Assembly (NCBI RefSeq): GCF_000337355.1
Contig: NZ_AOJH01000043.1
Coordinates: 161,910 to 211,894 of the forward strand
Source: Halorubrum kocurii JCM 14978
GTDB lineage: Archaea; Halobacteriota; Halobacteria; Halobacteriales; Haloferacaceae
DNA: 49,985 nucleotides
Direction of reading: 5' to 3'
The first letter of the stretch is position 1. Every line of letters begins with the position of its first letter. The translations under genes were made by a program, and so were the position numbers. The notes under the pieces are model-generated. The model was not told where the DNA came from and made no database searches. It saw nothing but the letters and a program-made list of their open reading frames with translations. Shown piece by piece: positions 1 to 49,985 of this stretch.

Positions 1-1077
1 GAGATCACCTTCGACGGCGACCTCCCAACGGTCTCGCTCATCTCCACCGGCGGGACGATCGCCTCCACGGTCGACTACCGGACCGGCGCGGTCACCGCCC
101 AGTTCGACGCCGAGGACGTGCTTCGAGCGGTCCCCGATCTGGCGGGGCGGGCGAACTACCGCGGGCGCGTCGTCGCCAACATCCTCTCCGAGAACATGGA
201 GCCGCCGATCTGGCGCGAGCTCGCCGAGGCCGTCCGCGAGGAGATCGAGGCCGGTGCCGACGGCGTCGTCGTGATGCACGGCACCGACACGATGCAGTAC
301 TCCGCCTCCGCGCTCTCCTTCATGCTCGACTCGCCGGTGCCGATCGTGTTCACCGGGAGCCAGCGCTCCGCGGACCGACCCTCCTCCGACAACGTGATGA
401 ACGCGGTGTGCGCCGTCGAGGCCGCGAAGGCCGACCACGCCGAGACGCTCGTCTGCATGCACGCGAGCCAGTCCGACGACGCCTGCGCGCTCCACCGCGG
501 CACCCGCGTCCGGAAGAACCACACCTCCCGCCGCGACGCCTTCGAGACGGTCGGCGGCGAACCCCTCGGCCGCATCGACTACGAGGCCGCGGCCGAGGCG
601 GGCGCTGACGGCGACGCCGCCGACGCCGCCATCGAGTGGAACCGCGAGCCGCTCCCGCGCGGCGAGACCGACCTCTCGACCGCGACCGACCTCGACGCCG
701 ACGTGGAGCTGGTGAAGTTCACGCCCGGCATGGACCCGGCCGCGTGGGAGTACCTCGACGACAAGGACGGCGTCGTTATCGAGGGGACCGGCCTCGGTCA
801 CGTCCACACCGACCTCATCCCGCGGATCGAGGAGCTAGTCGAGAGCGGGACGGTCGTCGCGATGACGAGCCAGTGTCTCTCCGGCCGCGTCTGCGACCGC
901 GTGTACGACACCGGCCGCGACCTCCTCGACGCCGGCGTCGTCGAGGCGGGCGACACCCTCCCCGGCACCGCGAAGGTGAAGCTGCTGTGGGCGCTGGCGA
1001 ACCTCTCCGACCCCGCCGAGGCGATGGGCCGCGACCTCGCCGGCGAGCTCACCGAGGAGTCGCAGCCCTGGCGATGA
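1..1077 (+). CDS. gatD: Glu-tRNA(Gln) amidotransferase subunit D (5' end missing)
   Basis: Open in frame from the first base of the window, so the N-terminus lies outside it. GatD is the asparaginase-like subunit of the archaeal GatDE complex; it releases ammonia from glutamine so that GatE can convert Glu-tRNA(Gln) to Gln-tRNA(Gln). The L-asparaginase signatures are visible: STGGTIAS near the start with the first catalytic Thr, and VVMHGTDTM with the second Thr-Asp pair. These are followed by the conserved FTGSQRSADRPSSDN segment and a C-terminal GLGHVH / TSQCLSGRV region. The stop codon overlaps the next ATG (ATGA), indicating translational coupling to the acetyltransferase gene. The family call is secure; only the missing start is unknown. 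Confidence 0.95.
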   Translation, partial: EITFDGDLPTVSLISTGGTIASTVDYRTGAVTAQFDAEDVLRAVPDLAGRANYRGRVVANILSENMEPPIWRELAEAVREEIEAGADGVVVMHGTDTMQYSASALSFMLDSPVPIVFTGSQRSADRPSSDNVMNAVCAVEAAKADHAETLVCMHASQSDDACALHRGTRVRKNHTSRRDAFETVGGEPLGRIDYEAAAEAGADGDAADAAIEWNREPLPRGETDLSTATDLDADVELVKFTPGMDPAAWEYLDDKDGVVIEGTGLGHVHTDLIPRIEELVESGTVVAMTSQCLSGRVCDRVYDTGRDLLDAGVVEAGDTLPGTAKVKLLWALANLSDPAEAMGRDLAGELTEESQPWR

Positions 1078-2150
1078 CGGGGGACGCGGCGGGGGAGTCG
1101 GCGCGCACCGCCGACTCGGCACCCGCTCCCGTCGTCCGCGGGGCCCGCCCCGCCGACGCCGACGCGGTCGCCGCGTTCGCACGGGACACGTGGGGCGAGC
1201 GCCACGACGACTACATCCCGCGCGTGTTCCCCGAGTGGGCCGCGTCCGACGACCCCGACCGCGCCACCTTCGTCGCGACGCTGCCCCCGGACGCGGTGGC
1301 AGAGAGCGACGCGGTCGGGACCACCGACGACCGCGAGGCGGGGGACACCCTCGTCGAGGGCGACGGCGCGGGCGCGGCCGCCCCGGGAGAGCCCGAGGCG
1401 GTCGTCGGCTGCATCCAAGGCGTCCTGCTCTCCGAGTGGGAGGCGTGGGGGCAGGGGATCCGCGTCGACCCCGCCGCGCGGGGGCACGGCGTCGGGACCG
1501 CGCTCTCGGAGGCCGCGCTCGACTGGGCGCGGGAGCGCGGCGCGCGAGCGTGCCGCAACATGGTGTTCTCGTGGAACGTCATGGGCCTCGGACAGTCGCG
1601 CGCGGTCGGGTTCGAGCCCACCACGGAGTTCCGGTTCGCCGAGCCGGAGCCCGACGCGTCCGGGGTAGACCCGACCGATTTCGACGCCCTCGCCGACCCC
1701 GACCCGAACGCCGCGTGGGCGTTCTGGGGCGACAGCGACGCCCGCGACCACCTCCGCGGGCTCGCGCTCGACCCCGACGAGTCGTGGGCCTGCTCGGAAC
1801 TCACCCGCGAGCGGCTCCGGGACGCCGCGGACGAGGGCCGACTGCTCGCCGTCGCCGACGCGGACGCGCTTGCCGGGTTCGCGGTCCGGACGCGCGTGGC
1901 GGAGCGCGAGGCGGACGGCGAGACGACCCGGATCGCGACCTACGGCGCCGCCGCCTGGCGCGACGTGGGGGCGGCCGGCGCCCTGTACGACGCGATCGCC
2001 GCGGACGCCGCCTCGGTCGACGCCGACGCCACCCGGGTGCTGATCCCGGAGACCGTCGAGCACGTGAGCGACACGGGCGCGAATCGGGTTTCGGTGGCGG
2101 CTGAACCCGACTTCGTGATGAGCGCGGACCTCACCGGCGGGGAACCGTGA
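1074..2150 (+). CDS. GNAT family N-acetyltransferase
   Basis: A 358-residue protein starting at the ATG that overlaps the gatD stop. The acetyl-CoA binding motif A of the GNAT fold is visible as IRVDPAARGHGVGTALSEA at about residue 125, followed by a motif-B-like stretch ending in the GF of SRAVGFEPTTEF. The remaining C-terminal half, after a Pro/Asp-rich linker, looks like a second degenerate GNAT-like domain, so this may be a tandem-GNAT protein with one active site. The substrate cannot be told from sequence. An acidic low-complexity insert (DREAGDTLVEGDGAG) lies between two strands of the first domain. The longer ORF reaching further upstream is out of phase with gatD and is not used. Confidence 0.85.
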   Translation: MTGDAAGESARTADSAPAPVVRGARPADADAVAAFARDTWGERHDDYIPRVFPEWAASDDPDRATFVATLPPDAVAESDAVGTTDDREAGDTLVEGDGAGAAAPGEPEAVVGCIQGVLLSEWEAWGQGIRVDPAARGHGVGTALSEAALDWARERGARACRNMVFSWNVMGLGQSRAVGFEPTTEFRFAEPEPDASGVDPTDFDALADPDPNAAWAFWGDSDARDHLRGLALDPDESWACSELTRERLRDAADEGRLLAVADADALAGFAVRTRVAEREADGETTRIATYGAAAWRDVGAAGALYDAIAADAASVDADATRVLIPETVEHVSDTGANRVSVAAEPDFVMSADLTGGEP

Positions 2151-2359
2151 GCCTCTTCGGCGTCGCCCTGCCGTGGTCGCTCCCGCTCACGCTCGTGATC
2201 TACGGCACCGTCGTCGCCGCCGCGGTGTGGATCTACCGCGACGCGAGGGCGCGCGGGAGCCGCTACGCGATCGTCTGGGCGCTCGCGACGCTTGTGTTCA
2301 CGATCGTTCCGGTGCTGGCGTACCTGTACCTCCACCGCGACGCGGGACCGGCGCGGTGA
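2147..2359 (+). CDS. Small two-helix membrane protein
   Basis: A 70-residue protein with a GTG start that overlaps the preceding stop (GTGA), completing a chain of three overlapping genes. Two hydrophobic helices are visible (about residues 10-29 and 41-62), separated by the basic loop YRDARARGSR; the C-terminus is short and polar. The helix-loop-helix with WIYRDARARG resembles the N-terminal membrane segment found in phospholipase-D-nuclease N-terminal (PLDc_N) type proteins, but no catalytic domain follows. Function is unknown. Overlap with the acetyltransferase gene suggests co-translation. Confidence 0.75.
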   Translation: MSLFGVALPWSLPLTLVIYGTVVAAAVWIYRDARARGSRYAIVWALATLVFTIVPVLAYLYLHRDAGPAR

Positions 2360-2373
2360 CGCGCACCGACCGC

Positions 2374-2381
2374 TTATAAAT
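2374..2381 (+). promoter_or_regulatory. TATA box for the DUF6498-like gene
   Basis: TTATAAAT centred 28 nt upstream of the ATG at 2406. This is the spacing expected for a leaderless haloarchaeal transcript starting at or just before the start codon. Confidence 0.7.
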
Positions 2382-2405
2382 CCCGAACTCGGATCGCTCG
2401 AACGC

Positions 2406-3683
2406 ATGCCCTCCACCGACCGCGCTCCGCGTCTGGGCGCCCTCGCTCGGGGGCGCCGTCCCCGGGCGCTCGCGTTCCTCGTCTCCAACGTCCTCCCGCT
2501 CGTCGGCGTCGTCGCGCTCGGCTGGAACGCGGCCGCGCTGGTGTCCCTCTACTGGTTCGAACTCGGGATCGCGTCCTTCTGGGCGGTCGTCCGCGCGCTC
2601 TCCGCCGGACGCCCCTCCGAGATCGAGCGCGACGGGCTGATCGTCGGACCGCTCGCGGCGAGGCGCGCCGCGCTCCCCGTCCCGGGAACCGACCTCCGGG
2701 TCCGGCTCTCGACGCTCCTCGTGCTCCCGGTCGTCGTCCCGGTCCTCGCGGGCGTGTGGCTCGTCGCCGGCACGGTCACCGTCGGCGTCGCCGTCGACGG
2801 CGGGCTCGCCCCCGACGCGCTCGACTCGGTGACGCTCGCGGTGCTCGCGATCTTCGCGACCGAGGGCGCGGCGACACTCGTCGGCTACATTTATAAAGGG
2901 GCGTACCGCGACCACAGCGCGCAGACCGCGGTCCGGAGCGTCTTTTTCAGGGCCGGCGCTGTGGCGGTCGGCGGGATCGCCGCCGTCACGCTGATCGGCG
3001 CGGCGACGCTGGAAACCGACGCCGCGCTGTCGGCGGTCGACCCCGGCGCGGTGGGCCTCCCGCTGCTCGTCGGGATCGTCGGGGTCAAGGCGGCCTTCGA
3101 CCTCGCCGGACTGTACAGCGACCGACTCGCGGCCGTCGACGAGTCGGCGGCCTTGGAGATCGGCTGGGCGTACGACCCGCCCGCCGACGACCCCGTCGAG
3201 GACCCGCTCTCGGACGCGCCGCGGCGGGTGCGGCCGACCCTCCGCAGCCGGCTGCTCGGGTGGCTCGCGACCGCCCCGCGACACCCGGGCGTCGGGTACA
3301 TCGGCCTTCTGTGTCTGCTCGGGGGCCTCCTGTTCGCGACCGGTCAGGTGTGGCCGGTCGCCTCGCTCCTGCTCGCGGCCGGCGTCGCGCTCCCCGCGCT
3401 GCTCCTCGGGATCGACCACTGGCTCCGGTACGGCACCGTCGAGTACCGCGCCGGCGACGGCGCGCTCGTCGCCTACGACCGGCTGTTCGAGACGACGCTG
3501 TGGCGCGTCGAGCCCTGGGACGAGACCGACCTGCGGGTGAGACGGGGGAAGCTCGACCGGCGGCTCGGGACTGAGACGGTCGTGATCGAACTCCGCGACG
3601 GGGAGCGCCGGATTCCGGGGCTTGCGGACCCCGAGCCGGTCCTCGACGTCTTCGACCGACGCGCGGAGCGGCCGGACGGCTGA
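2406..3683 (+). CDS. Multi-spanning membrane protein, DUF6498-like
   Basis: A 425-residue polytopic membrane protein. The start at 2406 is chosen because a TATA box sits 28 nt upstream and the residues before it (a longer open frame) are not membrane-like. The N-terminal segment with NVLPLVGVV and the LYWFELGIASFWAVVRAL helix matches what I recall of haloarchaeal DUF6498 proteins. Several more hydrophobic helices follow, to about residue 345, and a soluble C-terminal tail of about 70 residues (WRVEPWDETDLRV onwards) resembles a small PH-like beta domain. No transport or catalytic motif is visible. It is followed by a separate promoter, so it is probably monocistronic. Confidence 0.75.
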   Translation: MPSTDRAPRLGALARGRRPRALAFLVSNVLPLVGVVALGWNAAALVSLYWFELGIASFWAVVRALSAGRPSEIERDGLIVGPLAARRAALPVPGTDLRVRLSTLLVLPVVVPVLAGVWLVAGTVTVGVAVDGGLAPDALDSVTLAVLAIFATEGAATLVGYIYKGAYRDHSAQTAVRSVFFRAGAVAVGGIAAVTLIGAATLETDAALSAVDPGAVGLPLLVGIVGVKAAFDLAGLYSDRLAAVDESAALEIGWAYDPPADDPVEDPLSDAPRRVRPTLRSRLLGWLATAPRHPGVGYIGLLCLLGGLLFATGQVWPVASLLLAAGVALPALLLGIDHWLRYGTVEYRAGDGALVAYDRLFETTLWRVEPWDETDLRVRRGKLDRRLGTETVVIELRDGERRIPGLADPEPVLDVFDRRAERPDG

Positions 3684-3797
3684 TCGGGCCGCGCCCGGCC
3701 AGGCCCCCGACAGCGGCCGGCGCAGTCGCGGGCCCGCGCTATCGATCGCGATACGCGAACCCGAACGCCTAATTACGCCCGCGCCGCCCGTGGAGAC

Positions 3798-4778
3798 ATG
3801 TTCGCGACGCTCCCGGACGCCCTCCGCCTGTTCGTCGTCCCCGTCTTCGCGTGGGCGGCCCTGCGGGACGTTCGGACTCGACGCCTCCCGAACCGACTGT
3901 GGCCGCCGCTGTACGCGTTCGGGGCGCTGCTGTTGATCTGGGAGGCCGGACGGCTGTGGCCTTTCTCGGGGCTCGACGGGCGACTGTTCCTCGTTCAGGC
4001 CGCGATCAGTCTGCTGTTCGTCGTCCCGCTGGGCTACGCGTTCTGGTACTTCGGGGCGTTCGGCGGCGCCGACGCGAAGGCGCTGATCGCGATCGCGGTC
4101 CTCTTTCCGACGTTCCCCGCCTACGAGGTCGGCGGGCTGATCCTCCCGGTCGTCGACACCCAGCTCGGCGTGTTCTCGCTGACGGTCCTCACGAACACGG
4201 TCCTGCTCGCCCTCGCGTACCCGCTCGGGCTCGCGGGGATCAACCTCCTCCGCGGGGAGCGCTCGGCGACGATGTTCTTCGCGCGGCCGGTGGCGACCGA
4301 CTCGCTGCCGGACCGCCACGGGCGCCTGTTCGAGGACGACGCGGGGACGACCCGGAACGGCCTCGACCTGGACGCGCTCCGGATGTATCTGCGCTGGCGG
4401 GGGGAGACGCTCGCGGACCTGCGCGAGGATCCGGATCGGCTCCGCGACCCCGACGGCGTCGGCGAGACGAACGACCCGACCGACGGCGGGACCCACGTCG
4501 GCCCGCGGACGGACGGGGGGACGACGATCGGAGCCGAGGGCGAATCGGTCGCGGCCGACCCGTGGGCCGCCGAGCGCTTCCTCGACGAGATCGACCACGG
4601 CGCGTACGGCACCGACCCCGAGACGCTCCGCGGCGGGCTGGCGGTCGTCGCCCGGAAGGACCGCGTGCTGGTGTCGCCGGGGATGCCGTTCGTCGTGCCG
4701 ATGGCGATCGGGCTGATCGTCTCGCTGACCTTCGGCGACGCGCTGTTCGCGGTGCTCGGCGCGGTCGGGCTGGTATAA
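3798..4778 (+). CDS. pibD: Archaeal type IV prepilin peptidase (A24 family)
   Basis: A 326-residue polytopic aspartyl protease that cleaves the signal peptides of pilins, archaellins and other class III secreted proteins on the cytoplasmic face of the membrane. Both catalytic aspartates of the A24 family are visible: the first in WAALRDVRTRRLPNRLW at about residue 22, the second in the GxGGxD-like FGGADAKALIAI at about residue 92. A long acidic cytoplasmic region (about residues 165-275) precedes a final membrane helix, as in other haloarchaeal PibD proteins. An A/T-rich TATA-like stretch (CCTAATTAC, 3769-3777) lies about 25 nt upstream of the ATG, consistent with leaderless transcription. 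Confidence 0.9.
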   Translation: MFATLPDALRLFVVPVFAWAALRDVRTRRLPNRLWPPLYAFGALLLIWEAGRLWPFSGLDGRLFLVQAAISLLFVVPLGYAFWYFGAFGGADAKALIAIAVLFPTFPAYEVGGLILPVVDTQLGVFSLTVLTNTVLLALAYPLGLAGINLLRGERSATMFFARPVATDSLPDRHGRLFEDDAGTTRNGLDLDALRMYLRWRGETLADLREDPDRLRDPDGVGETNDPTDGGTHVGPRTDGGTTIGAEGESVAADPWAAERFLDEIDHGAYGTDPETLRGGLAVVARKDRVLVSPGMPFVVPMAIGLIVSLTFGDALFAVLGAVGLV

Positions 4779-4892
4779 CCCGCGCCGACGAACGTCTCCG
4801 CGAGTTACGCGTCTCGACGCGGTTCCGGACGGTACGGACAGGGCGGCGATCGATGGCGGGGACGGGTGGCGCAGTTCGTCGGCGATGAGAGG

Positions 4893-4931
4893 TGTTTAAA
4901 CAACCGGGAGCGACGAGTGTCGCTTATAAAC
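4893..4931 (+). promoter_or_regulatory. Two TATA-like boxes facing the dnaG 3' end
   Basis: A perfect palindrome TGTTTAAACA (4893-4902) and CTTATAAAC (4923-4931) stand out in GC-rich sequence between the convergent pibD and dnaG genes. No credible plus-strand gene follows; the open frames beyond them are antisense to dnaG. They could drive an antisense or small RNA starting near 4925-4955. This is inference from sequence only. Confidence 0.4.
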
Positions 4932-4968
4932 AAGCCCGCCTGTGTTCGAGCTCCGCGCGCGCCGACCC

Positions 4969-6621
4969 TCAGCTCCCGGCGCGGAGGTCGCCGACCGTGA
5001 GCACTCGCGTTCCCACGGGCCGTTTCACGAACTCGCCGACCTCCCGGCCGAGCAGCTCGCTGACACCGCGCTGGGCGGCGACGTCGAGGAGGCGCTGGTC
5101 GATCAGCCCGTCGACGACGACCGTGTGCGGGGCGGTCTCGGCGCCTTCGACCGCGTCGAACGCCTCGCCCGCGTCGACCTCCGCGAGGACGCCGCGGTCG
5201 TCACTGAGTAGTCGAGCGCGGTCGCTGCCGGCGTCGACGACCTCCTGGACGTGCTCTTCGATCGACCGCGGCTCGTCGTCGACGGGGGCGTCGTCCGCCC
5301 CCGCCTCCGCGCTCTCGGTCCCCGTCGCGTCGTCCGGATCCGCGTCATCCGGTCCCGCATCGTCCGGCTCCGCGTCGTCCGACTCCGATTCTGCGGGCCC
5401 CGCATCTTCCGACTCCGATTCTGCGGGCCCCGCATCTTCCGGCTCCGCATCCGCGGGCTCCGCGTCATCGAGGTCGGGGTCGAGGGCGCCTTCCGCGGCC
5501 GGTTCGGCGCCGGTCGCGCCCTCGCTCTCGGCGCTCCCGTCGGTCTCTTCCCCGTCGATCGCCGCGGCCGCCGGCGCGTCCTCGACCGCCTCCACGAGGC
5601 CGCGGTCCGGTGCGCCTCGGGCTCCGCCGGCCACGACGCCGGCATCGGCGGCACCGCCGTCGCCGCCGTCGCTGGCGTCGCCCGCCCGTCCGGTCTCGGT
5701 TCCGCTCTCGCCGCCGCCTTCGTCGGGATCGGATGTCTCGCCGCTGAGACCGGCGCCGTCGCCGTCGATGGGAGCGTCTCCCAAGTCGTCCGCGGCCGCC
5801 TCGCGGAGGTTCGGCTCGTCGGCGAGGCTGCTGTACGGCACCTTGCCGCGGAGCGCCTCGAAGACGGCGTTGCGGTCGAGGTCCTCGACCGACTCGCCGG
5901 GCGGGGCGAACGCGACGTAGTCGACGTCGCCGACCTGCGCGAGCTCGCGGAGGATCAGCTCGCCGCCGCGGTCGCCGTCGAGGAACGCGGTGACGGTCCG
6001 CTCGTCGGTGAGATCGGCGACAGCGTCGGGGACGTTCGTCCCCTCAACGGCGACCGCGTTCTTGATTCCGCACTCGAGCAGCGTCAGTACGTCCGCGCGT
6101 CCCTCGACCACGATGACGGCGTCGGAGTCGCCGACGCGGGGCCCGGCGGGGAGCCCCTCGTAGTCGACGATCCCCTCGACGCGCGCGGCCTCGCGGACCT
6201 CTTCGAGGATGTCGTCGCTCCTGAGGCTGGTCTCCTCGAAGCCGCCGGCGATCAGCTCCTTGGCGCGCTCGACGACCTCGCGGCGCTTCGCCGCCCGCAC
6301 GTCCTCGATGCTCGTCACCTCGACCGAAGCGTGGCAGGGGCCGATGCGGTCGATCGTCTCCAACGCGGCGGCGAGGATCGCGGTCTCGACCTTGTCGAGG
6401 CTCGACGCGACCGTGACCTCGCCGAACGACTGGCCGTTCTCGGACTCGACGGCGACGTCGATCCGGCCGACCCGCGAGGACTCCTGGAGGTCTCGCAGGT
6501 CCAACTCGTCGCCGAGGAGCCCCTCGGTCTGGCCGAACACCGCGCCGACGACGTCGCTCCGTTCGACGACGCCGTCGGCCGCGATAGTGGCGTGGATGAG
6601 GTATTTTTCGGTGTCTTTCAT
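4969..6621 (-). CDS. dnaG: Archaeal DnaG primase-like protein
   Basis: A 550-residue protein; start at 6621 chosen because MKDTEKYLIHATIAADGVVE is the usual archaeal DnaG N-terminus, and the upstream in-frame extension is not conserved-looking. The TOPRIM domain spans about residues 167-245, with the catalytic Glu in VVEGRADV (E173) and the Asp pair in FLDGDRGG (D215, D217). Archaeal DnaG acts in RNA handling with the exosome and has in vitro primase activity. Residues about 285-450 form an unusually long Asp/Glu/Ala/Pro-rich linker with internal repeats, followed by a conserved C-terminal domain of about 98 residues. It is transcribed divergently from the DUF3311/symporter pair. Confidence 0.93.
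   Translation of the reverse strand: MKDTEKYLIHATIAADGVVERSDVVGAVFGQTEGLLGDELDLRDLQESSRVGRIDVAVESENGQSFGEVTVASSLDKVETAILAAALETIDRIGPCHASVEVTSIEDVRAAKRREVVERAKELIAGGFEETSLRSDDILEEVREAARVEGIVDYEGLPAGPRVGDSDAVIVVEGRADVLTLLECGIKNAVAVEGTNVPDAVADLTDERTVTAFLDGDRGGELILRELAQVGDVDYVAFAPPGESVEDLDRNAVFEALRGKVPYSSLADEPNLREAAADDLGDAPIDGDGAGLSGETSDPDEGGGESGTETGRAGDASDGGDGGAADAGVVAGGARGAPDRGLVEAVEDAPAAAAIDGEETDGSAESEGATGAEPAAEGALDPDLDDAEPADAEPEDAGPAESESEDAGPAESESDDAEPDDAGPDDADPDDATGTESAEAGADDAPVDDEPRSIEEHVQEVVDAGSDRARLLSDDRGVLAEVDAGEAFDAVEGAETAPHTVVVDGLIDQRLLDVAAQRGVSELLGREVGEFVKRPVGTRVLTVGDLRAGS
5379..5438. repeat. 30-bp perfect tandem duplication inside dnaG
   Basis: Two identical adjacent 30-bp copies (5379-5408 and 5409-5438), in frame with dnaG, duplicate ten residues (ESESEDAGPA type) of the acidic linker. 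Flanking sequence carries further degenerate copies. Confidence 0.9.
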
Positions 6622-6682
6622 GATGGGTGAATGGTGATGATCGGCGGCGTTGGCCGCCCGTGTGTGGTTGTGTCCGTCGGCG

Positions 6683-6694
6683 AAAATAGTTATC
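6683..6694 (-). promoter_or_regulatory. Candidate dnaG promoter (TATA-like)
   Basis: On the minus strand GATAACTATTTT is the A/T-rich box nearest the dnaG start at 6621, about 67 nt upstream, which would give a 5' leader of roughly 40 nt. No clear Shine-Dalgarno sequence precedes the ATG. Confidence 0.45.
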
Positions 6695-6719
6695 GCACGC
6701 GCCTGCGGCGCTGGCCATT

Positions 6720-6736
6720 GAAGAAAAATTTTCTTC
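6720..6736. promoter_or_regulatory. Perfect A/T-rich palindrome in the dnaG/symporter divergent promoter
   Basis: GAAGAAAAATTTTCTTC consists of 8-bp arms around one central base. It lies between the dnaG promoter candidate and the TATA box of the DUF3311 gene, 26 bp upstream of the latter. Position and symmetry suggest a binding site for a dimeric regulator. Confidence 0.55.
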
Positions 6737-6761
6737 GACAACCGATACCGAATCAGACCGA

Positions 6762-6770
6762 TAATATTTA
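6762..6770 (+). promoter_or_regulatory. TATA box for the DUF3311-symporter operon
   Basis: TAATATTTA centred about 31 nt upstream of the ATG at 6797, giving a leaderless or very short-leader transcript. Confidence 0.65.
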
Positions 6771-6796
6771 GTCATCGAATTCTAACGTTGTTCCAC

Positions 6797-7051
6797 ATGA
6801 GTCGATTGCGGAGAGATCTCGTGTGGATTCCGACGTTCGCGGTCCTCGTCGCCTTCGCGGTGCCGTGGCCGCTCTGGGGAGTCGACCGAGTCGTCGCCGG
6901 GCTGCCGGTGTGGATCTGGTGGCACGTGGCGTGGCTCGGGCTGTGTACCGTCCTGTTCTCGCTGTTCGTCCGGAGCGGCGCGTGGGAACGGGGAATGGGT
7001 CGCGGCCGGGAGTCCGGCCCCGGGTCGGCGCTCGGGGGTGACCGACGGTGA
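6797..7051 (+). CDS. DUF3311-type small membrane protein (symporter partner)
   Basis: An 84-residue protein with two hydrophobic helices: IPTFAVLVAFAVPWPLWG and a second beginning at WIWWHVAWLGLC. This is the DUF3311 pattern, a small membrane protein that commonly precedes a sodium:solute symporter gene in bacteria and archaea. The ATG at 6797 fits the TATA box better than the TTG three codons upstream. Its stop overlaps the GTG start of the symporter gene (GTGA), so the two are translationally coupled. A role as accessory subunit of the symporter is an inference from this context. Confidence 0.8.
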   Translation: MSRLRRDLVWIPTFAVLVAFAVPWPLWGVDRVVAGLPVWIWWHVAWLGLCTVLFSLFVRSGAWERGMGRGRESGPGSALGGDRR

Positions 7052-8532
7052 CGACCGGGCTGTCGCTCGGGGTCGTCGTCGGCTACCTCCTGTTCGCGCT
7101 CGCGGTCGGACTCGTGGCTTACCGCGTCTCCGAGGCCACCGCGGAGGACTACTACCTCGCGAACCGCTCGATCGGGACTGTCGTGCTGCTGTTCACCACG
7201 TTCGCCACCCTGCTCTCGGCGTTCACCTTCTTCGGCGGCCCAAACCTCGCGTTCGCCGCCGGTCCCGAGTGGCTGATAGTCATGGGGACGCTCGACGGGG
7301 TCCTGTTCGCGGTGCTGTGGTACGCTATCGGGTACAAACAGTGGCTGATCGGCGACCGGCACGGGTACGTCACGCTCGGGGAGATGCTGGGCGACCGGTT
7401 CGGCTCCGTGGGCCTGCGCGCGCTCGTCGCCGGTGTGAGCCTCCTCTGGCTGTTCCCGTACGTCATGCTCCAGCAGATGGGCGCCGGCGAGGCGCTGGTC
7501 GGGCTCACCGACGGCGTCGTCCCCTACTGGGGCGGCGCGGCGCTGGTCACCGCCTTCATGATCCTCTACGTCGTCCTCGCCGGGATGCGAGGCGTCGCCT
7601 GGACAGACACCGTGCAGGGGCTGTTCATGCTCTCCGTCGTCTGGATCGCCGCCGCGTGGGTGGTCTCGGCGGTCGGCGGCGTCGACGCGGCCACCGGCGC
7701 GATGCTCGACGCGCGCCCGGACTTCGGGAGCTTCGGCGGCGGGACCTACACGCCCGGCTTCATCATTTCGACAGCGATCACCATCGCGTTCGGCGTGACG
7801 ATGTTCCCGCAGATCAACCAGCGGTTCTTCGTCGCGAAGTCGGGCGAGACGCTGAAGCGGTCGTTCGTTCTGTGGCCGGTCCTCGTCCTCCTCCTCTTCC
7901 TCCCCGCGTTCATGCTCGGCGCCTGGGCGGCCGGGATGCCCGTCGAGGTGCCCGACGGCGCCAACGTGCTCCCCGTCGTCTTGAACGAGTACACGCCGGC
8001 GTGGTTCGCGGCGCTCGTGATCGCGGGGGCGATGGCCGCGATGATGTCCTCCTCGGACTCGATGCTGCTCTCCGGGTCGTCGTACTTCACCCGCGACGTG
8101 TACCGCCCCGTGGTCAACGCCGACGCCTCCGAGCGCCGCGAGGCGTGGATCGCCCGGATCGGCGTCGCCGTCTTCGCCCTGCTCGCGTTCGTCGCGAGCC
8201 TCTTCCGCCCCGGGACGCTGATCGAGGTCGGCGACACGGCCTTCTCCGGGTTCGCGCTGCTCGCGCTCCCCGTGATCTGCGCGCTCTACTGGGACCGGAC
8301 CACGCGGTCCGGCATGATCGCCGGCGTGCTCGTCCCGCAGGTCGCGTACCTCGCGGTGGTGCTGTCGGCGGTCGTCGGCGCCGTGCCGACCCTACCCCGC
8401 ACCGTCGCCGGCGGCTGGGACGTGGCGCTCGGGCTGATGGTGCTGTCGGCGCTGCTCACCGTGGGCGTCTCGCTCGTCACCGCGCCGACCGCCGACAGCG
8501 ACGCCTCGCGGTTCGCGGTCACCGGCGACTGA
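7048..8532 (+). CDS. Sodium:solute symporter family protein
   Basis: A 494-residue polytopic transporter of the SSF family, with about 13 hydrophobic segments by inspection. It shows the family features EATAEDYYLANRSIG near the N-terminus, a GPNLAFAAGPEWL segment in the second-third helix region, and the TM8-region AAMMSSSDSMLLSGSSYFTRDVY, which carries the Ser residues that line the Na2 sodium site in SSF transporters. The substrate cannot be assigned; relatives paired with DUF3311 proteins are often annotated as pantothenate- or acetate/proline-type permeases. GTG start overlapping the upstream stop. Confidence 0.9.
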   Translation: MTTGLSLGVVVGYLLFALAVGLVAYRVSEATAEDYYLANRSIGTVVLLFTTFATLLSAFTFFGGPNLAFAAGPEWLIVMGTLDGVLFAVLWYAIGYKQWLIGDRHGYVTLGEMLGDRFGSVGLRALVAGVSLLWLFPYVMLQQMGAGEALVGLTDGVVPYWGGAALVTAFMILYVVLAGMRGVAWTDTVQGLFMLSVVWIAAAWVVSAVGGVDAATGAMLDARPDFGSFGGGTYTPGFIISTAITIAFGVTMFPQINQRFFVAKSGETLKRSFVLWPVLVLLLFLPAFMLGAWAAGMPVEVPDGANVLPVVLNEYTPAWFAALVIAGAMAAMMSSSDSMLLSGSSYFTRDVYRPVVNADASERREAWIARIGVAVFALLAFVASLFRPGTLIEVGDTAFSGFALLALPVICALYWDRTTRSGMIAGVLVPQVAYLAVVLSAVVGAVPTLPRTVAGGWDVALGLMVLSALLTVGVSLVTAPTADSDASRFAVTGD

Positions 8533-8582
8533 GCGGGTCGTCACCGGTCAGCTCCGCGTGAAAATCGAGTGGCGATCCCGGG

Positions 8583-9926
8583 TCAGTCGTCGAGCTCTTC
8601 GGTGACCGAGTCCGGCGGCGCCTCCATGTCGCCGGGGGCCGCGTCGCGTCCGCGCTCGCTCCCGCCCGGCCCCTCCGGCAGCGTGTCGAACTCGGGGTCG
8701 AACAGCTGGAGCGCGGTGCGGATCGTCTCCCAGTCGTCTTCGCCGGCCGCGTCGCGTAGGGACCGAGTCGGAGCGGCGAGCAGCTGACCGACCAACGCGT
8801 CCGCTAAGTCCTCGACGGTCTCGCGCTGCTCGTCCGTCAGCTCTCCCTGCGCTTCGAGCTTCGAGACGGCCCGGTCGACCTCTCGGGCCTTCACACGGTC
8901 GGCGCCGGCGTACATCGCCGAGATGGCGTCGTCGGCGCGCTTGCGCTTGTACGCCTCCAGGATGCGGTCGAGCTCCTCGTCGATGATCGCCTCGACGTCC
9001 CGCGCCTCCGCCTCGCGGCTCTCACGGGTCCGGCGAGTCACGTCCTCCAAGGCGTCGATGTCGTACAGCGTGACGCCGTCGTGCTCGGCGAGTTCGGGGT
9101 CCACGTCTCGCGGCTGCGCGATGTCGATGCAGACGAGCCGGTCGGCGCCCGTCACGTGTTCCGACCGGATCACCGGGTCCGGGCTGCCGGTCGCCGCGAT
9201 CACGAGGTCGGCGTCCGGGACCACCGTCGCGAGGTCCGCGAGGGGGACCGCCGCCGCGGGCGTGTCGACCTCTCCCGCGACGAACGCCGCGTTCGGCACC
9301 GTCCGGTTCGCCACGACGATCTCCGAGATCGCGGTGTCGTCGAGCGACCGGGCCGCGAGCGTCCCCATCTCGCCGGCGCCGACGACGACGGCCGAGCCGT
9401 CGGTGAGGTCGATCTCGCTGGCCGCCAGCCGCACCGCGGCCGAGCCGAGCGAGACGACGCCCTCGTTGATCGACGTCTCGTTGCGCGCGCGCTCGCCGAC
9501 GTGGAGCGCCTTCGTCACCGCGTCCTTCAGCACGGGACCGATGCCGCCCGCGGACTTCGACTCCTCGTACGCCTCGCGGAGCTGGCCGATGATCTGGTCT
9601 TCGCCGATCACGAGCGATTCGAGTCCGGAGGCGACCCGCATCAGGTGTTTCAAGCTCTCCTCGTGGTCGAGTCTGCGGACCGCGCCGCCGCGGACCTCGG
9701 GCGCGAACGACTCCAGCGCGACCGACCCGTCGACGGTCCGGTCGGTGACGACGTACGCCTCAGAGCGGTTACAGGTCTGGAGCGCGAACGCCTCTTCGAC
9801 CCCGTCGCGCGCGAGCAGGTCCGAGACGGTGGCGCGGACGCCGTCGCCCCCCGCAGCCTCGATCTCGTCGACCGTCGCGCGGGAGTGGGCGACGCTCACG
9901 CCCGAGATAGCGCCCGTCTCTTTCAT
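8583..9926 (-). CDS. hemA: Glutamyl-tRNA reductase
   Basis: A 447-residue enzyme that reduces glutamyl-tRNA(Glu) to glutamate-1-semialdehyde, the first committed step of tetrapyrrole synthesis. The start at 9926 gives MKETGAISGVSVAHSRA, the normal N-terminus; the longer frame to 10001 would extend into the upstream gene. The catalytic Cys is C52 in LQTCNRSEAYV. The SLVIGEDQIIGQLREAY motif, the NADPH-binding VVVGAGEMG and the C-terminal dimerisation helix region (VEDLADALVGQLLAAPTRSLRDAA) are all visible. Its start overlaps the stop of the precorrin-2 dehydrogenase gene by 4 nt, so the two are coupled. Confidence 0.96.
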   Translation of the reverse strand: MKETGAISGVSVAHSRATVDEIEAAGGDGVRATVSDLLARDGVEEAFALQTCNRSEAYVVTDRTVDGSVALESFAPEVRGGAVRRLDHEESLKHLMRVASGLESLVIGEDQIIGQLREAYEESKSAGGIGPVLKDAVTKALHVGERARNETSINEGVVSLGSAAVRLAASEIDLTDGSAVVVGAGEMGTLAARSLDDTAISEIVVANRTVPNAAFVAGEVDTPAAAVPLADLATVVPDADLVIAATGSPDPVIRSEHVTGADRLVCIDIAQPRDVDPELAEHDGVTLYDIDALEDVTRRTRESREAEARDVEAIIDEELDRILEAYKRKRADDAISAMYAGADRVKAREVDRAVSKLEAQGELTDEQRETVEDLADALVGQLLAAPTRSLRDAAGEDDWETIRTALQLFDPEFDTLPEGPGGSERGRDAAPGDMEAPPDSVTEELDD

Positions 9927-10600
9927 CTGGTGAGTACCTCCTCGATCACGGAATCCGCCTCTTTCCGACCGTAAGAATCCCCCTTTTGTAAACCCTTCCA
10001 AACCCCCTCGGATCGCACGACGCGCCGGATCGCCTCCCGACGCGCCTCGGGCGCGACGCCGCGGTCTTTGAGCTCCGCTCGCAGGGTTCCCGACAGCTCG
10101 GCCATCGCGCCGGCGCCGTCGATCTCCGCCTCGATCCGCTCGCGCAGCGCCTTCGCGAGCGCCGGGCTCGCGCCCCCGGTCGAGAGCGCCACCCGGACGG
10201 GGTCGTCCTCGACCGTCGCCGGGACGACGACGCTCCGCGCGCCTCGGGCGCCAGACCGGTCCGCGGTCGACACGTCAGTCCGGTTGACGAGCGCGCCGGC
10301 GTCGAGCGCGGCCGCCTCGGCGGCCGCGTTGAGGGCCGCGTCGTCCGTGGCGGCGACGACGAGCGCGGGCTCGACCCGGTCGATCCAGTCGCGGACCGCG
10401 TCGGCGTCCGGCGCGGCACGGACCAGTTCCACCGATTCGGGGGCCGCCTCGGCGAGGTCGGTCAGCTGGTCGTCGAACGCGGGGCTCGCGACGACGACCC
10501 GCGCCTCGTCGGCGAACCGCGACGCCTTCCGCGACCCGACTGCGCCGCCGCCGAACACGAGCACTGTCTCGCCGGTGAAGTCGTGGTAGAGGGGGATCAC
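9923..10600 (-). CDS. sirC: Precorrin-2 dehydrogenase (siroheme synthase N-terminal type)
   Basis: A 225-residue protein resembling the CysG N-terminal / Met8 / SirC family, which oxidises precorrin-2 to sirohydrochlorin with NAD. The Rossmann motif is VLVFGGGAVGSRKASRF near residue 13. The second family block VVAATDDAALN...ALVNRTDVSTAD is present, followed by VVVPATVEDDPVRVALSTGGASPALAKALRERIE. It lies between ahbAB and hemA on the same strand, so the three form a heme/siroheme unit. Whether this protein also chelates iron, as Met8 does, cannot be told from sequence. Confidence 0.92.
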   Translation of the reverse strand: MIPLYHDFTGETVLVFGGGAVGSRKASRFADEARVVVASPAFDDQLTDLAEAAPESVELVRAAPDADAVRDWIDRVEPALVVAATDDAALNAAAEAAALDAGALVNRTDVSTADRSGARGARSVVVPATVEDDPVRVALSTGGASPALAKALRERIEAEIDGAGAMAELSGTLRAELKDRGVAPEARREAIRRVVRSEGVWKGLQKGDSYGRKEADSVIEEVLTR

Positions 10601-10661
10601 GGGCGCCTCCGCGCCGCCGGTCCCGTGCCGCGCGCCCCCCGTGTGGTCGAGCTCTGCCGGG

Positions 10662-11747
10662 TCACGCCGTGTTGCTGTCCGCGCGGTCGGCGATGCGGAT
10701 TCCCGTCTTCTTCAGGATCCGGGTCGAGAACAGCGTGTCCCAGTCGCTCTCGCCGACCTCCCAGTACTCGTCCATCAGCTCCTTCACCTCGGCGATCCGG
10801 CGCTCGCTCTCGACCTCCGTCCGCCCGTGGGTCATCGCGAAGAAGTTGTACTCCCAGACGCCCTCGTGGCGGGGCCGCTCGTAGCAGTGGGTGACGAAGT
10901 CGAGCCCCGCGACCGCCGGCCCGACCTCGTCGAGGACCGCTTCGGGCACGTCCCAGACGGTCATCCCGTTCTCCGTGTACCCGAGCGCGTAGTGGTTCGG
11001 AATCACGCCGACGCGGCGCACCTTCCCCTCCGCGTCGAAGCGCTTTATCGTCTCGATCACCCAGCCCGTGTCCGCACCGATCGCGGCCGCCACGTCGGCG
11101 TACGGCGTCTCCGTGATCGGAAGCCCGCCCTGTATCTCGACGACGAGGTCGCGCTCGTCGGGGGTGAGCGTCGACCGGTCGCTGGGCGAGACCGCGGGCC
11201 CCAGATCGGAGAGGTCGACCTCCCCGTCGGGAACCGGACCGTCGACGAGGAACTTCGCGCCGACGTGGAACTCCCGGACCTTCGGGAGGTTGTACGTCTC
11301 CTGCCCGGTCGCCGCCTCGATCTCAGCGAGCACCTCGTCGACCCGGTCGCTCCCGTCCTTGTCGGGGTCCGGGTGGTCCGCGACGCTCACCACGAACCAC
11401 ATGTTGAGGTGCGGGTGCTCGCGCTCGTAGTTGTGCGCCACCGCGGTGAACTCGTTGACCGTCTCCGCGATCTCGTCGTATCGGTCCTCGGGCGCGTGCA
11501 TCGCGACGAGCGACGCCGCTCCGCCGATCTCCTCGGCGTTGACGAGCGCCCCGAACCGGGAGAGCGTCCCGGCCTCGTCGAGTTCGCGCACCCGCTCGCA
11601 CAGCTCTGACCCGGTCACGTCGACCCCGTGCTCGCGGAGCGCGGCCGCGGCCGGTTCGAAGGGGCGCTCAGCCACCGGGAATCCGCCTTGGAAGGCGTTG
11701 ATGATCCCGCGGTCGAGCGCCGTTAGATCCGCGTCGACCTCTTGCAT
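10662..11747 (-). CDS. ahbAB: Fused siroheme decarboxylase AhbA-AhbB (Lrp/AsnC-like)
   Basis: A 361-residue protein built from two Lrp/AsnC-like halves (about residues 5-165 and 190-345), each with a winged-helix segment and an AsnC-type ligand domain. AhbA and AhbB form the siroheme decarboxylase that makes 12,18-didecarboxysiroheme in the alternative (siroheme-dependent) heme pathway; in this gene they are one polypeptide. The second half carries HYALGYTENGMTVWDV and FVTHCYERPRHEGVWEYNFFAMTHGR, typical of this family and unlike true transcriptional regulators. Start at 11747 chosen from the TATA-like box at 11771-11778. Downstream sirC and hemA, 61 nt away, support the assignment. Confidence 0.9.
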   Translation of the reverse strand: MQEVDADLTALDRGIINAFQGGFPVAERPFEPAAAALREHGVDVTGSELCERVRELDEAGTLSRFGALVNAEEIGGAASLVAMHAPEDRYDEIAETVNEFTAVAHNYEREHPHLNMWFVVSVADHPDPDKDGSDRVDEVLAEIEAATGQETYNLPKVREFHVGAKFLVDGPVPDGEVDLSDLGPAVSPSDRSTLTPDERDLVVEIQGGLPITETPYADVAAAIGADTGWVIETIKRFDAEGKVRRVGVIPNHYALGYTENGMTVWDVPEAVLDEVGPAVAGLDFVTHCYERPRHEGVWEYNFFAMTHGRTEVESERRIAEVKELMDEYWEVGESDWDTLFSTRILKKTGIRIADRADSNTA

Positions 11748-11770
11748 ACGTCGGGATCGGGCCCGCGCGA

Positions 11771-11778
11771 GAATAAGC
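11771..11778 (-). promoter_or_regulatory. TATA box for the ahbAB-sirC-hemA operon
   Basis: On the minus strand GCTTATTC centred about 27 nt upstream of the ahbAB ATG, consistent with leaderless transcription. Confidence 0.6.
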
Positions 11779-11794
11779 GATCCGACCGGTGTAC

Positions 11795-11834
11795 AGCTGT
11801 CTGACACGACAGGTGCGAAGCTGTCTGACACGAC
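11795..11834. repeat. Tandem 16-bp repeat upstream of the heme operon promoter
   Basis: AGCTGTCTGACACGAC occurs twice (11795-11810 and 11819-11834), 24 bp apart centre to centre, directly upstream of the ahbAB TATA box. The first copy also sits inside the inverted repeat CTGTC-N6-GACAG (11797-11812). The arrangement suggests paired binding sites of an activator or heme/iron-responsive regulator. Confidence 0.6.
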
Positions 11835-11870
11835 CGGGGCTGCGGTACCGGTCGCGTCGACCCGTCGCGG

Positions 11871-12338
11871 TCAGCCGTCGAGATCGCGGGCGATGTCCGA
11901 CAGCGACGATCGGGGGCCGCGCGTCGCCTCGTACACCGTCCGATCGCCCGGGACCCGGAGCCCGTACAGCTCGCCGGGAACGACGACGTCGAGGACCACC
12001 GCGTCCCCCGGTTCGCGGTCGTTCTCGTCGAGCCACTCGGCGAGGCGGTTCTCGCCGTCGCCCGGCTCGCGCGCGAGCCGTCGGTTGTCGAACGCGCCGC
12101 GGATCACGCGCCCCTTGCCGTCGCTTCGCACGGGCGCGTGGTACTCGTCGCGGTCGATCGCGATTCGGATCACGTCGCCCGCGGCCATCGACAGCGACTC
12201 GCAGCTCCCGGACTCGACGCGGCGTTCCAGTTCGTCGTCGTTCGGGAGCCGGACGCAGGGGCGGCGAGTGCCGCCGCTCCGGGCGAGCGAGACGCGAACC
12301 GAGGCGACACCCTCGTCGTCGGAGGGGACGCGGGGCAT
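11871..12338 (-). CDS. Conserved-looking haloarchaeal protein of unknown function
   Basis: A 155-residue soluble acidic protein that I cannot assign to a function. It has alternating short hydrophobic strands, suggesting a beta-rich fold, in two parts: RRPCVRLPNDDELERRVESG...GDVIRIAIDRDEYHAPV and GDAVVLDVVVPGELYGLRVPG. The second part resembles the barrel-like ends of small haloarchaeal proteins given DUF71xx numbers; I do not recall the exact family. It starts 12 nt after the rps6e stop on the same strand, so it is almost certainly co-transcribed with that ribosomal protein gene. No Cys motifs or membrane helices. Confidence 0.75.
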   Translation of the reverse strand: MPRVPSDDEGVASVRVSLARSGGTRRPCVRLPNDDELERRVESGSCESLSMAAGDVIRIAIDRDEYHAPVRSDGKGRVIRGAFDNRRLAREPGDGENRLAEWLDENDREPGDAVVLDVVVPGELYGLRVPGDRTVYEATRGPRSSLSDIARDLDG

Positions 12339-12350
12339 CGAAAGGGGGGC

Positions 12351-12743
12351 TTACTCCTCGTCGCCGCCGTCCTCGCCGAGCGCGGCGGCGACGTCGTCGC
12401 CGTCGACGACCGAGGCGTTGATCTGGGCCACGTCGTCGTCGATCTCGCGGCCGCGGACGGTGATGCGCTTGCGCTCGCCCTCGCGGGACGGCTCGAAGCC
12501 GACGCCGCCCTCCAAGAGCAGCTCCTTCAGGCGGGTGCCGGAGACGTCCTCGCGCATCGGTCGGCCGGTCTCGTCGGAGCCGCCGGTGATCTCGATCGTG
12601 TGCTCGGAGAGCCCGACGGCGTCGCCGCCGATCTCGTCGCCGATCTCGCGACCGAGGAACCGGTTGGCGTCCTGTCCGTCGACCTCTCGCTGGAACGTCT
12701 CGCCGGTGTCGGGGTCGGCGATGACGACTTTGAATTCGGCCAT
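12351..12743 (-). CDS. rps6e: 30S ribosomal protein S6e
   Basis: A 130-residue protein matching archaeal S6e: MAEFKVVIADPDTGETFQREV at the N-terminus, the NRFLGREIGDEIGG block, and EITGGSDETGRPMREDVSG with the conserved GGSD.GRPMR signature. Length is typical of archaeal S6e, with an acidic haloarchaeal C-terminus. The ATG at 12743 is supported by a TATA-like box 25 nt upstream. The gene leads a two-gene unit with the following unknown protein. Confidence 0.96.
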   Translation of the reverse strand: MAEFKVVIADPDTGETFQREVDGQDANRFLGREIGDEIGGDAVGLSEHTIEITGGSDETGRPMREDVSGTRLKELLLEGGVGFEPSREGERKRITVRGREIDDDVAQINASVVDGDDVAAALGEDGGDEE

Positions 12744-12763
12744 GGGCGAACCGAGACCCCCGC

Positions 12764-12773
12764 GAATAAAAAG
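12764..12773 (-). promoter_or_regulatory. TATA box for rps6e
   Basis: On the minus strand CTTTTTATTC centred about 25 nt before the rps6e ATG, indicating a leaderless transcript. Confidence 0.65.
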
Positions 12774-12837
12774 CACGTCGAAAGCGCGATCGACCGGGGA
12801 TCCGCGAACGGACCGCGTCGCAGACGACGCTCGCCGG

Positions 12838-13551
12838 TCAGCCGTCCCGATCGACCCGATCGATCCGCGGATCGCCGTCGCCCCACGGCCCGTCGACGAA
12901 CGCGTCCTCCAGCGCCCGAGCGAGCGGTTTCGGGGCTTCAGGGCCGCCCGCAGCCGCGACGCTACCGACCGCGGTCGAGTCGAACGGAACCCCGAGCGCG
13001 TCGTACACCGCCGCGGTGGCGTCGGCGATCTCGCGTGCGTCCGCCGGCGTGACGACCAGACAGCCCGCCACGAGCGCGGCGTCCCCGCGGACGCGCTGTG
13101 CGATCCCCGCGACTTTCCCGCCGCCGGTAACGCGAACCGAGTGGTCGCCCGGGCAGAACGACCCGGGCGGCTCCCCGCGCGACACGTCGGCGCCGAGGCC
13201 GCGCAGGGCTTCGAGGAGCGTCTCCGTCGCCCGCCCGTACCGGTCGGCTATCGACCCGCGCCCTCGCCCGTCGCCGAGCGGGAGGGCGTGGGCGAACGCG
13301 AGCGCGTCACCGGGATACGCGACGGCCCGGCCCCCCACGTCGCGCTCGATCGGCTCGAACCCGCGATCGGCGGCGAGCCGCTTCGCTCGCTCGAAGCCCG
13401 GCTCGCGGGCGTCGCGACGGCCGAAGGCGACCTGGCGGGGCGGCGTCCACACCCGGAGCCCCGGCGTCCCGTCGCCCGCGTCGGCGAGCAGCCTCGCGGT
13501 GTGCTCGCGGTCCGCCGCGGGACGAGCGCTCCGACCTCTGAGCACGCGCAT
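12838..13551 (-). CDS. Lipoate-protein ligase A-like protein
   Basis: A 237-residue protein of the biotin/lipoate A/B ligase superfamily, which attaches lipoyl (or octanoyl) groups to E2/GcvH lysines. The signature RDVGGRAVAYPGDALAFAHAL corresponds to the RRxxGGGAV block, and GGGKVAGIAQRVRGDAALV contains the catalytic Lys region (KVAGIAQR). Start at 13551 (MRVLRGRSARPAADREHT) is preferred to the GTG at 13644, whose extra 31 residues are Arg-rich and unlike the family. A lipoyl synthase gene lies about 27 kb away in this window, so the two need not act together. Substrate specificity is not determinable. Confidence 0.83.
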   Translation of the reverse strand: MRVLRGRSARPAADREHTARLLADAGDGTPGLRVWTPPRQVAFGRRDAREPGFERAKRLAADRGFEPIERDVGGRAVAYPGDALAFAHALPLGDGRGRGSIADRYGRATETLLEALRGLGADVSRGEPPGSFCPGDHSVRVTGGGKVAGIAQRVRGDAALVAGCLVVTPADAREIADATAAVYDALGVPFDSTAVGSVAAAGGPEAPKPLARALEDAFVDGPWGDGDPRIDRVDRDG

Positions 13552-13679
13552 ACCGGCGAGACGGAGCGGGCGGACAAGCCCTTTGCGGCGGCCGTCCGAC
13601 GCGCGTCGTCGCCGCGAACGGCGGCCGACGACCGCGTGACACAAAGGTTTTGACGGCCCTCTGACTGTGTCAGGTAACG

Positions 13680-15368
13680 ATGAGCGACCTCGGCGCGTTG
13701 CCCGTGCAGGCGTACCTCGCGGCCTGCTTGCTCGCCGGGGTCATCGGCATCTGGCTCGGATACGTCGCGTGGACCGACCGCGACGAACCGGGCGGTACCG
13801 AGGTCGCGCTCTACCTCTTCTGTGGCGGCGGCATTTCCCTGCTGTACGCCGTCAGGGTCGCCAGCGCGAGCGAGCTGGCGATGGTCGTCGCGCTCAACCT
13901 CTCGACGCCGCTCCTCGCCGCGGTCCCCGGCGTCTGGATGGCGTTCGTCCTCGCCTTCTCCGGACACGACCGCTGGCGCACGGAGAACCGGACCGTCGCG
14001 CTCGCGACGCCCGCCTTCGTCTGGGTGTTGACCGCGTGGTCGAGCGGGACCCACGGGCTCTCCCGCCGCGCGCTGACGGCGGTCGTCGAGGGCCCGTTCG
14101 CGCTGCTCTCGTTCGGGCTCGGGGTCGCGGACGCGGCGTTCGTGCTGTACGCCTACGGGCTGTGTATCGCCGGCGTCCTGGTCGTCGTCGACCTGTACCG
14201 CCGGACCGGGAACCGCTATCGGCTCCAGACGTTCGTGATCCTGCTCGGGACCCTGTTCCCGTTTCTGGGGGGGATCGTCACCGTCGTCGACGTGGGGAGC
14301 TACGCGAACCTCGCGTGGTTCCCGACCGGGCTCGTGGTCCACGGGGTCTTCCTGTACGGGACCGTCTTCTGGCTCGGAACGCTCGACGCGGCCGTCGTCG
14401 CCCGCGACACGGCCGTCGAGGTGATGCAGGACCCCGTCATCGTCGCCGGTTCCGACGGCCGGATCCGGGACCTCAACCCCGCGGCGGAGGAGCTGCTCTC
14501 GCCGGACGCGGTCGGCTCCTCGCTGTCGGACGTGTTCCCCCGCCTCGAGGTGGGCGTGGAACACCCGATATCGATCGGCGGGCGCCAGTTCGACATTCAA
14601 GAGGATCCGATCACGGACCCCCGCGGGACCGACCGGGGACACGTGTTCCTCCTCCGCGACGTGACGGAGCGGGAGCGCCGACAGACCGAACTGGAGCGCC
14701 GCGAGGCCGAGTTGGAGCGGCAGAACGAGCGGTTGGAGGACTTCGCCGGCGTCGTCTCTCACGACCTCCGGAACCCGCTGGCCGCGGCGACCGCGGCGGT
14801 GGAACTCGCGCGCCACGGCGGGGACAACGAGGACGCGCTCGACCGCGCCGCGAACGCCCACGAGCGGATGGACGACCTGATCGAGGGGCTGCTGTCGCTG
14901 GCGACGGCCGGGAAGTCGGTCGACGAGGTCGACCGCCTCTCGCTCGACGGGACCGCCAGACGCGTCTGGTCGCGGCTCGAAACCGCGGAGGCGACGCTGT
15001 CGGTCGACGGGCCGGACCCGCCCGCGCTCGCCGACAGAGACCGGCTCGAACAGCTCCTCTCGAACCTGTTCCGGAACGCGATCGAACACGCCGGGGAGGA
15101 CGTGGCGGTGCGCGTCGAGATCGAGCGCCGCGAGGACGGGATCGCGCTCGCGGTCGCCGACGACGGCCCCGGCGTGCCGCCGGACCAGCGCTCGGCGGTG
15201 ACCGAGCGCGGCGTCTCCCTCGGCGGCGGGACGGGCCTCGGGCTCGCCATCGTCGGCGACATCGCCGAGGCGCACGGGTGGGCACTCGCCGTCGAGGAGT
15301 CGGCGGCCGGCGGCGCGCGCTTCGTCATCTCGGGGATCGAGCCGGCTGACGACCCGTCCGGCGCGTGA
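13680..15368 (+). CDS. Membrane sensor histidine kinase (7TM-PAS-HisKA-HATPase)
   Basis: A 562-residue kinase. The N-terminal 240 residues contain about seven hydrophobic helices, like the 7TM region of haloarchaeal histidine kinases; a PAS domain (VMQDPVIVAGSDGRIRDLNPAAEELL) follows at about residues 240-325, then a short coiled coil rich in Glu/Arg. The phosphoacceptor is H361 in VVSHDLRNPL. The catalytic domain shows the N box (LLSNLFRNAIEHA), G1 (VADDGPGVP) and G2 (GGGTGLGLAIV). No response regulator gene is adjacent, so it is an orphan kinase; its signal is unknown. Small inverted repeats sit around its start (13637-13673). Confidence 0.92.
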   Translation: MSDLGALPVQAYLAACLLAGVIGIWLGYVAWTDRDEPGGTEVALYLFCGGGISLLYAVRVASASELAMVVALNLSTPLLAAVPGVWMAFVLAFSGHDRWRTENRTVALATPAFVWVLTAWSSGTHGLSRRALTAVVEGPFALLSFGLGVADAAFVLYAYGLCIAGVLVVVDLYRRTGNRYRLQTFVILLGTLFPFLGGIVTVVDVGSYANLAWFPTGLVVHGVFLYGTVFWLGTLDAAVVARDTAVEVMQDPVIVAGSDGRIRDLNPAAEELLSPDAVGSSLSDVFPRLEVGVEHPISIGGRQFDIQEDPITDPRGTDRGHVFLLRDVTERERRQTELERREAELERQNERLEDFAGVVSHDLRNPLAAATAAVELARHGGDNEDALDRAANAHERMDDLIEGLLSLATAGKSVDEVDRLSLDGTARRVWSRLETAEATLSVDGPDPPALADRDRLEQLLSNLFRNAIEHAGEDVAVRVEIERREDGIALAVADDGPGVPPDQRSAVTERGVSLGGGTGLGLAIVGDIAEAHGWALAVEESAAGGARFVISGIEPADDPSGA

Positions 15369-15442
15369 TCGGTCGCCCGGACACCGACCGCGATAGCCGG
15401 CTCCGACGGCCACTTGCCCGTCGAGCCCCACGTGACGATCCG

Positions 15443-16330
15443 ATGGCCGTCACGCTCCCGTCCGCCGTAGTCGACCGGTACCGACGGTTCTCGCGGTTCA
15501 ACTCGCCGTACCCGGCCCACGACGACGGCCGCGCGATCGACCTCTACCCGGACGGTGAGACGGGGGTCTCGCCGGTCGCCGGCGTCGTCCGCGAGACGCG
15601 GAGCGTCGGCTGTCCGGACCGGTCGTACGCGGCCGACGAGGACCACCTGATCGTCGTCGAGCTCGACGACGACTGGTGCCGGCGCGCGGGCGCAGCGCCC
15701 GGCACGGTCGCGCGGATCCTTCACGTGGTCCCGGCGGTGTCGGCGGGGGACCGCGTCGCGGTCGGCGACGCGCTCGGCCCACTGACGCGCTCCGGCTTCT
15801 TCGGTCGGTGGGTCGATAACCACGTCCATCTCGGCTTCAGACCGCCGGACGCGAACGCGCACCGGGCGAGCGGGTCGCTCCCGGTCGACGTCGACGTACA
15901 GGTGGAGCCGGTACGGTGGGACGGGGCCGGCGCGGTCGTCGAGCGCGGCCCGACGCACGTCGTCCTCGACGGGCCGTCGCACCCGGACCCCGGTCGCCGG
16001 TTCGCGGCGCTCGCGAGCGACGAGGCGACCCCCCTCGACGGCGGGCTAGCGCACTACGCGGGCGGCGGCGCGTTCGGCGGGGTCGTGGAGGGGACGGCGG
16101 TGTCGCTGTGGGGGACCCGCGTGGGGGTCGCGGGGGGGCGGGGGATCGCCTGGGAGCCGGTCGACGTGCTCGCGAACGGCGAGCGCGTGGTGGGGCTGTC
16201 GCTGTTCGCGGCGCGGGACGGCGGTCTCGGGGCGAAGGTCGTCTGCCCGGACAGTCGGTTCGAACTCGGCGAGACCGTCTCGCTCGCGCTCGCACCGAGC
16301 GACGACCCGATCCGGCTCGGCGTCGGCTGA
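15443..16330 (+). CDS. M23 (LytM) peptidase-like soluble protein
   Basis: A 295-residue protein without signal peptide or membrane helix. Its first half reads like the M23/LytM beta domain: HDDGRAIDLYPDGETG followed by PVAGVV (H26, D33), then ILHVVPAVSAGDRVAVGDALG (H94), and DNHVHLGFR with the HxH pair (H127, H129). These are the positions where M23 peptidases bind zinc, although the usual HxxxD spacing is stretched. The second half (about residues 150-295) is a beta-rich domain that I do not recognise. Haloarchaea have no murein, so a peptidoglycan role is excluded; it may be a non-catalytic or repurposed fold. Start chosen at MAVTLPSAV. Confidence 0.7.
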   Translation: MAVTLPSAVVDRYRRFSRFNSPYPAHDDGRAIDLYPDGETGVSPVAGVVRETRSVGCPDRSYAADEDHLIVVELDDDWCRRAGAAPGTVARILHVVPAVSAGDRVAVGDALGPLTRSGFFGRWVDNHVHLGFRPPDANAHRASGSLPVDVDVQVEPVRWDGAGAVVERGPTHVVLDGPSHPDPGRRFAALASDEATPLDGGLAHYAGGGAFGGVVEGTAVSLWGTRVGVAGGRGIAWEPVDVLANGERVVGLSLFAARDGGLGAKVVCPDSRFELGETVSLALAPSDDPIRLGVG

Positions 16331-16498
16331 GACCGGGGGGACCAGCGGCCGGCGGGAGGAGCGGCGAACGAGCGGCGCGGGACCGCCGAGACGGCGTCGA
16401 GCGGGTGTTCTCGTTGCGCTCGCCCTCGCCGTCCTCAACATCGCAGCCGTTGTTGCGAGTTCCGAGGGCTACAAACGGGGGGACGCCGACGGTGGAGT

Positions 16499-16960
16499 AT
16501 GGACCGGAGCGAGGTCGAGGCGATGGAGCCGCTGCCGAGGGCGGCGGTCGAACTCGTCGAGCGGCGGATCGAGGAGGAGCACGGCTACCTGTCGTGGCTG
16601 AACACGTCTGTCGACGTCGTCGAGCGCGGCCGAGTCGCGCTCTCGATCCCGTTCGACGACAAGCTGACGAACAGCGACGGGGGCAGCATCCACGGGGGCG
16701 TGGCGGCGACGCTGGCCGACACCGCTGGCGGAATCGTTCAGCGCACCGCCTTCGAGGACCCGTTCTCGGGCGACGTCGCGACCGTGAACCTCAACGCGAA
16801 CTACCTCCGGCCGGCGACCGGCGACCTCCGCGCGGAGGCGACCGTCGTCAGGTCCGGCGGCTCGATCGGCGTCAGCGACATGACGGTCACCAGCACCACG
16901 AACGGCGACACCGCCGAGGTCGTCGTCGGTCAGGGGTCGTTCCGGCTGTTTCGCGAGTAG
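16499..16960 (+). CDS. PaaI-type hotdog-fold thioesterase
   Basis: A 153-residue hotdog protein of the PaaI thioesterase family, which hydrolyses acyl- or aryl-CoA esters. The family block GGSIHGGVAATLADTAGGIV is present (the HGG turn and catalytic-loop Asp), followed by TVNLNANYLRPATGDLRAEATVVRSGGSIGVSDMTV. The last 31 nt overlap, tail to tail, the 3' end of the moeA gene on the other strand. A weak TATA-like GCTACAAAC about 28 nt upstream supports the ATG at 16499. The physiological CoA ester is unknown. Confidence 0.9.
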   Translation: MDRSEVEAMEPLPRAAVELVERRIEEEHGYLSWLNTSVDVVERGRVALSIPFDDKLTNSDGGSIHGGVAATLADTAGGIVQRTAFEDPFSGDVATVNLNANYLRPATGDLRAEATVVRSGGSIGVSDMTVTSTTNGDTAEVVVGQGSFRLFRE

Positions 16961-18942
16961 CCCGGGAGGTCGGCGAGGAGGTCGGGTTTCCCGTCGTCGC
17001 CCGCGGCGCCGCCGAGGTCGTCCAGCGCGTCCGCGAGCTCCGCGACCGCGTCGCGTTCGACGCGGTCGGGCGCTGCGCGGACGGAGACCGGCTGGTCGCC
17101 GAGCGAGACGAATCCGCACCCGAGCCGCTCCGCCGTCTCCCGGAGCCCGAGCCCGGCGTCGGCGTCGCCCGCGAGCACCGTTCTGACCGGGCTCTCGAAC
17201 GCGCGGACCGTCAGCTCGTACCCGTCGATCCGGTCGGTGAGCGCGCGGCGCGACTCGTCGCGCTCGGCAGCGAGGTCGGCGAGCGCGTCGTCGAGGCTCC
17301 GGCGGAGTCCCGAGTCGGTCGGCCGGTTGACGAGCCGCAGGTCGCCGTCGACGAGGTCGGCGAGCCCCGTCACGCCGTCGGGGTTGCCCTCGGGGACGAC
17401 CAGCCCCCACTCTCGGGTCCACCCGCCGAGGTCGACGGCGTCGACGTCTCGGCCCGTCGGCCCCGCAACGACGGCCACGTCCGGCACCCCGTCACGGAGC
17501 CGGCGAAGCCCTTCGCGGGAGCCCACCGGGAGGTATCGGGGTGAGTCGAGCCGGTCGAGCAGGCGGTTGAGCGCGGGGTCGTCCTCGCCGACGCCGAGGA
17601 GAGTCGGGGGGCGCACGTCCGGTGAGAACAGCTGGACCGCGACGCGCTCGCCCCGGTCGAGGTACTCGGTGTCCGGGTCGACCGCGACGACGCCGTCGGC
17701 CTCGACGAGGCTCGTCGTCGCACCGGACCCCTTGTCGACCGGGTAGACGAGCGGGCGGTCGCCGTCGTCGAGGTCGAGTAATCCGACCGGCATCAGCCGC
17801 ATCCGGCCCTCGCCGTAGCGCTCTCCCGCGGCCATCCGCCCCTCGACGGTCGCGGTCGCGGGCTCGGGCTGGCCGGCCGCCCCGCGGATCGCGGGCGCGA
17901 CGAACGTCCGGAAGATCGTGAGCGCGGAGACGGGGTAGCCCGGGAGGCCGACGTAGGCGGACTCGCCGGCGCGATCGCCCGACTCCTCGCTTCCGCCGCG
18001 GTCGAGGCGGCCGACGAGCATCGGCTTGCCGGGCTTGACGGCGACGCCGTGGAGCAGGAGGTCGCCCCGCTCCTCGATCACGCGGTAGATCACGTCGACC
18101 GCGCTCGCCGAGGTCGACCCCGAGGAGAGCACGAGGTCGCACTCGTCGGCCGCGCGCCGGAGCAGCCGCTCCATCTCGTCGTAGTCGTCGCCGGCGTGCG
18201 GGTAGAGGACGGGCTCGCCGCCAGCCTCCTCGACGCCGGCCGCGATCGTCGTCGAGTTCACGTCGTAGATCTCGCCGCGCGAGGGGTCGAGCGTCTCGCC
18301 GGGGCGGACCAGCTCGTCGCCGGTCGAGACGATCCCGACACGCGGCTTTCCCGCGACCGGCACCTCGTCGACGCCGAGCGCCGAGAGCAGGCCGATCTCG
18401 CGGGGCGTCAGTCGCGTTCCGGGACCGAGCGCGCGGGCTCCGGCGGCGATGTCCGCGCCGGCGCTCATCACGTGGTCGCCGGGCGCGACGGCGGTCCGGA
18501 CCGCGATCCGGTCGGGGGCGTCGCCCTCGGCGTCCGGATCTCCGTCATCCGCCCCCCCGCCGACCTCGTCCGTCCGCTCGACCATCACCACGGCGTCGGT
18601 GCCGTCCGGCATCACGGCTCCCGTGGAGATCTCGGCGCAGGTCCCGGGCTCGACGGTCACGTCCGGCGCCGCGCCCGCGTGGACCGCTCCGACGAGGTCG
18701 AGTTCGGCCGGGTCGACCTCGTCGGCGCCGAAGGTGTCGCGGGCGCGGACCGCGTACCCGTCCATCGAGGCGCGGTCGAACCCCGGCACGTCGATGGCGG
18801 CGTCGACCCGCTCCGCGAGGACGCGACCGCGGGCGTCTTCGAGCGGGACCGTCTCCGGCGCCGGCGAGAGGTCGAGCGAGTCGATCGCCGCGCGCGCGGC
18901 CTCGGGCGTCGCGAGGTCCCGGAACTCCTTTCGGTCGCTCAT
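16930..18942 (-). CDS. moeA: Molybdopterin molybdotransferase MoeA fused to a PBP-like domain
   Basis: A 670-residue two-part protein. Residues about 1-405 are MoeA: DRASMDGYAVRARDTFGA, STGAVMPDGTDAVVMVE, VSTGDELVRPGE, SSGSTSASAVDVIYRV and GLPGYPVSAL are visible, so it should insert molybdate or tungstate into adenylated molybdopterin. Residues about 425-660 form a periplasmic-binding-protein-like domain of the type attached to some archaeal MoeA and ModE proteins, perhaps an oxyanion sensor or docking domain (inference). The start overlaps the stop of the second moeA gene (ATGA). Its 3' end overlaps the convergent thioesterase gene by 31 nt. Confidence 0.92.
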   Translation of the reverse strand: MSDRKEFRDLATPEAARAAIDSLDLSPAPETVPLEDARGRVLAERVDAAIDVPGFDRASMDGYAVRARDTFGADEVDPAELDLVGAVHAGAAPDVTVEPGTCAEISTGAVMPDGTDAVVMVERTDEVGGGADDGDPDAEGDAPDRIAVRTAVAPGDHVMSAGADIAAGARALGPGTRLTPREIGLLSALGVDEVPVAGKPRVGIVSTGDELVRPGETLDPSRGEIYDVNSTTIAAGVEEAGGEPVLYPHAGDDYDEMERLLRRAADECDLVLSSGSTSASAVDVIYRVIEERGDLLLHGVAVKPGKPMLVGRLDRGGSEESGDRAGESAYVGLPGYPVSALTIFRTFVAPAIRGAAGQPEPATATVEGRMAAGERYGEGRMRLMPVGLLDLDDGDRPLVYPVDKGSGATTSLVEADGVVAVDPDTEYLDRGERVAVQLFSPDVRPPTLLGVGEDDPALNRLLDRLDSPRYLPVGSREGLRRLRDGVPDVAVVAGPTGRDVDAVDLGGWTREWGLVVPEGNPDGVTGLADLVDGDLRLVNRPTDSGLRRSLDDALADLAAERDESRRALTDRIDGYELTVRAFESPVRTVLAGDADAGLGLRETAERLGCGFVSLGDQPVSVRAAPDRVERDAVAELADALDDLGGAAGDDGKPDLLADLPGYSRNSRNDP

Positions 18943-20225
18943 GAGCTCGCCTCCCACAGCTCCACGTCGACGACCTCGCCCGCGTCGAGCCCCTCTCGCG
19001 GCTCGGGGACGACGACCCAGCCGTCGGCGAGCGCGACGCTCGACAGGATGCCGGAGCCGCTGGCGCGGGTCGGCGTGGCGGTGGGGGGATCCGTCTCCTC
19101 GTCGCCGTTGCTCGCCCCGCCGGCGCCTTCGCCGGGCTCCTCCGAGAGCGACACCCGCGCGAACGTCCGCGTCCCGGGCTCGCTCGGCACCTTCCGGGCG
19201 AGCCTCGCGCGCCGCGTCGGGAACGGGTCCGCGGTCGTCCCGCCGACGCGCTTCTGGACGGGCCGAAGGAACTGCGCGGCGTTGACGATGCAGGCGACCG
19301 GGTAGCCGGGCAGCGAGACGATCGGGGTTCCGTCGGCCGCGCCGAGGCAGACCGGGTGCCCCGGCTTCAGGGCGACGCCGTGGACGAGCACCTCGCCGAG
19401 CCCGTCGACGACCTCGGGGATCAGATCGCGTTCGCCGACCGAGGACCCGCCCGTGGTGACGACGGCGTCGGCGTCGAGGTCGCCCTCGATCGCGGCCGCG
19501 AGCGCGTCCTCGTCGTCGGTGACCACGTCGCGGTAGCGCGCCTCGCCGCCCCACCGCTCGACCAGCCGCGAGACGGTCAGGCCGTTGGTCTCGATCACCT
19601 CGCCGGGGTCGGGGTCGGACTGCACCAGCTCCTCGCCGGTCGGGATCACGGCGACGGTCGGGCGCTCGTAGACGGGGACGGCGTCGAGCCCGACCGACTT
19701 CAGGAGGCCGAGGTCGGAGGGGCGGAGGACGTGCCCGGGCTCGAAGAGCCGCTGTCCGTCCGCCACGTCCTCGCCCGCCTCGCCGACGTTCTCTCCCGCC
19801 GCGACCGCGTCGAACGACTCGACCTCGCCGGCCCGTCCGCTCTCGCCGCCGACCGTCTCCACCTGTTCGATCATCACGACCGCGTCGGCCCCGTCCGGGA
19901 CCGCGCTTCCGGTGTGGACCCGCGCGGCCTCGCCGGGCGCGATCGAATCCGCCTCGGTGCCGACGGCGCGGAGCACCGCCGGGGACCGGTCCGACGCGCC
20001 GAAGGTGTCCTCGGCGCGGACCGCGTACCCGTCCATCGCCGCGCGGTCGTAGCTCGGGACCGGCGCCGGCGCGTCGATCGGCTCGGCGACGACCCGCCCG
20101 TCGGCGTCGGCGAGCGGGACCGACTCGGTCCGCCCGTGGGGCTCGGCGGCGTCGAACAGCGTCGCCAGCGCGTCCGCGACGCGGGTCCGTCGCTTGAAGC
20201 CGGCCTCGCGTCTGTCGTGGCTCAT
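18939..20225 (-). CDS. moeA: Second molybdopterin molybdotransferase MoeA
   Basis: A 428-residue MoeA paralogue without the C-terminal extension. It has YDRAAMDGYAVRAEDTFGAS, HTGSAVPDGADAVVMIEQ, IPTGEELV, TTGGSSVGERDLIPEVV (the classic SGGxSxGxxD loop), HGVALKPGHPVCLG and SLPGYPVACIVN. The start at 20225 (MSHDRREAGF) is preferred over a Met 9 codons further upstream. It is first in a two-gene unit with the fused moeA. Having one MoeA per metal (Mo and W), or one for insertion and one for another step, are known possibilities in archaea; sequence alone does not decide. Confidence 0.92.
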   Translation of the reverse strand: MSHDRREAGFKRRTRVADALATLFDAAEPHGRTESVPLADADGRVVAEPIDAPAPVPSYDRAAMDGYAVRAEDTFGASDRSPAVLRAVGTEADSIAPGEAARVHTGSAVPDGADAVVMIEQVETVGGESGRAGEVESFDAVAAGENVGEAGEDVADGQRLFEPGHVLRPSDLGLLKSVGLDAVPVYERPTVAVIPTGEELVQSDPDPGEVIETNGLTVSRLVERWGGEARYRDVVTDDEDALAAAIEGDLDADAVVTTGGSSVGERDLIPEVVDGLGEVLVHGVALKPGHPVCLGAADGTPIVSLPGYPVACIVNAAQFLRPVQKRVGGTTADPFPTRRARLARKVPSEPGTRTFARVSLSEEPGEGAGGASNGDEETDPPTATPTRASGSGILSSVALADGWVVVPEPREGLDAGEVVDVELWEASS

Positions 20226-20276
20226 GGTCCGTCGTTTCGCGCCCGCGGGCAAAAACCCGTCTCCGAGACGGGGCGG

Positions 20277-21182
20277 TCAGGTCACCCACGAGAGGACGCG
20301 CGCGGCGCGGTGGGCGCCCTGCGAGACGGCGACTCGGGCGGTCGAGACCGCCTCCGCGACCCCTCGGCTCGCGGCGGTCGCGCTCCGCACCGCGCCGGTC
20401 CGCGCGTAGTACGCCGACTTGCGGCCGGCCGCGCCGACGTAGTGTTTCGCCGCCATCCGGATCGGCGCGCGGCGGCCGTCCACCCGCGTCGTCCCGTTCC
20501 GGATGGCGTCGAGGACGTCGTCGGCCGTGACCGCGGCGACCGACTCGCGGCCCTCGATCTCGACCTCGGTGAACGCGCGCCCGACGTAGTTCAGGCGGTG
20601 GGCGTCGCTCGCGGCGACCCCCGGATAGCCGTGTTTGGCCGCGAACCGCCGCGCGCGGCGGTTCCGGTAGCCGGTGAACAGCCACGCGTTGAACACCTCG
20701 ATCGCGTCGACCTCGGGGGTATCGGCGACTTCGGCAGCCTCGGTGGTCACGTCGGCGTCGGCGCCCGTTGCGGTCGCGTCGACCTCCTCGTCACCCGAAT
20801 CCGGAACGGGGATGTTCCGCTCGCGGACGCCGTGGCGCGACCGCTGGAAGGGGTGGGGGACGATCGCGACGCCGCCGTGGTCGCGGATCCACGTGACCGT
20901 CTCGTCGTAGGGGCGCCGGCGCGGCGGCATGCGCTCGACGCCGACCGCGAGCAGGTGGCCGTGCGCGGTCGACACCTCGACCCCCGGGATGCCGATCAGT
21001 CCATACTCGTCGGCGATCTCCGCCGCGCGCTTCGACTCGCCGATCACGTCGTGGTCGGTGACAACCACGGCGTCGAGCCCGATCTCCGCGGCGTGTTCCA
21101 GGATGAGCTCCACCGGCTCGTGGCCGTCGTAGCTGTCGTCCGAGTGGACGTGGGGATCGATGCTGACGGTGACGCGGGACAC
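20277..21182 (-). CDS. PHP-domain phosphoesterase
   Basis: A 301-residue protein whose first part is a PHP metal-dependent phosphoesterase: PHVHSDDSYDGHEPVE, VVVTDHDVIGESKRA, GIPGVEVSTAHGHLL, and AIVPHPFQRSRHG give the HxH, DH, E/H and H ligands, and GVAASDAHRL gives the last Asp-His pair. The substrate is unknown (histidinol phosphate, nucleotides or nucleic acid ends are all used by the family). Residues about 130-155 form an acidic insert, and the C-terminal 70 residues are basic and Ala-rich, unlike the rest. GTG start, supported by the TATA box 25 nt upstream. Confidence 0.88.
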   Translation of the reverse strand: MSRVTVSIDPHVHSDDSYDGHEPVELILEHAAEIGLDAVVVTDHDVIGESKRAAEIADEYGLIGIPGVEVSTAHGHLLAVGVERMPPRRRPYDETVTWIRDHGGVAIVPHPFQRSRHGVRERNIPVPDSGDEEVDATATGADADVTTEAAEVADTPEVDAIEVFNAWLFTGYRNRRARRFAAKHGYPGVAASDAHRLNYVGRAFTEVEIEGRESVAAVTADDVLDAIRNGTTRVDGRRAPIRMAAKHYVGAAGRKSAYYARTGAVRSATAASRGVAEAVSTARVAVSQGAHRAARVLSWVT

Positions 21183-21202
21183 GACTGGGGTAACGGCGGG
21201 AG

Positions 21203-21211
21203 ATATATAAA
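21203..21211 (-). promoter_or_regulatory. TATA box for the PHP-domain gene
   Basis: ATATATAAA (minus strand TTTATATAT) centred 25 nt upstream of the GTG start at 21182; a textbook leaderless arrangement. Confidence 0.7.
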
Positions 21212-21287
21212 CGGGGTCGCCGCGTCAGACGGAACGCGACCGCCGCGACGGACGAAGGGTTAGGTACTCGCGGGCGAACACGGAGGT

Positions 21288-21824
21288 ATGACCGATCCGA
21301 GCGCTGGCGGCCCGGGCGGCGGTGACGGGGCGGGCGAGGGCGATCCGGGAGGCGGAACCGGGGTCGACCCGACCGACCGCGAGTACGTCGACCGAGCGAT
21401 CGACCTCGCCGAGGAGGCCGTCGAGACGGGGAACACGCCGTTCGGCGCGCTGCTCGTCCTCGACGGCGAGGTCGTTCGCGAGGCGCGCAACGAGACGGTG
21501 ACCGACGACGACCTCGCGGCACACCCGGAGCTGGCGCTCGCGCGGTGGGCCGGCCGGGAGCTCGACGCCGACGAGCGCGCCCGCTGCACGATGTACGCCA
21601 GCACCGAGCCGTGCCCGATGTGCGCGACCGGGATCCACTACGCCGGGATCGGCCGGGTCGTCTTCGGCGTCGCGGGCGAGACGCTCGACGCGCTCACCGG
21701 CGGTGTGGTGCCGATCCCCTGCGCGGAGGTGATCCGCCGAGCCGACGGCGACACGGCGGTCGAGGGGCCGGTCGCCGAGGCGGCCGCGATGGCGCTCCAC
21801 GAGTCGGTGTACGGTGAGTCGTAG
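21288..21824 (+). CDS. Nucleoside/nucleobase deaminase (CDA fold)
   Basis: A 178-residue zinc-dependent deaminase of the CMP/dCMP deaminase superfamily. The catalytic motifs are HPELALAR (His-x-Glu) and STEPCPMCATGIHYAGI (PCxxC). The sequence around PFGALLVLDGEVV and VVFGVAGETLDALTGG is like guanine deaminase/TadA-type members, so guanine deamination or a related purine salvage reaction is plausible. A Gly-rich N-terminal stretch of about 25 residues precedes the domain. It is followed after 30 nt by the PfkB-type kinase gene on the same strand. Confidence 0.88.
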   Translation: MTDPSAGGPGGGDGAGEGDPGGGTGVDPTDREYVDRAIDLAEEAVETGNTPFGALLVLDGEVVREARNETVTDDDLAAHPELALARWAGRELDADERARCTMYASTEPCPMCATGIHYAGIGRVVFGVAGETLDALTGGVVPIPCAEVIRRADGDTAVEGPVAEAAAMALHESVYGES

Positions 21825-21854
21825 CGTGAACGAGCGACGGGAGCCGCGTCGGCC

Positions 21855-22937
21855 GTGACCGGACCGCCACCGATCCTCGCGGTCGGCGCCGCGGCGATCG
21901 ACGAGTGGTACGCCGTCAGCAACCTCCCCGAGCCGGACGGCGGCGCGTTCGCGAGCGAGGTGACGACCGCGTTCGGCGGCGTCGGCGCCAACGTCTCCGT
22001 CGCGCTCGACCGCCTCGGCCGTGAGGTCGGGCTCGTGACCCGCGTCGGCGACGACGAGTACGGCCGGCGGGCCCGCGAGTACCTCGCGGACACCGGTGTC
22101 GACGCCGCGCACGTGTCGGTCGCGGACGACGCCTCGACGCGGTCGCTGATCCTCAGCGACCCCGCGGGCGAGCGCGCCATCGTCACCGCTGGCGAGAGCT
22201 TCCGGAACCTCCGGCTGGACGAGGCGGACCGCGAGGCGCTCGCCGCGACCGAGGCCGTCTTCGTCACGGGGTACGCCCCCGACGCGGTCTCGCGGGCAGT
22301 GCTCGACGTCGCGGCGTCGGCCGCCGACCCGCCCGCGCTCGTGTTCGACCTCTCGGGCTCGGTCGAGGAGCTCGTCGGCCGCGGGACGGAGCCGGAGACG
22401 ATCCACCGCTTCCTCCACGCCGCGGACCTGTTCGTCGCCGACAACGTGGCGGCCGCGGCCTACTTCGGCGGGGCGGAGGCGGCGAGAGAGCGCGTCGCGG
22501 CCGCACAGCGCGCGCAGGACGGCGACCGGTCCGCCCTCACCGGCGACGGGTGGCCCCGCGCGGTCCTCACTCACGGCGCCGAGGGGATGACGGTCGTCGC
22601 CGGCGGCGCGGTCACCGAGTTCGACGCGTTCGATGTCGAGGTGGTCGACGCGACGGGCGCCGGCGACTCGTTCGTCGCGGGGCTGATCGACCGGTGGGTC
22701 GCCGGGAGGGGCGCCGGCAGCGGCAGCGGTGACAGCGGCGCCGGCAGCAGCGACGAGGGCGACGACGCCGGCAGCAGCGACGAGGGTGACGACGCCGACA
22801 GCAGCGACGACGGCGTGGCCGCCGGCGTCCGGTTCGCCGCCGCGGTCGCCGCGATCAACTGCACGTCCCGGTTCGCCCAGCCGGGGGTCCCGAGCCGGGA
22901 GGAGGCGGAGGCGTTCCTCGCGGAGCGGGGGCGGTGA
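21855..22937 (+). CDS. PfkB-family carbohydrate/nucleoside kinase
   Basis: A 360-residue ribokinase-like kinase with a GTG start. The first PfkB signature region is TTAFGGVGANVSVALDRLG and the second is VVDATGAGDSFVAGLIDRW, whose GAGD holds the catalytic Asp. The C-terminal FAQPGVPSREEAEAFL is also family-like. Between the GAGD helix and the next helix sits an insert of about 35 Gly/Ser/Asp residues made from a 27-bp tandem repeat, a position normally occupied by a short turn. Substrate unknown; the preceding deaminase hints at nucleoside or sugar salvage (inference). Confidence 0.88.
   Translation: MTGPPPILAVGAAAIDEWYAVSNLPEPDGGAFASEVTTAFGGVGANVSVALDRLGREVGLVTRVGDDEYGRRAREYLADTGVDAAHVSVADDASTRSLILSDPAGERAIVTAGESFRNLRLDEADREALAATEAVFVTGYAPDAVSRAVLDVAASAADPPALVFDLSGSVEELVGRGTEPETIHRFLHAADLFVADNVAAAAYFGGAEAARERVAAAQRAQDGDRSALTGDGWPRAVLTHGAEGMTVVAGGAVTEFDAFDVEVVDATGAGDSFVAGLIDRWVAGRGAGSGSGDSGAGSSDEGDDAGSSDEGDDADSSDDGVAAGVRFAAAVAAINCTSRFAQPGVPSREEAEAFLAERGR
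22741..22813. repeat. 27-bp tandem repeat inside the PfkB kinase gene
   Basis: Two full units (22741-22767 and 22768-22794, one mismatch) and a partial third (22795-22813), in frame, encode the GSSDEGDDA-type acidic loop. Confidence 0.85.
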
Positions 22938-22978
22938 GCCGCCCGCCGACCCCGGTCCTCAGCGCCCGCACCGCCGGG

Positions 22979-23806
22979 TCAGCGGACCTCGTCCGCGCGC
23001 TCGACGAGCTCCGCCACCCGGTCGGCGTCGACCGGTGCGGTCGTCTCGCCGCCCTCCTTGAGCGCGGTGCCGACGATCGCGCCGTCGGCGACCGCGAGCA
23101 CGTCGCTGACCGTGTCGGCCCGCACCCCGCTCCCGACGAGGACCGGCGTGTCGAGCCCGTGGGCGTTGCGGTCGGCGACGACCGCCTCGAGCGCCTCCGT
23201 GTCCACCGCCTCGCCCGTGCCGCGTCCCGAGGCGATCACGGCGTCGGCGAGCCCGCGTTCGGCGGTGTCGGCGAACGACTCCGCGGTGTACCCCTCCGCG
23301 GAGAGCGGTGCGGAGTGTTTCACGTCCGTGTCGGCGAACACGCCGACGTCGACGCCGAGGCGGTCGCGGAGCCGGAGCGTCTCGTGGGCCCTCCCCTGCA
23401 CGACGCCCTGGTCCGTGACCCGGGCGCCGGTGTGGACGTTCACGCGGACGTAGTCGGCGTCGACCGCGGCCGCGACCGACAGGGCGGCCTCCGCGTCGTT
23501 GCGGAGGACGTTGACCCCGAGCGGGAGGTCGGTCTCGCCCGCGATTTCGATCGCGGCCCGGGTGACGCTCGCGACGACGTGCTTCGGCGCGTCGTCCGGA
23601 TAAAAGGGGGCGTCCCCGAAGTTCTCGACCATGATCCCGTCGACCCCGCCGCGGTCGAGCGCGCGGGCGTCGGCGGCGGCGCGGTCGAGCGCGTCTCGCA
23701 TGGCGGCCGCGCCGTCGTCCGGCGCCTTCGGCGCCCCCGGGAGGGGCGGGAGGTGTACCATGCCGATCACGGGCGCGTCAGTGCCGAAGGTGGCCTCGAA
23801 CTCCAT
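22979..23806 (-). CDS. BtpA/SgcQ family protein
   Basis: A 275-residue TIM-barrel protein of the BtpA/SgcQ family. Typical blocks are VIGMVHLPPLPGAP, GVDGIMVENFGDAPFYPD, GVNVLRNDAEAALSVAAA, DYVRVNVHTGARVTDQG, and VLVGSGVRADTVSDVLAVADGAIVGTALKEGG near the C-terminus (phosphate-binding loop). BtpA was linked to photosystem I biogenesis in cyanobacteria, but the archaeal role is not established. Start at 23806, with a TATA-like CTTATCC about 30 nt upstream on the minus strand. It converges with the PfkB kinase gene. Confidence 0.9.
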   Translation of the reverse strand: MEFEATFGTDAPVIGMVHLPPLPGAPKAPDDGAAAMRDALDRAAADARALDRGGVDGIMVENFGDAPFYPDDAPKHVVASVTRAAIEIAGETDLPLGVNVLRNDAEAALSVAAAVDADYVRVNVHTGARVTDQGVVQGRAHETLRLRDRLGVDVGVFADTDVKHSAPLSAEGYTAESFADTAERGLADAVIASGRGTGEAVDTEALEAVVADRNAHGLDTPVLVGSGVRADTVSDVLAVADGAIVGTALKEGGETTAPVDADRVAELVERADEVR

Positions 23807-23928
23807 GATACCGACCGCAGACTCCCTCGGCGGATAAGTCTCACCACACGGGAGTCGACGGGCCGCACTGAGGCGTTCGCCTTCCCCCCCATCGTTTAGC
23901 CGCTCCGGCACGAACTCGCGTCCGAGCG

Positions 23929-24375
23929 ATGAGCATCGACGTCGACGACCCCGACGGCCGAACCGGTGAGGTGACGCTCGTGTTCTCGCTGGGCGCCGCC
24001 CGGCGGCTCGCGGACCCGCAGGCCGCGATCGCCGACGCCCGAGCGTGGAGCCGCCACGTCGGGATCGTCGCCAACGACGCGGACGCCGTCGATCGGCTCG
24101 TCCGCGACGCAGGCGTCGAGAACGACTACGCGCTCCGAAACTGGGACAAGTGGGGGACGCTCGGCGACATTTACGAGGAGACGAACGCCCCGCGAGCGGT
24201 GTTCGTCGGCACCGGGGCGGGGAACCGACGCGTCGCGACCCACGTCGGCTTCGAGTACCGCTCGATCGAGGAGGCGGCGGAGAAGGCTGGGTGGGCGCTC
24301 TCGGAGCCCGACCGCGCCGGCGAGTCGGGGATCGCGGCCCGCCTGTGGCGGGCGGTGACGCGTCGGTTGGGCTGA
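23929..24375 (+). CDS. Haloarchaeal protein of unknown function
   Basis: A 148-residue soluble protein that I cannot assign. It has alternating strands and helices (VTLVFSLGAARRLADPQAAIADARAW; HVGIVANDADAVDRLV; RAVFVGTGAGNRRVATHVGFEYRSIEEAAEKAGW), suggesting an alpha/beta fold of Rossmann-like layout; the GTGAG turn could bind a phosphate, but no catalytic motif is evident. The acidic N-terminus is haloarchaeal in character. It is divergent from the BtpA-like gene, with 122 nt between the two start codons. Confidence 0.7.
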   Translation: MSIDVDDPDGRTGEVTLVFSLGAARRLADPQAAIADARAWSRHVGIVANDADAVDRLVRDAGVENDYALRNWDKWGTLGDIYEETNAPRAVFVGTGAGNRRVATHVGFEYRSIEEAAEKAGWALSEPDRAGESGIAARLWRAVTRRLG

Positions 24376-24430
24376 ACGAGGCGGTGGTGACCGACGCGAA
24401 ACGTGGAGAGAACGGCTGAGGGCGCGCTCG

Positions 24431-24592
24431 TTAGCGCTCGAGCTCGACGGTCAGGTCGGTCGCGATCCAGGCGTCCGTGTTCCCCTCTTCGGTGAAGACG
24501 GTGCGCTCCGGCGAGCAGCGGTTCGCCGCCACCCGCGGTCTCGCGTCCGACGACTCCTCGACCTCGTGTTCGATCCGGTCGCCAACGGTCAT
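24431..24592 (-). CDS. Small 53-residue acidic protein
   Basis: A short ORF starting MTVGDRIEHEVEESSDARPR and ending EGNTDAWIATDLTVELER, with one internal RCSPERTVFTEEG segment. It has strong haloarchaeal amino-acid use, and a TATA-like box (minus strand CCTATAAC, 24618-24625) 29 nt before the ATG supports leaderless expression. The ending with TDAWIATD resembles small haloarchaeal proteins that I have seen annotated only as hypothetical. No function can be suggested. Confidence 0.65.
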   Translation of the reverse strand: MTVGDRIEHEVEESSDARPRVAANRCSPERTVFTEEGNTDAWIATDLTVELER

Positions 24593-24727
24593 TACCGGTC
24601 CATCAGTGATGCGATGGGTTATAGGTTTCGGTCAGCCTAAATCCATGGTCGATTCGCGCGTTCCGACGGCGGCGATGCGTGCCGGGGATCGGATCCCCTT
24701 AGCCCGTGGCGGGCGTCGCCGGAGACG

Positions 24728-25825
24728 ATGACGGATTCGCTCTTCACTCCCTTCACGCTGCGCGACACCGAGTTCCGTAACCGGGTGATGTTGTCGCCGA
24801 TGTGCCAGTACTCCGCGGAGGACGGGTTCGCGAACGAGTGGCACAGAGTCCACCTCGGTTCACGGGCCGCCGGCGGGGCGGGGGTCGTGATGACCGAGGC
24901 GACCGCCGTCGAACCGCGCGGCCGCATCACCCCGAACTGCCTGGGGATCTGGTCCGACGACCACGCCGAGGCGATCGAGCCGACCGTCGACTTCGTCCGG
25001 TCGCAGGGGGCGACGCCGGGGATCCAGCTCGCCCACGCCGGGCGGAAGGCCTCGCACCGGCCGCCCGCCGAGGGCGGCGGTCCCATCCCCGCGGACCGCG
25101 AGCGTGGCTGGGAGACGGTCTCCGCGACCGACGCGCCGTACCCGGATCCGGACGCCGCCGCCGAGTTGGCGACGACTCGGAGACTGGACGAAGACGGGAT
25201 CGACGAGGTGATCGACGCGTTCGCGGCCGCCGCGGAGCGCTCGCGCGACATCGGCTTCGAAGTCGCGGAGGTCCACGCGGCTCACGGCTACCTGCTCCAC
25301 CAGTTTCTGTCGCCGGTCACCAACGACCGCGACGGCGCGTACGGCGGGAGCTTCGAGAACCGCACTCGCCTCCTGCGCGAGGTCGTCGCGGCCGTCCGCG
25401 AGGTCTGGCCCGACGACAAGCCCGTCTTCGTCCGGATCTCCGCGACCGACTGGCTCCTCGACCGCGACTCGTGGGACGTCGACGACTCCGTGCGGCTGGC
25501 CCCGCTGCTCGCCGAGGCCGGCGCCGACCTGATCGACGTCTCCGGCGGCGGGATCCACCCGGACCAGCAGCTCCCGGGCGCGGGACCGGGGTATCAGGTC
25601 CCCTACGCCGAGGCGATCCGCGAGGAGACCGACGTGCCCGTCGCCGCGGTCGGGGGGATCACGGAGCCGACTCACGCCGACGCGCTCGTCAGAAACGGGC
25701 GGGCAGACCTCGTCGCCCTCGGCCGCGAGCTGCTCCGACACCCGTACTGGCCGCTCGAGGCCGCCCACGAGCTCGGCGCCGACGCCGAGTGGCCGGTGCA
25801 GTACCGCCGCGGTCAGTTCGACTGA
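24728..25825 (+). CDS. NADH:flavin oxidoreductase (old yellow enzyme, YqjM-like)
   Basis: A 365-residue FMN-dependent TIM-barrel ene-reductase. The N-terminal LFTPFTLRDTEFRNRVMLSPMCQYSA is the classical OYE start with the flavin-contacting Cys of the thermophilic-like (YqjM) subgroup. PGIQLAHAGRKAS, EVHAAHGYLLHQFLSPVTNDRDGAYGGSFENR (His pair for substrate, and the FENR signature) and AVGGITEP...DLVALGRELLRHPYWP (phosphate site of FMN) follow. The reaction is NAD(P)H-dependent reduction of activated C=C bonds; the natural substrate is unknown. It appears monocistronic. Confidence 0.94.
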   Translation: MTDSLFTPFTLRDTEFRNRVMLSPMCQYSAEDGFANEWHRVHLGSRAAGGAGVVMTEATAVEPRGRITPNCLGIWSDDHAEAIEPTVDFVRSQGATPGIQLAHAGRKASHRPPAEGGGPIPADRERGWETVSATDAPYPDPDAAAELATTRRLDEDGIDEVIDAFAAAAERSRDIGFEVAEVHAAHGYLLHQFLSPVTNDRDGAYGGSFENRTRLLREVVAAVREVWPDDKPVFVRISATDWLLDRDSWDVDDSVRLAPLLAEAGADLIDVSGGGIHPDQQLPGAGPGYQVPYAEAIREETDVPVAAVGGITEPTHADALVRNGRADLVALGRELLRHPYWPLEAAHELGADAEWPVQYRRGQFD

Positions 25826-25899
25826 GACGGGGCCGACGGGGACGAGAGCTCCCCGCACGCTCCGGGAAGACTTATTTCGCTCCCGCGAGCCGACGGGGT

Positions 25900-27135
25900 A
25901 TGGAGTACCGATCGTTTCCCGACGAGCGCAGCGACGAGTTCGACGCGTTCATGCGGTACGCGTTCTCCCCGGCAGAGGGACCGTACGACCCCGAGGCGGC
26001 GGACGACCACGACACGATCGCCGAGACGCGAGGCCTGTTCGACGCCGACGACCCGGTCGCGGTCTGCGCGCACCACTCCTTCGCGCTGCGGATCCGCGGC
26101 GACGACCGCGAGGTCGCCGGGCTCTCGGCGGTCGCGTCGCCGCCGGAGCACCGCCGACAGGGGAACGTCGGCCGCATGCTCCGTGAGTCGCTGACGGAGT
26201 ACCGCGAGCGCGGCGTCCACGTCTCGGCGCTGTGGCCCTTCGAGTACCCATTCTACGCCGACTACGGGTGGGCGACCGCGAGCAGGTATCGCCACCTCGC
26301 CGCGCCCCCCGACCAGCTCGGGTTCGTCGACAACCTGATCGCGACCGCGGGCGACGCCGCCGGGAGCTTCCGGCCGCTCGACGAGGGCGATCACGCGGCC
26401 GTGAAACCCGTGCTCGCGGCGATGGCCGACCGCTACGACCTGACCATGGACTGGACCGAGGAGTGGTGGCGCGAGCGCGCCCTCCAGGGGTGGAAGACCG
26501 ACCCGTTCGTCTACGGCTGGGAGCGGGACGGCGAGCTCCGGGGGATCTGCGCGTACAGCTTCGACGACGACCCGGACGACGCGGACGACACCGTGATGCG
26601 CGTCACCGACGCCGCGGTCGCGGACGACGAGGCGTGGTTCCAGCTCCTCCGCTTTTTCCGCAACCACGACTCGCAGGTCGCCGAGGTCAGAATCCGCGCG
26701 CCGCCGGACGCCCCGCTGCTCGACCTCGTCGAGGACCCCCGCGCCGTCGACTGCGAGGTCCGGACCGGACCGATGGTCCGGCTCGTCGACGTCGCCGCCG
26801 CCCTGGAGGCGCTCGATCCCGACCCGGCTGTCGAGGCCGCGTTCTCCCTCTCGGTGTCAGACCCGCTCGTCGACTGGAACGACCGACCCTATCGCGTCGC
26901 CGTCGCCGACGGAGCGGTGTCGGTCGAGCCGTGGGAGGACGGCGAGAGCGACGGAACCGGGTCCGACGCCGCGGACGCGGCGGTCGACGTCGGGACGCTC
27001 TCACAGCTGTACGTCGGCTACAACTCGGTCGACGAGGCGGTCCGAGCCGGTGGACTCGGCGTCGACTCCGCGACCGCCGACGACCTCCGCGCGCTGTTCC
27101 CGCCGCGGACGACGCACTTCCGCGAGGGGTTCTGA
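25900..27135 (+). CDS. Eis-like GNAT acetyltransferase
   Basis: A 411-residue acetyltransferase of the enhanced intracellular survival (Eis) type: an N-terminal GNAT domain with motif A PEHRRQGNVGRMLRESL at about residue 85, a second GNAT-like domain in the middle (FVYGWERDGELRGICAY), and a C-terminal SCP2-like sterol-carrier fold (about residues 300-400) ending in a conserved-type C-terminal carboxylate (HFREGF). Eis proteins acetylate amines, including aminoglycosides, in bacteria; the archaeal substrate is unknown. TATA-like CTTATTTC at 25871-25878 supports this start; the much longer open frame upstream is a shadow of the reductase gene. Confidence 0.88.
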   Translation: MEYRSFPDERSDEFDAFMRYAFSPAEGPYDPEAADDHDTIAETRGLFDADDPVAVCAHHSFALRIRGDDREVAGLSAVASPPEHRRQGNVGRMLRESLTEYRERGVHVSALWPFEYPFYADYGWATASRYRHLAAPPDQLGFVDNLIATAGDAAGSFRPLDEGDHAAVKPVLAAMADRYDLTMDWTEEWWRERALQGWKTDPFVYGWERDGELRGICAYSFDDDPDDADDTVMRVTDAAVADDEAWFQLLRFFRNHDSQVAEVRIRAPPDAPLLDLVEDPRAVDCEVRTGPMVRLVDVAAALEALDPDPAVEAAFSLSVSDPLVDWNDRPYRVAVADGAVSVEPWEDGESDGTGSDAADAAVDVGTLSQLYVGYNSVDEAVRAGGLGVDSATADDLRALFPPRTTHFREGF

Positions 27136-27202
27136 GGCGCTCGCTCCGTGAAACGCCCCGCGCCGGCCGGGCTTTTTATCCGCGGACCGCCTACGTCCCG
27201 GT

Positions 27203-28018
27203 ATGAGTTCCCGCGACGACAGACGCGACGACGACCTCGAGGAGCGGCTCGACGAGCTCGAAGGCGTGCTGAGCGAGCTCCGCCGCGACCTCCGCGAGAC
27301 CGAGCGGGACCGCCGCGGGCCCCCGCGACCCCCCCGGCTCTCCGAGCTGGTGCGGTTCACCGAGCAGTACACCATCCCCACGGTGATCGCGCTCCTCGAG
27401 ACGACCATCAAGTCGCTCGAACTGGTGCAGGGGACGCTCCGGCTCGCCGACCCCGGCCGGACGCTCGACGAGGCGGGCTCGGCGGCCGACCGCCTCGGCG
27501 ACGTGCGGGACGGCGCGAGCGCCGGGCTGTCGCGGTCGCTCTCGGAGCTTCGGACGGCGCTCTCCGAGGCCGACCTCCCCGAGGAGGCCGCCTCCCGGTC
27601 GATCATCGAGGACGCGCGCGACCTCACCGCCGAGATCGAAGCGCGGATCGACGAGGGGCGCCGCGAGGCCGACGCCGCGCGGCGCGGGCGACGCGGTCCG
27701 TCTGAGGGGCGGAGCGGCGAGCCCCGCGCAGCGAAGGACGCGACCGACGCCGGTGGCGACCGCGACGACCGCGACGACCGCGGCGTCCGGATCGACGTGA
27801 CCGACCCGGGCGACGAGGGGGACGGAAACGGGGAATCCGACGACCCCGGACCCGAAGTCGACGTCGAGTCGGAGCTGGAGTCGATCAAGCGCCAGTTCGG
27901 CGACGCCGAGGCGGAGGAGGAACCGGTCGATGCCGACGAAGCGGCGACGGACGCCGACGACTCGACCGCCGACGATTCGACCGCCGACGATTCGACCGAC
28001 TACCGCGATTCGGCCTGA
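27203..28018 (+). CDS. Haloarchaeal protein with acidic repetitive tail
   Basis: A 271-residue protein of unknown function. The N-terminal 45 residues are strongly charged with a heptad-like LEERLDELEGVLSELRRDL coiled coil. A conserved-looking core follows (about residues 50-150: LVRFTEQYTIPTVIALLETTIKSLELVQGTLRLADPG), helical, without catalytic residues. The last 110 residues are low-complexity Asp/Glu/Arg with an in-frame 15-bp repeat giving DDSTA units. CTTTTTATC centred about 27 nt upstream supports the start. It may be a scaffold or cytoskeletal/membrane-associated coiled-coil protein, but that is only inference from composition. Confidence 0.75.
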   Translation: MSSRDDRRDDDLEERLDELEGVLSELRRDLRETERDRRGPPRPPRLSELVRFTEQYTIPTVIALLETTIKSLELVQGTLRLADPGRTLDEAGSAADRLGDVRDGASAGLSRSLSELRTALSEADLPEEAASRSIIEDARDLTAEIEARIDEGRREADAARRGRRGPSEGRSGEPRAAKDATDAGGDRDDRDDRGVRIDVTDPGDEGDGNGESDDPGPEVDVESELESIKRQFGDAEAEEEPVDADEAATDADDSTADDSTADDSTDYRDSA

Positions 28019-28064
28019 CCGCCGCGCCGCCGACTTTTAAAGGAGAACCGCTCGACTCGGACCG

Positions 28065-28814
28065 TCAAAAATCGACGCCGAGCCGGTCCGCGACCCGCTC
28101 GGCCGAGTCGAGGAGGAGCGTCTCGTCGTCGGTGAACACCTCGAGCGCGACCGTGCCGTCGAACCCGCCGAGCTCGGACTCCACGATCCCGTAGTCGACC
28201 TCGCCGGCCCCCACGGGGAGGTGGGTGTCGCCGCGGCGGCGCACGTCGTGGCAGTGGAGGTGGGAGACCCGGCCGCCGTGGCTCCGGAGGAATCGCTTGA
28301 TCGCCTTGTTGTCGCCCTCCATGTACGCGTGCCCCACGTCGAAGCAGATCGGCGTGTCCGTCTCCCGCGCGAGGTCGCCGAGGACGGAGAGTTGGAGCCC
28401 CGCGTGTTGGTGGCCGACGTTCTCGACGACGACCTCGACGCCCGCCTCGCGGCCGGCGTCGGCGACTCGCCGGAGCTGGTCGGCGGCCGTCTCCCGGAAC
28501 CCGATGTCGTCGCGGTCGGCGGAGGTGGCGTGGAGGACGGCCTTCTCCGCGCCGAGGTCGCCGGCGGCATTTAAAAGCCGGCGCTGGTAGTCGACGATCG
28601 CGTCGTTGACCTCGGGGACATAACTGGCCAGTCGCTGGCTGTACGGCAGGTGGACGACCAGGTCGCGCCCGGCGAGCGCGTCGCTCAGGCGACCGCGGTC
28701 TATTTCGCCCGGCACGAGCGTCGGCTCGCCGACGCCGAGTTCGCAGAAGTCGAACCGCGACGGCGACGCCGCGAGCCGGTCGAGGTCGTCGCCGACGGTG
28801 AGACCGATGTCCAT
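28065..28814 (-). CDS. Sugar phosphate isomerase/epimerase-like TIM barrel
   Basis: A 249-residue protein of the xylose isomerase-like / AP-endonuclease 2 TIM-barrel superfamily. Metal-binding and catalytic positions typical of the family are visible: VVHLPYSQRLAS, AVLHATSADRDD, VVVENVGHQH (Glu), ICFDVGHAYMEGDN (Asp-His), VSHLHCHDVRRRGDTHLPVGAG (His-x-His), and a final Glu in VALEVF. This is the pattern of sugar isomerases/epimerases and of endonuclease IV relatives; substrate cannot be assigned. TATA-like TTAGTTATCT about 28 nt upstream of the ATG. Confidence 0.87.
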   Translation of the reverse strand: MDIGLTVGDDLDRLAASPSRFDFCELGVGEPTLVPGEIDRGRLSDALAGRDLVVHLPYSQRLASYVPEVNDAIVDYQRRLLNAAGDLGAEKAVLHATSADRDDIGFRETAADQLRRVADAGREAGVEVVVENVGHQHAGLQLSVLGDLARETDTPICFDVGHAYMEGDNKAIKRFLRSHGGRVSHLHCHDVRRRGDTHLPVGAGEVDYGIVESELGGFDGTVALEVFTDDETLLLDSAERVADRLGVDF

Positions 28815-29057
28815 ATCGGCGGTGGGAACGGCGCCGTGTTAGTTATCTCTATTTATTTCGCTGACCGGTCGCAACATGATACGTCGGGCGTCGCGTTCGC
28901 CGCAGGCAGTCCGGCGGCGGGTTCGGCGGTCCGCTCGCGGCCGGAAGCCGAGTCGGAATCGCGTTCGAACCGGTCGCCGATCTGTTCCGGCCGTCCGTCT
29001 CGCGAGAGCCGGTCAGCGCCGCCGGATTCGGGAGGGCGGGCGTCCGACGACCAGCCA
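28815..29057. other. Intergenic region, no gene seen
   Basis: About 240 nt between the isomerase start and the 3' end of the winged-helix gene. It holds A/T-rich promoter-like sequence at 28841-28860; the rest is GC-rich, and its only short open frames are Arg/Pro-rich in both directions and not credible as genes. Confidence 0.5.
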
Positions 29058-29723
29058 CTACGGTCCCGACTGTTGTTGCCGGAGGTCGTCGCTCGGGTAC
29101 ACGCGATAGGTGCGACCCTGGCGTTCCCGATACAGCAGCCCCCGCTCTTCGAGCGAGCTCACGGTCTGGCTCACTTTGCTCTTCGAGAACTCCGACCGGT
29201 CCCGGAGTTCGATCTGCGTGACTCCGGGCGAGCTCAAGACGGGCTCGAGGACGCGCCGCTCGTCGTCCGGCAAGAGGTCGAGAACGCGCGCCTTCGGGTC
29301 CGACTCGGGATTGATAGCTCCGCCTTGCGAGCCTTCGCCCGTCGCCGACGCCGACATCTCCGTCGGCGCCTGAGCCGGGGCGTCGCGCTCTGTCCCGTCG
29401 ATCTGATCTGCACCCTCGCGTTCAGTCGCGTCGATCTGCTCCGCCCTATCGCGTTCGGTCGCGCCGGTCCCGCTCGGATCGGTGAGCTCCCCCCGAACCA
29501 AGACGTAGACCCCGCCGATAGCGCCCGCGACGAACAGCGTTCCAACCGCGTACCAGAGCGGGTCCGGTCCGTGCATCCACCCCATAGACATCTCCATGAC
29601 CGACCCCATCGACTGCTCGAAGGCGCGGCGCTGTCGATAGGCCCGCCAGGTGAGCGCCCCGCCGGTCAAGAGGACGAACCCGAGGAGCACACCGACGACG
29701 GCGTCCGCTCGACGTCGGTTCAT
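29058..29723 (-). CDS. Membrane-anchored winged-helix protein with Met-rich loop
   Basis: A 221-residue protein. Two membrane helices (about residues 8-27 and 57-78) flank a loop with M39, M43, M45, M47, M50 and H51. With two helices and a cytoplasmic DNA-binding domain, this loop must face outside, and Met/His clusters of this kind bind Cu(I) or Ag(I) in other proteins. A repetitive acidic linker (TERDRAEQIDATEREGADQIDG) leads to a C-terminal winged helix (about 150-215: VTQIELRDRSEFSKSKVSQTVSSLEERGLLYRERQG) like MarR/ArsR-type domains. It follows the YHS-domain permease gene on the same strand, 126 nt away, so it may regulate it. Metal sensing is inference. Confidence 0.8.
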   Translation of the reverse strand: MNRRRADAVVGVLLGFVLLTGGALTWRAYRQRRAFEQSMGSVMEMSMGWMHGPDPLWYAVGTLFVAGAIGGVYVLVRGELTDPSGTGATERDRAEQIDATEREGADQIDGTERDAPAQAPTEMSASATGEGSQGGAINPESDPKARVLDLLPDDERRVLEPVLSSPGVTQIELRDRSEFSKSKVSQTVSSLEERGLLYRERQGRTYRVYPSDDLRQQQSGP

Positions 29724-29849
29724 ACGACGGCCCCCGGTCGCGAGGTCTGTCTGCTCATACCGTCGCTTTGTCGGCGAGAAGTGTGACGATTGCGGATCGC
29801 GACCGCGCCGGCGAGATCCCCCCGTCCCCGAGGGCGCCCGTCGGAGTCG

Positions 29850-31244
29850 TCAGTGGTCATGGCCGTGACCGTGGCTCGGCATCTGCGGGCGCTGATCGGC
29901 GAACTCCGTCGGGTCCGCTTCGAACGTCCGCTCGCAGGCCGTCGAGCAGAAGTAGTACGTCGTCCCCTCGTGGGACGCGCTCGGTCCGTCGTCGTCGGTC
30001 CGCATCCCGCACACCGGATCGCGATACCGCCCGGGCGCGCCGAGTCCGCGTCGATAGACGTACGCGAGGAACCCGGTGAGCGCGAAGGCGACCAGGTTGA
30101 GGTAGAACGTGTAGTTGAGCTCGAAGTACGTCTGTTCGGTCGCGGTCTCGCCGCCGGCTAGGTCGGGGACGATTCCGAGGGCGTCGAACAGCAGCTCCAT
30201 GAGGAAGCCGGTGAACGCCATCGTGACGAAGAAGACGCCGAGGATGTACAGCATGACCGTCCAGCCGTAGTACTTCCGGTAGACGTTCAGGACCGGAATC
30301 GTGATGAGGTCGGCGTAGACGAACGCGATGACGCCGGCGAAACTGATCCCGCCGCCCCACAGCGCGACCGCGAACGGGACGTTACCCATACTGCCGACGA
30401 AGCTGAGGACGGCGATGGCGACACCCATAACCGCGTGCTCGGCCGTCACGAGCAGCCCGTCGCCCTGGACGAACAGCGTGTTCCACACCCACTGTGGAAC
30501 GAAGACGATGACGAACCCGGAGATGAGAAACCCCGCGACGACGTCCGTCCAGATCATCGACCACTCCTTGCGGTACTGATTGGCGATCTTATACCAGCCC
30601 CCCCACGACCGCAACTCCTCGCGCCACCCGCCGCCGCCGGACGTCTGCTGGAGATACGTCTCCAGACAGCCCGCCGAGCAGAACTGCAGCGTCTCACCGC
30701 CGTCGGTCGTGAGCGAGTGCTCCTCCGTGCCTTCCATCCCGCAGGTGGGGTCCTCCGTGACCCCCGACTCGCGGTCGCGCTCGTTGACCGTCTCCCGGAC
30801 CTCGTCGAAGAGGCTCTCGGGGAGCGTGAGGCGGACGATGACGGCCATGACGGCGATGAGGACGAGGCCGCCGAGCAGCTCCGCGAGCAGGAACTCCCAC
30901 CCCAGCAGAATCAGGATCATTAGCCCGAGCTCGACGATGAGGTTCGTCGACGCGAACATGAACGCGAGGAAGTTCACCACGTGCGCGCCCTTTTTAAAAA
31001 GCCCCTTGCCGATGGCGACAGCGCCAAAACTGCAGCCGCTGCTCGCCGCTCCGAACGCGGTCGCCTTCGCGAGGCCGCTCAGGTCGCCGTCTCCCAGCAC
31101 TCGCGCCATTCGCTCCTTGGAGACGTAGACCTGGACCAGACTCGTGATCGTGAGCCCCATGATGATCGCCCACGCCGCCGTCCAGAGGAACCCGACACCG
31201 ATGCGGAGCGACTCGAGGACGCCGTCGAGTATCGACGCCTGCAT
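29850..31244 (-). CDS. YraQ/ArsP-type permease with two YHS (TRASH-like) domains
   Basis: A 464-residue permease of the DUF318 (YraQ/ArsP_1) family, with the signature FGAASSGCSFGAVAIGKGLF (C71) followed by KGAHVVNFLAFMFASTNLIVE-type sequence, and a repeat of the fold in the second half (about residues 230-400). Two metal-binding YHS/TRASH-like modules are inserted: residues 161-199 (C168, C189, C193) on the loop between the halves, and residues 407-450 (C412, C433, C437) at the C-terminus. The chain ends in HGHGHDH. This suggests export or handling of a soft metal (copper, zinc) or an arsenical; which one is unknown. TATA-like GCAATAGATG about 25 nt upstream supports the start. Confidence 0.88.
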   Translation of the reverse strand: MQASILDGVLESLRIGVGFLWTAAWAIIMGLTITSLVQVYVSKERMARVLGDGDLSGLAKATAFGAASSGCSFGAVAIGKGLFKKGAHVVNFLAFMFASTNLIVELGLMILILLGWEFLLAELLGGLVLIAVMAVIVRLTLPESLFDEVRETVNERDRESGVTEDPTCGMEGTEEHSLTTDGGETLQFCSAGCLETYLQQTSGGGGWREELRSWGGWYKIANQYRKEWSMIWTDVVAGFLISGFVIVFVPQWVWNTLFVQGDGLLVTAEHAVMGVAIAVLSFVGSMGNVPFAVALWGGGISFAGVIAFVYADLITIPVLNVYRKYYGWTVMLYILGVFFVTMAFTGFLMELLFDALGIVPDLAGGETATEQTYFELNYTFYLNLVAFALTGFLAYVYRRGLGAPGRYRDPVCGMRTDDDGPSASHEGTTYYFCSTACERTFEADPTEFADQRPQMPSHGHGHDH

Positions 31245-31330
31245 GTCTGTATCATCGTCAGAATCATCTATTGCAGTTTCCCTTAGAAAACCGCTCCTCG
31301 CACGGCGAGAGAACTATACGAACAACGGCT

Positions 31331-31345
31331 ATTCGACGAATATTC
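31331..31345. promoter_or_regulatory. Overlapping small palindromes upstream of the permease
   Basis: ATTCGACGAAT (31331-31341) overlaps GAATATTC (31338-31345) in the A/T-rich intergenic region, about 90 bp before the permease ATG. Possibly an operator; short enough to be chance. Confidence 0.3.
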
Positions 31346-31425
31346 TTTGGATACAAAGCTCACGAGGGTATTGGACCGCCACGACGCACCCGACCGGCCG
31401 TCGCGGCGTCCGCGGCCCTCCCGCC

Positions 31426-32496
31426 TCAGTCGTCGAGCGGGTTCTCGACGTCGATCTCGCCGGAATCGATCTCGGCCTCAACCTCGCGGACCGCGGTGAC
31501 CATGTTCTCGGTCTTGCCGTACGCGATGTCGCGCGGGAGCAGCTTCAGCCCGCAGTCGGGCGAGATGGTGAGCTTCTCCGGCGGGACGACGCGGAGACCC
31601 TGCCGGATGTTCTCCTTGATCTCCTCGACCGGCTCGACCTCGGCGGTGTGGGCGTCGACGACGCCGAGCGCGAGGTCGGGCTCGAACTCGGGGTCCGTGA
31701 ACGTCGGGATCTGCTCGAAATCGCCGTTACACAGCTCCACGTCGAACTCGTCGATCGGGTAGTCGTTGATCTCGGGGTAGATCCGGGAGTAGTCGCCGTA
31801 ACAGACATGGAGGCCGATGCGGACCTCCTCGTCGATGCCCGAGACGATGCGCTCGAGGGCCTCGCCGACGATGGCGTGGTCCTCCGGCGTCGTCGCCAGC
31901 GCGGGCTCGTCGATCTGGATGTAGCGCGCGCCCGCCTCGACCAGCTTCTCGACCTCCTCGTTGACGAGGTCCGCGAGGTCGTAGACGAGCTCCTCGGTGG
32001 AGGGGTACGCCTCGTTGAACGCCCAGAACCCCAGCGTGTACGGCCCCGTGATCGGGACCTTGACGGGGCGCTCGGCGACGTTCGAGGTGAACTCGAACTC
32101 GTCGACGAGCCACGGCTCGTCGTACTCGACCTCCTCGACGACCGACGGCTTGTCGAAGTAGTTGTGTCCCCACACCTTCACGGGGCCGTTGAACTCGTAG
32201 CCGTCGATGCGGTCGGCGAAGAACTCGACCATCTCGTTGCGGCGCATCTCGCCGTCGACGACCGTGTCGAGCCCGGCGCGCTCGTGCTCGTGGGTGATCA
32301 GCCGACAGGCGTCGTCGTGGGCCTCTTCGAGGTCCGACGCGTCGAACTTCGAGTCCGGGTCGTCGACGAGCTCGTCCGCCCGGTTCAGCCACTTCGGCTT
32401 CGGGTACGAGCCGACGACGGTCGTCAGCAGGAACGCGTCGTTCGGGTGGTCGTTCGGGCGGAACTGTTCGCGGTTGGCAGACGGGTTTCGGACCAT
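31426..32496 (-). CDS. metE: Methionine synthase, core (zinc) MetE-type
   Basis: A 356-residue protein corresponding to the C-terminal catalytic half of cobalamin-independent methionine synthase, the archaeal core form. VVGSYPKPKWL opens the barrel; the zinc ligands of the family are visible as His and Cys in GLHVCYGDYS, a following Glu in the VELCNGDFE region, and Cys in TISPDCGLKLL. It transfers a methyl group to homocysteine; the methyl donor in haloarchaea is not settled. Start at 32496 (MVRNPSANREQF) overlaps the stop of the upstream paralogue by one base (TAATG), so the two are coupled. Confidence 0.9.
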   Translation of the reverse strand: MVRNPSANREQFRPNDHPNDAFLLTTVVGSYPKPKWLNRADELVDDPDSKFDASDLEEAHDDACRLITHEHERAGLDTVVDGEMRRNEMVEFFADRIDGYEFNGPVKVWGHNYFDKPSVVEEVEYDEPWLVDEFEFTSNVAERPVKVPITGPYTLGFWAFNEAYPSTEELVYDLADLVNEEVEKLVEAGARYIQIDEPALATTPEDHAIVGEALERIVSGIDEEVRIGLHVCYGDYSRIYPEINDYPIDEFDVELCNGDFEQIPTFTDPEFEPDLALGVVDAHTAEVEPVEEIKENIRQGLRVVPPEKLTISPDCGLKLLPRDIAYGKTENMVTAVREVEAEIDSGEIDVENPLDD

Positions 32497-33497
32497 TACT
32501 CGAGCACCTCCGCGGCGGCGGCCAGCGTGTTCAGCTTCGCGCGGTACTTGTTGCTCGGCAGGTAGAACAGCTCGGTGTTCGGCGTCAGGTAGGTCCGGTC
32601 GAACCCCTCGGCGGGGATCTGCGACTCGAACCATTCGACGCGCTCCGCGACCGTCTCCGGCTCCTCGACGAGCGTGTTCTGCCCGTCGACGAGGCCGAGC
32701 GCGAGCGAGTCGGTGGAACCGAACTCCTGGACGTTATAAACCGTGTCGTCGCGGTCGCCGGCGACGAGGTCGAGCCCGAGCGCGTCCGCGCCCGCCTCGT
32801 CGACGAGGTGCGCGTACAGCTTCTCGTCGAGCGCGCCGTAGGAGGTCTGAACGACCACGTCGGCGTCGGTCGCGTCGGCGACCGTCGCGATCGCGTCGGT
32901 CGCGGCGGACTCCTCGCCCTCGGCGGGCGGGTTCGTCACCAGCGACGGCTCGAGGAGGAACAGCGTCTCGTGGGCGGGGAACGCCTCGACCTCGCCGGCG
33001 AGGAACTCGGCGATCGCGGCCTGGAACGCCGCCTCGTCGCCGTAGTGCTCGTCCGTCGCCAGCTCCGCGAGCGAGTACGGGCCCGGGAGCGTCGCCGCGA
33101 GGGGGGCCTCGCCGCCGATCAGGTCGGTCGCCGCCTCCAGTTCGCGGGCCACGTCGCCGGAGAAGCCGAGGTCGTCGACGACCCGCGGGTCGCGGTAGAA
33201 GTTGTTGTTGTCGTAGTACCGCACGATACCGCCCGTCTCGACGCTGTCGTGGACCGTCAGCGGATGCGCGATCATGTCGTCCCAGCGACCCTGCCCCTCG
33301 ACGACGCGGTCGAGGCCGGCGTCCAGCTGGTCGTCGACGTACTCGGCGCGCACCTCGGCGTACTCCTCGACGATCGCCTCGCTCTCGTCGCCGCTCAAGA
33401 GGTCACCCTTCTGGTGTCCCTTGAGGTCGGAGAGCGTCTCCTTCGCCCAGTCCGGGAGCGGGTACAGCCCCGGCGTGGCCGCGACTCGTTCAGTCAT
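32496..33497 (-). CDS. MetE-like paralogue lacking zinc ligands
   Basis: A 333-residue protein of the same methionine synthase superfamily as its downstream neighbour. Each zinc-binding site is replaced: where the neighbour has HVCYG this one has TSYG (VVVQTSYGALDE), and where the neighbour has PDCGL it has PNTEL (YLTPNTELFYLP). It retains QTSYG.., LGLDLVAGD and VDGQNTLVEEPETV, a MetE-like barrel pattern. It may bind the folate-like methyl donor or act as partner subunit of the zinc-containing protein (inference). ATG at 33497 chosen from the TATA-like box 28 nt upstream; a GTG lies one codon earlier. Confidence 0.85.
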   Translation of the reverse strand: MTERVAATPGLYPLPDWAKETLSDLKGHQKGDLLSGDESEAIVEEYAEVRAEYVDDQLDAGLDRVVEGQGRWDDMIAHPLTVHDSVETGGIVRYYDNNNFYRDPRVVDDLGFSGDVARELEAATDLIGGEAPLAATLPGPYSLAELATDEHYGDEAAFQAAIAEFLAGEVEAFPAHETLFLLEPSLVTNPPAEGEESAATDAIATVADATDADVVVQTSYGALDEKLYAHLVDEAGADALGLDLVAGDRDDTVYNVQEFGSTDSLALGLVDGQNTLVEEPETVAERVEWFESQIPAEGFDRTYLTPNTELFYLPSNKYRAKLNTLAAAAEVLE

Positions 33498-33519
33498 CAC
33501 CGTTGGTTCGATATGCCGG

Positions 33520-33530
33520 CGTATAATATT
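33520..33530 (-). promoter_or_regulatory. TATA box for the MetE-like pair
   Basis: On the minus strand AATATTATAC, about 28 nt before the ATG at 33497; leaderless arrangement. Confidence 0.6.
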
Positions 33531-33594
33531 TGCTAATACGTTTCATGTCTTGAGGTAATAAATGGTGGTCGCCGTCACCGACGAGCGGGGGGCG

Positions 33595-34200
33595 TCACTC
33601 CCGCCGCAGCGCCAACACCGTGAGCGTCTCGAAGGGGAACGACTCCTCGACCACCGGTTCGGCCGCGAACCCGGCGTCGTCCGCGAGGGCGAGCACCTCG
33701 TCGTACCCCGTCAGCGACGACACCAGCAGCAGGACGACGCCGCCGGGCGCGAGCACGCGCCCGACGTCGTCGAGGAACGGCTCGATGAGTTCCCGGCCCG
33801 ACTCGCCGCCCGAGAGCGCGTGTTCCATCCAGTCGCCCCACTCGTTGTCCGGGTCCGTCGGGAGGTACGGCGGGTTGAAACACACCGCGTCGAACGCGTC
33901 CGCCCGAAACGGGGCGAGGAGGTCGGCGACGACCCCCTCGACGCCGCGGTCGGCGACCTGCCGCGCCGCGTGGGGGTTGAGGTCGCTGCCGACCACGTCG
34001 AGCCCGCGCTCCTCGGCGATCCGCTGAGCGACCCAGCCCGAGCCCGTGCCGACCTCCAACACCCGGCCGTGCGCCTCTTCGAGCGCCGCCTCCGCGAGCA
34101 GCCCGGAGTCCTCGGCCGGCTGGTACACGACGGCCTCGTCGAGGCCGCGCCGCTCCGCGAGCCCCGAGTCGGTGTCGGGGTCGGAGCCGTCTCCGGTCAT
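33595..34200 (-). CDS. HemK2/Mtq2-type glutamine (release factor) methyltransferase
   Basis: A 201-residue SAM-dependent methyltransferase. AEDSGLLAEAALE and VLEVGTGSGWVAQRIAEERG give the SAM-binding motif I, DVVGSDLNPHAARQV motif II, and FNPPYLPTDPDNEWGDWMEHALSGG the NPPY catalytic motif of amino-group methyltransferases, in the arrangement of HemK2/Mtq2, which modifies the GGQ glutamine of aRF1 with the partner Trm112. Its start overlaps the stop of the MscS gene by 4 nt. Placement in a block with ksgA and DUF655 is common in haloarchaea. Confidence 0.9.
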   Translation of the reverse strand: MTGDGSDPDTDSGLAERRGLDEAVVYQPAEDSGLLAEAALEEAHGRVLEVGTGSGWVAQRIAEERGLDVVGSDLNPHAARQVADRGVEGVVADLLAPFRADAFDAVCFNPPYLPTDPDNEWGDWMEHALSGGESGRELIEPFLDDVGRVLAPGGVVLLLVSSLTGYDEVLALADDAGFAAEPVVEESFPFETLTVLALRRE

Positions 34201-35450
34201 CGGTCGGACTCCCCCGATCCCTCGGCGCCGCCGTCCCCGCTTTCGGCGTCGGTGCCGCCGTCGCCGTTCCGGGCTCCGCCGTCGCCGTCCCCGCTCTCGG
34301 CGGTCGACCCCCCGCTGTCACCGCCCGATCGCGACCCGCCGCGCGTCGCCGCGCGCCCCTCGACCGACGCGTCCAACTGCGGGCCGGCGGCGTTCGGGTC
34401 CCGCGCAGAGAGCGTCTGCTGCGGGAAGGGGATCACGATCCCCTCGTCTTCGAGCGCCGCCTTGACCGCGTTCATCGCGGCGGTCTGCGTCCGCCAGCGC
34501 TTGCGCATGCTCGGGTTGCGGATCCAGTAGCGGAGCCCGAGGACGACCGCCGAGTCGTCGAACCGCTTTGTCACGGCGTCCGGTTCCGGCATCTCGGCGA
34601 CGTCCTCGACCTCGGCGGCGGTCTCCTCGATCACCGCCGCGGCGCGCTCGATGTCGGTGTCGTAGTCGACGGCGACCTCGACTTCGATCCGGTAGCGGTT
34701 CCGCCGCGACCGGTCGATTATCGAGCCCGACCGGACCGTGTCGTTCGGGAGCGTGATCACCTCGCCGTCGAACGACCGGAGGCGGGTGCTCATGATCGAG
34801 ATCTCCGTGACCGTCCCCTCGTGGTCGCCCACCTCGACCCAGTCGCCCACCTCGAACGGGCGGGAGAACATCAGCACGAAGCCGGCGAGGATCGCGCCGA
34901 GGGTCTGGCGGGCCGCCATCCCGACCACGATCCCCAAGAAGCCGGCCCCGACGAGGAGCCCCCCGACGTTGTCGGTGAACAGCCCCACGACGACGAGCAG
35001 CGCGGCCGTGTACACCGACAGCTGCGTGAGCCGGAGGATGACCTCCTGCTGGTGGTCGGTGATCGACGCGCTCTCGTTCGCGACCTCGCGGATGACGCCG
35101 CCGAGGAAGTCCGTGACCGCGTACGCGACCGCGAGGAGCACCACCGCGAGCACGACGTTCGAGAGCTGGTCGGCGATCGCGGCCGACCGGACGGCTTCGA
35201 GGAGCGCCCCGCTCCGGTCCCACACCGCGATCAGCCCGATCGCGCCGGCCGCCGTCACGGTCGCGACGCTCGCCGACAACAGCAGCCGACGCGTGGAGGA
35301 GAGCTCGGCGTCCCGCTGCTTCAGTCGCCGAGTGAGGTGCCGCGCGGCAAGCACGACCGCGACGATCAGCGCCGACACCGCGATCCGTTCTGGGTTCCCC
35401 GAGACGACGCTCTGTACGTCGGTCGTGAGGTCGGAGCCGGCGCCGGTCAT
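34197..35450 (-). CDS. MscS-family mechanosensitive channel
   Basis: A 417-residue channel. Four to five hydrophobic helices occupy residues 20-175, and the pore-lining/beta-domain block is recognisable: GFLGIVVGMAARQTLGAILAG, FSRPFEVGDWVEVGDHEGTVTEISIMSTRLRSFDGEVITLPND. A cytoplasmic alpha/beta domain follows, and the last 75 residues are Gly/Asp/Ser low-complexity. It should open under hypo-osmotic membrane tension. It starts 6 nt after the ksgA stop and overlaps the following methyltransferase, so it sits inside that translation-related operon. Confidence 0.9.
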   Translation of the reverse strand: MTGAGSDLTTDVQSVVSGNPERIAVSALIVAVVLAARHLTRRLKQRDAELSSTRRLLLSASVATVTAAGAIGLIAVWDRSGALLEAVRSAAIADQLSNVVLAVVLLAVAYAVTDFLGGVIREVANESASITDHQQEVILRLTQLSVYTAALLVVVGLFTDNVGGLLVGAGFLGIVVGMAARQTLGAILAGFVLMFSRPFEVGDWVEVGDHEGTVTEISIMSTRLRSFDGEVITLPNDTVRSGSIIDRSRRNRYRIEVEVAVDYDTDIERAAAVIEETAAEVEDVAEMPEPDAVTKRFDDSAVVLGLRYWIRNPSMRKRWRTQTAAMNAVKAALEDEGIVIPFPQQTLSARDPNAAGPQLDASVEGRAATRGGSRSGGDSGGSTAESGDGDGGARNGDGGTDAESGDGGAEGSGESDR

Positions 35451-35456
35451 CCGCGG

Positions 35457-36428
35457 TCACACCTCCGCCGGCGAGCCGCGTTCGCGGGCCAGCTCGGCCA
35501 GCGCCGCGAACGCCGACGGGTCGAGGTCGCCGGGCCGGCGACGAAGCAGGTCCTCGTCGGCGGCGTCGACGACGGCCTCCGGGTCGTCCAGCCCGGAGAT
35601 GTGGCCGGTGTTCCGTATCGCGTTCCGGACCGTCTTGCGCCGCTGGGTGAACAGCGCTTTGACGAACCGGAGGAAGAAGGCCTCGTCGCCGACTTCGTAC
35701 TCCGGGTCGCGGGGCGTACACAGGACGACGGCGCTCTCGACGGCCGGCTGGGGGTCGAACGCCTCTTTCGGAACGCGCTCGACGATCTCGACGGCGGCGT
35801 AGTGCTGGGCGGACACGGAGAGCCGGCCGTACTCCGACTCGCCGGCCGACGCGACCATGCGCTCGGCGAACTCGACCTGGAACATCAACACGAGCGGCTT
35901 CCCCTCGGGGAGCAGCCGGAAGGCGATCTCCGAGGAGACGCCGTAGGGGAGGTTCGCGACGCAGGCGGTGAACGGGGGGAGATCGACGTCGAGGGCGTCG
36001 CCCTCGATCACGTCGAGGAGTCCGTCGTCGACCGCGGTCGCGAACTCCTCGCGGAGGAAGTCGGCGAAGACGCCGTCGCGCTCGATCACCGAGAGGCGGC
36101 CCGGCGCGGTATCGGCGTCAGCGGGTGCGGCATCGGCGTCAACGGGTGCGGCATCGGCGTCAACGGGCGCGGCATCGGCGTCGGAGCCGCGACGGGCCGC
36201 CACCGCCAGTAGCCGGTCGGTGAGCGCGCCGGCGCCCCCACCGATCTCCAAGAGGTGGCTCGCGTCGGCGTCGTCGGGGAGGTACGCGGGGATCCGGTCG
36301 AGCACGCGGTCGTCGACGAGGAAGTGCTGGTCGCGGTCGGGGTTCGCGCGCTCCCCGGCCCGCCGGGCGAGCGCGTCGGGGTCGCGGCCCCCGTACGCCG
36401 CGCCAGCGCCCGTCGATGAATCGGTCAT
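35457..36428 (-). CDS. rsmA: 16S rRNA adenine dimethyltransferase KsgA/RsmA
   Basis: A 323-residue methyltransferase that dimethylates two adjacent adenines in the 3' hairpin of 16S rRNA. DQHFLVDDRVLDRI opens the domain, LLEIGGGAGALTDRLL is SAM motif I, VIERD motif II, and CVANLPYGVSS motif IV (NLPY). The C-terminal RFVKALFTQRRKTVRNAIRN is typical of Dim1/KsgA. Start at 36428 (MTDSSTGAGAAYGG); the longer frame upstream belongs to other genes. Between motifs I and II lies a loop of about 28 residues generated by a 21-bp tandem repeat (DADAAPV units), absent from typical KsgA. Confidence 0.94.
   Translation of the reverse strand: MTDSSTGAGAAYGGRDPDALARRAGERANPDRDQHFLVDDRVLDRIPAYLPDDADASHLLEIGGGAGALTDRLLAVAARRGSDADAAPVDADAAPVDADAAPADADTAPGRLSVIERDGVFADFLREEFATAVDDGLLDVIEGDALDVDLPPFTACVANLPYGVSSEIAFRLLPEGKPLVLMFQVEFAERMVASAGESEYGRLSVSAQHYAAVEIVERVPKEAFDPQPAVESAVVLCTPRDPEYEVGDEAFFLRFVKALFTQRRKTVRNAIRNTGHISGLDDPEAVVDAADEDLLRRRPGDLDPSAFAALAELARERGSPAEV
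36110..36184. repeat. 21-bp tandem repeat inside rsmA
   Basis: Three full units (36110-36130, 36131-36151, 36152-36172) and a partial fourth, nearly identical and in frame, encode repeated DADAAPV. Confidence 0.9.
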
Positions 36429-36514
36429 GGCCGCGTTACTCCGCCGTTCCGGGTAAAAGTCCCGTTTCGGGGCGTCGGGCCCAGTTCCGGCTTCGAGCCG
36501 GACCTCGCCCCGCC

Positions 36515-37147
36515 TCACTCCTCGTAGCCGACGAACCGTCGGTACTTGAGGTCCTCGTCGCGGATCTCCTCGACGATCCGCTCCACGATCACCTCCCGCG
36601 GGCGGTGGAGCCCGGAGACGCGCTCGGTGACCTCCTCGAAGCTCTCGAACGGGCCGCGCTTCCGCTCGTCGAGCACCTTGTTCCGGAGCTGCTTGCCGAT
36701 CCCGGGCAGGAGGTTGAGCTGGTGGAGCCGCAGGGTTATCGGGCCGGCCTCGTTGTAGAAGTCGACGAACCGCCGCTCGTCGCCCTCGACGACGGCCTCG
36801 ACCGCGTACTCGATCTCGGCGGCCGCGTTCCGGGTCAGGTCGTCGAACGACACCTCGCGGTACCGACCGACGGCCGGTCCGTCGAGCCCGATCCGGTCGC
36901 TCACGGAGACGTCGGCCTCGTCGTCGAGCATGAGCTCGTACAGCCGGAACGCGTCCGTCCCGAGGCCGTACGCGACCGGCGACTTCCGGTACTGCGGGCG
37001 GTCGTCGTCGGGCCGTCCGTTGGGCATCACGTCCAGGAGGACGACAACGGGACCGTCGGCCGCGTCCGGCTCCGCTCCCGCGCCGGGGTCGTCCTCCGCG
37101 CCGGGGTCGTCCTCCGCGTCGGGCGCCTCGGTTTCGGGATCGCTCAT
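36515..37147 (-). CDS. DUF655 protein (helix-hairpin-helix)
   Basis: A 210-residue protein of the archaeal DUF655 family. After an acidic tail (residues 1-32) the conserved VVLLDVMPNGRPDD...SPVAYGLGTDAFRLYEL core is followed by an OB-like part and a helix-hairpin-helix (RLHQLNLLPGIGKQLRNKVLDERKRGPFESFEEV), which points to nucleic acid binding. The gene usually travels with ksgA and RNA polymerase subunit F in archaea; here it is 86 nt upstream of ksgA on the same strand. Molecular function is not established. Confidence 0.9.
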   Translation of the reverse strand: MSDPETEAPDAEDDPGAEDDPGAGAEPDAADGPVVVLLDVMPNGRPDDDRPQYRKSPVAYGLGTDAFRLYELMLDDEADVSVSDRIGLDGPAVGRYREVSFDDLTRNAAAEIEYAVEAVVEGDERRFVDFYNEAGPITLRLHQLNLLPGIGKQLRNKVLDERKRGPFESFEEVTERVSGLHRPREVIVERIVEEIRDEDLKYRRFVGYEE

Positions 37148-37319
37148 ACCTGTTTAAGAGGTCCGCGCGGTGAAAAAACCGCTGGCGCACAGTCGGAGGC
37201 GGCCGCTCCCGTTCGGTTCGTCCCCGTCGAGTCGACCTCGCGGGGTCGACCTCGCCGGGACGTTCCCGCTCGGCGACGACCGGCGAAAGCCAAAAGCCGG
37301 TCTGCCCCCGATGAACGGT

Positions 37320-38192
37320 ATGAACGAGCCCGGTACCGAGGGCGTGCTGTTGGACCAAGAGACGCTCCACGATCGGCTCGACGACGCGCCCGAGTGGCTT
37401 CGAGAGCACTACCGCACCTTCCGCGAGTCGATGCTCGGCGAGCGCGACGGCTCCCCGTTCCCCTGCTACTTCGGCATCGAGGTCGAGCGGGAGGGGGACC
37501 TGCTGTACGCCGCCTGCGAGTCGACCACCGATCCCGCGGCCCTGCTCCGGTTCCGCGACGTGCTCGTCGAGTACCTCGACACGTACGCGGACCACGCCGA
37601 CCGCACCCCGCTGGCCGTCTTCTTCCGACCGCCAGAGGGCGACGCCGGCGAGGCGCACTACCACGAGCGGCTGTGGCACGTCCTGGAGTTCCTCCACGTC
37701 CACGACCCCGAGCCGTGGCCCGACGACATCCCGACCGACCCCGACACCCCGCGCTGGGAGTTCTGCTTCGGCGGCGAGGCGCTGTTCCCGACCTCGCGGG
37801 CGCCCTTCTACGACGAGCGGAAGAGCCGGTACTCGCCGGTCGGCCTCGAGATCACCTTCCAGCCGCGGGCCGTCTTCGACGGGCTCACCGCCGACACCGA
37901 GGCGGGCGAGCGCGCTCGGGAGACGATCCGCGAGCGCATGGGCGAGTACGACGGCGTCTGTCCCCACGCCGACCTCGGCGACTGGGGCGTGGAGGGCGAC
38001 CGCGAGTGGAAACAGTACCTGTTCCACGAAGACGACGACGCGAGCCCGGACGCCTGTCCCCTCGACCCGACTCGAGAGCACCCGAAGGCGCCCGAGGCGC
38101 TGTTGGCGCCCGGCGCGTGGCGTCGGCTCACCGAGTCGGCCGCGCCCGACGGCGACGCCGGATCCGTGACCGCGGGACTCGGCGATGACTGA
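37320..38192 (+). CDS. YqcI/YcgG family protein
   Basis: A 290-residue protein with the YqcI/YcgG pattern: SPFPCYFGIEVEREGDLLYAACE, a Trp-rich middle (ERLWHVLEFLHVHDPEPWPDDIP), and FCFGGEALFPTSRAPFYDERKSRYSP...EITFQPR. The family is of unknown function, is related in places to heme/peroxide-type proteins, and is mostly bacterial. Two Met codons lie at 37311 and 37320; the second fits the A/T-rich CAAAAGCC about 26 nt upstream. An inverted repeat GACCGGC-N11-GCCGGTC (37278-37302) overlaps that promoter. Its end overlaps the cysteine hydrolase start by 8 nt. Confidence 0.82.
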   Translation: MNEPGTEGVLLDQETLHDRLDDAPEWLREHYRTFRESMLGERDGSPFPCYFGIEVEREGDLLYAACESTTDPAALLRFRDVLVEYLDTYADHADRTPLAVFFRPPEGDAGEAHYHERLWHVLEFLHVHDPEPWPDDIPTDPDTPRWEFCFGGEALFPTSRAPFYDERKSRYSPVGLEITFQPRAVFDGLTADTEAGERARETIRERMGEYDGVCPHADLGDWGVEGDREWKQYLFHEDDDASPDACPLDPTREHPKAPEALLAPGAWRRLTESAAPDGDAGSVTAGLGDD

Positions 38193-38766
38193 GCCGTCCC
38201 GGCCGGCGGACGACGCCCTCGCGCTCCCCGACGACGCCGTCCTCCTCCTGATCGACTTCCAGGTCGGGTTCGACGAGCCGGGGTGGGGCGAGCGCAACAA
38301 CCCCGACGCGGAGTCGGTCGCGGCCGCGCTCCTCGGCCGGTGGCGAGCGGCCGACCGGCCGGTCGCGCACGTCCGACACGCCTCGACCGAGCCCGACTCC
38401 CCGCTGCGCCCCGACGGCCCGGGGTTCGAGTGGAAGCCGGAGACGGCGCCCGCGGCGGGCGAGGCGACCTTCGAGAAGTCGGTCAACGGCGCCTTCCTCG
38501 ACTCCGGACTCGACGAGTGGCTCCGCGAGGCGGGCCGCGAGGCGCTCGTCGTCTGCGGGCTCACCACCGACCACTGCGTCTCCACGACGGTCCGGATGGC
38601 GGAGAACCGCGGGTACGACGTCTGGCTCGTCGCCGACGCCACCGCGACTCACGCCCGGACGGCCCACGACGGCGACCGGATCGACCCGGAGACCTCTCAC
38701 CGGGTCGCGCTCGCGCACCTCGACGGCGAGTTCGCGACCGTCGTCGAGAGCGACGAGCTCGAGTGA
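38185..38766 (+). CDS. Isochorismatase-family cysteine hydrolase
   Basis: A 193-residue alpha/beta hydrolase of the isochorismatase/nicotinamidase superfamily. The catalytic triad is visible: Asp in LLIDFQVGFD, Lys in TFEKSVNGAFLD, and Cys in LTTDHCVSTTVRMAENRGY. The substrate is unknown; amidases, isochorismate and related esters are family options. It overlaps the preceding YqcI/YcgG gene by 8 nt, so the two are translated together and may act on the same compound (inference). Confidence 0.9.
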   Translation: MTEPSRPADDALALPDDAVLLLIDFQVGFDEPGWGERNNPDAESVAAALLGRWRAADRPVAHVRHASTEPDSPLRPDGPGFEWKPETAPAAGEATFEKSVNGAFLDSGLDEWLREAGREALVVCGLTTDHCVSTTVRMAENRGYDVWLVADATATHARTAHDGDRIDPETSHRVALAHLDGEFATVVESDELE

Positions 38767-38802
38767 CGGGGGCGGCGGAGCCGGTCCGAGGCGCCTCTCT
38801 TC

Positions 38803-40263
38803 TCAGTCGTCCGCCGGATCAGCGCTCCCGGTCTCGCCCGCGCGCTCGGCGGCGTTCGCGAACATCCCCTGTCGGGTCGTGTACGCGAAGTACGCGCCGA
38901 GCCCGAGGAACCCGACGACGTTCGAGACCGCCACGGCCCAGAAGACGGCCTCCACCCCCCAGCCGAGTCCGGGGGCGACCGCGACGCCGAACGCCCCGAA
39001 CGTCGCGGTGGCGGGCACCGCGGCGACCGCGATGGGGAAGCGGACCGCCCAGTACTTGACCAGGTCGGCGACGAACGACGTCCGGGTGCGAGAGGCCCCG
39101 TTGAAGCCGGCCAGCAGGGTGTACGTCCCGCCGAGCGCCCAGTAGGTGACCGCGAGGATCCGGAGGTACAACACCGACAGCGACCGACCGGCCGCGGTGA
39201 GGTCGGGCGCGAGGAGGTCGGTGATCGCCCCGGCGAACAGGAGCTGGACGGCGCCGAGCGCGAGGAAGCCCACGACGACCAGCCCGGTCCCGACCACCGT
39301 CGTCCGCCGGGCTCTGCGCGGGGCGTCCGCGCCGAGGTTCTGCCCGATCATCGACTGGGCCGCCTGCTGCATTCCGAGCGCGGGAACGATCGCGAGCGTC
39401 GAGACGCGCGCGCCGACCGTGTACGCCGCGACCCCGGCCGCGCCGCCGGCGATCGCCACGAGCCCGACGACGAGCACGCGGACCAGCTCGCTCACCCCGC
39501 GCTGGCCGCCGAGCGGGAGCCCGACCGCCACGACCTCGCGCACGGTTCCGGGGTCGACGGCGAGCGCGTCGCGAGTGAGGCGGAACGTGTCCCGGCCGAC
39601 TCCCGCCGCGTACGCGAGCACGTGGATCAGCCCGGCGACGCCCGCGAGCACCGTCCCGAGGGCCGCGCCCGCGACGCCGAGCGCCGGGACCGGTCCGACG
39701 CCGAAGATGAGCACGGGCGCCGCGACGAGGTTGACGAGGACGCTGCCGACGCTCACGTGGAGGACGGCGCGCGTGTCGCCGTAGGCGGTGAAGCAGTTCT
39801 CCACCGTGTCGCCGACCGCGCCGAGCGGGAGGACGGCGACGATGATCGCGAGATAGGTCGCCGTGGTGCCGGCCAAGGCGGGGTCCGCCCCGAGGGCCCC
39901 CACCAGCTCGTCGGCGTAGAGGACGACGGGGATCGCGACCGCCGCGGTCCCCCCCAGCGCGACGAGCGCGCCGTTGACCGCGACGCGCCGCGCCCCCGCG
40001 TCGTCCTCGCCGCCCGCGCGCTGGGCGACGAGGATCTGCGTCCCGACGGCGGCGACGACCACCACCGCCCCCAAAAGCGACTGCACCGGGAGGCTGAGCC
40101 CGACCGCGGCGACCGCGTCCTCGCTCACCCGTCCGAGCCAGAACGTGTCGACGAGCGCGTTCGCGACGTACACGAGGTTCTGCGCGACGAGCGGGGCCGC
40201 GAGCAGCAGGAGCACCCGTCCCACCGGCCCGTCGGTGATCGCCTCGCGGTCGACGTCGAACAT
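38803..40263 (-). CDS. MATE family efflux transporter
   Basis: A 486-residue polytopic membrane protein with twelve hydrophobic segments arranged as two homologous halves, the MATE/MOP layout. The N-terminus DREAITDGPVGRVLLLLAAPLVAQNLVYVANALVDTFWLGRV and the internal AALGTVLAGVAG / LGMQQAAQSMIGQNLGADAPRRARRT segments are typical. It exports organic cations or drugs in exchange for sodium or protons; substrate unknown. The start at 40263 is supported by the TATA box 27 nt upstream. Confidence 0.9.
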   Translation of the reverse strand: MFDVDREAITDGPVGRVLLLLAAPLVAQNLVYVANALVDTFWLGRVSEDAVAAVGLSLPVQSLLGAVVVVAAVGTQILVAQRAGGEDDAGARRVAVNGALVALGGTAAVAIPVVLYADELVGALGADPALAGTTATYLAIIVAVLPLGAVGDTVENCFTAYGDTRAVLHVSVGSVLVNLVAAPVLIFGVGPVPALGVAGAALGTVLAGVAGLIHVLAYAAGVGRDTFRLTRDALAVDPGTVREVVAVGLPLGGQRGVSELVRVLVVGLVAIAGGAAGVAAYTVGARVSTLAIVPALGMQQAAQSMIGQNLGADAPRRARRTTVVGTGLVVVGFLALGAVQLLFAGAITDLLAPDLTAAGRSLSVLYLRILAVTYWALGGTYTLLAGFNGASRTRTSFVADLVKYWAVRFPIAVAAVPATATFGAFGVAVAPGLGWGVEAVFWAVAVSNVVGFLGLGAYFAYTTRQGMFANAAERAGETGSADPADD

Positions 40264-40285
40264 CGAATAGTTCCGTATCGGAATG

Positions 40286-40294
40286 ATATAATAA
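40286..40294 (-). promoter_or_regulatory. TATA box for the MATE transporter gene
   Basis: On the minus strand TTATTATAT, centred 27 nt before the ATG at 40263; leaderless. Confidence 0.65.
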
Positions 40295-40384
40295 AATTCT
40301 ATTGATGTTAGATACCATACGGCTCGCCGGGCGGGTCGTCGGTCCGATCCTCACGTTTTTGCACTCGGCCGCCGTGGTTCCGGT

Positions 40385-41323
40385 ATGCAACGCGGCCGTC
40401 GGAAGCCGGACTGGCTGAAGTCCCGTCCCCCGTCCGGGTCCCGGTTCACGGAGATCAAGGAGCGCCTCCGCGAGCGCGACCTCCACACCGTCTGCGAGGA
40501 GGCCAACTGCCCCAACATGGGCGAGTGCTGGTCCGGCCGCGAGGGCCCCGGCACCGCGACGTTCATGCTCATGGGCGACCGCTGCTCGCGCGGCTGTAAC
40601 TTCTGTGACGTGGAGACGGGCGGGATGGAGGCGCTCGACCCGGACGAGCCCGCGAACGTCGCGGACGCCGTCGCCGAGATCGGGCTCGATTACGTCGTCT
40701 TGACCTCCGTCGACCGCGACGACCTCGCCGACGGCGGGTCGGCGCACTTCGCCGAGACGATCCGCGAGATCAAGCGCCGCGACCCGGAGATCCTCGTCGA
40801 GACGCTGATCCCCGACTTCCAGGGCGACCCCGAGGCGATCGACCGGATAATCGAGGCGGGACCCGACGTGATCGCCCACAACGTCGAGACGGTCGAGCGG
40901 CTCCAGTGGCCGGTGCGGGACCGGCGGGCGAACTACGAGCAGTCGCTCGCGGTGCTCGACCGGGTTGACCGCGAGTCGGACGTCCACACCAAGACGAGCC
41001 TCATGCTGGGCGTGGGCGAGTACGACCACGAGGTGTACCGGACCCTCGGCGACCTCCGCGAGGTGGGCGTCGACGTGGTCACCTTCGGCCAGTACCTCCA
41101 GCCGTCGCGCTCGCACCTCGACGTGTTCGAGTACGTCCACCCCGACGCCTTCGAGACGTGGCGCGCGGTCGCGGAGGAGGAGTTCGACTTCCTCTACTGC
41201 GCCTCGGGACCGATGGTCCGATCGTCGTATAAGGCCGGTGAACTGTTCGTCGAGGCGCTGCTGCGCGAGGGCCGGTCGCCCGCCGACGCCCGTCGACACG
41301 CGCGGGCCGCGGGCGGCGACTGA
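40385..41323 (+). CDS. lipA: Lipoyl synthase
   Basis: A 312-residue radical SAM enzyme that inserts two sulfurs into octanoyl-E2 to make lipoate. The auxiliary Fe-S cluster motif is CEEANCPNMGEC, the radical SAM motif is RCSRGCNFCDVETG, and the C-terminal conserved SSYKAGELFVEA with the terminal cluster Ser (PMVRSSY) is present. Start at 40385 gives MQRGRRKPDWLKSRPPSG, the normal N-terminus. It is 121 nt from the divergent MATE gene. The lipoate ligase-like gene at 12838-13551 may provide the salvage route. Confidence 0.96.
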   Translation: MQRGRRKPDWLKSRPPSGSRFTEIKERLRERDLHTVCEEANCPNMGECWSGREGPGTATFMLMGDRCSRGCNFCDVETGGMEALDPDEPANVADAVAEIGLDYVVLTSVDRDDLADGGSAHFAETIREIKRRDPEILVETLIPDFQGDPEAIDRIIEAGPDVIAHNVETVERLQWPVRDRRANYEQSLAVLDRVDRESDVHTKTSLMLGVGEYDHEVYRTLGDLREVGVDVVTFGQYLQPSRSHLDVFEYVHPDAFETWRAVAEEEFDFLYCASGPMVRSSYKAGELFVEALLREGRSPADARRHARAAGGD

Positions 41324-41360
41324 GCCGGATCGAAACGGCGGATCGGAACCGCTCTAGGGT

Positions 41361-41402
41361 CCGACAGCTGTCAGGCGTTTTCGAGGTCTCGACTTTTGTC
41401 GA
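41361..41402. promoter_or_regulatory. Two palindromes upstream of the livH promoter
   Basis: CCGACAGCTGTCAGG (41361-41375) contains the perfect 10-bp palindrome GACAGCTGTC, and TCGAC-TTTT-GTCGA (41389-41402) follows just upstream of the TATA box at 41411. Both are placed where a regulator of the liv operon would bind. Confidence 0.5.
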
Positions 41403-41410
41403 AACAGCGA

Positions 41411-41418
41411 GTTATTTA
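41411..41418 (+). promoter_or_regulatory. TATA box for livHMGF
   Basis: GTTATTTA centred about 43 nt before the livH ATG, predicting a start near 41440 and a 5' leader of about 17 nt, longer than most in this window. Confidence 0.55.
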
Positions 41419-41456
41419 CCTCTCGCCGACTCACCCTGCGTCAGTGAGACGCACAC

Positions 41457-42578
41457 ATGGGAACAACTGAATCGTCGATCGTCGACTCGGCGCGGGCCCG
41501 GCCGGGGCTTCTCCTCGTCGTCCTCCTCGGCGGCCTCCTGCTCGTCGACCTCGCAGCGAAGCTCGCCGGGCTCTCTCTCGGTCCGCTCGGCGGGTCGGTC
41601 TCGGTCGATCGGCTCGGCTCGAACCTCTGGAACGGGGTCATCATCGGACTCGTCGTCGGGCTCGCCGGAATCGGGCTCTCGATGACGTACAGCATCCTCT
41701 CGTTCGCGAACTTCTCGCACGGCGACCTGCTCAGCACCGGCGCGTTCACCGGCTGGGGCGTCGCGTTCCTGATCGCCGGGTTCGGCGACATCCCGGTCCG
41801 GACGCTGTTGTCCGTCCGCGACGCCGGGAGCGCGAGCGCGGGCGACATCGGGGCGCACATCGTCTCCACGCCGATCGCGATCCTCGTCGGCCTGCTCGCG
41901 GCGTTCGCGATCACCGCCGTCGTGGCGCTGGCGCTCGACCGCGCGTTCTACAAGCCGATGCGAGACCGGGACGGGATCTCGATCCTCATCGCGTCGATCG
42001 GCGCCGCGCTGATCGTCCGGTACGTGATCCAGTTCGTCTACGGCTCCGACCGGCGCGGCGTCACGGCGAGCGTCGACGCCTCGAATCTGGCGTTCGGCCC
42101 GCTCGGGCTCTCCGTCAACGCCCATGAGTTGACTATCGTCGTCGCCGCGGCCGGACTCATGCTCGCGATGCACTTCATGCTCCAGCGCACGAAGCTCGGC
42201 ACCGCGATGCGGGCGATGGCCGACAACAAGGACCTCGCGCTCGTCACCGGCATCCCGGCCGAGCGCGTCGTCACCGCGACGTGGATCATCGGCGGCGGAC
42301 TGGCGGGCGCCTCCGGGTATCTCTACGTGTTGCTCCGGGGGACGATCCAGTTCGACTTCGGCTGGCTGCTGTTGCTCCTGATCTTCGCGGCCGTGATCCT
42401 CGGCGGGATCGGCTCGGTGTACGGCGCGATCGCCGGCGGGCTCGTCATCGGGATCGTCTTCACCACCTCGACTATCTGGATCCCCTCCGACTTCAACGAG
42501 GCCGCCGCCTTCGCGGTGATGATCACCATGCTCCTCCTGCGGCCGGAGGGACTCTTCGGAGGTGTTTCGACCGCATGA
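41457..42578 (+). CDS. livH: Branched-chain amino acid ABC transporter permease LivH
   Basis: A 373-residue permease. Hydrophobic helices and the LivH blocks are visible: GLVVGLAGIGLSMTYSILSFANFSHGD near residue 60-90, TKLGTAMRAMADNKDLALVTGIPAERVV (the EAA-like coupling loop), and GGIGSVYGAIAGGLVIGI near the C-terminus. It forms the membrane channel with LivM, powered by LivG and LivF. It opens a four-gene chain in which each gene overlaps the next; livM starts 4 nt before its end (ATGA). Confidence 0.93.
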   Translation: MGTTESSIVDSARARPGLLLVVLLGGLLLVDLAAKLAGLSLGPLGGSVSVDRLGSNLWNGVIIGLVVGLAGIGLSMTYSILSFANFSHGDLLSTGAFTGWGVAFLIAGFGDIPVRTLLSVRDAGSASAGDIGAHIVSTPIAILVGLLAAFAITAVVALALDRAFYKPMRDRDGISILIASIGAALIVRYVIQFVYGSDRRGVTASVDASNLAFGPLGLSVNAHELTIVVAAAGLMLAMHFMLQRTKLGTAMRAMADNKDLALVTGIPAERVVTATWIIGGGLAGASGYLYVLLRGTIQFDFGWLLLLLIFAAVILGGIGSVYGAIAGGLVIGIVFTTSTIWIPSDFNEAAAFAVMITMLLLRPEGLFGGVSTA

Positions 42579-43900
42579 GCGACGACTCAGCGCGTCCCTC
42601 CGAGACGGAGGCGCCGGAGAGCGCAACGGCCGCCGTGATCGACGCCGCGCGCCGCAGCGACCTCGGGCTTATCCTCGGGACGCTGCTCGCGGTCTACCTC
42701 GTCGCGGCGCTGCTCACGTTCACCGACGGCCTCAACAGCGTCGTCGGGCTGATGCGGACGCTGACGTTCCTCGGACTCGTGTACGCGCTCGCCGCGCTCG
42801 CGCTGAACCTCCAGTGGGGCTACGCCGGGCTGTTCAACATCGGCGTGGCCGGGTTCATGGCGCTGGGCGTCTACACGATGGGGATCGTCGTTCGGTCTCC
42901 CGATCCGGCGTTCGGCCCGCCCGGATTCGGGCTCCCGCTCCCGGTCGGCATCCTCGCCGGCATGCTGGTGGCCGCGGTCGTCGGCCTGCTCGCCGCGCTC
43001 CCGGCGCTCCGGCTCAAGGCCGACTACCTCGCGATCGTCACCCTCGGCATCTCGGAGATCATCCGGCTGTTTCTCCAGTCGAGCGCGTTCGACACGTACC
43101 TCCGGGACACGCTCGGCGTCGGTACGGGCGGCGGCAGCGGCATGGGGATGCCGCGGAACCCGGTCCGCGAGCTGTTCCTCGTCGACGGGCAGGCCAACAC
43201 GCCGACGGCCCTCGGGGACTTCGCCTTCGGGACCTTCGGGGAGAGCGGGCTCGGAATCTCCAACACGATCCTCATCGACTGGGCGTACATCGCCGTGCTC
43301 GCCGGCGTCGTGATCGCCTTCTTCGTCCTGCTCGAACGGCTCGGCCGGTCGCCGTTCGGTCGGACGCTCAAGGCGATCCGCGAAGACGAGCTCGTCGCCG
43401 ACTCGCTCGGGAAGAACGTCGACCTGATCAAGATCAAGGTGTTCGTCATCGGCTGCGCGCTGATGGGGCTCGCCGGGATCCTCTGGTTCGGCAGCCAGGG
43501 CAACGTCTCGCCGACGCCGCAGTTCATGCCCGTCCTGACGTTCTACGTCTTCATCGCCGTCATCATCGGCGGGTCCGGGTCGAACGCGGGCGCGGTCCTC
43601 GGCGGCATCGTCTTCGCGACGGTGCTGTTCGAGGGGCCGCGCCGCGTCGGGGCGTCGCTGCGCGACGTCATCGACGCCGAGACGCCGCCGTCGTTCGCCG
43701 ACGCGGTCGCCACGCTCGACCCGACCGCGTTCCTCGCGTTCGCGACCGACAACATCGCGCCGCTGCAGTTCGTCTTCCTCGGACTCATCCTGGTGTTCAT
43801 CATGCACCGACGGCCCGACGGCATCCTCGGCGACCGGATCGAGACGGCCGCGGCCGTCGACCTCTCGGAGCGCCCCAGCGGGGGTGAGACCGATGAGTAG
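42575..43900 (+). CDS. livM: Branched-chain amino acid ABC transporter permease LivM
   Basis: A 441-residue permease with an acidic N-terminal tail of about 25 residues, then around ten helices. Typical LivM sequence is visible: ALNLQWGYAGLFNIGVAGFMALGVYT, LKADYLAIVTLGISEIIRLFLQ, and RSPFGRTLKAIREDELVADSLGKNVDLIKIKVFVIGC (coupling loop). Start at 42575 is the ATG overlapping the livH stop; the longer frame upstream lies inside livH. Confidence 0.92.
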   Translation: MSDDSARPSETEAPESATAAVIDAARRSDLGLILGTLLAVYLVAALLTFTDGLNSVVGLMRTLTFLGLVYALAALALNLQWGYAGLFNIGVAGFMALGVYTMGIVVRSPDPAFGPPGFGLPLPVGILAGMLVAAVVGLLAALPALRLKADYLAIVTLGISEIIRLFLQSSAFDTYLRDTLGVGTGGGSGMGMPRNPVRELFLVDGQANTPTALGDFAFGTFGESGLGISNTILIDWAYIAVLAGVVIAFFVLLERLGRSPFGRTLKAIREDELVADSLGKNVDLIKIKVFVIGCALMGLAGILWFGSQGNVSPTPQFMPVLTFYVFIAVIIGGSGSNAGAVLGGIVFATVLFEGPRRVGASLRDVIDAETPPSFADAVATLDPTAFLAFATDNIAPLQFVFLGLILVFIMHRRPDGILGDRIETAAAVDLSERPSGGETDE

Positions 43901-44786
43901 CGACATTCCGGACGCGTCCGACGTCGCCGAGGCGGCGGACTCGGCCGACGCGATCACCGACGAGCCCGAGGCGAACGACAGCGCCGTCGAGGAGGCGGCC
44001 AAGCACGTCCCGTCCGGGGCGCCGCCGCTCCGGGTCGAGGGGCTCGTCAAGCGCTTCGGCGGCGTCACCGCCGTCGACGGCGCCTCCTTCGAGGTCGAGG
44101 AAGGGTCGCTGACGGGGCTGATCGGTCCCAACGGCGCCGGCAAGTCGACCACGTTCAACTGCATCACCGGCGTCCACGAGCCGGCGGCCGGGTCCGTCTA
44201 CTTCAAGGGCGAGGACGTCACCGGGCTCGAACCGTTCCGGATGGCGCGGAAGGGGCTCGTGCGGACCTTCCAGATCGCCCGCGAGTTGGAGGAGATGACC
44301 GTCTTGGAGAACCTGATGCTCGCGCCGAAGGGGCAGATCGGCGAGTCAGCGATCCGAGCGGTCACGCCCGGGCTCCGGGGCGAGGTCGTCGAACAGGAGG
44401 AGGCGATCCGCGAGCGCGCGTGGGAGACGCTCGACTTCTTCGAGATCGACCACCTCGCGACCGAACACGCCGGGAACCTCTCCGGAGGGCAGCGGAAGCT
44501 CCTCGAGATGGCCCGCGCGCTCATGACCGACCCGGAGGTGGTGTTGCTCGACGAACCGCTCGCGGGGGTCAACCCCACCCTAGAGGAGAAGCTCCTCGAC
44601 CGGATCCACCAGCTGCGCGGGGACGGCTACACGTTCCTCCTCGTCGAACACGACATGGACGTCATCATGAACAACTGCGAACACGTCATCGTCATGCACC
44701 AGGGCAGCGTTCTCGCCGAGGGGACCGGCGACGAGATACGGAACAACGAGCAGGTCATCGAGGCGTACCTGGGTGAGGACATATGA
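43893..44786 (+). CDS. livG: Branched-chain amino acid ABC transporter ATPase LivG
   Basis: A 297-residue ATPase. Walker A is GPNGAGKST, the Q loop follows near RTFQIARELEEMTVLENLML, the signature is NLSGGQRKLLEMARAL and Walker B is VVLLDEPLAGVNP. About 45 acidic residues (DVAEAADSADAITDEPEAND) precede the domain. The start at 43893 overlaps the livM stop by 8 nt; GGGGTGAG (43881-43888) could act as a Shine-Dalgarno sequence. Confidence 0.94.
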   Translation: MSSDIPDASDVAEAADSADAITDEPEANDSAVEEAAKHVPSGAPPLRVEGLVKRFGGVTAVDGASFEVEEGSLTGLIGPNGAGKSTTFNCITGVHEPAAGSVYFKGEDVTGLEPFRMARKGLVRTFQIARELEEMTVLENLMLAPKGQIGESAIRAVTPGLRGEVVEQEEAIRERAWETLDFFEIDHLATEHAGNLSGGQRKLLEMARALMTDPEVVLLDEPLAGVNPTLEEKLLDRIHQLRGDGYTFLLVEHDMDVIMNNCEHVIVMHQGSVLAEGTGDEIRNNEQVIEAYLGEDI

Positions 44787-45661
44787 GCGCCGAAGAGGCC
44801 GACTCGACCGACGACGCCGACGGGGAAGCCGTCGGCGTAGAGGAGTCCGCCGAACCCGTCGACGCGGCCGGATCCGCCGACTCCGACGACATGCCCGCCG
44901 ACTCCGACGACACGCCCGCCGCCGCCAACGCGGGAACGAGGCACACGCTCGACGGCGACGCGATCCTCAGGCTGCGCGGCCTCGACGCCGGCTACGGCGA
45001 CCTCCAGATCCTCTCGGACGTCGACCTCGACGTCGCCGACGGGGAGTACGTCACCATCGTCGGTCCGAACGGGGCCGGCAAGTCGACGGTGATGAAGACC
45101 GTCTTCGGGCTCACGACGTACATGGACGGGACCGTCGAGTTCGAGGGCGAGTCGATCCACGGGCTCGCGCCCGAGCAGATCATCCGCGAGGGGATCGGGT
45201 TCGTCCCGCAGAACGACAACGTGTTCCCGGGACTGAGCGTGCGCGAGAACCTCGAGATGGGCGCGTACATCCTCGACAGCGTCCCAGAGGACCAGATCGA
45301 GGAGATCTACGACCGCTTCCCGATCCTCCGGGAACGAGCGGGACAGAAGGCGGGGACGCTCTCCGGCGGCCAGCGGCAGATGGTCGCGATGGGGCGGGCG
45401 CTCATGCTCGACCCCGACCTCCTGTTGCTCGACGAGCCCTCCGCGGGGCTCGCGCCCGACCTCGTCGCCGACATGTTCGACCGTATCGACCGGATCAACG
45501 ACTCGGGGACGGCGGTGCTCATGGTCGAGCAGAACGCCAAGGAGGCGCTGCGGCGCTGCGACCGCGGCTACGTCCTCGTCAACGGCGAGAACCGCTACAC
45601 CGACCGCGGGGAGGTGCTCCTCGGCGACGAGGACGTGCGGAAGGACTTCCTCGGCGGCTAA
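44783..45661 (+). CDS. livF: Branched-chain amino acid ABC transporter ATPase LivF
   Basis: A 292-residue ATPase with Walker A GPNGAGKSTVMKT, the LivF-type GIGFVPQNDNVFPGLSVRENLEMG, signature TLSGGQRQMVAMGRALM and Walker B LLLLDEPSAGLAP. It has an acidic N-terminal extension of about 60 residues containing a duplicated ADSDD..PADSDDTPA stretch. Start overlaps the livG stop (ATGA). The gene ends the livHMGF chain; the binding protein gene livJ lies on the opposite strand beyond a 458-nt intergenic region. Confidence 0.94.
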   Translation: MSAEEADSTDDADGEAVGVEESAEPVDAAGSADSDDMPADSDDTPAAANAGTRHTLDGDAILRLRGLDAGYGDLQILSDVDLDVADGEYVTIVGPNGAGKSTVMKTVFGLTTYMDGTVEFEGESIHGLAPEQIIREGIGFVPQNDNVFPGLSVRENLEMGAYILDSVPEDQIEEIYDRFPILRERAGQKAGTLSGGQRQMVAMGRALMLDPDLLLLDEPSAGLAPDLVADMFDRIDRINDSGTAVLMVEQNAKEALRRCDRGYVLVNGENRYTDRGEVLLGDEDVRKDFLGG

Positions 45662-46119
45662 TTGGGTCCCCGGTCCCGGTGGTATCGCTCCCCTTCAGAG
45701 GCGGTTCCGAAACGGTGGATCGCTGACCCGTATCTCTCGATCGAGTGCGGGAGTGGGTGTCTTAATTCGGTTGATCGGGTATTTATAAGCGATCGAGTGG
45801 CGTCGCTGTCGACCGTTTATGAGTGGTTGGCACCGCTGCGGTGACGACCTCCAAAGCCCCAGCCGCACCGCACAGCCTCACGCCTCCCCAGCCTCGTCGG
45901 TCACCCTCCGCGTTGCTCCGGGTGACCGACTCCCTCGCGCGTGCACCTCGCGCCCTTCGGGCGCTCGGCGGCACGCGCCACCACACGTCATTTATAAGCG
46001 ATCGTCGCCGTCGCTCACGGTCGTTTAAATACTCGCTCGGCGCCTCCGATCTGCAACACTCACTCCCGGCGTCGCGCAGAAAAAATCGGAAAACGGACCG
46101 ATCCGAACCGCCTACTCGC
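45662..46119. other. Long intergenic region with hairpin-rich, repeat-flanked element
   Basis: 458 nt between convergent livF and livJ without a credible gene. ATTTATAAGCGATCG occurs at 45781-45795 and again at 45990-46004, each followed by similar sequence ending in CGTTTA. Between them are a perfect 11-bp stem (GTCGGTCACCC at 45896-45906 with GGGTGACCGAC at 45920-45930, 13-nt loop) and a nested hairpin (GCGCGTGC at 45937-45944 with GCACGCGC at 45971-45978, inside it GCGCCC-TTC-GGGCGC at 45950-45964). The short open frame over it (45819-46028) looks like a by-product. It may be a structured RNA or a dispersed haloarchaeal repeat. Confidence 0.7.
46080..46093 (-). terminator. T-rich terminator-like tract after livJ
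   Basis: On the minus strand, TTTT then CCGA then TTTTTT, 27-40 nt beyond the livJ stop; matches the T-tract type of archaeal terminator. Confidence 0.5.
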
Positions 46120-47484
46120 CTACTGGTTCAGGACGCTCGACCACTGGCTGGTGTACGTCGCCTGCGCCGGCTCGAAGGAGACGCGCTCCGTGATCGTGCC
46201 GTCGCTCTCCTCGAAGGCCGCCACGTACTGCTCCTCGAGCGACTGGCCGTAGGCGTCGTTGAGGTACAGCGTCCCCGAGGACTCGGCGCCGACCGTGTCG
46301 CCCCTCGCGAGCTCGGCCATCGCCGGGCCCTGCAGGAGGTCGGAGGGCGCGGTCCGGAAGATGTAGCCGTTGTCGTCGAGGTCGGTCACGTCCGGGCTGG
46401 TCGAGGACGGCGAGATGCCGACGACGCCGTTCGGGATGAACACCTGGTCGGCCACTTGGAGGTTCACGTTCGAGGCGGCCGGGCCGACGACGGCGCCGTA
46501 GCCGGCGTCGACGAGCGAGTTCGCCCCGGAGATACCCGCCTGCGGGTCGGTCTGCGTGTCCTCGACGCGGGTGTCGACCGTGACGCTCAGGCCGGCGTCG
46601 TTGACCTGGGTCGCCGCGAGCAGCGCGCCGTCGCGGATCGGACCGCCGAGCGGACCGAGGTCACCGGTTTCGGGCATCAGCACCCCGACCTTCGCCTCGA
46701 ACTCGTCGACGCCGACGGGGTCGGCCGACGGCGCGTCCAGGTCCTCGTCCGAGAGCTCGTTGCCGAACTCCAAGGTGTCGAGCGTGACGATATCGCCGTC
46801 CTGGAAGTCCTGCACGTCGTACGCCGCGGTGGCGATGTCGCCGTTGACGTCGAAGTTGACGCTCGACGACGCCCCGACGTAGTGGACGGGGTCGCCGGCG
46901 GCGACCGCCTCGACCGCGTCCGGGAGGGTCTCCGGCCCGAACTCGTCCCCGCCGGGGTTCGCGACAGTCCGGACCCGGTCGCGGATGGCCTCTCCCTCGT
47001 TCTCGCCCGCGGCGGTCGCCGCGAGGATCTCGACCGCCATCGCGTCGTACGCCTGCGCCGTGAACACGCCCGGTGCGGTGTCGTACTCCTCCTCGTACAA
47101 GCTGGTGAAGAAGTCCGCGCCCGGGCCGCCCGCGGACGGCGCGGTCCCGATGACGTTGTTCATATCGCTGTCGACCTCGCCGGGGAGGTCGGAGTCGATC
47201 AGCCCGTCGGGCACGACGATGTCGAGGTCGGGCACATCGTCGGCGAAGTCGGAGTAGAAGTCGCGGAACAGCTGGATGCCGGACTCCGGGAAGCCGACGA
47301 CCATCACCGCGTCGGGCGCGCCTTCCCCGTCGCTCCCGTCGTCTCCGTCGGACCCGTCGCTCCCGTCGTCTCCGTCGCTCCCGTCGTCTCCGTCGCCGCT
47401 CTCGGTCGAGCAGCCGGCGAGTGCCGCAATGCCGGCAACTCCGGCGCCTTTGAGTACGTCGCGTCGCTGTATCCTTCGCGTCAT
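46120..47484 (-). CDS. livJ: LivJ-type branched-chain amino acid binding lipoprotein, circularly permuted
   Basis: A 454-residue Tat lipoprotein: R7R8 in RRDVLKG, lipobox LAGC (C25), then a Gly/Asp/Ser linker to residue 56. Start at 47484 fits the TATA box 29 nt upstream. The binding domain is of type I (Peripla_BP_6), but its halves are swapped. Residues 57-241 (PDAVMVVGFPESG to TLDTLEFG) are the part that canonically follows the mid-protein YTSQWSSVL; residues 264-453 (AKVGVLMPETGDLGPLG to TSQWSSVLN) are the canonical mature N-terminus and now come last. A new linker of about 22 residues joins old C-terminus to old N-terminus. Ligand-site segments (GPAASNV, SSTSPDV, NDAYGQS, QAYDAMA) all remain, so it is probably functional. 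Confidence 0.88.
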   Translation of the reverse strand: MTRRIQRRDVLKGAGVAGIAALAGCSTESGDGDDGSDGDDGSDGSDGDDGSDGEGAPDAVMVVGFPESGIQLFRDFYSDFADDVPDLDIVVPDGLIDSDLPGEVDSDMNNVIGTAPSAGGPGADFFTSLYEEEYDTAPGVFTAQAYDAMAVEILAATAAGENEGEAIRDRVRTVANPGGDEFGPETLPDAVEAVAAGDPVHYVGASSSVNFDVNGDIATAAYDVQDFQDGDIVTLDTLEFGNELSDEDLDAPSADPVGVDEFEAKVGVLMPETGDLGPLGGPIRDGALLAATQVNDAGLSVTVDTRVEDTQTDPQAGISGANSLVDAGYGAVVGPAASNVNLQVADQVFIPNGVVGISPSSTSPDVTDLDDNGYIFRTAPSDLLQGPAMAELARGDTVGAESSGTLYLNDAYGQSLEEQYVAAFEESDGTITERVSFEPAQATYTSQWSSVLNQ

Positions 47485-47508
47485 TCTGTTACGCAATACC
47501 ATACGTGA

Positions 47509-47516
47509 GTTTATAA
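47509..47516 (-). promoter_or_regulatory. TATA box for livJ
   Basis: On the minus strand CTTATAAA, centred about 29 nt upstream of the ATG at 47484 and too close to the alternative ATG at 47502. It decides the start. A second A/T-rich box (minus GATATCTATAAC, near 47641-47652) may be an additional promoter. Confidence 0.65.
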
Positions 47517-47718
47517 GTGTATCCACGCCCACAAATACCACAGCGGATCGGTCGCGACCGTCATCGGGGAGTCTACCCCGTTCGAGACGCTGGCTGCCGG
47601 CGTCTGCGCCGAACGCCGATCGGCGCGAAACCGCGGTTCGTTATAGATATCAATCACTTCTCTCTGCCGATCGCGTCGGGATCCGCCCGGCGCTGACGGA
47701 GGACGTAGCGCGGCCGAG

Positions 47719-49347
47719 TCAGTACCCCTGTGCGTTTCCGTCCTTTCGCGGCTCGGTCGCCGCCGAAAGGACGCCGTCTCGGGAGCGCGCGATCTGAGCG
47801 CCGCCGAACATGGCCGGCGGGAGGGTCAACACGTCGTGGCCCTTCCGGGCCAGCTTCGCGGCGGTCCCCCCGTCGGCGTGGGGTTCGAGCGCTAGCTCGC
47901 CGCTCTCGCGGTAGCGCCACCGCGGCTCGTCGAGCGCGCGCTGGAGGGGCATCCCGTAGTCGACGAGGTTCGAGACCACCTGCACGTGCCCCTGCGGCTG
48001 CATGTACCCGCCCATCACGCCGAAGGCCGCCCAGTCGTCCTCGTCGAACCGGACGAGCCCGGGGATCAGGGTGTGGAACGGTCGCTTGCCCGGTTCGAGG
48101 CGGTTCGGGTGCTCCGGGTCGAGCGAGAACGACGCGCCGCGGTTCTGGAGGGCGATCCCCGTCTCGCCCGCGACGAGGCCGGAGCCGAACCCGGCGAACC
48201 GCGAGTTGATGTAGGAGACGACGTTGCCCTCCTCGTCCGCGACCGTCAGCAGGACGGTGTCGGCGTCCTCCGCGTTGGCCTCTGGGACGCCGAAGCTCAC
48301 GTCGTGGTTGGCCCTCTCGCCGACCTCGGCCGCCCGCCGCTCCGCCCAGTCCGCGGACGCGAGCGGCGGGACCTCCTCGTAGGCCGGGTCGGTGATGTAG
48401 CGGTGGCCGTCGTGGAAGGCGACTTTCAGCGCCTCCGCGAAGTAGTGGACGCGCTCGGGGGAGTCGTAGTCGTACTCCCCGGCGCCGACCTCCGCCGCGA
48501 CGTTGAGCGCCTCCAGCGCGATGAGCCCCTGGTTGTTCGGCGGGAGTTCGTACACCTCGGCGCCGTTGTACGTCGTCGAGACCGGCTCCGGCCACTCCAC
48601 CTCGAAGCCCGCGAGGTCGTCGACGGTCATGAACCCGCCCGCCGCCTGCACCTCTTCGGCGATTGCCTCGGCGATCTCGCCCTCGTAGACGGCGTCGGCA
48701 CCCCGCTCGGCGATCAGCGTCATCGACTCGCCGAGCCGCGGGAGCGTCACGCGCTGTCCGACCCCGGGCGACTCGCCGCCGAAGAGGTACGCCTCGCGGG
48801 CGTGGTCGCTCTCGAACAGCTCCTCGCCGTGGGTCCACGAGTCCGCGATCACCTCGCTGACCGGATACCCCTCGGTTGCGTACCGGATCGCCGGCCGCAG
48901 GAGCCGGTCGAGGCCAAACTCGCCGAACCGCTCGGCGGTCGCCTCCCACCCGCGTGCGGTCCCCGGGACCGTCACCGTCTGCGCCCCGGTCATCGGCATC
49001 TCGACCTCGCTCGGGTCGTCACCCTCGGCATCGTCGTCAGCCGCGAGCGCCTCCCGGGCGTTCTCAACCGTGGCGTCGGCGGGCGCGCCGCCGCAGGCCC
49101 GCATGGCGCCGACCTCGCCGTCGGCGGTGCGGTACAGCGCGAACACGTCGCCGCCCAGCCCCGTCGAGGTGGGCTCGACGACGTTGAGGGCGGCGGCGGT
49201 CGCCACCGCGGCGTCGAACGCGTTCCCGCCGTCGCGCAACACCTCGATCCCCGCTTGGCTCGCGAGCGGCTGGCTCGTAGCGACTACGCCGCGCTGTCCG
49301 TACACCGTCGACCGCCGGGAGCCGAACCGGTCCACGTCTGGGTCCAT
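47719..49347 (-). CDS. ggt: Gamma-glutamyltransferase
   Basis: A 542-residue Ntn hydrolase that removes or transfers the gamma-glutamyl group of glutathione-like thiols (gamma-glutamylcysteine is the haloarchaeal thiol). VVATSQPLASQAGIEVLRDGGNAFDAAVATAAALNVVEP is the start of the large subunit. The self-cleavage/nucleophile Thr is in DADTVLLTVADEEGN, followed by FGSGLVAGETGIALQNRGASFS and the glycine-rich FGVMGGYMQPQGHVQV. No signal peptide is seen, so it is likely cytoplasmic unless exported by an unrecognised route. It lies upstream of livJ on the same strand, 234 nt apart. Confidence 0.92.
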   Translation of the reverse strand: MDPDVDRFGSRRSTVYGQRGVVATSQPLASQAGIEVLRDGGNAFDAAVATAAALNVVEPTSTGLGGDVFALYRTADGEVGAMRACGGAPADATVENAREALAADDDAEGDDPSEVEMPMTGAQTVTVPGTARGWEATAERFGEFGLDRLLRPAIRYATEGYPVSEVIADSWTHGEELFESDHAREAYLFGGESPGVGQRVTLPRLGESMTLIAERGADAVYEGEIAEAIAEEVQAAGGFMTVDDLAGFEVEWPEPVSTTYNGAEVYELPPNNQGLIALEALNVAAEVGAGEYDYDSPERVHYFAEALKVAFHDGHRYITDPAYEEVPPLASADWAERRAAEVGERANHDVSFGVPEANAEDADTVLLTVADEEGNVVSYINSRFAGFGSGLVAGETGIALQNRGASFSLDPEHPNRLEPGKRPFHTLIPGLVRFDEDDWAAFGVMGGYMQPQGHVQVVSNLVDYGMPLQRALDEPRWRYRESGELALEPHADGGTAAKLARKGHDVLTLPPAMFGGAQIARSRDGVLSAATEPRKDGNAQGY

Positions 49348-49511
49348 ACCCGATCGTCCACCGGAATCCGGTTAAACGTCCCCCCGGACAGTTCCGGCCG
49401 CTTTGGAGTCCGCGGAGTTTGACGCGTTCGGCCGGCGAGCGAAGCGCGGTTACTAGCGGCTTATCGCCTTTGAGGCTGCATAACTAATGGCCCGCTCTCG
49501 GCATCACACCC

Positions 49512-49742
49512 ATGGACCCCACGACCACAGCGGCCGTTACCCACCAGTACCTGTCCGAGGTCGCCGCCCCGGTCCCGCTACAGTTCTCGGGCGACTTCCT
49601 CGAGCTGGCGGTGCTGTTCTTCGTCATCGCCGTCGTGGCGGCCGTCCTCGGTGCACGCGGGATCGCCGGGGTCTCGATGACCGTCGCGAAGTGGCTCGTC
49701 ATCATCTTCCTCGCGCTGGCCGTGATCTCGATCATCCTCTGA
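49512..49742 (+). CDS. DUF1328-type small membrane protein
   Basis: A 76-residue protein with two hydrophobic helices ([25 protein letters not shown] and [16 protein letters not shown]), the DUF1328/UPF0391 pattern. The polar N-terminus is about 28 residues. In bacteria such proteins are stress-related and of unknown function. An A/T-rich GCATAACTAATGG about 30 nt upstream of the ATG could be the promoter. Confidence 0.8.
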
Positions 49743-49954
49743 GCGGCCGACGGGCGGATCGGACGCCGTCGTTCGCCGAACGCGAAGGGTTGGCCTCGGC
49801 ACTCATAGGGCTCGTCATCGCTGGTGCCGAGGCAGCTCGGAGCGGTGCATCGTCATCGGCCGGTCGCTCGTAGTCGGCTCGTCGCCTAAAAGGGCCGGGT
49901 CCGGACCGCGGTCGCGTTAAGTTAGAGGATGAGGCGGACGAGTTCTGAGTGTCT

Positions 49955-49985
49955 ATGGCAGAATTCGACCGCCTCAACGATGGTA
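49955..49985 (+). CDS. Start of an unidentified gene (cut by window end)
   Basis: Only ten codons are present (MAEFDRLNDG). The A/T-rich GTTAAGTTA at about 49914-49922 lies some 36 nt before the ATG and could be its TATA box. Too short to identify. Confidence 0.5.
   Translation, partial: MAEFDRLNDG

Follow-up and report, generated by a model that had tools for sequence, protein, structure and literature searches.

The binding-protein gene and its neighbors

The window, by which we mean the entire 49,985-nucleotide stretch of the Halorubrum kocurii JCM 14978 genome analyzed here, contains on its plus strand four livHMGF genes that were assigned from their ORFs and Pfam matches. They encode permeases of the livH type (41457-42578) and the livM type (42575-43900, start approximate), both with a BPD_transp_2 domain, as well as the ATPases LivG (43884-44786; ABC_tran and BCA_ABC_TP_C) and LivF (44783-45661; ABC_tran). 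In the window as well as in most relatives, this cassette (41457-45661) adjoins the gene of a substrate-binding protein (46120-47484, minus strand). The two are not co-directional, with livF lying tail to tail with the binding-protein gene, an arrangement that synteny comparison also found in the relatives. On the 5' side of the binding-protein gene, profile search and synteny identified a gamma-glutamyltranspeptidase gene (ggt, 47719-49347, minus strand), which marks this slot in the genus.

The ORF of the binding protein runs from an ATG at 47484 to the stop codon at 46122-46120 and comprises 454 residues; its Peripla_BP_6 match (Pfam) and its colinear full-length homologues point to a permuted LivJ-type substrate-binding lipoprotein. 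All of its parts are encoded on the minus strand. The N-terminal segment (47410-47484) holds the Tat signal RRDVLKG and the lipobox LAGC (Cys25), both evident in the sequence, while the Pfam TAT_signal profile scored 19.9 bits, under its cut-off of 22.7. An Asp/Ser/Gly tether follows (residues 26-55; 47320-47409). The canonical second domain half (H2; residues 56-242; 46759-47319), delimited by structure and half alignments and by the rotated profile match described below, comes first in the chain. It is followed by a new linker (ELSDEDLDAPSADPVGVDEF; residues 243-262; 46699-46758) that, by sequence comparison, connects the former C-terminus with the former N-terminus. The canonical first domain half (H1; residues 263-453; 46126-46698), delimited by Pfam as well as by structure and half alignments, comes last and finishes with SSVLN, after which only a Q and the stop codon remain. 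These borders agree to within a few residues with those proposed in an earlier, sequence-only reading of the locus, whose Tat signal, lipobox and intact frame were likewise found.

A candidate TATA-like element, TTATAAAC, was noticed by eye about 25 nt 5' of the ATG (47509-47516, minus strand). Scans for sigma-70 promoters and terminators at the binding-protein gene returned nothing; the absence of a sigma-70-type site is expected, because the host is an archaeon.

Order of the halves and the tethered lobe

With the chain in its native order, positions 2-186 of the Peripla_BP_6 profile fell on the C-terminal residues 264-451 (103.7-104.4 bits; cut-off 31.7). Rotation of the halves into the usual order yielded one unbroken match from profile position 2 to 311 (123.3 bits), which resembles the continuous match of canonical relatives. 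Alignment with the solved structure of TM1135 LivK (3td9) paired residues 17-199 of that structure with residues 264-450 of the window protein, and residues 265-328 with residues 117-180, which lie upstream. The claim of the sequence-only reading that the two halves are swapped was thus borne out by the Pfam position, the 3td9 alignments and the rotated match, which confirm the order and support the description of the gene product as a naturally circularly permuted LivJ-type (Peripla_BP_6, type I) receptor. The half-only profile annotation of these proteins follows from the permutation of the halves.

Separate alignment of the halves to LivJ homologues, which the earlier reading had suggested, found relatives in canonical order at 46-69% identity per half. 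The closest of these (58-69% per half) are the proteins of Halorarius litoreus (L056; 69/58% identity to the two window halves) and of genome G034 of the same genus as the window (L089; 65/61%). Both are likewise encoded beside livHMGF and are set apart from the window protein by their canonical order. In canonical relatives the two break points are adjacent, one residue apart, and the C-terminus lies at ...FEN.

The canonical-order gene of G034 sits in exactly the slot of the window gene, flanked by lipA-livHMGF and ggt; the order there is ggt, the binding protein and then, on the other strand, livF, livG, livM and livH, followed by lipA. LivM and LivH of G034 share no more than 50% and 64% identity with their window counterparts, next to a ggt and a lipA with 85% and 92%, which suggests an in-place exchange of the whole liv cassette at this locus (L089:6718-8058). 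Two further arrangements were observed. A single livHMGF cassette is accompanied by two different permuted genes in tandem in genomes G342 (L092:6799-9633) and G159 (L138:4377-7192). In genome G029 of the same genus (L090:6076-8874), the permuted binding-protein gene is broken by about 1.4 kb of inserted DNA with a 388-aa transposase-like ORF (7198-8364), to which Pfam gave no name.

In all of the permuted clades distinguished below, the domain starts one residue before PD(A/V/L)...VGFPESG or IGYPESG and stops zero to four residues past ...SSVLN or ...ALS, with a linker of 16-21 residues between the old ends. Mapped onto the canonical model, the break lies between the helix 183-189 and the strand 196-200; in the known LivJ fold this site corresponds to an alpha-to-beta loop of lobe 2 that faces away from the cleft. 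From this position we infer that the lipid-tethered N-terminus leaves lobe 2, as opposed to the first strand of lobe 1 in the canonical protein.

Structure modelling was informative for one of the two orders. The canonical sister was predicted by AlphaFold as a LivK/LivJ fold (pLDDT 83; TM 0.77/0.83 versus 3td9), whereas AlphaFold2 gave a poor model of the permuted protein (pLDDT 48.9, pTM 0.50), probably because just 17 mostly close sequences were used. The fold of the window protein was therefore derived from its homology, which suggests LivJ-like folding and binding.

Distribution and number of origins

Within the genus, about 20 other genomes encode full-length homologues with the halves in the same order at 76-94% identity, and colinear full-length ones at 48-55% identity were present in further genomes of the genus as well as in other families. 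With a count cut-off set beyond the reach of the canonical relatives (their best half about 1e-71), 166 of the 381 sampled Halobacteria genomes (about 44%), representing 32 of the 85 sampled genera, carried a permuted homologue. In the phylum-wide sample, all full-length permuted matches among the matches listed belonged to Halobacteria; among these listed matches, those outside Halobacteria that covered both halves were in canonical order, and no permuted homologue was seen there. The comparison with the closest relatives thus had a double outcome for the sequence-only reading: canonical-order relatives do exist, but the permuted order is widely common and not a recent private event. A private mutation is ruled out by the roughly 20 genomes of the genus and the 32 of 85 genera that share the order, and this distribution indicates that the permuted order is ancient and conserved in Halobacteria.

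The number of origins was addressed with a set of 137 proteins (75 permuted and 62 canonical) from which both halves were cut out, aligned separately and then concatenated in canonical order, so that chain order could not influence the alignment. After thinning at 80% identity the window protein is represented by close relatives; the protein itself was included in an earlier tree. Clade I, to which the window belongs (Halorubrum, Halohasta, Natronomonas and others), was nested among canonical proteins, with the canonical Halorarius L056 as its sister (support 100/98). Clade II, a large group, and two small ones (III and L099) were placed away from clade I. A single permuted group appeared in none of 200 bootstrap trees, and AU tests on the binding protein rejected one clade of all permuted proteins (p 1e-4) as well as clades I and II as one clade (p 0.001).

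The same picture emerged from the LivHMGF proteins, which do not carry the permutation trait themselves. On these alone, one clade comprising all permuted lineages was rejected by the AU test (delta lnL 220, p 1e-41). When long branches were removed from this tree two changes sufficed and clade III was not separable from clade II, with clades I and III as one clade still rejected (p 0.001). Closer examination of the linkers revealed that in clade I they end in ...SF-EAMVGVLMPETGDL, similar to the N-terminus SMSF-EAKVGVLMPETGDL of the canonical sister of this clade and to that of no other canonical protein read, which favors a separate origin. The linkers of clade II end in GR/DR, as do many other canonical N-termini. 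Parsimony therefore supports at least two origins of the permuted lineages, and three or four are possible.

The main rival to repeated origin is a single permutation in the ancestor of the haloarchaeal family with at least four later reversions to canonical order, either by the same duplication and trimming proposed below for the permutation itself or through recombination of a canonical with a permuted copy. All permuted clades share the breakpoint, give or take a few residues, the linkers are loosely similar with a faint AD..PxG flavor common to clades I and II, and tandem permuted pairs such as those of G342 and G159 would be able to revert, all of which speaks for this history. Trees of H1 only and H2 only, which were weakly resolved, disagree on the placement of the Halorarius protein, and this also works in its favor. 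On the other hand, with canonical outgroups it costs one gain and at least four losses compared to two or three gains, and it does not fit the clade I linker end, which is like that of the canonical sister and unlike that of clade II. We consider a single origin followed by reversions unlikely, roughly a one-in-four prospect. The Halorarius L056 protein, the halves of which join different relatives in the separate half trees, may itself be a mosaic from recombination between paralogues.

Repeated origin leaves room for a more specific proposal, namely that Halobacteria acquired the permutation on two to four independent occasions, each time at one and the same residue border, because a tether on the other lobe is advantageous. 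Such an advantage might concern how the receptor docks on LivHM or how it opens and closes in its tethered state. We put this forward tentatively, as it appears to us somewhat less probable than its negation.

Route to the permutation and function of the receptor

The reading that we regard as probable is that of a functional and conserved permuted lipoprotein partner of LivHMGF that arose at least twice at one breakpoint, most likely by tandem duplication. The window lipoprotein would capture the substrate of the adjoining LivHMGF transporter (branched-chain amino acid / HAAT family) as LivJ does. Its chain would begin midway through lobe 2, at a helix/strand border, traverse the canonical second half, pass through the linker of about 20 residues and end with the canonical first half, with a ligand site assembled from unchanged segments. 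The opposite orientation of its gene to livHMGF counts against this reading.

As for the origin of this arrangement, the gene would have been duplicated in tandem and the copies fused, after which the outer halves would have been lost with retention of the signal peptide and tether. Duplication and trimming would preserve both signal peptide and tether as well as a few residues ahead of the first strand, as is observed: the linker before the first strand retains the end of the canonical mature N-terminus. The tandem duplication at the linker suggested by the sequence-only reading is plausible on these grounds. No duplicated or half-trimmed intermediate was present among the haloarchaeal ORFs read, for which reason we treat the duplication step as a hypothesis, and no remnants of second halves were detected downstream of permuted genes, where the two matches obtained correspond to the start of a neighboring tandem gene. 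An ORF of Candidatus Omnitrophota (L071:7484-10045) contains two canonical type I binding domains in tandem. Unrelated to the haloarchaeal proteins, it shows that fusions of the kind needed for permutation by duplication occur.

Fission and fusion, one of the two standard models of circular permutation (PMC3320104), would instead have the halves exist as separate genes that were later joined in opposite order. This route is compatible with the end products, but no lone-half ORF was found among the haloarchaeal ORFs read; the sole H1-only ORF (L070) comes from archaea of a different group and is cut short by the end of its contig. In addition, the signal peptide, tether and residues before the first strand stay with their canonical partners, which duplication explains directly. 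We therefore rate fission and fusion as improbable, even below the history of one origin with reversions.

A rearranged gene that is non-functional would account for the low confidence of the permuted model and for the G029 copy broken by an insertion. Such a gene is very hard to reconcile with intact copies in dozens of species, with dN/dS values of 0.15-0.33, indicative of purifying selection on the permuted genes, and with family motifs that are conserved in both orders and present in both halves. An error of assembly or reading is refuted by more than 100 independent assemblies that show the identical order, several being single-contig chromosomes.

Relation to known receptors

Both halves of the window protein belong to the family of LivJ/LivK (PF13458 Peripla_BP_6, type I / cluster B; 3td9, 4n0q, 1usg and 1z15), with which it shares conserved motifs, an export signal and adjoining LivHMGF genes. 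It differs from them by its swapped halves, the predicted tether on lobe 2 and the extra linker of about 20 residues on the old termini.

The sequence-only reading had considered natural circular permutation to be new for a LivJ-type receptor. This held for the family, as no report of a permuted LivJ-type or haloarchaeal permuted binding protein was found in the open-access literature, but not for the phenomenon, for which there is a precedent with another breakpoint. TpMglB-2 (Tp0684) of Treponema pallidum is a naturally permuted glucose-binding type I lipoprotein for which a class Type Ic was proposed (PMC4990184). Its first three N lobe strands have moved to the C-terminus, while the order of the C lobe is unchanged, and the permutation was regarded by its authors as possibly an adaptation to tethering (PMC4990184). 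TpMglB-2 and the window protein have in common the natural permutation of a type I binding lipoprotein and an added connection between the old termini. They differ in sequence family, lineage and likely ligand, TpMglB-2 being of a sugar family and Type Ic being characterized by sugar binding with an EF-type Ca site. The window protein breaks in lobe 2, with about 190 residues (the whole first half, part of lobe 2 included) moved, whereas TpMglB-2 breaks in the N lobe. The haloarchaeal proteins therefore lie outside Type Ic but represent the same kind of thing.

The apparent recurrence would place these receptors among the rare cases in which circular permutation has occurred repeatedly at one site, and repeated permutation in tethered haloarchaeal receptors would provide an independent case for the idea of an adaptation to tethering. 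Permuted receptors can be paired with matching canonical ones, in one instance from the same slot of one genus, which allows a direct test of chain order and anchoring lobe in a Venus-flytrap receptor.
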